This document shows, in pieces, positions 1 through 51,387 of a stretch of DNA of 51,387 nucleotides. The notes under the pieces are model-generated. The model was not told the DNA's origin and made no database searches. It was given only the letters and a program-made list of their open reading frames with translations. The stretch is from contig SFCB01000080.1 in the NCBI GenBank assembly GCA_004367505.1, forward strand, positions 1-51,387. The letters are read 5' to 3'. The stretch comes from Chloroflexi bacterium OHK40 (GTDB lineage Bacteria > Chloroflexota > Chloroflexia > Chloroflexales > Chloroflexaceae). Position numbers and translations under genes: made by a program. Numbering within the stretch: position 1 is the stretch's first letter; the number at the start of each line of letters is the position of its first letter.

Positions 1-304
1 AGCCGTCCAAGCAGAGTATCCGGGTCAAACGGCAGAAAGCTGGCTGGAACGAGGAATTCTTAGCCAAGCTCCTCGTCGGATAATATGCGATGGCCCTGCC
101 TGACAACCCCACAGATCCTCGCGATAACCACCGGCGTGGGCTGAAGCGCCGTGGGCAAACGCCAGACGATTCGCTGCCGCCCCTCCTCATTGGTATTATA
201 TCGTATCCCGGGGTCGCTACTTTGCCAGGCATCATTTACAGGAGCGACGAAGTGCACAGGGCGAATTATGGCATTGCAAAGCAATTGCAAGCTCTTCGTT
301 CGCG
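1..304. other. Upstream region with no supported gene
   Basis: No convincing gene is seen here. A short minus-strand reading frame (60-311) and two plus-strand frames (90-308, 151-378) overlap each other, lack a clear ribosome-binding site and resemble no family I know. The stretch is less GC-rich than the genes that follow and probably is spacer, or the edge of a gene outside the window. Confidence 0.5.
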
Positions 305-332
305 TTGACACAAACGGAAAGATGGGTATAAT
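305..332 (+). promoter_or_regulatory. Consensus sigma-70 promoter of the nuo operon
   Basis: TTGACA at 305-310 and TATAAT at 327-332 are both exact consensus hexamers, separated by 16 bp. The predicted transcript would start near 339, about 33 nt before the GTG start of nuoA. Such a match is unlikely by chance in GC-rich DNA and the position fits. That it drives all fourteen nuo genes is inferred. Confidence 0.85.
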
Positions 333-371
333 TCCAGTGCAGCCTGAGTGTCCATCCGAGGGAGGGCAGCC

Positions 372-728
372 GTGCTAGGTGCCTACCTGCCGATCCTGGT
401 CATGTTCCTCATCGCCGTCTTCATTGCCGCCTTTGTGATTATTGTCTCCTCGCTCCTGGGCCCACGGCGCAGCACCGTGCGCAAGCTGGCCCCTTACGAG
501 TCGGGCATGGAGCCGATCGGGCCGGCCATCCGCCGCATCCCGGTCAAGTTCTATGTCGTCGCGATGCTGTTCATCGTCTTCGATATCGAGGTCGTCTTCT
601 TCTATCCCTACGCGCTGGTGTTCCGCGATCTGGCGGGGCCCGGGCTGGTGGCCATGGGCGTCTTCTTTCTCGTGCTGGTGGTCGGCTTCGTCTACGAGTG
701 GAAGAAGGGGGCGCTGAAATGGGAATAG
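372..728 (+). CDS. nuoA: NADH-quinone oxidoreductase subunit A
   Basis: NuoA is a small membrane subunit of proton-pumping complex I, at the junction of the peripheral and membrane arms. The 118-residue product has the usual length and three hydrophobic segments. The conserved first loop contains [11 protein letters not shown], and [12 protein letters not shown] follows in the second segment. The GTG at 372 is chosen because GAGGGAGG lies about 6 nt upstream (358-365); an in-frame GTG at 348 would place that site inside the gene. The end overlaps nuoB by 10 bases, as usual for translationally coupled nuo genes. It is the first gene of a complete operon. Confidence 0.95.
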
Positions 729-1243
729 AGGAGAAGGCTGGCAATCTCGGCGTCGTCACGACGTCGCTTGAATATGTGGTGAACTGGGGCCGCACGAACG
801 CCATGTGGCCACTGCTCTTCGGGCTGGCGTGCTGCGCGATCGAGATGATGGGTGCCCAGGCCAGCAACTACGATCTGTCGCGCTTCGGGATGGAGTTGAA
901 CCGGGCATCGCCCCGCCAGGCCGATCTGATGATCGTCGCCGGGCGCGTGAGCCGCAAGATGGCGCCTGTGGTGCGGCGGCTCTACGATCAGATGCCCGAG
1001 CCCAAGTGGGTGGTGGCCATGGGCGACTGCGCCGCCTGCGGTGGGGTCTTCAACAACTATGCGATCGTCCAGGGCGTGGACGAGGTGGTGCCCGTGGATG
1101 TCTATGTCGCCGGTTGCCCGCCCCGGCCCGAGGCGCTGATCGACGGGATCATGCTGCTGCACCAGAAGGTGATGCGCGAGAAGATCAGCGGCCAGAAAGA
1201 GCAGCCGGTCCGTCTTCAGCAGCCGCTCATCCAGGTGAAGTAG
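719..1243 (+). CDS. nuoB: NADH-quinone oxidoreductase subunit B
   Basis: NuoB carries cluster N2, the last Fe-S centre, which passes electrons to quinone at the NuoB/NuoD interface. The 174-residue product shows the N2 ligands: the twin cysteines in [10 protein letters not shown], the cysteine in GDCAACGG and the cysteine in AGCPPRPE. The start is ATG 719 (MGIEEKAG), overlapping the nuoA stop, with GAAGAAGGGGG at 701-711 as ribosome-binding site. An upstream in-frame start at 698 would add seven residues lacking family likeness. The C-terminal helix [17 protein letters not shown] is typical. Confidence 0.95.
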
Positions 1244-1307
1244 GCGCGCTGTGCCGTGAGGATCGCGTGCGCTGTGCGGTTCGCGATCGGATCGAACTGA
1301 GTACCCA

Positions 1308-1826
1308 ATGGATAATGCGCATCTCCTCGCTACCCTCCGCGAGCGCCTCGGCACCGGGATCATCGCCGTCGGCGAGCATCGCGGTGATCTGAGCCTCACG
1401 CTGGCTCCAGGCGCCTACTACGCCGCCGCCCAGTATCTTCGTGACGATCCGGACCTGGCTTACCATTTCCTGGAGAACCTTTGCGGCGTAGACTATCTGG
1501 GCCGCGAGCCGCGCTTTGAGGTAGTGGCCCACCTGGTAAGTCTTCGGCACGGCCATCGGGTCTGCCTGAAGGTGGGTGCCCCCGAAGCCAGCCCACGCGT
1601 ACCATCACTCACGCCTCTCTTTCCTACGGCGAATTACCAGGAGCGTGAGACGTACGACCTGCTCGGGATCGCGTTCGATGGGCATCCTTCTCTCACCCGC
1701 ATCCTGATGCCCGAGGACTGGGTGGGCCATCCCCAGCGCAAGGATCATCCCCTGGGTGAAGAGGAGGTTGCCTTCACCTTCAACCAGGACTCCATCTACG
1801 CCAGGAAACCGTTCGCCAAATCGTAG
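1308..1826 (+). CDS. nuoC: NADH-quinone oxidoreductase subunit C
   Basis: NuoC is a peripheral-arm structural subunit that binds NuoD. The 172-residue product has the family signature ERETYDLLGIAFDGHP followed by LTRILMPEDWVGHPQRKDHP, which is the 30-kDa subunit motif. It is separate from nuoD, unlike the fused nuoCD of enterobacteria. A 64-base spacer separates it from nuoB and no strong Shine-Dalgarno is seen before ATG 1308. The N-terminal third is less conserved in the family, so the start is a little less sure than the rest. Confidence 0.93.
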   Translation: MDNAHLLATLRERLGTGIIAVGEHRGDLSLTLAPGAYYAAAQYLRDDPDLAYHFLENLCGVDYLGREPRFEVVAHLVSLRHGHRVCLKVGAPEASPRVPSLTPLFPTANYQERETYDLLGIAFDGHPSLTRILMPEDWVGHPQRKDHPLGEEEVAFTFNQDSIYARKPFAKS

Positions 1827-1862
1827 GGGCGCCGCGCGCCGCTTCCCCCGACGACGACGTAG

Positions 1863-1939
1863 GGACGCTGTGTGCAGCGTCCGATGCGTGTAGCGTTCGA
1901 TGTGTCCGCCGTCCGGTGCGTGTAGCCTCCGGTGCGTCC
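1863..1939. repeat. Hairpin plus degenerate direct repeat in nuoC-nuoD spacer
   Basis: The 138-base spacer contains a perfect 8-bp stem (GGACGCTG at 1863-1870, CAGCGTCC at 1875-1882) with a TGTG loop. It is followed by two degenerate 25-base copies, at 1883-1907 and 1915-1939, that differ at five positions and sit 32 bases apart; both contain TGCGTGTAGC. No gene is seen. It could be an RNA processing or stability element, or simply decayed repeat. Confidence 0.55.
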
Positions 1940-1964
1940 CGTTGCCGCCCTATCGAGGTCGCGT

Positions 1965-3209
1965 ATGAGCCAGACCACCCCGGCCCTCCATGTCCCGACA
2001 CCGCAGGAGATCACCGGGCCTGCCCTTGCCGGCAAGGCCGATACGATGGTGCTCAACATGGGGCCCCACCATCCGAGCACCCACGGTGTGCTGCGGCTGG
2101 TGCTCGAGCTCGACGGCGAGATTGTGGTGAACGTCGCCCCCGACGTCGGCTTCCTCCATACCGGCATCGAAAAGACGATGGAGAGCAAGACGTACCAGCA
2201 GGCGGTGGTGCTCACCGACCGCATGGACTATCTGGCCCCGCTCTCCAATAACCTCTGCTACGCCCTGGCCGTGGAGAAGTTGATGGGGGTCGAGGTGCCT
2301 GAGCGTGCTCAGGTGATCCGCGTGCTGCTAGTGGAGCTCCAGCGGATCTCTTCCCACCTCGTCTGGTTGGGTACCCACGCGCTCGATCTCGCGGCGATGA
2401 CGGTCTTCCTCTACGCTTTCCGTGAGCGCGAGCAGATCCTCGATATCTTCGAGCTCGTCTCCGGCGCCCGCATGATGACGAGCTATATTCGTGTCGGTGG
2501 CCTCGCCTACGATCTCCCAGCCGATTTTCTGCCCACCGTCGATGCCTTCCTAAAGCTCATGCCCGCCCGGGTGGACGAGTACGAGGATCTGCTCACCGCG
2601 AACCCGCTCTGGCTCGAGCGTACCGTGGGTGTGGGCGCTATCGACGCGGAGGCCGCCGTGGCCTACGGCCTCTCCGGCGCCAACCTGCGCGCCACCGGCG
2701 TCCCCTACGATGTGCGCAAGGTCTTCCCCTATTCCGGCTACGAGACCTATGACTTCGAGGTGCCCGTTGGCAAGACGGGCGATATCTATGATCGCTATCG
2801 GGTGCGGGTCGCTGAGATGCGCCAGTCCATCCGCATCGCCAGGCAGGCCTGGGAGCGCCTGAGCGCGATGGGTCCCGGCCCCTATATCACCGCCGACCGG
2901 AAGGTGGCTCCGCCGCCTAAAGCCGAGATTACCCATAGCATGGAGTCGCTCATCCATCACTTCAAGCTGTGGACCGAGGGCTTTAAGCCGCCTCGCGGTG
3001 ATGCCTATGTGAGCATCGAGAGCCCCCGTGGTGTGCTCGGCTGCTATGTGGTGAGCGATGGAGGCCCGAAGCCCTGGCGTGTGCATTTCCGCTCGCCCTC
3101 GTTTATTAACCTCCAGGGTCTCCCCCATATGGCCAGGGGCCGCCTCGTCGCCGACCTCGTGGCCCTTGTCGCTAGCCTCGATCCAGTGCTCGGCGAGGTG
3201 GACCGATGA
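1965..3209 (+). CDS. nuoD: NADH-quinone oxidoreductase subunit D
   Basis: NuoD is the 49-kDa subunit, a relative of the large subunit of NiFe hydrogenases, which forms the quinone-binding cavity with NuoB. The 414-residue product shows NMGPHHPSTHGVLRLV near the N-terminus (the histidines line the quinone site), then GFLHTGIEK and RVLLVELQRISSHL. It ends with ASLDPVLGEVDR, the canonical family ending. ATG 1965 (MSQTTPALH) is preferred over an in-frame ATG at 1932 because GAGG lies just upstream (1954-1957). The next gene, nuoE, begins after a 189-base spacer. Confidence 0.95.
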   Translation: MSQTTPALHVPTPQEITGPALAGKADTMVLNMGPHHPSTHGVLRLVLELDGEIVVNVAPDVGFLHTGIEKTMESKTYQQAVVLTDRMDYLAPLSNNLCYALAVEKLMGVEVPERAQVIRVLLVELQRISSHLVWLGTHALDLAAMTVFLYAFREREQILDIFELVSGARMMTSYIRVGGLAYDLPADFLPTVDAFLKLMPARVDEYEDLLTANPLWLERTVGVGAIDAEAAVAYGLSGANLRATGVPYDVRKVFPYSGYETYDFEVPVGKTGDIYDRYRVRVAEMRQSIRIARQAWERLSAMGPGPYITADRKVAPPPKAEITHSMESLIHHFKLWTEGFKPPRGDAYVSIESPRGVLGCYVVSDGGPKPWRVHFRSPSFINLQGLPHMARGRLVADLVALVASLDPVLGEVDR

Positions 3210-3398
3210 GGGGCCAGTGGACGGCACCCACCGGCCAGCGGACGGGCCATGGCGCACAGCGGAGCCAGCGGACAGGCCAGGTCATGATGCGATTCGCTCG
3301 ATGCATGCGCAGGATCAACAGAACTGGCGCCCGGCAGCATACCCTGGCCTCCGACCCTTCGTTCCCTGTCCCCTGTCCCCTGCTACCCCCTGAATCCT
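3210..3398. repeat. Repeat-rich spacer between nuoD and nuoE
   Basis: The first part holds three related short units of the type CCAGYGGACRGGCCA between about 3216 and 3280. The end (3360-3392) is a pyrimidine-rich run with repeated CCCTGTCCCCTG. The same pyrimidine motif recurs in the nuoG-nuoH spacer. A short reading frame (3206-3409) covers the stretch but its translation is low-complexity and it has no ribosome-binding site, so I do not call it a gene. Confidence 0.55.
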
Positions 3399-4079
3399 AT
3401 GCTGCTTGATACCCACGCTTCCGAGATCGAGACCATCCTGGGCCGCTATGCGAGCCGGCGCAGTGCCGTGCTGCCGCTGCTCTACCTGGCCCAGGATACG
3501 TACGGCCATCTGAACGATGCGGCGATCCGCGAGGTGGCCGCCATCCTCGATCTGCCGGCGACCGATGTGTTTGAGGTGGTGGGCTTTTACACCCTGTTCT
3601 ACAACCGGCCCGTGGGTACCTGGGTGTTGCAAGTCTGCGACGATGTGCCCTGCTGCTACCTCGGCGCCGAGGAGCTTGTGGCCGCCCTCAAGCAGAGCCT
3701 CGGCATTCAGGAGGAGCAGACGACGCCTGATGGGATGTTCACGCTACAGCGCGTGAAGTGCCTGGCCGCCTGCGACCGTGCCCCCGTGCTGCAGGCCAAT
3801 CTTGATTACGTGTACGATGTGACGGCCGAGCGCGTCGAGGCGCTGCTGACTCACCTGCGCGAGCGCGCCGCCGAAGCGCGGAAGCGCGGCGTCTCGGGCC
3901 GCTTCGCCGAGGATTACGCCTTCGGCGCCGATGGCAGGCCCCTGCGTCTTGAGCGCGAAGCTCCCTATACCCCACGGGTCTTCACACCCGTTCCGCCGCC
4001 GCCCGAGCCGGCGCCGATGGCTCCGCCCGAGGCCGGTACCGAAGCCGAGAGCGGCGAGCGCCGCGTCTCGCCGTTGTGA
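3399..4079 (+). CDS. nuoE: NADH-quinone oxidoreductase subunit E, long C-terminal tail
   Basis: NuoE is the thioredoxin-fold [2Fe-2S] subunit (cluster N1a) of the NADH-oxidising module, bound to NuoF. The N-terminal helical part contains PLLYLAQDTYGHL. The cluster ligands are in CDDVPCC and CLAACD, a typical four-cysteine set. The product is 226 residues, about 60 longer than usual. The extra C-terminal tail is proline-, alanine- and glutamate-rich (for example PVPPPPEPAPMAPPEAG) and probably disordered. It lies 68 bases before nuoF. Its identity is firm; the role of the tail is unknown. Confidence 0.94.
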   Translation: MLLDTHASEIETILGRYASRRSAVLPLLYLAQDTYGHLNDAAIREVAAILDLPATDVFEVVGFYTLFYNRPVGTWVLQVCDDVPCCYLGAEELVAALKQSLGIQEEQTTPDGMFTLQRVKCLAACDRAPVLQANLDYVYDVTAERVEALLTHLRERAAEARKRGVSGRFAEDYAFGADGRPLRLEREAPYTPRVFTPVPPPPEPAPMAPPEAGTEAESGERRVSPL

Positions 4080-4147
4080 CCGTCGTGGCGCTCGGTGTAG
4101 CGCCGTATGCCGACTATCGAAGGTACACCTAGAACCGGAGCGACCCG

Positions 4148-5485
4148 ATGGGCCTCAGCGAGCATATCGTGATGCGGGAGCTCGACATCCCCGCCATTAA
4201 CGACTTCTCCGTCTACCGGCAGCACGACGGCTGGGAGGCCTTCGCCGATGCGCTGAGGACGAAAACGCCAGCCGATGTGGTCAATATGGTGAAGGAGGCT
4301 GGCCTGCGCGGTCGCGGTGGCGCCGGCTTTCCCACCGGCGTGAAGTGGGGCTTCCTCCCGAAGGGTGTCTACCCGCGCTACCTGCTCTGCAATTGTGATG
4401 AGTCGGAGCCCGGGACCTTCAACAACCACCAGATTATCGATCGTAACCCGCACCAGTTGATCGAGGGCGTGGCAATCTCGGCCTTCGCGATCGAGAGCCA
4501 CACCGCCTTTATCTATATGCGCGGTGAGTTCGCCGCCGCCGCCATCACCGTGGAGCGGGCGATCGCCCAGGCCTATCAGGCCGGCTTCCTCGGCAAGAAC
4601 ATCCTTGGTACCGGCTACGACCTGGATATCTATGTCCACCGTGGCGCGGGGGCCTACATCTGCGGCGAGGAGACGGCCCTCATGGAGTCGCTTGAGGGCA
4701 AGATCGGCCAGCCTCGCCTGAAGCCGCCCTTCCCTGCGGTCGCTGGTCTCTACGGCAAGCCTACGATCATTAACAATGTCGAGACGCTGACCAACGTGCC
4801 GCGTATCCTCGCGCGGGGTGTGGCCTGGTATCGGAGCCATGGCACCGAGAAGAGCCCCGGCACCAAGTGCTTCTCGCTCTCTGGCCACGTGAACCGGCCC
4901 GGCAATTATGAGATCCCCTTCGGGGTGCCTCTGCGCGAGTTGATCGAGAGCCCCGAGTACGGCGGTGGGATGCGCGGCGGTCGCCCGGTGAAGATTATTA
5001 TCCCCGGTGGCGCCTCGGCCCCCTGGCTCACCCGGGAGCACCTGGATCTGCCGCTGGACTATGAGAGCGTGGCCGCCGCTGGCTCTATGCTCGGCTCCGG
5101 CGCGGTGATTGTGCTCAACGATACCGTCAGCGCACCCCACCTGGCCTATAAGATGGACGAGTTCTTCAAGCACGAGAGCTGTGGGAAGTGTACTCCCTGC
5201 CGCGAGGGAACGCACTGGCTCGTGCGTGTGCTGCACCGCATGGCCGAGGAAGGCCACGCCCACCCTGAGGATATCCCCACCCTCCACGGGATCTACACCC
5301 AGATGGCCGGGAACTGCTTCTGCCTGCTCGGCGAGAGTGCCGTGATGCCGATCAAGTCGGCCCTTCGGCTCTTTCCCCAGGAGTTCGAGGCGATCGTGCG
5401 GCAGAGCCAGAATGGCCACGCTGGGAAGCCCCGGCCCGCCGCGGCGCAGCACGCCATCCCGCTGGGGCTGGCGTCGCGACGGTAA
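4148..5485 (+). CDS. nuoF: NADH-quinone oxidoreductase subunit F
   Basis: NuoF oxidises NADH. It carries FMN and the [4Fe-4S] cluster N3. The 445-residue product has the NADH/FMN glycine-rich motif GLRGRGGAGFPTGVKW near residue 55, then GAGAYICGEETALMESLEG and NNVETLTNVP. The N3 ligands are CGKCTPCREG plus the later cysteine in AGNCFCLLGE. The start at ATG 4148 follows GGAGCG at a plausible spacing. NuoE upstream and NuoG downstream complete the dehydrogenase module. Confidence 0.96.
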   Translation: MGLSEHIVMRELDIPAINDFSVYRQHDGWEAFADALRTKTPADVVNMVKEAGLRGRGGAGFPTGVKWGFLPKGVYPRYLLCNCDESEPGTFNNHQIIDRNPHQLIEGVAISAFAIESHTAFIYMRGEFAAAAITVERAIAQAYQAGFLGKNILGTGYDLDIYVHRGAGAYICGEETALMESLEGKIGQPRLKPPFPAVAGLYGKPTIINNVETLTNVPRILARGVAWYRSHGTEKSPGTKCFSLSGHVNRPGNYEIPFGVPLRELIESPEYGGGMRGGRPVKIIIPGGASAPWLTREHLDLPLDYESVAAAGSMLGSGAVIVLNDTVSAPHLAYKMDEFFKHESCGKCTPCREGTHWLVRVLHRMAEEGHAHPEDIPTLHGIYTQMAGNCFCLLGESAVMPIKSALRLFPQEFEAIVRQSQNGHAGKPRPAAAQHAIPLGLASRR

Positions 5486-5536
5486 ACTCCGCTCCTGCGT
5501 GAAGCGCTAGCCGCGTCTCTAGAGAGAGCGTTTCCT

Positions 5537-8320
5537 ATGCCCGATGTCACAGTCACGATCGACGGTGTGACCATCCAGGTTCCCTCCGGTACCAATGTGG
5601 TGGACGCGGCACGCATGGCCGGTGTGGCCGTGCCGGTCTTCTGCTATCACCCCCGCATGCAGCCGGTGGGGATGTGCCGCATGTGCCTGGTGCAGATCGG
5701 TACGCCCCGGCTCGACCCGGCTACCCGGCAGCCTGTGCTCGACGATGCAGGCCGCCCGGTGATCCAGATGATGCCCAAGCTGCAAACCGGCTGCACGACT
5801 CCGGTCAGCGAGGGGATGGTCGTCAACACGGTGGCCGATGAGGTGAAGTTCGCCCAGCGCGGGGTGCTCGAGTTCTTGCTCACCTCCCACCCCCTCGATT
5901 GTCCTGTCTGCGATAAGGGCGGCGAGTGCCCGCTGCAGAATCTGACGATGCAGTGGGGCCCCGGCATGAGCCGCTTCGACTATAACGACAAGGTCCACTT
6001 TGAGAAGCCGGTTCCCCTGGGCGATCTGATCTATCTCGACCGGGAGCGCTGCATTCTGTGCTCCCGCTGTGTTCGCTTCCAGGACGAACTGGCCGACGAT
6101 CCGGTGCTCGGCTTCGATAACCGGGGCCGCAACTGGATGATCATCTCGAAGAGCGATCCGCCCTTCGATAGCAAGTTCTCCGGCAATACGACCGATATCT
6201 GCCCCGTGGGCGCGCTGACATCGAGCGACTTTCGCTTCCGCGCCCGTGTCTGGGAGCTCGACTCCAGGCCGGTGGTCTGCACGCTCTGCCCGGTGGGGTG
6301 CAACCTCAGCCTGGATATGCGCTACAACCAGCTGATGCGGGTGATGCCGCGCGAGAATGGGGCCGTGAACGATATCTGGATCTGCGATAAGGGCCGCTAC
6401 GGCCATCGCTTCGTGGATCACGAGAGCCGCCTCACGACGCCCATGCTGCGCCGCGATGGGCAGCTGGTCCCCGCGAGTTGGGACGAAGCGCTGGCGCTGG
6501 TGGCCGAGAAGCTTGCCGCTGTGCGTCAGGCCCACGGCGGCAGTGCGATCGCTGGCCTCGCTGCTCCTCGCCTCAGCAATGAGGATCTCTACGCCTTCCA
6601 GAAGCTCTTCCGCGAGGTGCTCGAGAGCAACAATCTGGACCAGCGGATCGGCGCGCCCGGCGAACCCGCCCTCGACGATCTCGGTGCCCTGCTCGGGCCT
6701 GGCACTGGCTCCGACCTCGCGCAACTCGGCGCGGGGACGACGGTGCTGGTGCTCGGCGCCGACCCCGAAGAGGAGGCGCCGCTCTACGTGTTGCGGCTGC
6801 GGGCGATGGCCCGGCGCGGCGCTCGCTTGCTGGTGGCCAATCTGCGCCCCACCAAGCTCGATCGTTCGGCCAGTACGCGCCTGCGCTACCGCGCCGGCGC
6901 CGAGTTGGCCTTCCTGCGCGGCCTACTCCGGGCGCTCTCCGATGAGGTCGGCACCGACCGTCTGACGGTGAAGAGCAGTGGTCTCGACCAGTTGCGCCGC
7001 GCGCTCTTCGCGACCAGTCTGGACGATACGGCCGCCGCCTGTGGGGTGAGCGCCGCCGATCTGAAGGCGGCAGCCGCGACCATCGCCTCCGCCGAGCACC
7101 TGCTGATCTTCTATGGTGCCGAAGCTCGCAGCGCCGGCCCGGCCGTCGTCGAGACGCTCGGCGCGTTGCTCGCCCTCGCCGGCAAGGCCGGCCAGTCCAA
7201 CAGCGGCCTGATCGCCCTGCTGCCCGGCGGCAATAGCCGGGGCGCCCTTGATATGGGCGTGCGCCCGGATGCTCGCCCCGGCTATGCGCCCCTCGCTCAG
7301 CCCACGATCGGGGCCCGGGATCTCTGGAACGCCGTGCAGGGTGGCCGCGTGCGGGCCGTCTGGGTGGCCGGGCTCGATCCGGCCGCCAGCCTGCCCGCCG
7401 CCCGCGCGGCCCTCGATGCCGCCGAGTTCGTGGTGGTGCAGGATCTGTTCCTCACCGAGACTGCCCGGCTGGCCGATGTGGTGTTGCCCGCGGCCAGTGT
7501 GGCTGAGCGCGACGGTACCTATACCAATGCCGAGCGCCGTGTGCAGCGTTCGCGCCAGGCACGGCCTCCCATCGGTGAGAGCCGCCCCGATTGGCAGATC
7601 GTCCAGGGTGTGGCCCAGCGCCTCGTGCAGGCGTGGGTCGCGACTGGCGCGCCAGCCGTACCGGCGAAAGGCCCGAAGGATGGCAAGGGCGCACGGGGCG
7701 CGCGGGGTGGAGTCGAGGTGGGGGCGGTGGCCGTTGCCGAGAACGGTGGCTGGGACTACCTGACCGCCGCCGATGTGGCTGCCGAGATTGCCGAGCGTGT
7801 GCCAGGCTACGCCGGTGTGACCTACCCCGCCCTCGCGGCCACCGGGAAGCCCGGTAGTTGGGGCCGCCAGGTGAATGAGGCGATCTACTACGACGGTACC
7901 AACTACGAGAACACCGAGGGTGTGGGGATCAAGCTGCCCAGCCTGATCGAGAGTGGCCGCGCCAGCCTGAACCTCGCGCCGCTCCCCGTGCCCGCCACCG
8001 CCGACGATCGGCCCCTGCTGCTGATCGCCCAGCCCCTCGCCTATGATGGCGACCCGTTGCTGCGGGGCTCCCGGTTGGAGGCCCACGTGCCCGAACCTTA
8101 TGTGGCCCTGAGCCGCGCCGATGCCGAGCGCCAGAACATCCGCCCCGGCGATATAGTGCGCCTCGCATCGAGTGCCGGCGAACTGGCCCTCCCGGCCCGC
8201 GTGGTCGATGATCTGCCCCAGGGTGTGGCGCTTGTCCCGGCTAACCTGGCTGGGGTGGGCCTCGCCACCGTGCAGACGGGTCCGCGCACCCGCGTGAGCC
8301 TTGTGAAAGTGGTTGTGTGA
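5537..8320 (+). CDS. nuoG: NADH-quinone oxidoreductase subunit G
   Basis: NuoG is the large Fe-S subunit of the dehydrogenase module. The 927-residue product begins with a [2Fe-2S] ferredoxin domain (FCYHPRMQPVGMCRMCLVQ). It continues with the His/Cys cluster site HPLDCPVCDKGGECPLQN and a further four-cysteine site ending RCILCSRCVRF. A molybdopterin-oxidoreductase-like domain follows, opened by CTLCPVGC and a fourth cysteine 27 residues later (WICDKGR). That arrangement fits cluster N7, found only in some bacteria. Residues about 710-740 form a glycine/lysine/arginine-rich insertion. The domain is not expected to bind molybdenum. Confidence 0.95.
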   Translation: MPDVTVTIDGVTIQVPSGTNVVDAARMAGVAVPVFCYHPRMQPVGMCRMCLVQIGTPRLDPATRQPVLDDAGRPVIQMMPKLQTGCTTPVSEGMVVNTVADEVKFAQRGVLEFLLTSHPLDCPVCDKGGECPLQNLTMQWGPGMSRFDYNDKVHFEKPVPLGDLIYLDRERCILCSRCVRFQDELADDPVLGFDNRGRNWMIISKSDPPFDSKFSGNTTDICPVGALTSSDFRFRARVWELDSRPVVCTLCPVGCNLSLDMRYNQLMRVMPRENGAVNDIWICDKGRYGHRFVDHESRLTTPMLRRDGQLVPASWDEALALVAEKLAAVRQAHGGSAIAGLAAPRLSNEDLYAFQKLFREVLESNNLDQRIGAPGEPALDDLGALLGPGTGSDLAQLGAGTTVLVLGADPEEEAPLYVLRLRAMARRGARLLVANLRPTKLDRSASTRLRYRAGAELAFLRGLLRALSDEVGTDRLTVKSSGLDQLRRALFATSLDDTAAACGVSAADLKAAAATIASAEHLLIFYGAEARSAGPAVVETLGALLALAGKAGQSNSGLIALLPGGNSRGALDMGVRPDARPGYAPLAQPTIGARDLWNAVQGGRVRAVWVAGLDPAASLPAARAALDAAEFVVVQDLFLTETARLADVVLPAASVAERDGTYTNAERRVQRSRQARPPIGESRPDWQIVQGVAQRLVQAWVATGAPAVPAKGPKDGKGARGARGGVEVGAVAVAENGGWDYLTAADVAAEIAERVPGYAGVTYPALAATGKPGSWGRQVNEAIYYDGTNYENTEGVGIKLPSLIESGRASLNLAPLPVPATADDRPLLLIAQPLAYDGDPLLRGSRLEAHVPEPYVALSRADAERQNIRPGDIVRLASSAGELALPARVVDDLPQGVALVPANLAGVGLATVQTGPRTRVSLVKVVV

Positions 8321-8530
8321 GAGGGAGCAGGAGGGGACAGGGAACTGGGCACAGGAAGCAGCCATGATGCATAGCGCTACGGTGATGATTGTAGGGCAAC
8401 GCCCGGGGTGTGAGCTTTCTCAAAACCCCGTAGCTTGTGCTGCCCCTCGCCCTGTCTCCCGTCCCCCGTTCCCACTTCTCTGGCCGGCCCTGTCCTCTGT
8501 CCCCTGTCTCCTGTCGCCTGAGAGGTGCCT
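8321..8530. repeat. Spacer with opposed purine- and pyrimidine-rich arms, nuoG-nuoH
   Basis: The spacer starts with a purine-rich arm (8321-8354, containing GGAGGGGACAGGG) and ends with a pyrimidine-rich arm (about 8449-8519, with CCCTGTCCTCTG and CCCCTGTCTCCTG). The arms are roughly complementary. Between them is a small stem, CGGGG at 8404-8408 with CCCCG at 8426-8430 and inner TGAG/CTCA. The pyrimidine arm matches the end of the nuoD-nuoE spacer. It looks like a decayed inverted-repeat element inside the operon; no gene is seen. Confidence 0.5.
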
Positions 8531-9811
8531 ATGAGCTGGGCCGATATTCTTATTCTGGTGGTCCAGTGTTTCGTGATCACCCTTGCCGTCACCACGGGAT
8601 TCGCCTACCTCACCCTCTTCGAGCGGCGAGTGCTCGCTCGCCTGCAGAACCGGGTGGGGCCGAACCGCGCCGGCCCCGGGGGCTTCCTGCAGCCCGCTGC
8701 CGACGCGGTGAAGCTCTTCTTCAAAGAGGATATCGTCCCGGCCATGGCCGACAAGCCGGTATACCTGCTGGCCCCGGCCATGGCGGTGATCCCGGCGTTG
8801 ATCATCTGGGCGGTGATCCCCTTCGGCTGTCTGAACATCGCCAACTGGGACTACCGAGCCTGCTTCAGCGCCTCGGGCGAGGGGCTGCGCAACATCCTGC
8901 AGATCGCCGACATTAACGTGGGTGTGCTCTACATCCTGGCCGTGACCAGCATCGGCGTCTATGGGATCACCCTGGCGGGCTGGGCTAGCAACAACAAGTA
9001 CTCCATGCTTGGCGGCATCCGCTCCTCGGCCCAGCTGATCTCCTATGAGCTGGCGCTGGGCTGCGCTGTTCTGAGCGTGGTGATGACCTACGGCACCCTC
9101 AGCACCCGCGAGATCGTCTACTTGCAAGGCTGGTCCAACGGCGGGATCTGGGGCATCGTGCCGCAGCTCCTCGGCTTCGTCCTCTTTATGATCGCTTCGA
9201 CGGCCGAGGTGGTGCGGGCGCCCTTCGACCTGGTGGAGGCCGAGCAGGAGTTGGCCGGCGGCTACAACACCGAGTACGGCTCCATGAAGTTCGCGCTCTT
9301 CTTTATGGCCGAGTATATCAAGTTGATCGCCGTCAGCGCGATTGCGGTCACCTTCTTCTTCGGCGGCTGGCGCTTCCCCGGCCTGGAGACGCTCGGCCGG
9401 GGGATGACGGAACTGGCCGGCCCGGTGGTAGGCTCCATCGTGATGGGAATCGTCTCGCTCGGCTCCTTCCTGCTGAAGGTGGTGATCTTCCTCTTCATCT
9501 CGGTGTGGGTGCGAGCCTCCTGGCCGCGCCTGCGCTACGATCGGCTGATGGATCTGGGCTGGAAGTGGCTGTTGCCCCTGGGGCTGCTCAACATCCTTTA
9601 CACCGCCGTGGTCTACGTGCTGGTGCCCAGCCAGCGCCTGGCCGCCTTCGTGTTGCTTGGCCTCGGCCTGATCACCCTGGCGATCGCCGGTAGCTTCAGC
9701 TCGGCGCCCAGGCCAGTGGATAACGTGACCTACGTCAAAGAGGTCGTGAGGTCCAGCACGGGGCGCGAAGAACGCGACCATGAGTTGCGCGAGAGCGCGA
9801 AGGGGATCTAA
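8531..9811 (+). CDS. nuoH: NADH-quinone oxidoreductase subunit H
   Basis: NuoH is the membrane subunit that forms the quinone-access tunnel and links the redox arm to the proton pumps. The 426-residue product has about eight membrane segments, early RVGPNRAGPGGFLQPAADA, and the acidic quinone-pocket loop PFDLVEAEQELAGGYNTEY around residues 225-245. SVWVRASWPRLRYD near residue 330 is also typical. ATG 8531 follows AGAGG at 8521-8525; an in-frame GTG at 8525 overlaps that site and is less likely. The polar C-terminal extension is longer than in E. coli. Confidence 0.95.
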   Translation: MSWADILILVVQCFVITLAVTTGFAYLTLFERRVLARLQNRVGPNRAGPGGFLQPAADAVKLFFKEDIVPAMADKPVYLLAPAMAVIPALIIWAVIPFGCLNIANWDYRACFSASGEGLRNILQIADINVGVLYILAVTSIGVYGITLAGWASNNKYSMLGGIRSSAQLISYELALGCAVLSVVMTYGTLSTREIVYLQGWSNGGIWGIVPQLLGFVLFMIASTAEVVRAPFDLVEAEQELAGGYNTEYGSMKFALFFMAEYIKLIAVSAIAVTFFFGGWRFPGLETLGRGMTELAGPVVGSIVMGIVSLGSFLLKVVIFLFISVWVRASWPRLRYDRLMDLGWKWLLPLGLLNILYTAVVYVLVPSQRLAAFVLLGLGLITLAIAGSFSSAPRPVDNVTYVKEVVRSSTGREERDHELRESAKGI

Positions 9812-10309
9812 ATGCTGGGAGAGCTTTTGAAGGGCCTGGGCACCACGCTGCGCTACATGTTCCGGCAGCCGGTGACGGTGCAGTACCCCGAGGTGAAGCG
9901 CCCGGTGCGCGAGCGCTTCCGGGGGCGCCACGAGCTGAAGCGCTTCGCTGATGGTAAGGAGCGCTGCATCGGCTGCTCGCTCTGCGCGGCGGCCTGCCCC
10001 GCCGACGCCATTCTGGTTGTGCCGGCCGAGAACGATCCGGCCAACCCGAAGTCCCACGGCGAGCGCTACGCGGCCACCTACGAGATCAACATGCTGCGCT
10101 GCATCTTCTGCGGCTACTGCGAAGATGCCTGCCCGACCAACGCGATTGTGCTGGAGCATCAGTACGAGCTCTCGTTCTACGATCGGCGCAGCTCGATCTA
10201 TACCAAGGAGATGCTGCTGGTGCCAGAGGATCAGGGCCATGGTGATCCGCCACCCATCCTCCAGCAGCTCAGCCGCCGCCCAAGCCCGCCCGCGCAGATT
10301 GATTTGTGA
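9812..10309 (+). CDS. nuoI: NADH-quinone oxidoreductase subunit I
   Basis: NuoI is the ferredoxin-like subunit carrying two [4Fe-4S] clusters (N6a, N6b) that relay electrons to NuoB. The 165-residue product has two cluster motifs, CIGCSLCAAACP and CIFCGYCEDACP, separated by the usual spacing. ATG 9812 directly abuts the nuoH stop codon, with AAGGGG at 9800-9805 as ribosome-binding site. RGRHELKRFADGKERCIGC is characteristic of the subunit. The C-terminus is a short proline-rich tail. Confidence 0.95.
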   Translation: MLGELLKGLGTTLRYMFRQPVTVQYPEVKRPVRERFRGRHELKRFADGKERCIGCSLCAAACPADAILVVPAENDPANPKSHGERYAATYEINMLRCIFCGYCEDACPTNAIVLEHQYELSFYDRRSSIYTKEMLLVPEDQGHGDPPPILQQLSRRPSPPAQIDL

Positions 10310-10370
10310 TGCGACGCCCGGGCGATCGGCCCTGGCCATTGGAGATCGTGCGCTTGCCACGGGTGCAGTA

Positions 10371-10907
10371 ATGGACGTCTTGCTCTTCTTTGTGACGGCC
10401 GCCGTCGCGCTTGTGGGCGCGATCGCCATGCTCGTTAGCCGGAACGCCGTGCATAGCGCGCTCTTCCTGCTGCTCAACTTCGGCGCCATGGCGGTGCTCT
10501 ACCTGCTGCTTCAGTCGCCCTTCCTCTTCACCATTCAGCTCACCGTCTATGCCGGGGCGATCATGGTGTTGTTCCTCTTCGTGGTGATGTTGCTCGGCGC
10601 TGAGCAGGTGGAGGATACGCCCGACCGGATCGCCTGGCAGCGGCCCCTGGGCATCCTGCTGGGCGTCGGGCTGCTGGGGGTGGCGGCGGCGGCCTCGCTG
10701 CGCGGCGCGGCGGGCCAGCCGGCCCCTGGTGGCGAGGCGGCGGCGAGCTTCGGTAATCCCGCCGAGCTTGGCGCCCTGCTCTTCACCCGCTACTTGCTGC
10801 CCTTCGAGATCACCGGCGTGATCCTGCTCGTGGCCGTGGTGGGCGTGGTGGTGCTGAACCAGCGTGGGCGGCAGCAGGCTCCGGCAAAACCACCCGCTGG
10901 CGATTGA
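10371..10907 (+). CDS. nuoJ: NADH-quinone oxidoreductase subunit J
   Basis: NuoJ is a small membrane subunit between NuoH and NuoK/NuoN; one of its helices changes shape during turnover. The 178-residue product has five hydrophobic segments and the conserved YAGAIMVLFLFVVMLLG. Start ATG 10371 (MDVLLFF) is placed by family likeness; the open frame extends upstream to 9951 but that part only shadows nuoI. The 61-base gap after nuoI shows no strong Shine-Dalgarno, which leaves the start slightly uncertain. Confidence 0.92.
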   Translation: MDVLLFFVTAAVALVGAIAMLVSRNAVHSALFLLLNFGAMAVLYLLLQSPFLFTIQLTVYAGAIMVLFLFVVMLLGAEQVEDTPDRIAWQRPLGILLGVGLLGVAAAASLRGAAGQPAPGGEAAASFGNPAELGALLFTRYLLPFEITGVILLVAVVGVVVLNQRGRQQAPAKPPAGD

Positions 10908-10967
10908 TCATTGGCGCGAGTTGAGCGGGTGCGGCGCGCTGCGCCCATCCTGGCGACGGAGAGCTCT

Positions 10968-11270
10968 ATGGTGCCCACCGCCTACTACATCATCCTGAGC
11001 GCGGCCCTGTTCACGATCGGCGTGCTGGGCGTGCTCATCCGCCGGAACGCGATCGTGGTCTTTATGTCGGTCGAACTGATGCTCAACGCGGCCAACCTGG
11101 CCCTGGTGGCCTTTGCCCGCGAGCGGCTGAACGTCGATGGGCAGGTGCTGGTCTTCTTTGTGATCACCGTTGCCGCCGCCGAGGTGGCCGTGGGCCTGGC
11201 GCTGCTCGTGGCGATCTTCCGTACCAAGAACACCGCCGACGTGGACGAGGTGAGCACCCTGAAGGGGTAG
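10968..11270 (+). CDS. nuoK: NADH-quinone oxidoreductase subunit K
   Basis: NuoK is a three-helix proton-channel subunit related to MrpC. The 100-residue product has the expected length and both buried glutamates: one in [13 protein letters not shown] and one in [20 protein letters not shown] 10968 ([10 protein letters not shown]) is preferred because GGAG lies upstream (about 10958-10961); an in-frame TTG-type start at 10911 would add a polar, unrelated segment. It is followed 2 bases later by nuoL. Confidence 0.95.
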
Positions 11271-11272
11271 CT

Positions 11273-13228
11273 ATGGCATACCTGAACTGGCTGATCTGGC
11301 TCATCCCGCTCCTGCCGCTTCTCGGCTTTCTGCTCAATGTCTTCGTGGTCCGCCGGGAACGCCCCGCCGGCCTGCTGGCCAGCGGGATGGTGCTCGGCGC
11401 TTTTGTGGTGGCGGTGGTGGCGGTCATCGGCCTGGCCGGCCTGCCCGCGGAGAGCCGCAGGATCATGTCCACCGGCTGGCAGTGGATCAGTACCGGGGCC
11501 TTCCAGGTGCCCTTCGGGATCATGCTCGACCCGCTGACGGCGGTGATGGTGCTGCTCGTCACCGGCGTGGGCGCGCTGATCCACATCTACTCGATCGGCT
11601 ACATGCACGGCGACCCGCGGGTGGTGCGCTACTTTGCCTACCTGAACCTCTTCATCACCATGATGCTCTTCCTGGTGATGGGGAACAACCTGCTGATCCT
11701 CTTCCTCGGCTGGGAGGGCGTGGGCCTCTGCTCTTTCCTGCTGATCGGCTACTGGTTTGAGCGGCGCTCGGCTGCCGAAGCCGCCGTGAAAGCCTTTGTG
11801 GTCAACCGGATCGGCGACGCGGCCTTCATCCTGGCGATGCTGGCGATCTTCGCGAGCTTCGGCACGCTCAACTTCTACGACGTAGAGATCGGCGGGGTGA
11901 TACAACCCGGTTTCCTTGAGCGCATCCCCGAGATCCTCGGGCGCACCGTCGGCCCCAGCTGGCAGCCGATCGCTGTGGCCACCGGGATCTCCTTCCTGCT
12001 GCTGATCGGGGCCACCGGCAAGAGCGCGCAGTTCCCGCTCTTCGTCTGGCTGCCCGACGCCATGGCTGGCCCGACCCCGGTCTCCGCACTCATCCACGCG
12101 GCCACCATGGTCACCGCCGGCGTCTACATGATGGCCCGTACTGAGAGCCTCTTCCAGGAGTCGCTGGCCACCCAGAGCTGGGTGCTCTGGATCGGCGCCC
12201 TCACCGCGCTGATCGCTGGTACGGCTGCCGTGGCTCAGTGGGATATCAAGCGCGTGCTGGCCTACTCCACGGTCTCGCAGCTCGGCTTTATGGTGGCCGC
12301 CTGCGGTATGGGCGCCTACGTCGCGGCGATCTTCCATTTGCTCACCCACGGTCTCTTCAAGGCGCTGCTCTTCCTCGGCTCCGGCTCGGTGATCCACGGC
12401 ACCCACGATACCCAGGATATGCGCAGGATGGGTGGGCTGCGGACGGCCATGCCCACCACGTTCTGGACTTACCTGGTGGGCGCGGCGGCCCTGGCCGGGA
12501 TTGTGCCCCTGGCCGGGTTCTGGAGCAAGGACGAGATCCTCGCCCACGCCTTGAGCCACGGCAACTGGCCACAGCTGATCATCCTCTTCCTGACCTCGCT
12601 GCTGACCGCCTTCTACATGGGCCGCCAGGTGGCCCTGGTGTTCTACGGCGAGCAGCGCGACCATAGCTACCACGCGCACGAGAGCGGCCGGGTGATGACG
12701 GTGCCGCTCCTGATCCTGGCCGTGGGCGCCGCCCTGGGTGGGCTGATGAACCTGCCCTTCAGCATCCCCGGCGGCCACTGGCTCTCCGACTGGCTCAACC
12801 CCGTGCTGCACGAGGAGCCCGGTGAGTTCAATCTGGCGCTGGCCCTGCTCGCCACCGCCGGCGCCGTGGGCATGGGCTACCTGGGCTGGTGGGTCTATAC
12901 ACGCAACGCGGCGCGGGTGAAGGTGGGCGGCAAAGATCCGGCCTACCGCTATACCGGCGATATCTGGGATGGTATGGAGGAGGCCTGGTACCTTGATGCC
13001 GCCTACAACCGCTTCGTGGTGGCGCCCTTCCGGGCCCTGGGCGGCTTCCTGGCCCGTGTCTTTGATCCCCAGGGCATCGATGGGCTGGTGATGGGCATCG
13101 GCCGGTTCTTTACCTGGGTGGGCGGTGGCGTGCGTGGGCTGCAGAGCGGCTATGTGCGCACCTACGCCCTCGTCTTCACCGTCGGCGTGCTGCTCGTGCT
13201 GGGGTTCGTGCTCATCTTCACGCGGTGA
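11273..13228 (+). CDS. nuoL: NADH-quinone oxidoreductase subunit L
   Basis: NuoL is the distal antiporter-like proton-pumping subunit, with a long lateral helix at its C-terminus. The 651-residue product has about 16 membrane segments. It shows the channel glutamate in GWEGVGLCSFLLIGYWF, the lysine/proline helix in GKSAQFPLFVWLPDAMAGP and the histidine in ALIHAATMVTAGVYM. A later lysine is in KDEILAHAL. ATG 11273 follows AAGGGG. The start is 2 bases after nuoK, so the two are probably co-translated. Confidence 0.95.
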   Translation: MAYLNWLIWLIPLLPLLGFLLNVFVVRRERPAGLLASGMVLGAFVVAVVAVIGLAGLPAESRRIMSTGWQWISTGAFQVPFGIMLDPLTAVMVLLVTGVGALIHIYSIGYMHGDPRVVRYFAYLNLFITMMLFLVMGNNLLILFLGWEGVGLCSFLLIGYWFERRSAAEAAVKAFVVNRIGDAAFILAMLAIFASFGTLNFYDVEIGGVIQPGFLERIPEILGRTVGPSWQPIAVATGISFLLLIGATGKSAQFPLFVWLPDAMAGPTPVSALIHAATMVTAGVYMMARTESLFQESLATQSWVLWIGALTALIAGTAAVAQWDIKRVLAYSTVSQLGFMVAACGMGAYVAAIFHLLTHGLFKALLFLGSGSVIHGTHDTQDMRRMGGLRTAMPTTFWTYLVGAAALAGIVPLAGFWSKDEILAHALSHGNWPQLIILFLTSLLTAFYMGRQVALVFYGEQRDHSYHAHESGRVMTVPLLILAVGAALGGLMNLPFSIPGGHWLSDWLNPVLHEEPGEFNLALALLATAGAVGMGYLGWWVYTRNAARVKVGGKDPAYRYTGDIWDGMEEAWYLDAAYNRFVVAPFRALGGFLARVFDPQGIDGLVMGIGRFFTWVGGGVRGLQSGYVRTYALVFTVGVLLVLGFVLIFTR

Positions 13229-13235
13229 GGCGCTT

Positions 13236-14807
<1,572 letters not shown>

Positions 14808-14858
14808 TTCGCACCAATACCGGATGTATACCGCCCGGAACGAGACTCCTGAGGCGCT

Positions 14859-16325
14859 ATGGAACCATTGCAGATCCCCCCGGTGAACCTGATCTTGCTC
14901 GCTCCCCTGCTCACCGTGGTGGGCTGGGCCTCGGCGCTGCTCCTGGTGGACGTGTTCCTCATTCCCGAGGGTAAGAAGAAGCTGACCGGCTACCTCGCGA
15001 TCGCCGGGCTGCTGGTGGCTGGCCTGGTGGGTCTGCCGCTCTGGAATGTCAGCGGCAGCACCTTTAGCGGCATGCTCGTGCTGGACCGCTACAGCCTCTC
15101 GCTCACCTGGATCTTCGTGATCGTCGGGGCCCTCAGCATCGCGATGGCCCTGGATTACTTACCGCGCCACGGGATCGAGCAGGGCGAGTTCTACCCGCTG
15201 ATCATGTTCGCGGTGGCCGGGATGATCCTCCTAGCCCAGGGTACTGACCTGATCGTGCTCTTCCTGGGGATCGAGGCGCTCTCGATCACGCTCTACATCC
15301 TCACCGGCTTCGCCTACCCGCGCCTCACCTCCGAAGAGGCGGCCATGAAGTATCTGGTGCTGGGCGCCTTCGCCGCTGGATTCTTCGTCTATGGCATCGC
15401 CCTGGTCTACGGTGCCACCGGCACAACCAGCCTCGCCGGGATCGCCGAATTCCTTGGCCGCCAGACGCTCGTGGCCGAGGATCAGACCCTGCTACTGGCC
15501 GGGGCCGGCATGGTGCTGATCGCCTTTAGCTTCAAGACGGCCCTGGTGCCCTTCCATATGTGGACGCCCGATGTCTATGAGGGCTCGCCTACGCCCGTGG
15601 CTGCCTTTATGAGCGTGGGTACCAAGGGCGCGGCGCTGGCGGCCCTGCTGCGGGTGCTGGCCTTTGCCTTTGAGGGCGTGCAGGCCTACTGGCTGCCCGT
15701 GCTGGCGGCGCTGGCCGCGATCACCATGGTGGTGGGTAATCTCGGCGCCCTCGGGCAGACCAACGTCAAGCGCATGCTGGCCTACTCTAGCATCGGCCAC
15801 GCCGGCTACATCCTGCTCGGGATTATGGTCGCCTCCGAGCGTGGCGCCGAGGCCTTCCTCTTCTATCTGCTGGCCTATGCCCTCACCAACCTGGGCGCCT
15901 TCGGGGTGGTGATCGCCCTGGAGCAGCAGGGCGAGTCGGTCTGGAGTATCGAGGACTTTGCGGGCCTCTACCAGCGCCGGCCGATGCTGGCGGTGGCGAT
16001 GGCGCTCTTTATGTTCTCGCTGGCTGGCGTGCCGCCGACCGCAGGCTTTATGGCCAAGTTCTTCATCTTTACGGCGGCCTATGAGGGCGGCCTGGGCTGG
16101 CTCGCACTGGTGGGTGTGATCACCAGCGCGATCGCTGCCTACTTCTACTTGCGCGTGGTGGTGAAGATGTTCATGCAGGAGCCGGCCCGTGAGGTGCAGC
16201 CCGAGCTGAATCGGGGCCTCAACGCCGATATCATCATCGCCGGTGTGGCCACCCTGCTGATCGGCCTTGTCCCCACCCCTTTTATCTTCCTCGCCCAGCA
16301 GAGCCTGGTCGCGCTGGGTGGGTAA
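14859..16325 (+). CDS. nuoN: NADH-quinone oxidoreductase subunit N
   Basis: NuoN is the third antiporter-like proton-pumping subunit and the last gene of the operon. The 488-residue product has about 14 membrane segments, the channel glutamate in LFLGIEALSITLYIL and the lysine in FSFKTALVPFHMWTPDVYEG. SIGHAGYILLGIMVA is also typical. ATG 14859 follows TGAGG. It is followed by two hairpins, the second a good terminator candidate, which marks the end of the unit. Confidence 0.95.
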   Translation: MEPLQIPPVNLILLAPLLTVVGWASALLLVDVFLIPEGKKKLTGYLAIAGLLVAGLVGLPLWNVSGSTFSGMLVLDRYSLSLTWIFVIVGALSIAMALDYLPRHGIEQGEFYPLIMFAVAGMILLAQGTDLIVLFLGIEALSITLYILTGFAYPRLTSEEAAMKYLVLGAFAAGFFVYGIALVYGATGTTSLAGIAEFLGRQTLVAEDQTLLLAGAGMVLIAFSFKTALVPFHMWTPDVYEGSPTPVAAFMSVGTKGAALAALLRVLAFAFEGVQAYWLPVLAALAAITMVVGNLGALGQTNVKRMLAYSSIGHAGYILLGIMVASERGAEAFLFYLLAYALTNLGAFGVVIALEQQGESVWSIEDFAGLYQRRPMLAVAMALFMFSLAGVPPTAGFMAKFFIFTAAYEGGLGWLALVGVITSAIAAYFYLRVVVKMFMQEPAREVQPELNRGLNADIIIAGVATLLIGLVPTPFIFLAQQSLVALGG

Positions 16326-16367
16326 GTATCAAACCCTCTTTGATCGGGTGCACGACGTTGGGTTGCA

Positions 16368-16386
16368 TAGGGGCCTGTGGCCCCTA
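16368..16386 (+). terminator. Short hairpin downstream of nuoN
   Basis: A perfect 8-bp stem (TAGGGGCC at 16368-16375, GGCCCCTA at 16379-16386) has a TGT loop. No T-tract follows, so it may stabilise the 3' end of the mRNA or help termination rather than act alone. Confidence 0.45.
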
Positions 16387-16454
16387 CGCCTCTTATCGCC
16401 GGTAGCGCCTTTCGCGTGGCTCGCCACGCGCTGCCAGCCCCGCCAACCCACTGC

Positions 16455-16489
16455 GCCGCCCCCCGCACAGGCAGGGGGCGGCCGTTCTT
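16455..16489 (+). terminator. Rho-independent terminator candidate of the nuo operon
   Basis: GCCGCCCCC (16455-16463) pairs perfectly with GGGGGCGGC (16474-16482) around a 10-base loop and is followed by CGTTCTTT. The 9-bp GC-only stem plus a short T-rich tail, located between nuoN and the next promoter, fits an intrinsic terminator. Confidence 0.7.
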
Positions 16490-16520
16490 TACCAAAAGTT
16501 TACAGCGCCCTTAACCTGGT

Positions 16521-16549
16521 TTGACAGGCTGGCGCTACCATGGCATAAC
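16521..16549 (+). promoter_or_regulatory. Sigma-70 promoter before prpE-like gene
   Basis: An exact TTGACA (16521-16526) is followed after 17 bp by CATAAC (16544-16549, four of six matches to TATAAT). It lies just after the nuo terminator and about 180 bases before the acyl-CoA synthetase gene. Confidence 0.6.
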
Positions 16550-16728
16550 ACAAGCATTCCACACGGAGCGCCCACGCGACAGGCGCCGAGCACGGCCGCC
16601 AGCCACTGACTCTGGCCTGGCGGCACCCTGATGATGAAGGGTCATGGCTGCCCGCGAGGCGCATCCCGGGCCGTCCATCACCCGTGTTCGCACCGACCAT
16701 CGTACATCCTCAATGAGGAGGCAGCGCC

Positions 16729-18627
16729 ATGGGCTACGCGGAGCAGTACCGCCGATCGATCGAAGACCCGGAGGGCTACTGGGGCGAGCTGGCCGAGGCA
16801 TTGCACTGGTACCGCCGCTGGGACGCCGTGCTGGATGCCAGCAAGGCCCCCTTCTACCGCTGGTTTGTGGGCGGAGAGACCAACCTCTGCTACAACGCGG
16901 TGGATCGCCACGCCCTCGGGGCCAGGCGCGGCCAGGCCGCGTTGATCTGGGAGAGCGCCGAGACGGGCCAGAGCCGCACGCTCACCTTCTTCGAGCTCTA
17001 CCGTGAGGTCAACCGGCTCGCGGCGGTCTTCCGCGCCCTCGGCGTGGCAAAGGGCGAGCGGGTGATCATCTATATGCCCATGGTCCCCGAGGCGATCTTC
17101 GCCATGCTGGCCTGCGCGCGCCTCGGCGCCATCCACTCGGTGGTCTTCGGTGGCTTCTCGATCAGCTCGCTGGCGACACGCATCGATGATGCCTCCCCCA
17201 CCCTGATCGTCACCGCTGACGCCGGGATGCGGAAGGGCCTCCCGGTGCCGCTCAAAGAGATCGTTGACCAGTCGCTTGAGGCGGCGACGGTCGAGAGTGT
17301 GCGCCACGTGCTCGTGCTCAATCGGGGGCTGGCGCCGATGGCCATGCGGGAGGGCCGCGACCTGGACTGGGCGGAGCAGCTGAAGGAGCACGGTGGCAAG
17401 AGCGTGGAGCCTGTGCCCGTGGCCTCCACGGACCCGTCCTACATCCTCTACACCTCGGGCACCACCGGCAAGCCCAAAGGCGTGGTCCGTGATACCGGCG
17501 GCTACATGGTGGCGCTGCACGCCTCGATGAGCCAGATCTACGCCTGCGGCGACGGCGATGTCTACTGGTCCACTTCGGATATCGGCTGGGTTGTGGGCCA
17601 TAGCTACATCGTCTATGGCCCGCTGCTCAAGGGAGTGCCCACTGTCGTCTACGAGGGGCGGCCCGATCATCCGGACCCGGGCGTGTGGTGGCGGGTGATC
17701 GAGAAGTATGGGGTCACCCACGTCTTCACTGCGCCCACGGCCCTGCGAGCGCTGCGCAAATTCCCCGAGCAGTGGATGCGCTCGGCGGACATCAGCTCGC
17801 TGAAGCTGCTCTTCGCGGCGGGTGAGCCGCTGGACGCCCCGACCTACGAGTGGGCGCGGGCGACCCTGGGCGTGCCGGTGATCGATCACTACTGGCAGAC
17901 GGAGAGCGGCTGGAGTATGCTCACCAACCCGGTGGGCGTGGAGTTGCTGCCGGTGAAGCCCGGCTCACCCACCAGGCCGGCCTTTGGCCACCGCCTGGAG
18001 GTGGTCGATGCCGATGGGAACCCCATCCCACGGGGCGAGAAGGGCTTTCTGGTGGACCACGGTCCCCTCCCGCCCGGCATGCTGATGACACTCTGGAACG
18101 ACGACGAGCGCTACCTCCAGAGCTACTGGAGCCACTTCCAGGGCAAGCTCCTCTACATGTCGGGCGACTATGCCATTCAGGACGAGGATGGCTACTTCTG
18201 GATGCTCGGTCGCGCCGACGAGGTGCTGAATGTGAGTGGTCACCGCCTGGGTACCCGCGAGATCGAGGAGGTGATCTCCGGCCATCCGGCGGTAGCCGAG
18301 ACGGCCGTGATCGGCGTGCGTCACGAGGTGAAGGGCGAGGGCGTGCTGGTGCTGGCGGTGCTGAAGCAGCATATTGCCCCGGCCGACCAGGATGGCGTCG
18401 CCCGGGAGATCAAGCAGTTGGTACGCGAGCGGATCGGGCCGATCGCCACGCCCGACGCGGTGCATTTTGTGAGCATGCTCCCGAAGACGCGCTCAGGCAA
18501 GATCATGCGCCGGGTGATCCGGGCGGTCTATCAGGGTGACACGATTGGTGATCTGAGCACCATCGAGGACGATGCGACGGTGGAGATGGTGCGGGAGGCG
18601 GTGGAGTTACTCAAGGAAGATCTGTGA
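16729..18627 (+). CDS. prpE: Propionyl-CoA synthetase-like acyl-CoA ligase
   Basis: An AMP-forming acyl-CoA synthetase (632 residues) that activates a short-chain acid, most likely propionate, through an acyl-adenylate. It has the ATP-binding signature [11 protein letters not shown] followed by VVRDTGGYMVALH, which is more typical of PrpE than of Acs. WQTESGW, GHRLGTREIEE and the C-terminal catalytic-lysine motif [11 protein letters not shown] are also present. That lysine is the usual acetylation target in the family. ATG 16729 follows a strong GAGGAGG. It has its own promoter. This is not the large multifunctional propionyl-CoA synthase of the 3-hydroxypropionate cycle, because only the ligase domains are present. 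Substrate choice is inferred from motif style. Confidence 0.82.
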   Translation: MGYAEQYRRSIEDPEGYWGELAEALHWYRRWDAVLDASKAPFYRWFVGGETNLCYNAVDRHALGARRGQAALIWESAETGQSRTLTFFELYREVNRLAAVFRALGVAKGERVIIYMPMVPEAIFAMLACARLGAIHSVVFGGFSISSLATRIDDASPTLIVTADAGMRKGLPVPLKEIVDQSLEAATVESVRHVLVLNRGLAPMAMREGRDLDWAEQLKEHGGKSVEPVPVASTDPSYILYTSGTTGKPKGVVRDTGGYMVALHASMSQIYACGDGDVYWSTSDIGWVVGHSYIVYGPLLKGVPTVVYEGRPDHPDPGVWWRVIEKYGVTHVFTAPTALRALRKFPEQWMRSADISSLKLLFAAGEPLDAPTYEWARATLGVPVIDHYWQTESGWSMLTNPVGVELLPVKPGSPTRPAFGHRLEVVDADGNPIPRGEKGFLVDHGPLPPGMLMTLWNDDERYLQSYWSHFQGKLLYMSGDYAIQDEDGYFWMLGRADEVLNVSGHRLGTREIEEVISGHPAVAETAVIGVRHEVKGEGVLVLAVLKQHIAPADQDGVAREIKQLVRERIGPIATPDAVHFVSMLPKTRSGKIMRRVIRAVYQGDTIGDLSTIEDDATVEMVREAVELLKEDL

Positions 18628-18727
18628 ACGGAGACAGCCAGCCCGGAGCCTGGCGCAAGGGCCCCGTGGCGATCGCGTGGCAACGCCGCGCTTGAACTGC
18701 CGGCATCCCGGGGGCGCCGGGCGACCG

Positions 18728-18736
18728 TGCTATAAT
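18728..18736 (+). promoter_or_regulatory. Extended -10 promoter before acs
   Basis: TG at 18728-18729, one base, then TATAAT at 18731-18736 is a perfect extended -10 element. No good -35 hexamer is present at the usual distance, which extended -10 promoters tolerate. It lies 71 bases before the acs start, so acs can be expressed apart from the upstream ligase. Confidence 0.65.
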
Positions 18737-18807
18737 CGCAGCCATCCGCCTGCCCACCACTTGAGAACGCCCGCTAGAGACGCGATGTGGAACAAGGAGG
18801 TTACCCC

Positions 18808-20739
18808 GTGACCGAGACCAGCGATGTCGCACATCACACGTCAGAGGTGTACCGCCCCAGCGCGGCGATCGTCGAGAACTCGAACGTCATGGCCTACGCC
18901 CGTGCCAAGGGCCTGAGCAGCTACGATGAGCTCTACGCGTGGTCGCTAGAGCATGGCGAGGAGTTCTGGGCCGATATGGCCTCGGAGCTCGAGTGGTACG
19001 AACCCTGGCAGAAGGTGCTCGACGATAGCAACAAGCCGTTCTTCAAGTGGTTCGTTGGCGGGAAGACCAACATCGTCCACAATGCCATCGACCGCCACGC
19101 GCGCTCGTGGCGCCGCAACAAGCTTGCGCTCGTCTGGGAGGGCGAGGACGGCACCCAGCGCACCTTCTCGTACCACGCGCTCAACCGCGAGGTGAGCAAG
19201 ATGGCGAATGTGCTCAAGAGCCTCGGGGTGAAGAAGGGCGATATCGTCACGATCTACCTGCCCCGCATTCCCGAGCTTCCCATGGCCATGCTCGCCTGCG
19301 CCAAGATCGGCGCCGCCCACAGCGTGGTCTACGGCGGTTTCTCCGAGGCGGCCCTCGCCGACCGGCTCGCCGATGCGCAGAGCAAGGTGCTGATCACCGC
19401 CGATGGCGGCTTTATGCGCGCCAAGGTAGTGGAGTTGAAGAAGATCGCCGACGAGGCTATGGCCCGCACGCCCACTGTGCAAACCTGCCTCGTCGTGAAG
19501 CGCACGGGCCACAATATCAACATGGAGCTCGGGCGCGATCTCTGGCTCCACGAGTTGATGAATCTCCCCATCGCCGGGACCGATTGCCCCACCGAGGTGA
19601 TGGACGCGGAGGACCCGCTGTTCATTCTCTATACCTCTGGCACCACCGGCAAGCCCAAGGGTGTGGTCCACACCCACGGCGGCTATATGGTCGGCACCTA
19701 CACCACGTTGAAGATGGTCTTCGATCTGAAGGAAGAGGACCGCTACTGGTGTGCCGCCGACCCGGGTTGGATCACTGGCCATAGCTACATTGTCTACAGC
19801 CCGCTGATCAACGGCGCGACGTCCTTTATGTATGAGGGCGCGCCGAACTACCCCTTCCCCGACCGCTGGTGGTCGCTGGTCTCCAAGCACTCGATCAGTA
19901 TTCTGTACACTGCCCCGACCGCGATTCGCGGGCTGATGCGCTTCGGCGAGGCCTGGCCCTCCCGCCACGATCTCAGTAGCCTGCGCCTGCTCGGCTCGGT
20001 GGGCGAGCCGATTAATCCCGAGGCCTGGAAGTGGTTCTACAGCGTGATCGGCAAGGAGCGCTGCCCGATCATGGACACATGGTGGCAGACGGAAACCGGC
20101 CACTTTATGATCACGCCAACCCCCGCCGTGCCGCTGAAGCCTGGCAGCGCTACCCGGCCCTTCCTGGGCATCGAGGCCGATGTGGTGCGCGAGGATGGTA
20201 CGCCCTGCGGCCCCAACGAGGATGGCCTGCTAGTGATCAAGCGGCCCTGGCCCGGCATGATGCGCACCATCCTCAACGATCCGCAGCGCTATGTGGATAC
20301 CTACTGGACCAAGGTGCCCGGTAACTACGCCGCTGGTGATAGCGCCCGTAAAGACGAGGACGGCTACATCTGGGTGATCGGCCGACTCGACGATGTGATC
20401 AAGGTCTCCGGCTACCGCCTGGGCACTGCCGAGGTGGAGAGCGCCCTGGTGAGCCACCCGTCGGTGGCTGAGGCTGCGGCGATCGGCCTTCCCCATGAGG
20501 TCAAGGGCAATGCCATTCACGCCTTTGTGATCCTGCGGTCCGGCTTCGAGGGCAGCCACGAACTGGAGGAGAAGCTGCGCGCTCACGTGGGCCACGAGCT
20601 CGGGCCGATCGCTCGCCCCGATGCGATCACCTTCGTGACGAGCCTGCCCAAGACGCGCTCCGGCAAGATTATGCGCCGCGTGCTCAAGGCCCGTGCCCAG
20701 GGCCTCCCCGAGGGCGATGTGAGTACCCTGGAGGAGTAA
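18808..20739 (+). CDS. acs: Acetyl-CoA synthetase
   Basis: AMP-forming acetate-CoA ligase, 643 residues, the usual Acs length. It turns acetate into acetyl-CoA in the cytosol. It shows [36 protein letters not shown], the adenylate-binding TWWQTETG and the C-terminal [11 protein letters not shown]. The catalytic-lysine motif [11 protein letters not shown] is the site normally controlled by acetylation. GTG 18808 is chosen because a full AAGGAGGT (18794-18801) lies 6 nt upstream; the open frame starts 7 codons earlier. Its stop lies only 3 bases from the stop of the converging HD-CHAD gene. Confidence 0.93.
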
Positions 20740-20742
20740 GCG

Positions 20743-22254
20743 TTACAGTCTGACGATCAACTCCATGAGCTTGCGGCGGTAGGTCCCACTGTTGAGCTTG
20801 TCCCAGCGGGCGGGCAACCCCGCCCGCAGCCGTTCCTGCTCCCGCTCACGGAGGGCCAGGTAGGCGGCGACGGCGGCCCCAGCCGCGCTATCACCAGCGT
20901 GGGGCGCGAGGATCTGCCGGGCTACGGCGATGTCGTTCAGGGCACCCAGGTAGTCCTGAAAGGCGACCAGAGGTGTCACCGCCTCATCGGTGCGGGGGCC
21001 GAGGGTCTCCGCGAACAGCTCAAGCACGTAGCGCATGCGCTTACCGTCGATGCGCATCGCGTGGAGCGCCTCCTCGTCCTGTGGCAGGCCACCGCGATCA
21101 TGGGCGCGCAGGGCCTCGTAGTGGCGCCAGAGTGTGCTGCCGCCAAGATCGCGCACGCGGGGGGTATCGTTCCACTCGGAGGGGTTATTCATCGTCGCGG
21201 CGAAGGCGCGTAGGAACGCGGCGTACTCATCGCTGTCGAAGAGTTCGATCAGGCCAGCGTGGGCCTTCTGGCGCTCGGCGGCCAGGTTGGCGCGCAGGGC
21301 CTCGAGCGAGGGCGCCAGCCCCTCCGGCAGCTCCGCCGCCCGGGCCAGCAGGTCGGCCAGGAGCACATCACGGTCGCGTACCGCGCCGGCGGCACGCGCC
21401 ACCCGACCAACGGCCTTCGCGTGGGCGCGTAGTTCGCCCGCCGGACCAACGGGGGCCAGCAGGCGGAGTGTGGCGCGCAGCCGCCGGGTGGCCACCCGCA
21501 GGGCGTGTACCGCCTCGATCTCCGCATCCGCGCGTACATCACGCTCAGCACTGCGCAGGCGGCGCAGGTGACGCCGCAGGAGTACCCGGCCGAGCTCGGC
21601 GAGGGGCGCCTCGGGTGTGGCGTACCAGGGCGCGAGCACGGTGGAGGCCGCCTCGTCGGGGGCTCCGCCGTCAACGGTCGGGGCGGCGTCTGGCGTTGCG
21701 CCATCCAGGGTGAGCCGCTCACCAAAGACCTTCCGCCACAGATCGGCCTTGGCCACTGCCCTGGCCCCATCCACGGCAGCATTGGGGCCGCTCAGGCGTA
21801 GCGCCAGGCCATCCTCGACGGGCTCCAGGGCCACGATCGTCGTGCTCTGGGACTGGCTGTAGTCGAGCCCATCGGCGACACGCAGGATGGCGGAGAGGGC
21901 CAGGGCCTGGGCCTGGCCCTTTTTGCCGAGGCTCAGGAAGGCGGGTTCGAGCTGGGGGCGCACCTTCTTGCGGTGAAAGGCCACCATGCAGGCCACGATC
22001 GCCTGCTCGCGGGGAGAGAGATCCTCGATCACGTGGCGCAGCACAATATCGCGGCCCACCAGGTGGTGCGCCGGCGGGTTCGTGGTGAGCCCCACGTTGT
22101 GCAGCAGCGCGCCCACCTCGATCAGGTGGCGGTGTTCCTGGGGGAGGCCATAGCGTTCGGCTACCGCGTCGAAAAGCGCCAGGGCGTGATCAGCCACCTG
22201 GCGCGCGTGGGCCAGATCAACCTGATACGCGTCGAGGATGTTGGTGAGCTTCAT
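20743..22254 (-). CDS. HD-domain and CHAD-domain fusion protein
   Basis: A 503-residue cytosolic protein with two parts. Residues about 1-150 resemble the HD-type C-terminal domain of exopolyphosphatase/GppA: HARQVADHALALFDAV, then LLHNVG and HHLVGRDIV, then LRVADGLDYSQSQ. The canonical HD pair reads H52-N53 here. Residues about 215-503 form a CHAD domain, an alpha-helical, basic, histidine-bearing fold known to bind polyphosphate: HALRVATRRLRATLRLL, then HAMRIDGKRMRYVLELF. The Ppx catalytic ATPase-fold part is absent. ATG 22254 follows GGAG; the open frame begins 7 codons earlier. It lies downstream of a CYTH gene, so a role in polyphosphate or triphosphate metabolism is likely but unproven. 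Confidence 0.82.
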   Translation of the reverse strand: MKLTNILDAYQVDLAHARQVADHALALFDAVAERYGLPQEHRHLIEVGALLHNVGLTTNPPAHHLVGRDIVLRHVIEDLSPREQAIVACMVAFHRKKVRPQLEPAFLSLGKKGQAQALALSAILRVADGLDYSQSQSTTIVALEPVEDGLALRLSGPNAAVDGARAVAKADLWRKVFGERLTLDGATPDAAPTVDGGAPDEAASTVLAPWYATPEAPLAELGRVLLRRHLRRLRSAERDVRADAEIEAVHALRVATRRLRATLRLLAPVGPAGELRAHAKAVGRVARAAGAVRDRDVLLADLLARAAELPEGLAPSLEALRANLAAERQKAHAGLIELFDSDEYAAFLRAFAATMNNPSEWNDTPRVRDLGGSTLWRHYEALRAHDRGGLPQDEEALHAMRIDGKRMRYVLELFAETLGPRTDEAVTPLVAFQDYLGALNDIAVARQILAPHAGDSAAGAAVAAYLALREREQERLRAGLPARWDKLNSGTYRRKLMELIVRL

Positions 22255-22311
22255 AGCTGCTCCAGTGAGCGACAATACGGGTGGAAACCGACGGACCCTG
22301 GCCCGGCGATC

Positions 22312-22938
22312 TCACGCGGGCGGGGCGGCAGTGTCGAGCAGCGCCAGGGCCCGCTGCAGCTTGGTACGCGGCTCGGGCCGAAGGGGGATGAGCGTGGCCA
22401 GGGCCGTGGCGAGGGCCTCGAGATCGGCGGCTTCGCCACCAGCGAGCAGCTCGATCTCCAGCTCGCTGAAGGGTTGCTCGCGCCCGCCGGCCCGAACGAC
22501 CCCCCGATCCAGACAGAGCTCGGCTACGCGCACGCCCCCCCGCTCTACATAGCGGATGTGCCGCTCTGTCTCCACCGCGACGTGGGAGCGCAAGGGCGCG
22601 CCACCCGTGAGCGCGAGGCCGAGCTCCCGGGCTTCGCCGGGGGGCCAGGCCTGTGGGTGCGGATCGTCGCCGGGGAACTCGAACTCGACGCGCTGGTGCA
22701 CTCCCGCCGGGGAGACCGTCGTTGGGCCTTTGAGCGTGACGAGCGAGCGTGGCCCCACCCGGCGCAGGCGTAGCCCGTGGCGCGCGGCGGCCAGGCGGCC
22801 ATCGACCGTGTCGAAGTAGGTGTTCTGCTGCAGCTCGGGCTCGGGGGCGGCAACGAGGGTGTAGGGGCCGAGGGAGCGCAGGCCGGCCAGGAGCGTGAGC
22901 TCGTCGGGGCCGACAGTGTACTTGGCCTCGATCTCCAT
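22312..22938 (-). CDS. CYTH domain protein (probable triphosphatase)
   Basis: A 208-residue CYTH (triphosphate tunnel metalloenzyme) protein. It opens with MEIEAKYTV, the ExExK signature. YFDTVDGRL, LRLRRVGP, TLKGPT, the acidic QRVEFEF and ELEIELLAGGE follow, and TKLQRAL closes it; these strands line the tunnel that binds triphosphate and metal. The family includes inorganic triphosphatases and thiamine triphosphatases; which substrate applies here cannot be read from sequence. No Shine-Dalgarno is visible. An extended -10-like TGGTATGCT ends exactly 7 nt before ATG 22938, which would fit a leaderless mRNA. An ATG at 22950 is an alternative. The HD-CHAD gene follows 57 bases later. Confidence 0.83.
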   Translation of the reverse strand: MEIEAKYTVGPDELTLLAGLRSLGPYTLVAAPEPELQQNTYFDTVDGRLAAARHGLRLRRVGPRSLVTLKGPTTVSPAGVHQRVEFEFPGDDPHPQAWPPGEARELGLALTGGAPLRSHVAVETERHIRYVERGGVRVAELCLDRGVVRAGGREQPFSELEIELLAGGEAADLEALATALATLIPLRPEPRTKLQRALALLDTAAPPA

Positions 22939-23019
22939 GATGCTTAGCATACCAGAATTTTCGAGACCCTGCGCAAGCGAGGGGTGTGCCGTGCCATGCA
23001 AAGTTCCACCTCCAGGCCC

Positions 23020-23048
23020 TTGCCGAAGGCGCGTTTCTGGAGTATAGT
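23020..23048 (+). promoter_or_regulatory. Sigma-70 promoter of the DHA2 efflux gene
   Basis: TTGCCG (23020-23025) and TATAGT (23043-23048) are separated by 17 bp, in the divergent gap between the CYTH gene and the MFS gene. The predicted start, near 23055, gives a leader of about 55 nt. Confidence 0.55.
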
Positions 23049-23108
23049 TTAGCTGGCTAATATTGGACCAGGCAGTCATTTCGCGCCGGCCGGCGTAAGG
23101 AGCACAGT

Positions 23109-24605
23109 GTGGCGCAGCGACGAGTCTTGCTCATCACCCTTGGCGTGATGATGAGCCTCTTTATGGCCTCTATGGAGAGTACCGTCATCGCGACAGCGAT
23201 GCCCACGATTGTGGGCCAGTTGGGTGGACTAGAGAGCTATAGCTGGGTCTTTGCGATCTATATGCTCACCTCTACCACGGTGGGTCCTATCTTCGGCAAG
23301 CTCTCCGATCTCTACGGGCGCCGCCCGGTCTATATGGTGGCGATCAGTATCTTCGCCATCGGCTCGCTGCTCTGTGGCCTGGCCACGACGATGCCGCAGC
23401 TGATCGCGGCGCGGGCCGTACAGGGCCTCGGTGCTGGTGGGCTGCTGCCGCTCGCCTTCATCATCGTGGGCGATATGTTCACCCTGGAGCAGCGCACACG
23501 GGTGCAAGGGCTCTTCTCGGGGGTCTGGGGGGTGAGCTCAGTGGCTGGCCCGCTGATCGGCGGATTCCTGGTGGACCGTGTCTCGTGGCACTGGGTCTTT
23601 CTGATCAACCTGCCGGCCGCGATCATCGCGGGGGCGCTCGTCTGGGTGGCCTGGAGCGGGGTGGCACGCCCGGCCGGCGCGCGCCCGGCGATCGACTACG
23701 CCGGCGCGGCGTTGCTGAGTATTGGCGTCGTTACCTTGCTGCTGGGCCTGAATGACCTGGGGGCGCCGGGGAGCTGGGGGCTGCTCGGGGTCGCGGCGGC
23801 GGCCCTGGCGGCGCTGCTGTGGGTGGAGCTCCGCGCGCCCTCGCCCATTCTGCCCGTGCGGCTCTTCCGCTGGCGTCTGTTTGCGGTGGCCTGCGCCCAC
23901 GGCGTGCTGGCGGGCTGGGTGCTCTTCGGCGGGATGTCGTATGTGCCGCTCTTCGTGCAGGGCGTGCTGCGCACCACCGCGACCGAGGCGGGCACGACGC
24001 TTACCCCGATGCTGCTGAGCTGGGTGGTGGCGAGTATCATCTCCAGTCGTCTGCTGCTCAAGGTGGGCTATCGCGCCCTGGTGATCAGCGGGATGGCCGT
24101 CTTCGTGGTAGGCGCCTTGATCATCGCCCGGGTGCGCCCCGATGTGAGCCTGGCCGAGCTGATGGTTGCCCTGGGCATGATGGGCTTCGGCATGGGTTTC
24201 TCCATCCCCGCCTTCCTGATCGCCGTTCAGAGCAGCGTGGAGAAGAGCAACCTGGGGGCGGCCACGGCCACCCTGCAGTTCTCGCGCACGATCGGCGGCA
24301 CCTTCGGCGTGGCCGTGCTCGGCGCGCTGCTCAGCGCGCGCCTCGCCGCCGCGCTGGCGGGCGCCGGACTGGACCCGGCGGCGGTACCGCTCGATGGGTT
24401 GCTAGGCGAGGGCGCGAGCGGGGCCGCGGTGCTCGGTGAGCAGGCCCGGATCGCCCTCGCAGCGGCCATGGCCGACATGTTCCGCTCCACGCTGGTGGTC
24501 TCGGTGCTGGCCTTCGCCGTCACGTTGCTGGCGCCACGGATGACCCTTGGCGCGCCCGCTGCCCGCCGCGAGCCCCAGGAGGAGCCGGTTCTGGCGGGGG
24601 ATTGA
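23109..24605 (+). CDS. MFS transporter, DHA2 (EmrB/QacA) family
   Basis: A 498-residue inner-membrane proton-driven exporter with about 14 membrane segments. It shows MESTVIATAMPTI in the first segment (the D/E-x-T-I/V-V-N/A-x-A-L/M-P motif of the family), motif A GKLSDLYGRRPVY and the long RAVQGLGAGGLLPLAF. GTG 23109 follows TAAGGAG at 6 nt. Substrates of this family are typically drugs, dyes or toxic metabolites; none can be assigned here. It stands alone and has its own promoter. Confidence 0.88.
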   Translation: MAQRRVLLITLGVMMSLFMASMESTVIATAMPTIVGQLGGLESYSWVFAIYMLTSTTVGPIFGKLSDLYGRRPVYMVAISIFAIGSLLCGLATTMPQLIAARAVQGLGAGGLLPLAFIIVGDMFTLEQRTRVQGLFSGVWGVSSVAGPLIGGFLVDRVSWHWVFLINLPAAIIAGALVWVAWSGVARPAGARPAIDYAGAALLSIGVVTLLLGLNDLGAPGSWGLLGVAAAALAALLWVELRAPSPILPVRLFRWRLFAVACAHGVLAGWVLFGGMSYVPLFVQGVLRTTATEAGTTLTPMLLSWVVASIISSRLLLKVGYRALVISGMAVFVVGALIIARVRPDVSLAELMVALGMMGFGMGFSIPAFLIAVQSSVEKSNLGAATATLQFSRTIGGTFGVAVLGALLSARLAAALAGAGLDPAAVPLDGLLGEGASGAAVLGEQARIALAAAMADMFRSTLVVSVLAFAVTLLAPRMTLGAPAARREPQEEPVLAGD

Positions 24606-24717
24606 CCGTCGCTCGGGTGCCGCTGATCCGGCCAGTTGCCGGATCGGCGGTGCCCTGCGCGCCGGGCGCGCTGGCCGACGCCAGCTACGCAGCACCTGCC
24701 TACGCGCAGCCTGCAAT

Positions 24718-24746
24718 TTGTCGCCGCCTACCCGATCGGGTACAAT
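24718..24746 (+). promoter_or_regulatory. Promoter of the hisS-like/hisG unit
   Basis: TTGTCG (24718-24723) and TACAAT (24741-24746) are separated by 17 bp and lie 35 bases before the GTG start of the HisRS-like gene. Confidence 0.55.
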
Positions 24747-24781
24747 GCCGCGCGCAGACGTGTTGCGTGAGGGGGCAGGCG

Positions 24782-26230
24782 GTGAGCGGAACGATCGAGG
24801 CGGTGCGCGGGATGCACGACGTGCTGCCCGCCGAGCAGCGGGGAGCGGCCCGGGCCCGCGCCGCGATCGAGGCGCAGCTGGAGGCCCACGGCTACGCCCC
24901 TGTGGACTTGCCGATCATCGAGCCACGGGAGCTGTACCTCCGCAAGCTGGGCGAAGAACTGGCGGGCAAAGTCTACGAGTTCAACTACGGGGGCCGTGAG
25001 CTGGCGCTGCGTCCGGAGTGGACGGCCTCGGTGCTACGGGCCTTTGTGGCCCATATGCAGGATCAGCCGCTGCCCCTGCGGCTCAGCTATGCCGGGCCTG
25101 TCTTTCGCTACGAGCGCCCCCAGCGCCTTACCTATCGCCAGTTCACCCAGGTGGGGGTAGAGATTGTGGGTGGCCCGGCCCCCCGCGCCGACGCGGAGGC
25201 CCTCGCCCTGGCCTGCGCCGGGCTGGACGCGGCGGAGGTGGCGGGCTATGTCGTGCGCGTGGGCCACGTTGGCCTGCTGCGCGAACTCCTCGGCCAGTTG
25301 GGGCTTGCCGAACGCACCCAGGGCGCCCTGGTATGGGGCATGGAGCGCATGCGCCAGGGAGGCGCCTCCGCCGTTCGCGAGCGCCTGCGTGAGGCGGCCG
25401 ATGATCCGCTGCCGGGGATCGAGTTGCCCCCTGGCCTGGATGAGGCGCAGGCCGGCGCCTGGTTGCTGCGCGCGCTCGACGCGATGCAGATCGAGCTGAA
25501 GACCGGCAGCCGTGACCCCGAGCAGGTGGTGGCGCGCCTGCTACGCAAGCTGCGCCGCCGCGATGAGCAGGCCGCCGTGGAGCGCGCCCTCAGCCTGCTA
25601 GAGCGGCTGGTGGCGCTGCGCGGCGCCCCTGCGGCCACCCTGCCGGCCGTGGAGGCCCTGCTGGACGAGGCGGGCCTGCACGCTGCTGCCCTGGGCGAGC
25701 TGCGCGCCATCCTCGGCCTGCTGGCGGCGCACGGATTGGACCCGGAGCGCGTCGAGATCGACTTCGGCCTCGGACGGGGCCTGCACTACTACACTGGCAT
25801 GATCTTCGAGATCGACGACGCCTCCGGCCTGCAGCTCTGCGGTGGCGGTCGCTACGACGATCTGGTAGCCGCCCTGGGCGGCCGTGGGAGCGTGCCCGCC
25901 GTGGGTTTCGCCTATGGCCTCGAACGGGTGGCTGCGGTCGCCCCACCTGCGCCTGCGCCCCGCCGTATCGTACTGGTGGCCCCGGTGTCCGATGACGACT
26001 ACACCTACGCGCTGGAGGTCGCCCGGTGCCTGCGGGCCCGTGGCCTGGCGGCCAGTGTCGATGTACGCGGGCGTCCGCTCGCGCGCAACCTCAGCGATGC
26101 CGCCCGCCGTGGTGCCGCCTTCGTCGCGATCGTTGGGGTGGAGGAGCGCCAGAGCCGCACGCTCGTCTGGCGCGATCTCGAGCGTCGCGATGAGCGCCGC
26201 CTGACGCTCGACGAGATAAACACTCTATGA
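24782..26230 (+). CDS. HisRS-family protein (HisZ-like or second histidyl-tRNA synthetase)
   Basis: A 482-residue class II histidyl-tRNA synthetase-like protein. Motif 1 region is GMHDVLPAEQRG; motif 2 is FRYERPQRLTYRQFTQVGVE; the histidine loop reads GRGLHYYTG near residue 330 and motif 3 is GFAYGLERVA. A C-terminal HisRS-type anticodon-binding fold is present (IVLVAPVSDDD onward). Two active-site motifs deviate from true HisRS: PEGT is PEWT (residues 78-81) and RGLDYY is RGLHYY. Such changes are usual in HisZ, the regulatory partner of HisG, but HisZ normally lacks the anticodon domain and pairs with short HisG. Linkage to hisG supports a histidine role. GTG 24782 follows GAGGGGG at 6 nt; the frame is open upstream to 24602, overlapping the MFS stop. 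Confidence 0.72.
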   Translation: MSGTIEAVRGMHDVLPAEQRGAARARAAIEAQLEAHGYAPVDLPIIEPRELYLRKLGEELAGKVYEFNYGGRELALRPEWTASVLRAFVAHMQDQPLPLRLSYAGPVFRYERPQRLTYRQFTQVGVEIVGGPAPRADAEALALACAGLDAAEVAGYVVRVGHVGLLRELLGQLGLAERTQGALVWGMERMRQGGASAVRERLREAADDPLPGIELPPGLDEAQAGAWLLRALDAMQIELKTGSRDPEQVVARLLRKLRRRDEQAAVERALSLLERLVALRGAPAATLPAVEALLDEAGLHAAALGELRAILGLLAAHGLDPERVEIDFGLGRGLHYYTGMIFEIDDASGLQLCGGGRYDDLVAALGGRGSVPAVGFAYGLERVAAVAPPAPAPRRIVLVAPVSDDDYTYALEVARCLRARGLAASVDVRGRPLARNLSDAARRGAAFVAIVGVEERQSRTLVWRDLERRDERRLTLDEINTL

Positions 26231-27027
26231 GCACCACCGTGACATGGGGCCGCTACGCCGAGCTGCGGCCCGATGAGCTCAGCGCCGTGCGTGAACATGC
26301 CCCCGTGGCCTACCTGCCCTGGGGCGGCCTCACCTGGCACGGGCCGCACCTCCCCCTTGGCCTCGATACGCTCATTGCGGAGGCCGTGGCCGAGCGGGTC
26401 GCCCGTCGCACCGGGGGGGCCATCCTCCCGCCGGTCAGCTGGCCCCTGCTCGGCAACGGGGATGAGTCGCTCGGCCTCCGCGCCGCCACGCTGCGCGCCC
26501 TGCTCGACGATGTCCTCGCCGCGATCGCGCGGGCCGGCTGGAAAGTGGCCGTGATCATCAGCGGCGCCTACTCGCCGCCCCACGACCTGCTGCTGATCCA
26601 GGCCGGGCGGAGCGCCATCGCCCGCCTTGGCCTGCTTGCCCTCGCCGTGCCCCCGCTTGGCCTTGTCGACGATGAGATGCTCGACCACGCGGCGCTCTGG
26701 GAGAGTTCGGTGCTCCTGGCGCTCCGCCCTGAGCTCGCCAACCTCGCAGCTCTCGGTGGTGGTCCGCTCATCCCGACCGAGAGCGGCGTGATTGGCCGCG
26801 ACCCGCGCGACACCGCCTCGCCCTCGCTCGGCATCAGCGCCTTGAACCTTGCCGCCGAGCGTATGGTGGTCGCTGTGCGCGACTTGCTCGAACGCCGTGA
26901 TCCGGCCCCACTGACCGCCCTCTACGCCCAGCGCGCCGAGCGCTACCAGCCCTTCCTTGCCCGCTACGGCAACGATCTGGAAGTGGCGGCGATGGCCTGG
27001 TGGCGGGAACAGCTGCACGGAGCGTAA
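26227..27027 (+). CDS. Creatininase-family protein with degraded metal site
   Basis: A 266-residue member of the creatininase/amidohydrolase family (creatininase, FAPy deformylase, mycofactocin MftE). It keeps the frame of the family: LPWGGLTWHGPHLPLGLDTL near residues 30-49 and HAALWESSVLLALRPEL later. Three of the five metal ligands known from creatininase look lost: the glutamate of E-Q-H-G is T36, and the N-G-H-Y-E-N motif reads S-G-A-Y-S-P (A114, S116). H38 and D47 remain. It overlaps the HisRS-like gene by 4 bases (ATGA) and ends 2 bases before hisG, so the three are surely co-transcribed. The function is unknown; a non-catalytic or altered enzyme tied to histidine synthesis is an inference. 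Confidence 0.7.
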   Translation: MSTTVTWGRYAELRPDELSAVREHAPVAYLPWGGLTWHGPHLPLGLDTLIAEAVAERVARRTGGAILPPVSWPLLGNGDESLGLRAATLRALLDDVLAAIARAGWKVAVIISGAYSPPHDLLLIQAGRSAIARLGLLALAVPPLGLVDDEMLDHAALWESSVLLALRPELANLAALGGGPLIPTESGVIGRDPRDTASPSLGISALNLAAERMVVAVRDLLERRDPAPLTALYAQRAERYQPFLARYGNDLEVAAMAWWREQLHGA

Positions 27028-27029
27028 CA

Positions 27030-28028
27030 ATGCTGCGCTTCGCTATCCCCTCCAAAGGCTCCGGCTACGATGCTTCCCTCGCCCTGCTTGAGAGCTGTGG
27101 CCTGCGAGTGGTGCGCGCCAACCCGCGCCAGTATACCGCGAGCCTGCGCGGCCTGCCCGACACCGAGGTGCTGCTCCACCGCCCCGCCGACATCGTTGAG
27201 AAAGTGGCTGCCGGTAGCATCGATATCGGCATCACTGGCTACGATCTGGTGGCCGAGCAGCGCGGCGATGATGAGAACCTGCTGGTGATCTTCGACGACC
27301 TGGGCTTCTGGCGCGTCGAGCTTGTCTTCGCTGTGCCCCAGGGCTGGATCGATGTGAGCAGCTGGGACGATCTGGCCGACCTGGCCGTGGAGTTGCGGGC
27401 CCAGGGCCGTCGTCTGCGGATCGCCACGAAGTATACCGAGACAGTGCGTCGCTTCTGCCGCACTCAGGGCATGAACGACTTCGAGCTGATCGACTCCCAG
27501 GGCTCCACTGAGGCCGCTCCGGGCCTGGGCTACGCCGACATTATTGCCGATATCACCGAGACGGGTACCGCTATTCGCGACAATAAGCTCAAGATCGTCG
27601 GCGGCCCCATCCTGCGCTCGCAAGCGGTGCTGGTGGGGAGCCGCCGCACCCTCCGCGATAATGCCCCGAAGCTGGCCCTGGTGCGCCAGTTGCTGGAGTT
27701 GGTGGAGGCCCGGCGCCGTGGCCGCCTCTTCTACTCGCTCACCGCCAACGTTGCTGGCGAAAGCGTGGAGACAGTTGGTCGCCGGGTGACGGCCCGCCTG
27801 GAGCTTGCTGGCCTCCAGGGTCCAACCATCGCCCCCGTCTGGAGCAAGTATGCCGCCGAGGGCGACCAGTGGTATGCCGTTAACGTGGTGGTGCCCCAGG
27901 AGGAGTTGCTGCCCGCCGTGGAGCACCTGCGCAACATCGGCGCCGTAAGTATTACCACCGTGCAGGTGCAGCACGTCTTTAAGGCCCAGAGCGACGCCTA
28001 TGCGCGCTTGCTCGCGGCGCTCGGCTAA
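27030..28028 (+). CDS. hisG: ATP phosphoribosyltransferase, long form
   Basis: HisG makes phosphoribosyl-ATP from ATP and PRPP, the first step of histidine biosynthesis, and is normally feedback-inhibited by histidine. The 332-residue product starts LRFAIPSKGSGYDASLALL and has IDIGITGYDLVAE. The PRPP-binding segment is near DSQGSTEAAPGLGYADIIAD. A C-terminal regulatory domain (from about residue 235; GPTIAPVWSKYA, WYAVNVVVPQEEL) marks the long, HisZ-independent form. ATG 27030 follows GGAG (about 27019); the open frame begins 10 codons earlier inside the preceding gene. It is the third gene of the unit and is followed by a strong hairpin. Confidence 0.93.
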   Translation: MLRFAIPSKGSGYDASLALLESCGLRVVRANPRQYTASLRGLPDTEVLLHRPADIVEKVAAGSIDIGITGYDLVAEQRGDDENLLVIFDDLGFWRVELVFAVPQGWIDVSSWDDLADLAVELRAQGRRLRIATKYTETVRRFCRTQGMNDFELIDSQGSTEAAPGLGYADIIADITETGTAIRDNKLKIVGGPILRSQAVLVGSRRTLRDNAPKLALVRQLLELVEARRRGRLFYSLTANVAGESVETVGRRVTARLELAGLQGPTIAPVWSKYAAEGDQWYAVNVVVPQEELLPAVEHLRNIGAVSITTVQVQHVFKAQSDAYARLLAALG

Positions 28029-28043
28029 GAGGGGCCAGGGGCA

Positions 28044-28076
28044 TACGGCACACCCGGGGTGTCCGGGTGTGCCGTA
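28044..28076 (+). terminator. Strong hairpin after hisG
   Basis: A perfect 14-bp stem (28044-28057 with 28063-28076; arms TACGGCACACCCGG and CCGGGTGTGCCGTA) closes a 5-base loop, 15 bases after the hisG stop. Only CCGTTCTG follows, so the T-tract is poor, but position and stability fit a terminator. Confidence 0.65.
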
Positions 28077-28124
28077 CCGTTCTGCTGCCAGTCCGCCCCT
28101 GCTTGCGCGGGAGTGGGCGGCACC

Positions 28125-28185
28125 GCCACCCCCTGGACGCCCGCCGGCGCGGGCGTGACAGGCCTTTGCCTGCGGGAGCCCGCGC
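28125..28185. repeat. Palindromic REP-like repeat, copy 1
   Basis: A 61-base unit present twice in the hisG-purM spacer. It begins GCCACCCCCTGGACGC, contains an 8-bp hairpin (ACGCCCGC with GCGGGCGT), then AGGC/GCCT and GCGG/CCGC mini-hairpins, and ends AGCCCGCGC. The chain of three small palindromes resembles REP/BIME-type extragenic elements. Confidence 0.7.
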
Positions 28186-28242
28186 AGATGGGCTTCGCCG
28201 ATCCGTAGCGGTGCGCTTGCGCGCCACGGCCCGTGGGGGTGT

Positions 28243-28303
28243 GCCACCCTCTGGACGCCCGCCGGCGCGGGGGTGACAGGCCTTTGCCTGCGGGAGCCCG
28301 CGC
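28243..28303. repeat. Palindromic REP-like repeat, copy 2
   Basis: This is the same orientation and length as the copy 118 bases upstream. It differs at two positions (a C/T near the start and a C/G in the first hairpin). The DNA between the copies has no gene. A 14-base piece of the same motif, in the opposite orientation, recurs at 45695-45708. Confidence 0.7.
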
Positions 28304-28322
28304 GGAAGGTGTTACACTGAGA

Positions 28323-28395
28323 GGCACGACGATGCTTGATTCGTGCCGCGTTCTGCTCGGTGCGAGCGAAGAATCTTCGCGCACTCATTTGTGAG
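28323..28395 (+). promoter_or_regulatory. Structured leader before purM
   Basis: Three successive stems can form: GGCACGA (28323-28329) with TCGTGCC (28341-28347); GTGC-GA-GCGAAG (28360-28371) with CTTCGC-GCAC (28375-28384), leaving a GA bulge; and a weak CTCA/TGAG stem after it. They end some 25 bases before the purM start. The leader does not match the purine-riboswitch core that I know. A regulatory role is speculative. Confidence 0.35.
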
Positions 28396-28421
28396 GCGCC
28401 TGCTGCCGAAAGGACCTCCGC

Positions 28422-29444
28422 ATGACGACATCCTACCGCGCCGCTGGTGTCGATATTGCCGCCGCTACCAGGGCCAAGGAGTTGATGGCCGAGGCCGTGC
28501 GATCGACCCACGGCCCCGCCGTGCTCGCCGGTATGGGCGCCTTCGGCGGCTGCTTCGATCTGGCCGCCGCAGGCGCCGCCGGCCAATCTGTTCTCGTAGC
28601 CTCTACCGACGGCGTTGGCACCAAGACGCTCGTGGCTGCCGCCGTTGGCCGCTACGATACCGTCGGCCAGGATCTCGTCAACCACTGTGTGAACGACATC
28701 CTCGTGCAGGGCGCCCGACCGCTCTTCTTTCTGGACTACGTGGCCGCGGCCCGGCTGGACCCGGACCAGATGGCCGCGATTGTGGGCGGGGTGGCCACCG
28801 CCTGCCGCGCGGTCGGCTGCGCCCTGCTCGGCGGCGAGACGGCTGAGATGCCCGATGTATACGCGCCGGGCGCCTTCGACCTTGCCGGCACGATTGTGGG
28901 GGTGGTGGAGCGGGATGCACTGCTTCCTCGCCCCGACATCGCTTCCGGCGATCTGATTATTGCCCTGCCATCGAGTGGGCTCCATACTAACGGCTACTCG
29001 CTGGCCCGCCGTATCGCCGGTCTGGGTACGGAGGGGGACCCCTACGCCGCACGGCCGGCCATCCTGGGTGGCCAGAGTGTGGGTGAGGCATTGCTGGCGG
29101 TGCATCGCTGTTATCTCCCGGAGGTGCTGGCCCTGCGCGCCGCTGTGCCGCTAAAGGGCCTCGCCCATATCACTGGCGGCGGGATCTTCGACAACCTGCC
29201 GCGGATCTTGCCGGCGGGCCTCGGCGCCACGATCGAGCGTGGGAGTTGGCCCATCCCCCCGATCTTCAGCTACCTCGTCGCTCGCGGGCAGCTTGCCGAG
29301 CAGGAGGCTTTCCACGCCCTGAACATGGGCCTGGGCATGCTGGCGGTGGTGCCCGCCGGCGCCGCCGGCGCCGCGCTGGACGCCGTGCCAGAGGCATACC
29401 GCGTCGGTGTTGTGACAGATGAACCGGGGGTGCGTCTGGTATGA
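28422..29444 (+). CDS. purM: Phosphoribosylformylglycinamidine cyclo-ligase (AIR synthetase)
   Basis: PurM closes the imidazole ring in purine biosynthesis: ATP plus FGAM gives AIR. The 340-residue product shows STDGVGTKTLVA (substrate/ATP site), NHCVNDILVQGARPLFFLDY, LLGGETAEMPDVY and ALPSSGLHTNGYSLARR. HITGGGIFDNLPRIL follows near the C-terminus. All are diagnostic of AIR synthetase. ATG 28422 follows AAAGGA at 28409-28414. Its stop overlaps the next gene by 4 bases. PurC lies two genes downstream, so this is a small purine cluster. Confidence 0.95.
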   Translation: MTTSYRAAGVDIAAATRAKELMAEAVRSTHGPAVLAGMGAFGGCFDLAAAGAAGQSVLVASTDGVGTKTLVAAAVGRYDTVGQDLVNHCVNDILVQGARPLFFLDYVAAARLDPDQMAAIVGGVATACRAVGCALLGGETAEMPDVYAPGAFDLAGTIVGVVERDALLPRPDIASGDLIIALPSSGLHTNGYSLARRIAGLGTEGDPYAARPAILGGQSVGEALLAVHRCYLPEVLALRAAVPLKGLAHITGGGIFDNLPRILPAGLGATIERGSWPIPPIFSYLVARGQLAEQEAFHALNMGLGMLAVVPAGAAGAALDAVPEAYRVGVVTDEPGVRLV

Positions 29445-30271
29445 GTGCCGCGATCAGCGTCTCGTCTGCCGCCGGGCTGTCGCTGGAGGCTCTGGCCGAC
29501 CTTTTCACCCGCTCCTTTGCCGAATATTACTATCCCGGGATCACCTCGGCCCACACGCTCGCGCGCCGTATCGCAGCGGAGCAGATTGATCTGCTGCGCT
29601 CACTCGTGCTCCGGGTGGATGGCGAGCCGGCTGGGGTGGCGCTCCTGGCCCGTCGTGGCGAACGGGCCTGGTGCGGCGGCTTCGGTATCACCCTGGCCTA
29701 CCGGGGACGCGGACTGGCACACCGCCTGGCCGACGCCATGGTCGCCGAGGCCCGGGAGTCGGGGGCCGAGCAGCTGACGCTTGAGGTGCTCACGCGCAAT
29801 GATCGGGCCCTGCGGGTGTACGAGCGGGCCGGTCTGCGCATCGCCCGGCGCCTGCTGATCGTCGTTTGGAACGCGGACGAGCGCCTGGCCCCCGGTGAGG
29901 CTCCAGCGCTCGAAGTGGCGGACCCGGCCGAGCTCGTGCTTGGTCACTTTGCCGCTATGCACCCCGCCCCGGCCGCCTGGCAGCGCGAGCCCGCCGCCCT
30001 GCTGGCGTTGCCGGAGCTGCGTGGCCTCGCGCTGCGTGAGGGCGGCGAGCTCGTGGCCTACGCGATCGTACAGGGCGAGGAGACGCTCCGCCTGCACGAT
30101 TTCGGAGCCCGCAATGTGGCGGCGGCCAGCCGGATGCTCGCCGCGCTGCAGGCACTCGCCACGAGCGTGACCAGCGTCAATGAGCCGGCAGAGAGCCCGC
30201 TCACGGCGGCCTTCCTGCGGGCGGGATTCCACGTGGCCGATGAGCAGTATGAGCTGGCGTCGGCGCTGTAA
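29441..30271 (+). CDS. GNAT-family N-acetyltransferase, tandem domains
   Basis: A 276-residue acetyltransferase. The N-terminal GNAT fold (residues about 5-145) has the acetyl-CoA motif ITLAYRGRGLAHRLADAMV and the typical LEVLTRNDRALRVYERAGL. The C-terminal half looks like a second, degenerate GNAT domain (LREGGELVAYAIVQGEE, then AFLRAGFHVADEQYEL). The ATG overlaps the purM stop (ATGA), so translation is coupled to purM. The substrate is unknown; linkage to purine genes may be only operon hitch-hiking. Confidence 0.8.
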   Translation: MSAAISVSSAAGLSLEALADLFTRSFAEYYYPGITSAHTLARRIAAEQIDLLRSLVLRVDGEPAGVALLARRGERAWCGGFGITLAYRGRGLAHRLADAMVAEARESGAEQLTLEVLTRNDRALRVYERAGLRIARRLLIVVWNADERLAPGEAPALEVADPAELVLGHFAAMHPAPAAWQREPAALLALPELRGLALREGGELVAYAIVQGEETLRLHDFGARNVAAASRMLAALQALATSVTSVNEPAESPLTAAFLRAGFHVADEQYELASAL

Positions 30272-30320
30272 GCGCTATGCAGGCCCGCTGGAGGAGCGCG
30301 CCATATCAACGGAGTTACCT

Positions 30321-31079
30321 ATGGAGCTCGGTCCACGCCTCACCGAAGGCAAAACCAAGATCATCTATGCCCATCCTGATGATCCATCACTGGCGCTGAT
30401 GGTCCACAAGGATGGCATTACGGCTGGCGACGGAGCCCGCCGCAGCGAGATTCCTGGCAAGGGCGTGCTGGCCGGGCGCACCACTGCCAACGTCTTCCGG
30501 CTGCTCGCACGTGCTGGCCTGGCGACCCACTTTATCGATGCGCCCGAGCCAACCCTTACCGTGGTGCGCCGCTGCACCATGTTGCCTCTCGAAGTGGTGA
30601 TCCGTCGCCTCGCGGCCGGCTCCTACCTGCGCCGCAATCCTGATTGTGCCGAGGGTGTGCGCTTTGAACCGCCCCTGGTGGAGTTCTTCCTCAAGGACGA
30701 CGCCGCCCACGACCCGCTGATCAGCCCCGTTGAGATCGCCGCCCGCAACCTCGCCACCGCCGCCGAGGTCGAGCAGATCACCAGCACGGCCCGCGTGGTG
30801 TTCGCGACACTCGAACGGGCCTGGGCCAGCCATGGGATCACGCTTGTCGATCTGAAGATCGAGTTCGGCCGGCTCCCCAGCGGCGAACTGGTGGTCGCCG
30901 ATGTGATTGATAACGACTCCTGGCGCATCTGGCCTGGCGGCGAGCGCGCCAGAATGCTCGACAAGCAGGTCTACCGCGATGCGACACTCGTCGATGAGGC
31001 GCTGCTGGCCGATGTGCTGGCCCGCTACGAGCTCGTAGCCCGGCTGACCGACGAGTTTGCCTCGGCGGACAGCGTGTAG
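30321..31079 (+). CDS. purC: Phosphoribosylaminoimidazole-succinocarboxamide synthase
   Basis: PurC joins aspartate to CAIR with ATP to give SAICAR in purine biosynthesis. The 252-residue product begins LTEGKTKIIYAHPDDPSLAL, the SAICAR synthetase ATP-binding start. It has VVIRRLAAGSYLRRNP, the aspartate/CAIR-binding segment VDLKIEFGRLPSGELVVADV, and IDNDSWRIWPGGE. MLDKQVYRD follows. ATG 30321 (MELGPRL) follows GGAG at 30311-30314; the frame is open further upstream but that part shadows the GNAT gene. It lies 49 bases after the GNAT gene. Confidence 0.95.
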   Translation: MELGPRLTEGKTKIIYAHPDDPSLALMVHKDGITAGDGARRSEIPGKGVLAGRTTANVFRLLARAGLATHFIDAPEPTLTVVRRCTMLPLEVVIRRLAAGSYLRRNPDCAEGVRFEPPLVEFFLKDDAAHDPLISPVEIAARNLATAAEVEQITSTARVVFATLERAWASHGITLVDLKIEFGRLPSGELVVADVIDNDSWRIWPGGERARMLDKQVYRDATLVDEALLADVLARYELVARLTDEFASADSV

Positions 31080-31177
31080 GGCAGGTTCGGGCGCGCGTGT
31101 CGGCACGATCGGTTGTTGTGGCGGGGATCCGCAGCGCTGCCACAACCGTCAGCCTCCGGTCTGCCACGAGGGAAGGC

Positions 31178-32464
31178 ATGACCCATCCATCCCAGGAGGC
31201 CTACGTGCCGGAGGGGGCGGCGCCTGCCAGTCTCTGGCGTGACGGCGACTTCCTCAAGCTCTGGGCGGCCCTGAGCATCTCGCTGATGGGCAGCGAGATC
31301 ACCGCCCTGGCCCTGCCGCTCCTGGCCGTGCTCACGCTCGAAGCCTCGCCGCTGCAGATGGGCCTGCTGGCTGCGGCGGCCCAGGCGCCGTTCTTTCTCT
31401 TCAGCCTGCCGGCTGGCGTCTGGGCGGACCGGGTCCGTCGCCGCCCGTTGCTGGTTGCCACCGACCTGCTCAGTGCCGCGCTGCTGCTCTGGGTGCCAGT
31501 GGCGGCCATGCTCGGCACGCTGAGCATCACCCAGCTCTGCCTGGTAGCCTTCGGGCTCGGCGCGCTGACGGTGGTGGGTGAGGTGGCCCACTACGCCTAC
31601 GCGCCCGGCCTGATCGGCCGCGAGCGGCTGGTGGCGGGCAACAGCATCTTCCAGATCAGCCACTCGGCGGCGGCCTCGGCCGGACCGGGCCTGGGCGGCT
31701 TGCTGATCCAGCTCTTCTCGGCGCCCGTGGCCGTCCTGGTTGACGCCGCGTCCTTCCTGATCTCGGCGCTGCTGGTGGGGCTGATCGCACGTCCGGAGCC
31801 TGTTCCCGCCAGCACGGGACAACTGGCCCGGCCCCTGCAGGCGGTGCGCGAGGGGCTTGGCGCCCTGCTCGGCCACCCGCTCCTCCGCCCGATCATCCTG
31901 ATCGGATCGGTGGCCAACGCCTTTATCAACGCGAGTGTGGCGCTCTACGTCATCTACCTGACGCGTGAACTGGGCCTGGGCCCGGCGACGATCGGGCTGA
32001 TGTTCGCGGTAGGCGGCGCCTGCGCGATCCCGGGCGCGCTCCTGGCGGCGTGGGCAGGCCGCCGCTTCGGGGTTGGGCCGGCGATCATCGGTGGATGGGC
32101 GATCTCCGGGATCGCTCGCCTGCTCGTGCCGCTGGCCACCGGCTCACCCCTCGCGATCGTCGCGACGCTCGTGTTCGCCCACGCCCTCGACGGCGCGGCC
32201 GGTACGGTTGCCAACATCCACCAGTGGAGCCTGCGCCAGACCGTCACCCCTGATGCCCTGCAAGGCCGGGTGACGGCGAGCCACCGCTTTATCGTCTACG
32301 GCGCGGGCGCGCTCGGGGCGCTGCTAGGCGGCTCGCTCGGCGCCCTGATCGGCCTGCGCCCGGCGCTCCTCCTGTGCACGGCTGGCGTCCTCCTGACGGT
32401 GCTCACTTTGCTGGCCTCGCCGCTGCGCGGGCTGCGGGAGCTGCCGCAGTCTCGATCGCTGTGA
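31178..32464 (+). CDS. MFS transporter, EntS/MFS_3-like
   Basis: A 428-residue membrane transporter with about 12 hydrophobic segments, related to the EntS/MFS_3 exporters. Motif A reads GVWADRVRRRPLLVATDLLS after the second segment. AHALDGAAGTVANIHQWSLRQTVTPDALQGR is broken over the sixth-to-tenth segments in the usual family way; QGRVTASHRFIVYGAG is a recognised piece. ATG 31178 follows GAGGGAAGG; an in-frame start at 31097 adds a region without membrane or family signal. No substrate can be assigned. It converges on the methyltransferase gene. Confidence 0.83.
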   Translation: MTHPSQEAYVPEGAAPASLWRDGDFLKLWAALSISLMGSEITALALPLLAVLTLEASPLQMGLLAAAAQAPFFLFSLPAGVWADRVRRRPLLVATDLLSAALLLWVPVAAMLGTLSITQLCLVAFGLGALTVVGEVAHYAYAPGLIGRERLVAGNSIFQISHSAAASAGPGLGGLLIQLFSAPVAVLVDAASFLISALLVGLIARPEPVPASTGQLARPLQAVREGLGALLGHPLLRPIILIGSVANAFINASVALYVIYLTRELGLGPATIGLMFAVGGACAIPGALLAAWAGRRFGVGPAIIGGWAISGIARLLVPLATGSPLAIVATLVFAHALDGAAGTVANIHQWSLRQTVTPDALQGRVTASHRFIVYGAGALGALLGGSLGALIGLRPALLLCTAGVLLTVLTLLASPLRGLRELPQSRSL

Positions 32465-32607
32465 GGGCTCTGCCCGCTCTACGACTCGCCGGGTGACGCC
32501 GGGCCGTCCGGTGTTGATCCCCAACGCCAGCCTGCGCCAAAGCCCGCCCGTAGGCACGGGTTGCGGGGCTGTGTCGTGCGGGGCCACAAAGGGCAGGCTG
32601 CACAGCG

Positions 32608-33876
32608 CTAGCGCGTCAGGATGACGATCGTCTCGACGTGGGGCGTCTGGGGGAAGAGATCGATCGGCTGCAGGCGCTCCAGGCGGTAGCCGGCCTGTAG
32701 GAGCGCGCCGAGGTCGCGGCCGAGGATGCCGGGGTGGCAGGAGACATAGACCACGCGCTCGATACCGAGGCGGGCCACTTCTTCGAGCACGGCCGGGTGG
32801 CACCCACGGCGAGGCGGGTCGAGCACGGCGCCGGCGAAGGGGCCGTCGAGGCCGGGCAGTGCCCGCTCGACGGGCGCCTGCACGAAGCGCACGCGGCTGA
32901 TACCGTTGAGCATCGCGCTCTGCTCACCATCGGCCACGGCAGCGGGATGCTCTTCGATGGCCGTCACGCGGGCGCCGGCGGCGGCGAGGGGGAGGGCAAA
33001 GGTGCCAACGCCGCTGTAGAGATCCAGCAACTCGACGCCGGGGGCCGGTCCGAGTGCTTCGACAACCAGCGCGATCATGCGCTCGGCCTGGGCGGCATTG
33101 ACCTGGAAGAAGCTCTCGGGTCCGAGCGCAAAGCCAATGCCGCCAAGCTCGTCGTGGAGCGTCGCCGTACCGGAGGCTGCACCGCGCCACCCCCGCCGAT
33201 CCACAACCACCCCGGCGAGGGTGGGCACGCGGGCGCGCCAGGCCTCGGCCAGCAGCAGCAACTCCATGCCATCGGCGCCTGGCGTGGGCTGCAGAGCCGC
33301 CAGGGCGTAGCCGTAGGCGGCGCTCGCCCGCAGTGTGACACCCTCCAGCGGCAGGCCCGGCGGCGCGCTCGCGAAGCCACGCAGACCGGCCAGGGCTTCG
33401 TTGAGGGCCGGAAGGAGCATAGGGTCCTGGGCCAGATCAACGACCACCTGGGAGCCGGCCTCGTGGTAGCCGACGCTCGTCCCGGCCACGTGGAGGCGGG
33501 CGCTATTGCGGTAGCCCCAGGCGCTGGGCGCGGGGATGATCGGGGCCAGTGGCGCATCGGTGATGCCAGCGAGCTTGGCGAGCTGCTCGCGCAGGATCGT
33601 CTCCTTAAAGCGCAGCTGGGCCGCGTAGGCGACGTGCTGCCAGGGGGCGTGGGCGCCGGCGGCGAGACGGGGCGCGACCCGGTCGGGCGAGGGCTCGAGG
33701 ATCTCAACGACAGTGCCACGCGCGTAGCTGGGGCGGCGCTCAGAGATGGCCAGCCGCACCCGTTCGCCGGGCAGACCGCCCCGCGCAAACACGACCATGC
33801 CGTCGAGACGCCCCACCCCGTCGCCCCCCTGGGCGATGGACTCGACGGTGAGCTCCAGCAGTTCGGTATCGTTCAT
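32608..33876 (-). CDS. TrmA/RlmD-family uridine-C5 methyltransferase lacking Fe-S cysteines
   Basis: A 422-residue SAM-dependent RNA m5U methyltransferase. The N-terminal TRAM-like domain (LTVESIAQGGDGVGRLDG) is followed by SFFQVN and the SAM site LLDLYSGVGTFALPLAA. Then come VLDPPRRG, the catalytic cysteine in YVSCHPG and the base glutamate in DLFPQTPHVET. The four cysteines that hold the [4Fe-4S] cluster of RlmD are absent: the equivalent segment is GAHAPWQHVAYAAQLRFKE, and only two cysteines exist in the protein. The target, 23S rRNA or tRNA, is therefore open. A TACAAT ends 7 nt before ATG 33876, which suggests a leaderless mRNA; no Shine-Dalgarno is visible. Confidence 0.85.
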   Translation of the reverse strand: MNDTELLELTVESIAQGGDGVGRLDGMVVFARGGLPGERVRLAISERRPSYARGTVVEILEPSPDRVAPRLAAGAHAPWQHVAYAAQLRFKETILREQLAKLAGITDAPLAPIIPAPSAWGYRNSARLHVAGTSVGYHEAGSQVVVDLAQDPMLLPALNEALAGLRGFASAPPGLPLEGVTLRASAAYGYALAALQPTPGADGMELLLLAEAWRARVPTLAGVVVDRRGWRGAASGTATLHDELGGIGFALGPESFFQVNAAQAERMIALVVEALGPAPGVELLDLYSGVGTFALPLAAAGARVTAIEEHPAAVADGEQSAMLNGISRVRFVQAPVERALPGLDGPFAGAVLDPPRRGCHPAVLEEVARLGIERVVYVSCHPGILGRDLGALLQAGYRLERLQPIDLFPQTPHVETIVILTR

Positions 33877-33983
33877 GAGCGCTATTGTACACCGGCGGTG
33901 GCGGTGCCTGATCCAGCCCGGGTGGCCATCGCGGGTCACGCGCCGATTGGGGAGTTGCTGCCCTCACTTCCCCGAGTAAAGAG

Positions 33984-34014
33984 ATCGCACACCGGCGTAT
34001 CGCCGGTGTGCGAT
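33984..34014 (-). terminator. Strong hairpin ending the lyase-like gene
   Basis: A perfect 14-bp stem (33984-33997 with 34001-34014; ATCGCACACCGGCG and its complement) has a 3-base loop. It lies 30 bases beyond the stop of the secreted-protein gene. On the minus strand it is followed by CTCTTTACTC, moderately T-rich, which fits an intrinsic terminator. Confidence 0.68.
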
Positions 34015-34044
34015 GAAGAACGCACAGCACCTCTACCCGGTCTG

Positions 34045-34878
34045 TCAGGGCCTGGCCTCTTCGTAGCTCGTAGCAATCTTAAAGTTATCGAGGTAGTAGA
34101 TGAAGGTGCTGTTCTGCCCGGCGCGGTAGATTCCGAAGTGATTGCTGTAGGTGCGATTGATGTTCGTCACACCCAGAAAATCATCGGGGAAGCCGAGGTT
34201 GCCGGTCCAATCTGCCTCCAGCACACCGTTAAAGTAGATCTGCACGCGCCCGGTGCCGTTCGCGCTACCGTCTGGACGGAAGCCAATCACGATATCGTAC
34301 CAGACATCCTTGCTGATACTCTTTTGCCAGATATTCAGGCTGCTGCCCGACGGGCCTATCACATCTTTCCCGTCGATGTAGCTGTAGTATTCAGTGTTTC
34401 GGATATCATAGGCCAGGGTCATGCCGTTGGTAAACCACAACGCCCCGATGGGTGATCCCGAATTGCCGTCCTGACGGTTCTGATTGATAATCGTCCAGTT
34501 GGTTGGATCACCACTCGCCCCATGAACCAGGAATTGGAAGCCATAATACTTCCACTGGTCGAAGGCTGTTTTCTTGATCGAGAAGTTTTCAACCCGGTGC
34601 TTCACCGCCGTGCTAGGTTTGGCCTCAAACTTCAGGCTACGCCCCGTACCCGTCTTCGTGAAGAGTGACAGGAATGGCTTGGCGACATTCACCCGGTCGT
34701 AGTTATTATTGGCGTAGGTGACACCGCTGTCGATCAGGTTCCAATTCGAGTCGATCGAGGCGCCCTCCAGGTCGATGTTATAGTTAACTGCCGCAAGAGC
34801 CGGGCTGCTACATGTCAATAGCGCCACGAAGAGCAGCGCGAGCAGAATTACGACCGGCCTGTGCTGATACCGTTGCAT
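34045..34878 (-). CDS. Secreted lectin/polysaccharide-lyase-fold protein
   Basis: A 277-residue exported protein. A signal peptide is clear: basic MQRYQHRP, a hydrophobic VVILLALLFVALLTC core and an AxA cleavage region SSPALAAV. The mature part looks like a concanavalin-type beta-sandwich of the heparin/alginate-lyase-like group: WKYYGFQFLVHG, NWTIINQNRQDG, GALWFTNGMTLAYDIRN, WYDIVIGFRPDG, VQIYFNGVL. It may bind or cleave an acidic polysaccharide. By eye it is clearly less GC-rich than its neighbours, with many AAT, TAT and ATT-type codons, which suggests horizontal gain. ATG 34878 follows AGGGAGG at 8 nt; a TTG two codons earlier is possible. It is the last minus-strand gene after the HTH gene. 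Confidence 0.72.
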   Translation of the reverse strand: MQRYQHRPVVILLALLFVALLTCSSPALAAVNYNIDLEGASIDSNWNLIDSGVTYANNNYDRVNVAKPFLSLFTKTGTGRSLKFEAKPSTAVKHRVENFSIKKTAFDQWKYYGFQFLVHGASGDPTNWTIINQNRQDGNSGSPIGALWFTNGMTLAYDIRNTEYYSYIDGKDVIGPSGSSLNIWQKSISKDVWYDIVIGFRPDGSANGTGRVQIYFNGVLEADWTGNLGFPDDFLGVTNINRTYSNHFGIYRAGQNSTFIYYLDNFKIATSYEEARP

Positions 34879-35037
34879 CTCCAATGCCTCCCTGCTAAGC
34901 AGCTACCTACGGTGGTATGTCGCGGCCGCATGCATGTGTGGATGCACCGACTGTAGCATTCGCGAGGGCGACCTGTCCTACTGTTTTTCCATCGGGTGTC
35001 CGGAAAGAGTCCGGCGGTGGCCGATGCAGCCTTGGCC

Positions 35038-35442
35038 CTACTCACCTGACACGCCGAACTGCTCCCACGGCACGCTGGCCAGGGTCGCGACAGCGTCCGC
35101 TTGCTTCTGGTAATACTGGCTTTTGCCCAGGCCGAGCTGCCGCATCACCTCCTGGGCACTCTGCGCCTGGAGAAAGCGCAGCTCGAGCAGGCGATGGGTG
35201 CGCCAATCGGGAGCGTTTTTCGGGGTCGAACTATCAGGTTGAAGTGATGCGATGGCGCGGTAGAGCAGCAGCCGTAACTCGCGGCCGCCCTCGGTTGAAC
35301 CTGCCTGCGCTGGCATCAGCTGCTCAAGCAGCGGATGAGCACGCAAGGCCGGGGTGTCGTGAATCGCGCTCAAGGCCGTGTGTACCAGCCGTGTAAACTG
35401 GACGAACTCAGAACTGGCGGATGTGTGAGGCATGCCTGGCAT
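35038..35442 (-). CDS. Small helix-turn-helix protein
   Basis: A 134-residue protein. Residues about 80-130 carry a sigma-region-4-like or helix-turn-helix segment: RTHRLLELRFLQAQSAQEVM, then RQLGLGKSQYYQKQADAV. I recall similar segments at the N-terminus of large regulators in Chloroflexota, where an ATPase, kinase or TPR part follows; here nothing follows, so it may be a stand-alone DNA-binding protein or a truncated regulator. GGGGTG precedes ATG 35442 at about 4 nt; ATG 35433 is an alternative. Its start overlaps the restored end of the TPR gene by 35 bases. Confidence 0.6.
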   Translation of the reverse strand: MPGMPHTSASSEFVQFTRLVHTALSAIHDTPALRAHPLLEQLMPAQAGSTEGGRELRLLLYRAIASLQPDSSTPKNAPDWRTHRLLELRFLQAQSAQEVMRQLGLGKSQYYQKQADAVATLASVPWEQFGVSGE

Positions 35443-36792
35443 GGATCACCCCGCACGGATGGGCGCAATCAAGGTGCAGCACAGCGGCGAACGCCTGCGC
35501 GGCCCGCTCTACCTGGCCGAGACCGAGGTAGCCCAGCGCCTGCATCAGATGGCAATGAATACGGTTGCGTCGCTGGAGATCATCTCGAAGACGAGAAAGT
35601 CGGGCAGGGAGACGGCGAAGTAGTCGATCTGCACGGGCGCGTCGATCTGCTCCGTTCCGTAGGCGACTAGGCGCTCGAAGATCGCTGCGGCTTCGGCGTT
35701 GCGCCCGAGCGCGCGCAGCGCCAGGCCCCGGTAGAAGATCAACTCGGGCGGCTGGTCGTTGTAGTAGAGCGCCAGCACCGGCTCGACCGCTCCTCTGGCC
35801 GCCTGCTCCCAACACGCCCCCGCCCGCCCATGATCGCCGAGGCCAGTGTAGGCGCGCCCAAGCTCATAGAGGATGTCGTTCTCGGGTGTTATCGGCAGCT
35901 TCCCCTCGCCCAGATTGGGCGGATAGCGCCGCGCACGCTCTAGCAGCTGGATGGCCTCCGCGTAAGCCTCACGCGCCAGCGCCTCGCGTGCCAGCTGGAC
36001 GAGGCTCAGCACGTACTGGCCGACCACCTTGCCTTCGCCGCCCTCCCAGGGGTGGAAGCGACGGCCCAGGAGCAGGTTCAGCGCCTCGGTGTGGCGGCCG
36101 AGCCGGTTCAAGAGTGCCGCCCGCTCACAGCAGAGATCGTCACGCTGCTCCACGAGATCGGGACACGAATCCAGCGCCGCGAGCCGCTCCTCAGGCGGAT
36201 GGTTCAAGCGCTTACGGAGCTGGTCGAGCTCGAAGAAAACGCGGGCGTCGGTCGGGTTCAGGCTGAATGCCCGCTGATAGGCGGCCAGCCCTGCAGGCAA
36301 GTCGCCGCGCACGTTGACGTACGCCAGCCCGAGGTTGCGCTGCACCGTCGGAAAGGTCGGGTCGAGGGCGGCGGCGTGCTCCCAGCATGCGATCGCCTCC
36401 TCGTGCCGGCGCCGGCTGTACCAGAACAGGCCAAGGTAGTATGGCGCGCGTGGGTCGTTGGGCACGAGCCGCTGCGCCGCCTCCAGGGCCGGCACACACT
36501 CGAGCTGGTTCGGGAAGCAGCGGTCGGGCGCCAGCGCAGAGGCTGCCAGAAAGGCCTGCCGTGCTTCAGCCTCTTGCCCGGACAGCAGCAAGCACCAGCC
36601 CGCGTAGTAGCGCGATAGCGGCCAGTCGCCGGGTGCGAGCGCCAGAAGCTCCAACGCCTCGTCCCAGAGCTCGGCGTGGATGTAGTCCAGCGCCACTTCG
36701 CTCACGGTCAGCGCGTCGTCGCCGACGATCGCGACGAAGGTCTCGTCACTGATCACCTGCTCCGCCCAGGCGCGGGCTGTGTCGGGTTGCAT
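35408..36792 (-). pseudogene. TPR protein (C-terminal part of DUF5107 type) with frameshift
   Basis: The intact reading frame runs 36792-35545 (415 residues) and is made of TPR-like helices: WDEALELLALAPGDWPLSRY, APYYLGLFWYSRRRHEEAIA, NLGLAYVNVRGDLPAGLAAY, LLGRRFHPWEGGEGKVVGQY. It matches the TPR part of DUF5107 proteins as I know them, but the DUF5107 domain is missing. It ends abruptly in LPDFLVFEMISSDATVF. The next frame continues the family sequence, DDLQRRNRIHCHLMQALGYL, down to a stop at 35408. Adding one base near 35582-35586 (TTCGAG followed by GATGAT) would join the two. ATG 36792 has a good GAGGAG and starts 7 bases after the GH2 stop. A sequencing error is possible. Confidence 0.72.
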
Positions 36793-36799
36793 GCTCTCC

Positions 36800-39589
36800 T
36801 CACGGCAGGCAAAGAGCGCGGATCGCGTCGACCGTCAGCTCCACGTGGGGCTCGAAACGCTCACTCGTAAGGTAGCTCAACAGGCTCGCACGCAGCTGCC
36901 GGGCCACCAGCCGTCGCTCCAGGTCGCTCGTCAAATCCATTGAGCAGACGAGCAACCGGCCGCCGTACACCCTGGCCTCAAACAGCAGGCCGAGGCGACG
37001 GTTCTCAAACCAGGTGTCGATCGGTTGCACGATCGGGCGCAGGGCGGGCGGCAGGTGATCAATGGTCATCGCCGCAGCGCCGTGGATGAGCTCCCACCAC
37101 TGCCAGTTGCTGTGGAACTCGGTAGGGAAGGCGGCCAGGGCGGGGTGGGCCGGATCGCAGAGGATGCCGAGGGTATGGGGCGCCTGGCCGCAATCGGCCC
37201 CATCGCGCTTCGTCCAGGCGGTGTTCCAGAAGATGCTGGAGAAGCCGATCTGCGCGCTGGCGCGCACCTGCTCGGGCGGCAGGGCTAGCAACACCGCGCC
37301 GCCCTTCGCCAGCTCTGCGAGGGTTGCCTTGTCGAGGGCGGTGGCCACGAGCGCCCCTGCCGGCTCGGGTTCGGCTAGCCGTTCGGCAAAAAGCCAGAGG
37401 TCCCAGTCATTCTCGGCACGCGCATCGTCCAGGCTAACGGCGAGCGTGTATTTCGCGGCGGGTGGCAGTGTGCCCAGGGCCACATCGAGCGTGCCGAGGT
37501 GGGTGAGGCCGCCGGTGGGCACGTGCCGCGTGGGGAACTGCCCGCCCGCAACCGTCCGCCCGTCGTGGTCGAGCAGGCGCCAGGTGGCGGTGGTGTCGAT
37601 CAGGTCCGTGGGGCCAAAGTGGGCTACATCGACCTCGGCTGTCAGGCGTTCGCCCGTATGCCAGGTACGTTTTGGTAAGCGGGCGAGCGGCACCGTATCG
37701 CCGCAGAAACGTCGAAAGGCCTGAGCGGTGATGTAGCCCTTCTCGTCCCAGAACGGGTCGAGCACGCCCACGAGGGCCGTGCCCTGGCCGGGGAAATCGT
37801 GCAGATCGAGAAGCTGGAAGCCAGCGAAGCCCGGCGTGCGGAGCGCGGCCTCGATCTCCTCCTTGTAGCAGAGAGCCTGAAGCTTGCCCGAGGCGAGCAG
37901 GAACGCGCGAGCCTGGTCGCCCATGTGGTTTGCGGTGAGCAGGTCGCGGAAGAGCTCGAAGTTCTTCGGTTTGAGCAGACCGGTGTACTTGCCGATCTCA
38001 TCGAAGTTGGGGAAGACGCACCACTGCCCGATCTCGTGGCTGACAATCGGCCTGGCCAGATCGCGCACGAAGGCGCTGTAGTCGCTGCAGGTCTCCGGTG
38101 GGCGGCCATTGATTCGCGAGCGCAGTTCCTCGCCCCAGCCCTGCACGCGCGGCTCGGGAATGTTGTGGTAATCGTTCACATCCACACGTGGCCACCCGGC
38201 GCCTGCCGTAAACAGGCGGCGCGGGTCCCGGGCCTTCCAGTGGCGCACCCAGTCGCCCAGAAACGGCACGTGCCGCTCGCCAGCGGGCTCGTTGCCGTGC
38301 GCCATGAGCACGAAGGAGGGGTGGTTACCGTAGCAGCGCAGGATGCGGGCCGTCTCCGCGTGGAGCCAGCTGTCGAGCGGGCTCCCATCGCCGATCGTCG
38401 CGCCGTGGTTCGCCCAGACCGGACCCTCCACCTGCAGGTAGAAGCCCAGTTCATCGGCGGCCACGAACGCCGCCTCGGGCGGACACCAGGAGTGGAAGCG
38501 GATGTGATTCAGCCCGTGAGCGCGGCAGATGTTCATCATGCGCCGCCAGGGCGCGACGGCGGTAGGTGGGTAGCCGGTGAGAGGGAAGATGCAGCACTCC
38601 AGGGTGCCGCGCAGCATGATCGGGCGCCCATTAACCGCGATCTGTGTGCCATGCACCGTGATGTCGCGCAGGCCGAAGACGGTGCTCGCCTCGTCGGTGA
38701 ACGACTGATCGTCCACCGTGGCGCTCAAGGCACCGTGGAGCCGGTAGAGGGCGGGGCTGAACTCGTCCCAGAGCCGGGCGTCGGGGCCGAGGGCGTAGGA
38801 GAGCTCCGCCGTTGCGCCATCGACGTCGATCGGCAGTTCGAAGGTGGCGGCCGGTGGCGCATGCACACCGTCGCCGCTGGACTGCACTGCCTGGAGTGTC
38901 AGCCGCGCGCGCCCACCACGGCCCAGCCCGTTGCCGATGCGGAGCCTCACGCTCACGCGGCGCTCGGCGGCACGGGGGTAGACCTGCAGATCGTCGATCC
39001 AGACCGGCGCGCTGGTGGAGAGCGCGATCCGGCCGATGATGCCGTTCCAGTTCGTCTGGGTGTGGTCGGTGACGCTATGGGCATTCGCGCCGACCGGAAT
39101 GATCATCCGGTTGTCCACGCGGATCGTGAGGCGGTGCGGGCCGGGCATTACGGCGGTGCCGAGCAGGTACTGGTGAGGCGTGGAGAGGCTCGAATCGCTG
39201 CCGAGCTCCTGGCCATCGAGCCAGACGGTTGTTGCCCAGTGGGCGCGCTCAAGCGTGAGCAGCACGCGCTGGCCGAACCACGAGTCCGGTGCCTGGAAGG
39301 TGCGCTGGTACCAGGCAACGCCGCTGTAGTGCTTCTCGGGTTGAAGCCAGAAGGGCACCTTGACCGCGCTGGGCTCACGGTAGGGTGCGAAGCGCGCCTC
39401 GGTAAACCAGGAGCGGTCCATGATCAAACCGACCCAGGGCGTCTCGACCGTCACGTCGTTACCGAAACCCTGGGCCTGGAGCGAGCCGGGGAGCTCAATC
39501 ATCTCGGTGAACGCCTGCGCCTGCCACGCGTTCGCCAGGCCGCGATCGTCCGGATCGAGGCGGAACGCCCATGTTCCTGTGAGATCCAT
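36800..39589 (-). CDS. Glycoside hydrolase family 2 protein
   Basis: A 929-residue retaining glycosidase of the beta-galactosidase/beta-glucuronidase superfamily. A sugar-binding jelly-roll (MDLTGTWAFRLDPDD, then GVAWYQRTFQAP) is followed by an immunoglobulin-like domain. The TIM barrel (about 330-640) has GTLECCIFPLTGYPPT, HGLNHIRFHSWCPPEAAF and the acid/base glutamate in MAHGNEPAGE. The nucleophile is probably the glutamate in IVSHEIGQWCVF. The C-terminal 280 residues are beta-rich. No signal peptide is seen, so it acts in the cytosol on imported sugars. It starts 8 bases after gntR and ends 7 bases before the TPR gene. The exact substrate is unknown. Confidence 0.85.
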   Translation of the reverse strand: MDLTGTWAFRLDPDDRGLANAWQAQAFTEMIELPGSLQAQGFGNDVTVETPWVGLIMDRSWFTEARFAPYREPSAVKVPFWLQPEKHYSGVAWYQRTFQAPDSWFGQRVLLTLERAHWATTVWLDGQELGSDSSLSTPHQYLLGTAVMPGPHRLTIRVDNRMIIPVGANAHSVTDHTQTNWNGIIGRIALSTSAPVWIDDLQVYPRAAERRVSVRLRIGNGLGRGGRARLTLQAVQSSGDGVHAPPAATFELPIDVDGATAELSYALGPDARLWDEFSPALYRLHGALSATVDDQSFTDEASTVFGLRDITVHGTQIAVNGRPIMLRGTLECCIFPLTGYPPTAVAPWRRMMNICRAHGLNHIRFHSWCPPEAAFVAADELGFYLQVEGPVWANHGATIGDGSPLDSWLHAETARILRCYGNHPSFVLMAHGNEPAGERHVPFLGDWVRHWKARDPRRLFTAGAGWPRVDVNDYHNIPEPRVQGWGEELRSRINGRPPETCSDYSAFVRDLARPIVSHEIGQWCVFPNFDEIGKYTGLLKPKNFELFRDLLTANHMGDQARAFLLASGKLQALCYKEEIEAALRTPGFAGFQLLDLHDFPGQGTALVGVLDPFWDEKGYITAQAFRRFCGDTVPLARLPKRTWHTGERLTAEVDVAHFGPTDLIDTTATWRLLDHDGRTVAGGQFPTRHVPTGGLTHLGTLDVALGTLPPAAKYTLAVSLDDARAENDWDLWLFAERLAEPEPAGALVATALDKATLAELAKGGAVLLALPPEQVRASAQIGFSSIFWNTAWTKRDGADCGQAPHTLGILCDPAHPALAAFPTEFHSNWQWWELIHGAAAMTIDHLPPALRPIVQPIDTWFENRRLGLLFEARVYGGRLLVCSMDLTSDLERRLVARQLRASLLSYLTSERFEPHVELTVDAIRALCLP

Positions 39590-39596
39590 ATGCTAC

Positions 39597-40316
39597 TCAG
39601 CTAGCCAGGGACGCGTCCGAGGCGGCGGAAAGGAGTGTGCGCTGGCTCACCGAAGGCTCCATGGCTCGCAGGAAGGCATGGTCAAGATGATCCTGCACCG
39701 CCTGAATGGCGGCCTCGGTATTGCCGGCGCGCATAGCGGTGTAGATCGCGCGGTGCTCGGCGTTGCTGCTATGGAGCTCGTACTGCTCATAGTTGCGATA
39801 GAAGCGCAACAGTTGGATATGCGCGTTGAGCGAGCGCCAGGTGATGAGGAGCACGGCGTTCTCTGATGCGCCGATCAGCACCTCGTGGAAGCGCTGGTCA
39901 AGCTGAATGAACTGTAAATAGTCCTGGAACTGCGTGCTCACCTGCGCGCGCTCCATCTGGTTCATCAGCACCTCCAGCTCGCGCAGCACGAGCAGGCCGA
40001 GGCGCGGAACCGCGAGCCGTACTGCCTCCACCTCCAGCAACTTGCGGACATGCATCAGGTCGGCCGCCTCGCGCCGGGTGAGCAGGGGGCTCACGGTGTA
40101 GCCCTTGTAGGGCTCGAACGCTACCAGCCGCTCGGCCGCCAGCCGTGCCAGTGCCTCGCGTAGAGGGGTGGGGCTGACCTTGAGTTCGGCTGCCAGTGCA
40201 TCAATGTTCAGGCGCTGCCCGGCTTGCAGGCTCTGGTCCATAATCCGCTCGCGAAGCGTATCGTATACCGGCGTGGTCAGCACGGTGCGGGAGGATCGGT
40301 CGACAGCCCGTGACAT
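39597..40316 (-). CDS. GntR-family regulator, FCD subfamily
   Basis: A 239-residue DNA-binding regulator. The N-terminal winged helix (residues about 15-80) reads TPVYDTLRERIMDQSLQAGQ, then ALAAELKVSPTPLREALARL. The C-terminal all-helical FCD ligand domain has LDQRFHEVLIGAS and EHRAIYTAMRAGNTEAAI plus DHLDHA, whose aspartate and histidines usually hold a metal beside a carboxylate ligand. ATG 40316 is favoured because GGGG lies at a good distance; ATG 40328 is possible. It diverges from the fuconate dehydratase gene and probably controls both directions. A sugar acid such as fuconate is a natural guess for the effector. It is the first gene of the GH2/TPR unit. Confidence 0.88.
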   Translation of the reverse strand: MSRAVDRSSRTVLTTPVYDTLRERIMDQSLQAGQRLNIDALAAELKVSPTPLREALARLAAERLVAFEPYKGYTVSPLLTRREAADLMHVRKLLEVEAVRLAVPRLGLLVLRELEVLMNQMERAQVSTQFQDYLQFIQLDQRFHEVLIGASENAVLLITWRSLNAHIQLLRFYRNYEQYELHSSNAEHRAIYTAMRAGNTEAAIQAVQDHLDHAFLRAMEPSVSQRTLLSAASDASLAS

Positions 40317-40344
40317 AGGTGACCCCATTAGAGAATGCTCTATG

Positions 40345-40372
40345 ACTATAGCACAACCTATACAATAATCAA
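40345..40372 (-). promoter_or_regulatory. Promoter of gntR (minus strand)
   Basis: On the minus strand TTGATT (40372-40367) and TATAGT (40350-40345) are separated by 16 bp and lie about 28 bases before the preferred start codon. The region is AT-rich in an otherwise GC-rich window. Confidence 0.6.
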
Positions 40373-40373
40373 G

Positions 40374-40393
40374 ATGATCTTTTAAAAAATCAT
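40374..40393. promoter_or_regulatory. Palindromic operator candidate between divergent promoters
   Basis: A 20-base near-perfect palindrome (arms ATGATCTTTT and AAAAAATCAT, one mismatched pair) lies directly behind the -35 of the gntR promoter and 16 bases before the -35 of the dehydratase promoter. The site would allow one regulator to act on both. Confidence 0.5.
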
Positions 40394-40408
40394 GCCGCAT
40401 ATAGGGAC

Positions 40409-40437
40409 TTGACTTTTCAAATTGTTTGATCTATTAT
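40409..40437 (+). promoter_or_regulatory. Promoter of the fuconate dehydratase/transport unit
   Basis: TTGACT (40409-40414) and TATTAT (40432-40437), each five of six matches to consensus, are separated by exactly 17 bp. It points to the dehydratase gene, whose start is about 120 bases further. Confidence 0.75.
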
Positions 40438-40447
40438 CCTATAGGAT
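40436..40447. promoter_or_regulatory. Perfect 12-base palindrome overlapping the -10 box
   Basis: ATCCTATAGGAT is a perfect palindrome that begins within the last two bases of the -10 hexamer and covers the likely transcription start. That is a classic repressor position. A GntR protein encoded next door is the obvious candidate binder. Confidence 0.55.
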
Positions 40448-40562
40448 TTCTCCCACCCTGCCGTTGTCATAACGCGACATAACGATGTCGCGGCTGCTCA
40501 AGGCTCGTCCGGCCCACCCCACGCATGGGCGCCTCGCAAGCCCCTATAGCAAAGGACCGGGT

Positions 40563-41798
40563 ATGGGATCGACGGTGATCCGCAGTATCGCCACCCAGGA
40601 TCGTCGCTTTGCGCTTGCGCCAGGTGCGGGCGGCGACGCCATTCATCGCGACCCGTACTACGCCTACGCCGTCGCTCTGCTCAACACGGATGCCGGCCCA
40701 CGTGGCACCGGCTTCGCGCTCACGCTCGGCCCCGGCACGCCGCTCGTCTGCCAGGCCATCGATCTCCTGGCAGCGCCCCTGGTGGGCCGCGAGATCGAGG
40801 AGCTTATGGCCAGCTTCGGCCAGACCTTCAACGCTCTCGCCAACCACCCGCAACTGCGCTGGCTCGGCCCCCACAAGGGCGTGGTCCAGCTCGCCCTGGC
40901 CGCTATTACCAATGCTTGCTTCGACCTCTGGGCCAAGGCCCGTGGCCTACCGCTCTGGCGGCTCCTGCTCGATTTAACACCCGAGCAGATCACGGCCCTG
41001 CTCGACCTGCGCTACCTCGACGATCTGCTCACTCCGCAGGCTGCCACTGCCCTGATCGCGGAGCAGATCCCTAGCCGCCCCGAGCGCAGCGCGGTGCTCC
41101 GCGATGGCTACCCAGGCTACGACACCTCGGTCGGCTGGTTCGGCTATAGCGACGCGCAGGTACGGGAGCACGTCCGCCGGTCTACGGCGGCGGGCTTCGG
41201 CGCCGTCAAGCTGAAGGTCGGCTCTGCCGATGCGGAACACGATCTGCGGCGAGCCGCCATGGTGCGCGACAGCGTAGGGCCCGACGTCAAGCTCATGCTC
41301 GACGCCAACCAGCAGTGGAGTGTGCCCCAGGCCATGAGAATGTGCGCGCAGCTCCAGCCGCTCAACCCCTACTGGATCGAGGAGCCCACCCATCCAGACG
41401 ACATCCTGGCGCACCAGGCGCTGGCCCGCGCCGTGGCTCCGATGCGCATCGCTGTGGGCGAGCACATCCCCAATAGCGTCCTGTTCAAAAACTTCATACA
41501 GGCGGGCGCCATGCACTTCGTGCAGGTGGACTGCACGCGGGTGGGCGGGGTGAGCGAGTTCCTGACGGTGAGTTTGCTGGCTCGCTGCGCTGGCCGTCCG
41601 GTCGTGCCCCATGTGGGCGACATGGGGCAGATCCACCAGCACCTGGTGCTCTTCAACCGGGTGGCATTGGGGCACGAGGTGCAGTTCCTCGAATACATCC
41701 CTCACCTTCGTCAGCACTTTGTGCTTCCGGCACAAGTAGAGCATGGCGTCTACCGCATTCCGCAGGAACCGGGGAGCAGCGCGGACCTGCACGCCTAG
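40563..41798 (+). CDS. L-fuconate dehydratase-like enolase-superfamily enzyme
   Basis: A 411-residue mandelate-racemase-type enzyme expected to turn L-fuconate into 2-keto-3-deoxy-L-fuconate. It looks strongly like the characterised fuconate dehydratases: QLRWLGPHKGV, LWRLLLDLTPEQ, DLRYLDDLLTPQAA, GYPGYDTSVGWFGYSD. Catalytic residues are visible: K216 and K218 in VKLKVG, metal ligands D247 (LMLDANQQW), E273 or E274 (WIEEPTHPDD) and E300 (GEH), and H350 (VVPHVGDMG). These positions nearly match the Xanthomonas enzyme as I remember it. ATG 40563 (MGSTVIRSIATQD) follows AAAGGA; the in-frame start at 40485 adds 26 unrelated residues. A related sugar acid (for example L-galactonate or D-arabinonate) remains possible. 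Confidence 0.85.
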   Translation: MGSTVIRSIATQDRRFALAPGAGGDAIHRDPYYAYAVALLNTDAGPRGTGFALTLGPGTPLVCQAIDLLAAPLVGREIEELMASFGQTFNALANHPQLRWLGPHKGVVQLALAAITNACFDLWAKARGLPLWRLLLDLTPEQITALLDLRYLDDLLTPQAATALIAEQIPSRPERSAVLRDGYPGYDTSVGWFGYSDAQVREHVRRSTAAGFGAVKLKVGSADAEHDLRRAAMVRDSVGPDVKLMLDANQQWSVPQAMRMCAQLQPLNPYWIEEPTHPDDILAHQALARAVAPMRIAVGEHIPNSVLFKNFIQAGAMHFVQVDCTRVGGVSEFLTVSLLARCAGRPVVPHVGDMGQIHQHLVLFNRVALGHEVQFLEYIPHLRQHFVLPAQVEHGVYRIPQEPGSSADLHA

Positions 41799-41822
41799 CA
41801 GCGAGGGCAACGAGGCAGCGCC

Positions 41823-42797
41823 ATGCACGGAGTTCAAAACCGATCACTCACGAGCAATGCCGCCGTACCGCCTGTGCAACGACGCGCGCGGCTGCGCGCC
41901 GCGCGCACGAGCCTGCGCCGCCACTGGCAGCTCTATCTGCTGATGGTGCTGCCACTGCTGTACTTCGTTGTCTTCAAGTACATCCCGATGACCAACATCG
42001 TAATGGCCTTCAAGGAGTACAACGTCGTCGCGGGCGTCTGGGGCAGCCCCTGGGTGGGCACAAAGCATTTCGAGGCCTTCTTCAACAACCCGCAGTTCTG
42101 GACGCTGCTGAAGAACACCTTCTACCTGAGCCTCTACGGCCTGGCGGTGGGCTTTCCCGTGCCGATCATCCTCGCGCTCTGCCTGAACGAGATCCGCGAT
42201 GGCCTGTTCAAGCGCAGCGTGCAACTCGTCACCTACGCGCCCTACTTCATCTCCACGGTGGTAATGGTCTCGATGATCCTGCTGCTGCTGGCCCCGCGCC
42301 TCGGTGTGGTAAACCAGCTACTCGTCGCCCTGGGGCAGCCCCCGGTGAACTTTCTGGGGCGTCCCGATCTGTTCCGTACGATCTACGTCTGGTCGGACGT
42401 CTGGCAGTACGCCGGCTACTCCGCGATCATCTACCTGGCCGCCCTGGCCGGGGTGGACCCGACCTTGTACGAGGCGGCGCGCATCGACGGGGCCTCGCGC
42501 TGGCAGAAGATCGTCTACATCGACATTCCAGGGCTCATGCCGGCCGCGCTGATCATCCTGATCCTGAGCCTGGGCAACCTCATGTTCGTGGGTTTCGAGA
42601 AAGTCTTCCTGCTGCAGAACCCCCTGAATCTAAGTACCTCCGAGGTGATCGCTACCTATGTCTACAAGGTGGGCCTACTGAACGCGAACTTTGGCTTCGC
42701 CACCGCCGTGGGCCTGTTCAACTCGGTGATCAACTTCGTGCTGCTGCTCTCGGTGAATGCCATTGTGCGCCGCTGGAGCGGCAGGGGCCTGTGGTGA
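41823..42797 (+). CDS. ABC sugar permease, LplB type
   Basis: A 324-residue inner-membrane permease of the carbohydrate-uptake-1 group, close to LplB/YteP of Gram-positive polysaccharide systems. It has six hydrophobic segments after a basic N-terminus (LRRHWQLYLLMVLPLLYFVV) and IPMTNIVMAFKEYNVVAGVW. The cytoplasmic EAA loop is YEAARIDGASRWQKIVYIDIP, broken here as YEAARIDGA and QKIVYIDIPG. ATG 41823 lies 25 bases after the dehydratase gene; GAGGCAGC precedes it. It should pair with the next permease to import oligosaccharides. Confidence 0.9.
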   Translation: MHGVQNRSLTSNAAVPPVQRRARLRAARTSLRRHWQLYLLMVLPLLYFVVFKYIPMTNIVMAFKEYNVVAGVWGSPWVGTKHFEAFFNNPQFWTLLKNTFYLSLYGLAVGFPVPIILALCLNEIRDGLFKRSVQLVTYAPYFISTVVMVSMILLLLAPRLGVVNQLLVALGQPPVNFLGRPDLFRTIYVWSDVWQYAGYSAIIYLAALAGVDPTLYEAARIDGASRWQKIVYIDIPGLMPAALIILILSLGNLMFVGFEKVFLLQNPLNLSTSEVIATYVYKVGLLNANFGFATAVGLFNSVINFVLLLSVNAIVRRWSGRGLW

Positions 42798-42823
42798 GCC
42801 CGAACCGTGTGAGGAGGTTGCCG

Positions 42824-43723
42824 ATGCCAGTCCGACGCAAGCGTATCCGTGAGTCTATCGGCGATCGACTGCTGCTGGCCGCGATCTACACCTTACTCGC
42901 GCTGGTACTGCTGGTGGTCCTGTACCCCCTGATCTATATCGTCAGCTCCTCCTTCAGCAGCCCGCAGGCCGTGGCCTCAGGGCGGGTAGTGCTCTGGCCG
43001 GTGGAGTTCTCGCTGCGCGGCTACCAGGTGATCTTCACGAACCCACAGATCCTCACCGGGTATCTGAACTCGCTCTTCTACACCGTGGCGGGCACGGCAC
43101 TCAGCGTGACGCTCACGATTATGCTGGCCTACCCGCTCTCGCGCGGTACGCTGTTCGGACGCAACACGATCATGTTCCTCGTCACCTTCACCATGCTCTT
43201 CTCGGGCGGGCTGATCCCGACCTACATGGTGGTGCGCTCGCTGGGGCTGATCGATACGCGCTGGGCCATGCTGCTGCCCCAGGCAGTGGCGGTCTGGCAG
43301 GTGATCATCGCCCGCACCTTCTTCCAAACCACCATTCCCGAGGAGCTGATCGAGGCCAGCCAGCTCGACGGCTGCAGCGACCTGCAGTTCCTCTGGTCGG
43401 TGGTGCTGCCGCTCTCCAGGCCGATCATCGCGGTGATCGCCCTGATGTACGCGGTGTTCCAGTGGAATGCCTACTTCGACGCCCTGATCTACCTGAAGTC
43501 GGCTGAACTTTTCCCGCTGCAGCTGGTGTTGCGCGGCATCCTGATCCTCAACACTACGACGAGCGGGTCGATGGAGGCCTCGGCGATGATCGAGCGACAG
43601 CAGATGGCTGATCTGCTGAAGTACGCCCTGATCGTCGTGGCGAGCCTGCCGGTGCTGCTCGTCTACCCATTTGTGCAGCGCTACTTTGTGAAAGGGATGC
43701 TTATCGGTGCAATCAAGGGGTAA
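42824..43723 (+). CDS. ABC sugar permease, LplC/YtcP type
   Basis: The second membrane component, 299 residues with six hydrophobic segments. It shows SSFSSPQAVASGRVVLWPVE, GGLIPTYMVVRSLGLIDTRW and the EAA loop EELIEASQLDGCSDLQFLWS. ATG 42824 is supported by GAGGAGG at 42811-42817. The in-frame GTG at 42791 would overlap the previous gene by 7 bases and is less likely. The end IVVASLPVLLVYPFVQRYF is typical of YtcP. No ATPase gene lies in the locus, so the permeases must use a shared, MsmK-like ATPase encoded elsewhere. Confidence 0.9.
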   Translation: MPVRRKRIRESIGDRLLLAAIYTLLALVLLVVLYPLIYIVSSSFSSPQAVASGRVVLWPVEFSLRGYQVIFTNPQILTGYLNSLFYTVAGTALSVTLTIMLAYPLSRGTLFGRNTIMFLVTFTMLFSGGLIPTYMVVRSLGLIDTRWAMLLPQAVAVWQVIIARTFFQTTIPEELIEASQLDGCSDLQFLWSVVLPLSRPIIAVIALMYAVFQWNAYFDALIYLKSAELFPLQLVLRGILILNTTTSGSMEASAMIERQQMADLLKYALIVVASLPVLLVYPFVQRYFVKGMLIGAIKG

Positions 43724-43826
43724 CGATCGGGACGGAGTTGCGCCGGCAGAGGGTAGGGGCCACGACGCTGCCGGGGCAGACACAGACACGCTTGAAGGGG
43801 AGCGTACTCGAAGGAGAGGATCTATC

Positions 43827-45512
43827 ATGCGCCGAACATCGTTACTGCTCGTCAGTCTGATCGCCGCGCTCAGCATCCTGATCGCAGGGTGTGGTGCGTC
43901 ACCGCCGCAGTCCGCCGCCACCACGGCGCCAGAGGCGCCCGCTGCCACCACGGCGCCAGAGGCGCCCGCTGCCAGTGGCCCCGTCACGATCAGGCTCTTC
44001 ACCCCGCAGGCCCCCGAGATCGATCTGCCCACCAATAGCTTTACACTAGAGGCTCAGGAGCGGTTCGGCATCCAGTTCGAGTTCCAGACCACCACCTACG
44101 ATGGTACCTCCGCCCGTGAGACGCGCCAGATATCGCTGGCCAGCGGCGACTACCCCGATGCCTACATGCTCATCCCCTGGGTCGATCAGTTCTCGCAGAC
44201 CGAGCTGATCCGCTACGGCCAGCAGGGTGTGCTGCTGCCGCTGAACGATCTGATCGCCCAGCACGCTCCGAACATCCAGGCTGCGCTGGACGAGTACCCC
44301 TACTTCCGCGCCATGGCGACCGCGCCCGATGGCAAGATCTATGGCCTGCCCCAGCTGAGCGAGTGCTACCACTGCTCCTTCCCCAACAAGGTCTGGATCA
44401 ACACGAAATGGCTCGATCAGCTCGGCCTGGAGATGCCCACCACCACCGAGGAGTTCCGGCAGGTGCTGACGGCCTTCAAAGAGCAGGACCCGAACGGCAA
44501 CGGCCAGGCCGACGAGGTGGCCTTCAGCGGCTCCACCGAGGAGTACGGCGTGCGCCCGCTGCCCTTCCTGATGAACGGCTTCATCTACAACGACGACCGC
44601 ACCTACCTGCTGCTGAACGGTGGTAAGGTGGACATCGCTGCCACAAAGGACGGGTGGCGCGAGGGCCTGGCCTACGCGAAGTCGCTCTACGACGCCGGCC
44701 TGATCGACCCTGGCGCCTTCACGCAGAACGCCGAGGCGCTGCGGCAGATTGGCAACAACGCCGATGTCCAGTTGCTCGGTGCCGCCGCCGGTATGCACCC
44801 CGCGATCTTCGTCGGGATCGGCAGCGATGCGCCCTACGGCAGCGACTACAACCCGCTGCCCCCGCTGGAGGGGCCCAACGCGCGCTTCGCCACCTACAAC
44901 TACCCGATCGCCCCCGGCGCCACCTTCGCGCTGACAAACAAGGCCAGCCCCGAGGTTCAGGTCGCCGCAATCAGGCTGGTAGACTACATGTTCACCCAGG
45001 AGGGGCAGATCCGCGCCCACTTCGGCGAGGAGGGCGTCGACTGGCGGCGGCCCGAGCCGGGCGATGTGGCCAACGAGGAGGGTGTCGAGCCGATCCTCGC
45101 GGCCATCCCGCTGGAGGAGGGTGAGACCCCGCGCAATACCAGCTGGGGCGCCGTGGCCCAGTACTTCCAGCCCAAGGCCTTCCGCGACGCCTGGGTGCAG
45201 TCGACCGATATCTACGCTTCGGTGGGCTACGAGCGCCGCCTCCAGGAGGCCACCAATCTCTATAATGGCAACCAGCCCGCCGAGGTCTTTCCCCACTGGG
45301 CGATCTGGATCGACCCCGCCGTGGCCGATGAGGTGGCGACCCTGCGCACCAACATTACCGACTATATCAACCAGAACGCGCTGCAGTTCGTTACCGGCAC
45401 CCGTGATCTGGACACCGAGTGGGACGCCTATGTCGCCGAGTTGGAGCAGCTGGGCCTCCCGCGCTACCTCGAGCTGATGCAGCAGGCCTACGATGCGGCC
45501 TTCCCGTCCTGA
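43827..45512 (+). CDS. Extracellular solute-binding lipoprotein of the ABC importer
   Basis: A 561-residue LplA-type substrate-binding protein. The signal is a lipoprotein one: MRRTSLLLVSLIAALSI and lipobox LIAGC, so cysteine 22 should be lipidated and the protein tethered outside the membrane. After a low-complexity linker with two 9-residue repeats (ATTAPEAPA), the periplasmic-binding fold starts with GPVTIRLFTPQAPEID. DGKIYGLPQLSECYHC, NPNGNGQADEVAFSG-like and NALQFVTGTRDLDTEWDAYV pieces fit the family. ATG 43827 follows AAGGAGAGGA. Length (about 550 residues) is usual for oligosaccharide binders of this class. Confidence 0.9.
   Translation: MRRTSLLLVSLIAALSILIAGCGASPPQSAATTAPEAPAATTAPEAPAASGPVTIRLFTPQAPEIDLPTNSFTLEAQERFGIQFEFQTTTYDGTSARETRQISLASGDYPDAYMLIPWVDQFSQTELIRYGQQGVLLPLNDLIAQHAPNIQAALDEYPYFRAMATAPDGKIYGLPQLSECYHCSFPNKVWINTKWLDQLGLEMPTTTEEFRQVLTAFKEQDPNGNGQADEVAFSGSTEEYGVRPLPFLMNGFIYNDDRTYLLLNGGKVDIAATKDGWREGLAYAKSLYDAGLIDPGAFTQNAEALRQIGNNADVQLLGAAAGMHPAIFVGIGSDAPYGSDYNPLPPLEGPNARFATYNYPIAPGATFALTNKASPEVQVAAIRLVDYMFTQEGQIRAHFGEEGVDWRRPEPGDVANEEGVEPILAAIPLEEGETPRNTSWGAVAQYFQPKAFRDAWVQSTDIYASVGYERRLQEATNLYNGNQPAEVFPHWAIWIDPAVADEVATLRTNITDYINQNALQFVTGTRDLDTEWDAYVAELEQLGLPRYLELMQQAYDAAFPS
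43917..43970. repeat. Two perfect 27-base tandem copies in the lipoprotein linker
   Basis: Two identical 27-base units (43917-43943 and 43944-43970) encode the proline/alanine/threonine linker of the solute-binding protein. Unit number is likely to vary between strains by slippage. Confidence 0.85.
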
Positions 45513-45575
45513 GTGCTTCCGAGGTGTGCTCGCGGTATGCTCCGGGCCGGATGGCCCCCACCCCCGCCGCTCCTG

Positions 45576-45615
45576 CGCCTGCCCCTGCTCCCACGCGCGG
45601 GAGCAGGGGCAGGCG
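45576..45615 (+). terminator. Very stable 17-bp hairpin between transporter and GH95
   Basis: CGCCTGCCCCTGCTCCC (45576-45592) pairs without mismatch with 45599-45615 around a 6-base loop. It lies about 65 bases after the lipoprotein gene and 140 before the GH95 gene. No T-tract follows, so it may slow decay of the upstream mRNA or cause partial termination, making transporter levels exceed enzyme levels. Confidence 0.6.
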
Positions 45616-45757
45616 GTGAGGGTGGTCACGCACCTTCAGGCTGGAAGCACGGAGGCGAACGAACGACAAGGTGACGGTACGGCCAGGCGCGCGGGGGGCT
45701 CCCGCAGGCGCGCCCGGGCCTCTTCTCTGGCGGAGTGTGCAACTCTGGAGGAGATTC

Positions 45758-48088
45758 GTGATAACTTCCCCGGCGCAGCATCTGCGCCTGCGCTACACCC
45801 GGCCAGCCCGCCGCTGGTTGGAGGCGCTCCCCCTGGGCAACGGCCGCATCGGCGCGATGGTGTTCGGCGGGGTGGACGACGAGCGCATCCAGCTCGACGA
45901 GGCGACCTTCTGGTCGGGCGAGCCATCGGAGTCGAATGTGCGCGGCGGCCCGGCCGACGTGGCGCTCATCCGGTCCCGCCTCTTCGCCGGTGCCTACACC
46001 GAGGCCGAGGCCCTGTGCCGCAAGATCACCGGTACGAAGGGGAACTACGGCACCCACCTGCCCCTCGGCGACCTGCGGATCACGCGGCAGGGTGACCACG
46101 GTGACATCGCAGACTACGAGCGCTGGCTCGATCTGCGCGATGCCACGGCCGGCACCGCGTTTCGGATCGGCGCAGTCGCCTATAGCCGCACCTGCTTTGT
46201 CTCCCATGTTCACCAGGTAGTCGTGACTCACCTGACCGTGGGGGCGCCGGGCGCCCTGCGCATTGCGCTCTCGTTCGAGGGTCGTGTGCCCCATTGGCGC
46301 GCCTGGCTCGACTCCGAGGGCGACCTGCTCCTGGAGGCTCGGGCCACCGAGGCGCTGCACAGCGACGGTCGGACGGGCGTTACGCTCCACGGGCGTCTCC
46401 GCGTGCTCGGCGAGGGGGTGCGCGCCGTGGCTCCCGCCGCGATCGAAGTGACGGGTGGAGCTGAGGCGGTGGTCCTGATGGCACTTCGCACGACCTTCGC
46501 TTGTGCCGACCCGGCCGCCGCCTGCCACGCGGCGATCGAAACCGCCGCGCGAGAGTCCTACGCAGCGTTGCTCGCTGCCCATTGCCAGGAGCACGCCGCG
46601 CTGATGGGGCGGCTCGAGCTGTCCTTTGGCGAAGACCTTCACGCGGCCCTGCCTACCGACGAGCGCCTGGCCCGCGTGCGTGCCGGCGCTGCCGATGCCG
46701 GGCTCGACGCGCTGATGGTGCAGTACGGCCGCTACCTCACCATCGCCAGCTCGCGCCCCGAGTCGCCGCTCCCAGCCCATCTACAGGGTATCTGGAACGA
46801 TAACCGCGCCTGTCGTATGGCCTGGACATGCGACATGCACCTGGACATCAATACCCAGATGAACTACTGGCTCGCCGGAGTCGGCAACCTGGGCCCGTGT
46901 GAGCGGCCCCTCTTCGCCTGGATGGCCAGCACGCTGCGTCCCTCTGGTGAGCGCACGGCACGCCAGCTCTATGGCGCCGGCGGTTGGACGGCGCACACCG
47001 TCGCCAACGCCTGGGGCTACAGCGCCCCCGGCTGGCACGAGAGCTGGGGAATCTGGGCGATGGGTGGGGCCTGGCTTGCGACGCACCTGTGGGAACATTA
47101 CTGCTTCCACGGCGATACGGCCTTCCTCGCGGAGGTGGCGTATCCGCTTCTGCGCTCCTCCGCCGCGTTCACCCTCGACTATCTCACGGAGGAGCCCGGC
47201 AGTGGCTTTCTGGTCACCGGGCCGGCCCTCTCGCCGGAGAACCTGTTTCTGGCAGACGGCGCGGCCGTGGCAAACTCCATGGGGCCGACCGCCGACACGG
47301 TCCTGGTGCGCGAGCTGTTCAACGCCTGCATCGCCGCAGCCCGCATCCTGCGCTGCGATCAGGCATTTGTGGAGCAGCTGCAGCAGGCTCTTGGGCGCCT
47401 GCCTCCTTTCCTGGTTGGGCGCCACGGCCAGCTCCAGGAGTGGCGCGCCGACCACGAGCCAGCCGACCCGCATCACCGCCACCTGTCGCACTTACTCGCC
47501 CTCTACCCGTTCGCCCAGATCACACGTGAGGCAACGCCTGAACTGGCGGCAGCGGCACGGCGTAGCATCGAGCTGCGCCTGGAGCCCGAGGGGAGCTACG
47601 AGTACACCAACTGGGGCCAGGCGCTGCTGATGGCGAGCTGGGCGCGGCTTGGCGACGGCGACGCGGCGTACAACGCGATGCGCCGGGCTCTATCCGATCT
47701 CACCGCGCCCAACCTCTTCATCTGCCATCCCTCCGAGCCGGGGGCCGAGGACGGCATCTACGAACTCGACGGCAACACCGGCATGGGTGCTGGCGCGCTC
47801 GAGCTCTTGCTGCAAAGCCATGCCGGAGTCATCCGGCTGCTGCCCGCGCTGCCCGCAGCATGGCCCACAGGCAGCCTGCATGGCGCCTGCGCCCGTGGCG
47901 GCTTTGTGGTCGATATCACCTGGCGCGACGGTCGCGTGACTGCGTACCGCATCCACTCGCGATTCGGCAACCCGTGTACCGTCCAGCTCGGGGACGAGCT
48001 GCGACGGCATACACTCGCCGCAGGTGAGACGCAGAGCTTCCGCGTGGCAGACGACTGTCGTACCAGGGGCCGCGTCGACCAGAGATGA
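45758..48088 (+). CDS. GH95 alpha-L-fucosidase-like glycosidase
   Basis: A 776-residue inverting glycosidase of family GH95, which releases terminal L-fucose (some members L-galactose). It starts with RRWLEALPLGNGRIGAMVFG and QLDEATFWSGEP, the classic GH95 opening. The (alpha/alpha)6 barrel has WTCDMHLDINTQMNYWLAGV, SPENLF with the likely general-acid glutamate, HLSHLLALYPF and the DGN aspartate in ELDGNTGMGAGALELLLQS. The histidine in MHLD fits fucosidases. Of the two asparagines that activate water in B. bifidum AfcA (N-x-N), the first is aspartate here (D-I-N). No signal peptide, so it acts on imported sugars. GTG 45758 follows GGAGGAG; the frame is open from 45671. Confidence 0.88.
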   Translation: MITSPAQHLRLRYTRPARRWLEALPLGNGRIGAMVFGGVDDERIQLDEATFWSGEPSESNVRGGPADVALIRSRLFAGAYTEAEALCRKITGTKGNYGTHLPLGDLRITRQGDHGDIADYERWLDLRDATAGTAFRIGAVAYSRTCFVSHVHQVVVTHLTVGAPGALRIALSFEGRVPHWRAWLDSEGDLLLEARATEALHSDGRTGVTLHGRLRVLGEGVRAVAPAAIEVTGGAEAVVLMALRTTFACADPAAACHAAIETAARESYAALLAAHCQEHAALMGRLELSFGEDLHAALPTDERLARVRAGAADAGLDALMVQYGRYLTIASSRPESPLPAHLQGIWNDNRACRMAWTCDMHLDINTQMNYWLAGVGNLGPCERPLFAWMASTLRPSGERTARQLYGAGGWTAHTVANAWGYSAPGWHESWGIWAMGGAWLATHLWEHYCFHGDTAFLAEVAYPLLRSSAAFTLDYLTEEPGSGFLVTGPALSPENLFLADGAAVANSMGPTADTVLVRELFNACIAAARILRCDQAFVEQLQQALGRLPPFLVGRHGQLQEWRADHEPADPHHRHLSHLLALYPFAQITREATPELAAAARRSIELRLEPEGSYEYTNWGQALLMASWARLGDGDAAYNAMRRALSDLTAPNLFICHPSEPGAEDGIYELDGNTGMGAGALELLLQSHAGVIRLLPALPAAWPTGSLHGACARGGFVVDITWRDGRVTAYRIHSRFGNPCTVQLGDELRRHTLAAGETQSFRVADDCRTRGRVDQR

Positions 48089-48092
48089 TCTG

Positions 48093-49055
48093 ATGATGCA
48101 CGAAGCGCTGGGCCTGCCCCTGCGTCCCCTGGGACGTACGGGCCTTCTTGTAACACCGCTCTGCCTCGGCTGTGCGCCCCTGGGCCATATGCCCGAGACC
48201 TTTGGCCACGGGGTCTCCGAGGCGCAGGCCCTGGCCACCCTGCGTGCCGTCTTTGCGAGCCCGATCAACACGCTCGACACCGCCGCGATCTATGGAGATG
48301 GGGCGAGTGAGCGGCGGATTGGGCGGGCCTTGCGCGAGCGCGGTGGCCTGCCGCCCGGGTTTGTGCTCGCCACCAAAGCCGACCGCGACCCGCGCACGGG
48401 TGATTTCAGCGGCGCGCAGATGCGGCGATCGGTGGAGGGCAGCCTGCGCCGTCTCGGCCTCGATCACCTCCCGCTGGTCTACCTCCACGACCCCGAGCAC
48501 ACGACCTTCGAGCAGGTGCTGGCGCCAAGCGGCCCCCTGGAGGTGCTCCAGCAGCTGCAGCGCGAGGGCCTGATCGGGCAGATCGGCATCTCAGGCGGGC
48601 CGATCGCTATGCTGCTGCGCTATATCACTACGGGCGCATTCGTGGTGGTGATGACCCATAACCGCTACACACTACTGAATCGTACGGCCGAGCCGCTGCT
48701 CGATGCTGCGGCGGGCCTGGGCATAGCGGTGGTGAATGCGGCACCTTACAACAGCGGCATTCTTGCCGATCCGGCGGGTAGCGCGCGTTACGCCTACCGC
48801 GCCGCGCCTCCCGCCCTGCTCACGCGGGCACGGGAGCTTGCCGCGCTCTGTGCAGCACACGGAACGCCGCTCGCCGCCGCCGCGCTGCAGTTCTCCCTGC
48901 GCGACCCCCGGATCGCTACCACCGTGGTCGGGCTTACCAGTCCCGAGCAGGTGGCTCAGACCCTGGAGCTTGCGCGCCACCCGATCCCTGCCGAGCTCTG
49001 GCAGGCGCTGGCGGAAGTGCAGGTAGACGAGAGCGATCCGCAGACAGGTGGGTAA
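48093..49055 (+). CDS. Aldo/keto reductase, probable L-fucose dehydrogenase
   Basis: A 320-residue NAD(P)-dependent aldo/keto reductase. It has the catalytic set: aspartate in NTLDTAAIYGDG, tyrosine in the same segment, lysine in LATKADRDPRTG and histidine in VYLHDPEH. The opening LRPLGRTGLLVTPLCLGCAP resembles D-threo-aldose 1-dehydrogenase/L-fucose dehydrogenase rather than general reductases. Oxidising fucose to fuconolactone would link GH95 with the fuconate dehydratase. It starts 4 bases after the GH95 stop (ATG 48093; ATG 48096 possible), so the two are coupled. Confidence 0.82.
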   Translation: MMHEALGLPLRPLGRTGLLVTPLCLGCAPLGHMPETFGHGVSEAQALATLRAVFASPINTLDTAAIYGDGASERRIGRALRERGGLPPGFVLATKADRDPRTGDFSGAQMRRSVEGSLRRLGLDHLPLVYLHDPEHTTFEQVLAPSGPLEVLQQLQREGLIGQIGISGGPIAMLLRYITTGAFVVVMTHNRYTLLNRTAEPLLDAAAGLGIAVVNAAPYNSGILADPAGSARYAYRAAPPALLTRARELAALCAAHGTPLAAAALQFSLRDPRIATTVVGLTSPEQVAQTLELARHPIPAELWQALAEVQVDESDPQTGG

Positions 49056-49099
49056 GCCTCGCTCCAGTTCGGCCCGACCGACCTGCGCGCACTCGTTGT

Positions 49100-49122
49100 A
49101 GGTGGTGCTGAGTGCGCCACCT
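49100..49122. terminator. Hairpin between convergent genes
   Basis: AGGTGGTGC (49100-49108) pairs with GCGCCACCT (49114-49122) with one G-T wobble and a 5-base loop. It lies between the converging aldo/keto reductase and GHL6 stops and could serve both strands; T-tracts are poor. Confidence 0.45.
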
Positions 49123-49124
49123 GG

Positions 49125-51122
49125 CTACTCGACCACCACGACCGCGTGCCCAATGATCAATGGTAGCTCGATCTGACAGTAGTTGTCCGCGTAGCGACTG
49201 GCCAGGTCGGGGCCATCTGGGGCTAGATACACCCGGCGCGGCGGGCGTGCCACCCGGAGCGCAACGGTGGTCGGCGCAATCGGCAGCGCGTCCTCCACTA
49301 TATCGAGGCCGGGTGCGCGTCGCTGCGGCACGTAGTGCAGCAGATGGATCGTCTGGCGCGCGCCCTGGCGCTGCACCGTTGCTTCGACGGTCGTGGGTAA
49401 AGGCCCGACGAGTAGGGGCTCTGGCAGCAACAGGCGCAGCGCCGTAGCGATAATCTGGCGATACACCGGAGCACCGTGCTCGGCGTAGGCGCGGAACAGC
49501 GGGTGCGCCAGGTAGATCACCTGGCCGTGCCGGGTGATCCCGGCGTAGGGCGTGGGCGCGGCCGGTGGGGCCTGGTGGTGCGAAGAGAAGCTGCGCCAGC
49601 TGCGCGTGAAGTAGGCAGCCACGATGGTGCCGAGCGTGGTTGTGTCCGCCTCTGGCAGTACCGCGAGCCCATCGTCGTACAGCACGTGGTCGATTCCGGG
49701 GATGGGTGCCGACCCGGCCTCGGCAAAGGCGGGGTCGAGACGCAGGTAGGTTGGAATGGTCGGCAGCGCGCCCTGGACCCGGACCCCGATCGCGTCGAGC
49801 GTGAACGCGGCGCCGTCAGGTCGCAGGCCAGAGCGATGCGAGAGCAGCATCGCACCGCCATTGTTCAGGTAGTCGGCTACGTTCGCGGCCAGTGCGGCGT
49901 CGAACTGCACTGCGTCGGGGGCGATGATCAGCTTGAATGGGCGCAGATCGGCGGCCCGGTCGAGTAGTGCGAACTGCGCGTGCTCCTCCATGAGCATCCG
50001 CAGCGCCCCTTCATCGCTACGGCTCGCCAGGCCGCCCGGCGCATCGGCATCGCTGGTGATCAGCACGCCGATCTCGGCCACCGGCGTCGCGCCGATCAGG
50101 AACGGCTCGAGGGCCCGCACCCGCTCGTACACCTGCCCGATCCGGGCATACACCGGCTTCTCAAGGGCGCCCCGGGGGTGCAACTGGTCGCCGATCGAGC
50201 AGCCTGCCCCGGCCGCAAGCATACGCATGCACTCGTAGCTCAGGGCCGCGTGACTCTTGAGCCCGCCGAAATCCGACCAGGTCTTGTGGAAGCGGGCGGT
50301 CATACCGAGCATCGGTCGGTCATACTGGCTGAACACACGGGCGTAGAGCGGAAAGTGATTGTAGCCCCAGCCACCCGATGGCAGCGACTCGATCTCGACG
50401 TGGGTCTGGAAGCGCAGCTCGGCGGCGGAGCTGGTGTCCGGGTCGGCGCCGAAGCGCAGGCGGCTGTTATAGAAGATGCTCGTCTCGGGCTGCCGCGCGT
50501 GCACCAGGGCTGTGAGCCGTGCCATGGCCCGCTGCGCCACGATACGCGCTTTCTGCCGCAGATCCTGAGGTCTGGTCGGATCCAGGCCCAACTCATCCAT
50601 CAGCACCAGGCAGCGCTCGCACACGCAGGCCGGTTCCGTCTCCATCACAATGTCGAAGAAGAGTCCGTCCAGGGCATAGGCGTCGAGCAGTTCAGCCGTC
50701 TGCGCCGCCACGTAGTCGAGGTAGGGGCTGTTCATACAGAGGTAACGCCAGCCGTGGACCTCGAAGGGCTGGCGCCCGGCAAGCCGCCCGTCGACCGTCA
50801 CCTGCCGCCATTCAGGGTGGTGGGCCGCCGCGTGCTCATCCCAGACCACGCTGAGATAGACGGGCGCCTTGATGCCCTCGGTGTGGCAGGCGGCGATCTG
50901 CTCGCCGAGCAGGTCGCGGGTCAGCCCCGGGTGGCGCACCCCGATGCTGGTCGGGTAGTAGCTCATGCCGTGGTGGCACTTCGCAAAGCAGGTTACAGAA
51001 TCTACGTGGGCCTGGCGCAGTGTGTGGGCGAAGTCCGCCGGATCAAAGGCCGTGGCCAGGTTGGTGATTAGCGGAGAGGTATGAAAATCGAGATGGATCT
51101 GTCGCAGCGAACGCGTGACCAT
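49125..51122 (-). CDS. GHL6/GH42M-type glycosidase, possible GH151 alpha-L-fucosidase
   Basis: A 665-residue protein with an N-terminal TIM barrel of the hypothetical-glycosidase-6 group: SLRQIHLDFHTSPLITN at the start, CHHGMSYYPTSIGVRHPGL, ALDGLFFDIVMETEPACVCE with a CVCERC cysteine cluster, and SYECMRMLAAGAGCSIGDQL. From about residue 370 a beta-galactosidase-trimerisation-like domain follows (IGVLITSDADAPGG, PFKLIIAPDAVQF, LNNGGAMLLSHRSG). As far as I recall, GH151 alpha-L-fucosidases have this layout, and the neighbours fit that. ATG 51122 is favoured because GGAGA lies 6 nt upstream; ATG 51128 sits too close to it. No signal peptide is seen. Confidence 0.75.
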   Translation of the reverse strand: MVTRSLRQIHLDFHTSPLITNLATAFDPADFAHTLRQAHVDSVTCFAKCHHGMSYYPTSIGVRHPGLTRDLLGEQIAACHTEGIKAPVYLSVVWDEHAAAHHPEWRQVTVDGRLAGRQPFEVHGWRYLCMNSPYLDYVAAQTAELLDAYALDGLFFDIVMETEPACVCERCLVLMDELGLDPTRPQDLRQKARIVAQRAMARLTALVHARQPETSIFYNSRLRFGADPDTSSAAELRFQTHVEIESLPSGGWGYNHFPLYARVFSQYDRPMLGMTARFHKTWSDFGGLKSHAALSYECMRMLAAGAGCSIGDQLHPRGALEKPVYARIGQVYERVRALEPFLIGATPVAEIGVLITSDADAPGGLASRSDEGALRMLMEEHAQFALLDRAADLRPFKLIIAPDAVQFDAALAANVADYLNNGGAMLLSHRSGLRPDGAAFTLDAIGVRVQGALPTIPTYLRLDPAFAEAGSAPIPGIDHVLYDDGLAVLPEADTTTLGTIVAAYFTRSWRSFSSHHQAPPAAPTPYAGITRHGQVIYLAHPLFRAYAEHGAPVYRQIIATALRLLLPEPLLVGPLPTTVEATVQRQGARQTIHLLHYVPQRRAPGLDIVEDALPIAPTTVALRVARPPRRVYLAPDGPDLASRYADNYCQIELPLIIGHAVVVVE

Positions 51123-51387
51123 GACCATTCTCCAACAGTCGTGGGGCCGGGGCGCTCTAGAGTGGGGCGCATGCGGCGTCACGGCCTCTGAGGAGGGGTC
51201 CCATGGCCAGAAAGCCGTGATCGAGGTATTGGATGCAATTATGAACTCATTCGAGCGAACTGTGCCACTATATCGGTGCAGCACAGGCCTGTCACCTAAG
51301 TTTGGCCCCAATTAGCGACACGATGCCACAGGGGAGGATACTGTTGCGGAAAAGCCGATGATGGACCATACCTGTTCTAGGGCTCGC
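51123..51387. other. Right edge of the window, spacer
   Basis: Apart from the minus-strand promoter at 51267-51295 nothing is recognised in this 265-base stretch. The last 70 bases could be the start of an upstream spacer or gene that runs off the edge. Confidence 0.4.
51267..51295 (-). promoter_or_regulatory. Promoter of the GHL6-type glycosidase gene
   Basis: On the minus strand GTGACA (51295-51290) and TATAGT (51272-51267), each five of six matches to the consensus, are separated by 17 bp. The predicted leader is about 140 nt long before ATG 51122. Confidence 0.65.

Follow-up and report, generated by a model that had tools for sequence, protein, structure and literature searches.

The window analysed here, a stretch of 51,387 nucleotides from Chloroflexi bacterium OHK40 (contig SFCB01000080.1), carries three packed genes which are best explained as encoding the first, regulated step of histidine synthesis. 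They specify a HisRS-like protein best read as HisZ, a creatininase-fold protein referred to here as Crea, and a long-form HisG. HisZ and HisG are the known regulated entry enzyme of the pathway in an unusual, long-HisG layout, and Crea is the new part. We propose that Crea serves the HisZ-HisG enzyme as a non-catalytic accessory subunit, a reading to which we give about an even chance, because its place and its fold are kept, it has new invariant sites, and its catalytic site has decayed repeatedly. What the analysis shows is the order and joint occurrence of the genes, ligand losses that arose independently, purifying selection and fold; the physical binding, an effect on HisG and the sensing of histidine by this HisZ are inferred. 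Numbers preceded by G, C, L, g or f are our own designations for genomes, contigs, loci, genera and families.

The hisZ gene (24782..26230, + strand) begins with GTG and specifies 482 amino acids, comprising a HisRS catalytic-type domain, in which the middle insertion is enlarged, and a C-terminal anticodon-binding domain. Crea (26227..27027, +; 266 amino acids) has the creatininase fold with E36 changed to T and H114 to A, retains H38 and D47, and possesses extra C-terminal helices. HisG (27030..28028, +; 332 amino acids) consists of a catalytic and a C-terminal domain. The tight coupling reported in the preliminary description was confirmed on the sequence: a four-base ATGA overlap (26227..26230, +) couples the hisZ stop to the Crea start, and two bases (27028..27029, +) separate the Crea stop from the start of hisG. 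A scan of 22000-29500 for an RNA leader gave no Rfam match at the gathering threshold. Downstream of hisG (28422-31079) lie purM-like and purC-like genes with a GNAT-like gene between them, and the minus strand at 20743-23079 carries a CHAD-like (20743-22275) and a CYTH-like gene (22312-23079) side by side, all of these being named by eye. The CHAD/CYTH pair is often linked to polyphosphate.

Crea matches PF02633 with 86.1 bits; against the creatininase equivalog model, TIGR04448, it scores 63.9 bits, below the cut-off of 235. Its structural model (pLDDT 94.9) aligns with creatininases at Z 22.6 and rmsd 2.4 over 213-214 residues (1j2t: 214 residues, model range 6-223), which places it in the creatininase fold. 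The extra helices, at about residues 227-264, lie beyond the part that aligns; that distant homologs lack this extension is taken from the profile search of 400 genomes and from the creatininase structure match. Orthologs, defined as matches of at least 142 bits among 82 genomes of the order Chloroflexales (the next match scored 51.7), were found in 50 genomes and are absent from 32. A scan of named relatives gave two loci, a true ortholog in Candidatus Viridilinea mediisalina (Chloroflexales; L038) and a remote creatininase. Outside the order, the best matches to the Crea profile among 400 Chloroflexota genomes reach 165 bits (families f18, f28 and f57); as candidate orthologs these were rejected, the best of the matches listed having neither HisZ nor HisG close by, within the flanking sequence covered, in the 18 non-order loci examined. 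One class-remote member of the Chloroflexota (G151) has tandem creatininase-family genes (L084:4999-6628) and, near 10738, a third match that is a fragment; hisG is not close to them.

Three metal ligands had been described as replaced in Crea, by T36, A114 and S116. In phmmer alignments to creatininase 1q3k and others these residues fall on the ligand positions which we take to be E34, H120 and E122, and the first two replacements stand. The third is uninformative: since Glu is absent from site 116 in all 50 orthologs, S116 does not point to decay in the Crea family, and only one (L096) of 18 distant PF02633 proteins with a residue there has Glu. The four ligands that could be tested are presumably E34, H36, D45 and H120 in creatininase numbering (E36, H38, D47 and H114 in Crea). 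With two of these lost (T36 and A114) the window protein does not have the metal site of a catalytic creatininase-type metalloenzyme and, as was first thought, is unlikely to be a normal creatininase; it retains H38, D47, H119, D120, H154 and E159. Among the 50 orthologs E36 is present in 28, H38 in 42, D47 in 37 and H114 in 31; all four are intact in 22, and one is lost in eight, two in ten, three in six and all four in four. The losses are derived, because more distant homologs (trimmed to the BLAST stretch in the ligand alignment) keep E36, H38 and D47 in 20/20 cases and H114 in all 18 with a residue at that site. The fewest changes required on a HisZ+HisG tree of 48 rows are six for E36, one for H38, five for D47, eight for H114 and none for the acidic residue at 120, the tree being a quick one with 22 of its 45 inner branches starred, L071 on a long branch, and L038 (a duplicate), L058 and L031 left out. 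Genus g4 has lost H38, D47 and H114 in 8/8 genomes, and E36 in four of them. Metal-site decay is limited to some Crea lineages and recurs on the tree.

Other positions have become fixed. Site 120 is Asp or Glu in 50/50 orthologs and in 0/16 of the distant homologs that have a residue at this position; D153 and W158 are invariant in the 50, and Y233 and R236, which belong to the C-terminal extension, occur in 49. Crea is a kept protein under purifying selection and not a pseudogene, since its median dN/dS ranges from 0.071 to 0.241 (g4 0.161, g16 0.203, g5 0.143, g34 0.071, g12 0.241, f3 0.148). The corresponding medians in these six groups are 0.057-0.168 for HisZ and 0.023-0.102 for HisG; Crea outpaces HisG in every group and HisZ in four of the six. 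Ratios were calculated by the Nei-Gojobori method with Jukes-Cantor correction, dropping saturated pairs (4/21 for HisZ and Crea in g4; 3/15 for HisG in g34) and leaving L058 out of g4 and L051 out of g34.

Because 22 orthologs keep the four ligands, an enzyme role for Crea, ancestral or lineage-specific, is the main rival to our proposal. Crea would then be, or would until recently have been, a metal-dependent amidohydrolase acting on a histidine- or purine-linked metabolite, with a decaying or changed metal site in lineages of the window type. We regard this as unlikely. Although E159 is kept in 47/50 orthologs and H154 in 40/50, and the purM- and purC-like genes follow the trio in the window, the ligands have been lost at least 5-8 times per site with the gene retained, and purifying selection acts on Crea even in g4, where three of them are gone from every genome. 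Crea was also considered, and rejected, as a stand-in for the ring-opening step carried out by HisI: a HisI gene is present in 74/82 genomes, Crea-bearing (47/50) and Crea-less.

The HisRS-like protein scores 306.7 bits with the hisZ model TIGR00443 (cut-off 271.65) and 280 bits with the hisS model TIGR00442, just under the cut-off of 286.75. It contains PF13393 and an anticodon-binding PF03129 domain (residues 397-479; 39.7 bits, cut-off 21). The possibility, raised at the outset, that this is the only hisS of the genome was not borne out: a second HisRS gene, on contig C241 (G000:C241), is a canonical hisS with 381.6 bits against the same hisS cut-off and 217.7 bits with the hisZ model, under its cut-off. 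The window gene thus has the setting of a hisZ, being encoded with hisG in a genome with a separate hisS. TIGR00443 also matches 29/29 rows of the HisZ alignment (A2) at E<=0.001. The preliminary description was correct as to the deviating motifs PEWT (residues 78-81) and RGLHYY (332-337) and the anticodon domain; its view of the protein as a new accessory factor gives way to the model scores, which best fit a HisZ, the established regulator of HisG, here with an anticodon domain retained.

The separation of the two models is not clean in every ortholog. L064 (298.1 bits) and L053 (288.2 bits) exceed the hisS cut-off and pass that of hisZ too, and the class-level outgroup row L127 scores 259.6 bits with hisZ, below the cut-off, and higher with hisS, again below the cut-off. 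The structural model (pLDDT 85.3) has HisZ 3od1 as its best fold match (Z 34.6, rmsd 3.2, 374 residues), in a tie with HisRS 3hrk and 1wu7 (Z 34.3). Residues R109, E111, Q120, E127, R332, Y336 and Y337, which, with R382, we take to be HisRS catalytic or histidine-binding residues, are invariant in 29/29 alignment rows, R382 being nearly so. These residues, the hisS scores, the fold matches and the retained anticodon domain would all suit a functional second histidyl-tRNA synthetase, or else a HisZ that has kept the ability to bind tRNA-His or to form histidyl-adenylate and thereby informs HisG of the charging state. We think this quite improbable in view of the separate canonical hisS, the presence of HisG in every one of 106 genomes with HisZ, and the occurrence of RPEW in 23/29 rows where HisRS presumably has RPEG. 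Furthermore, at least two separate PF13393 loci were counted by hand in 35 of the 49 genomes searched, many of these assemblies being incomplete. The other 14 comprise four with a HisZ-type match only (G026, G038, G062, G074), one with a single partial match (G063), seven with a single full-length match (G005, G039, G073, G223, G310, G341, G354), and two with no PF13393 match (G004, G048).

HisG of the window scores 173 bits with TIGR00070 and 55.5 bits with TIGR03455 (cut-off 40.05), and is made up of PF01634 and a C-terminal PF08029 domain (39.8 bits, cut-off 23.5). Its best PDB match is 6czl (203.4 bits), which we take to be a plant enzyme, and since PF01634 has a single match in the genome it is the only HisG. 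It was rightly named as the long form, with catalytic and C-terminal regulatory-type domains in one chain. The accompanying expectation that a long HisG should not need HisZ fails in the Chloroflexota. This HisG was detected in 143/400 genomes of the phylum (E<=1e-45) and this HisZ in 106/400 (E<=1e-50), and all 106 of the latter have the long HisG. HisZ lies upstream of HisG, on its strand and no more than 2.5 kb away, in 91/106, farther off on the same contig in five (once on the other strand) and on another contig in ten, the count being based on all 106 HisZ rows and 108 of the 143 HisG rows. HisZ and long HisG are an old pair in the Chloroflexota, departing from the textbook split of long HisG alone or short HisG with HisZ. 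No description of the long-HisG/HisZ pair was found in a literature search of open-licence papers. The 37/143 long-HisG genomes without HisZ at E<=1e-50, G093 and G086 among them, may be natural HisZ-free versions for comparison. One genome (G005, 93% complete) gave no ortholog of HisG, HisZ or Crea and contains hisS and HisI; the three genes seem to have been lost together. Another (G004, 85% complete) gave no match for HisG, PF13393, Crea or HisI.

Crea appears to have been inserted into the older hisZ-hisG pair, in this order only, since the pair occurs without Crea in G038, G041 and G050 and in 9/9 class-level genomes of f5, the last by coordinates, with part of the 12 loci read. HisZ-HisG genomes lacking Crea exist within the order as well (f2, g32 and others), and Crea is therefore dispensable for the pair. 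The position it occupies is well conserved: 41/50 genomes (the window added by hand) have HisZ upstream and HisG downstream, each no more than 2 kb away; taken singly, HisZ is that close in 45/50 and HisG in 45/50. In four of the nine exceptions a contig end lies no more than 250 bases from Crea, on the side that lacks the partner (G002, G020, G021, G030). The other five are real: HisZ-Crea is kept with HisG elsewhere in G031 and G040; Crea-HisG is kept in G022, with HisZ on another contig, and in G023, with no HisZ in the 4.1 kb upstream; and in G018 Crea is on one contig and HisZ-HisG on another. Random neighbours, which would have told against a functional unit, were not seen in the relatives. 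Genus g34 and G056 have a PanE/ApbA-type gene (ketopantoate reductase family) between hisZ and Crea (L042:4230-5198, from a domain search of L042; L050:5807-6733 and L078:6056-7000, by eye). It is very unlikely that Crea simply travels with the operon and does something unrelated: its absence from 32 of the 82 genomes at ortholog level, its separation in G018 and the interposed PanE/ApbA-type gene, which has no obvious relation to histidine, would fit such a role, whereas both neighbours are kept in 41/50 genomes across families f1, f3 and f4 at Crea identities down to 38%, and a fast-decaying active site within a kept gene order favours a context-bound role.

The suggestion that the trio represents a new regulatory or accessory role holds in part. 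The unit is conserved and its HisRS-like member is the known HisZ, so that the new element is Crea, for which gene order and selection suggest a role in histidine synthesis. In the accessory subunit reading, HisZ partners the long HisG and Crea, encoded between them in one order, would bind the HisZ-HisG assembly, either stabilising it or tuning its response to histidine. Given a structural task, Crea would have been free to lose its old metal site repeatedly and still keep the fold, the invariant acidic residue at 120 and the C-terminal extension. Counting against the subunit reading are the 22/50 orthologs with four ligands, where an enzyme role is a possibility, the HisZ-HisG genomes without Crea, the separated loci (G018, G031, G040, G022, G023), and the faster evolution of Crea than of HisG. 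We also put forward, more tentatively, a specific three-protein ATP phosphoribosyltransferase, consisting of long HisG, anticodon-domain HisZ and a repurposed, metal-free creatininase-fold Crea, in which HisZ might sense histidine or the charging of tRNA-His and Crea might couple HisZ to a HisG already equipped with a regulatory domain. Our literature search, which covered mainly open-licence papers, found no paper on creatininase together with Chloroflexus, and none of the matches listed combined creatininase or creatinine amidohydrolase with histidine-synthesis terms.

ATP phosphoribosyltransferase is a model for allostery with two textbook layouts. If the accessory subunit reading is true, a phylum with long HisG and HisZ, and an order adding a former metalloenzyme, would represent a third, and would offer a case in which the change from enzyme to structural partner can be dated. 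Versions of Crea at all stages, intact, half-decayed and fully decayed, exist today, so that this change can be followed, and it can be tested by swapping versions.

In published descriptions, HisZ is a HisRS paralog without catalytic activity, which activates HisG and brings about its inhibition by histidine (PMC10795190, PMC9437257), and is the partner of the short form, the long HisG working alone as a homohexamer (PMC10795190). The short-form HisZ-HisG(S) systems of Lactococcus, Psychrobacter and Acinetobacter resemble the present one in having a HisRS paralog encoded beside HisG. They differ in that the HisG here is of the long form and carries a C-terminal regulatory-type domain of its own, so that HisZ is here not the partner of a short form, and in that the window HisZ keeps an anticodon domain and a creatininase-fold gene has been added. 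With long-form HisG(L) the window protein shares the catalytic and C-terminal domains in one chain and its best PDB match; unlike HisG(L) acting alone, as described in PMC10795190, it has HisZ alongside in 106 of the 143 Chloroflexota genomes that gave this HisG at the cut-offs applied. Finally, Crea has in common with creatininase and the PF02633 amidohydrolases its fold and its PF02633 match, and departs from creatininase in its TIGR04448 score (63.9 against 235), its ligand losses, its C-terminal extension and its gene context.
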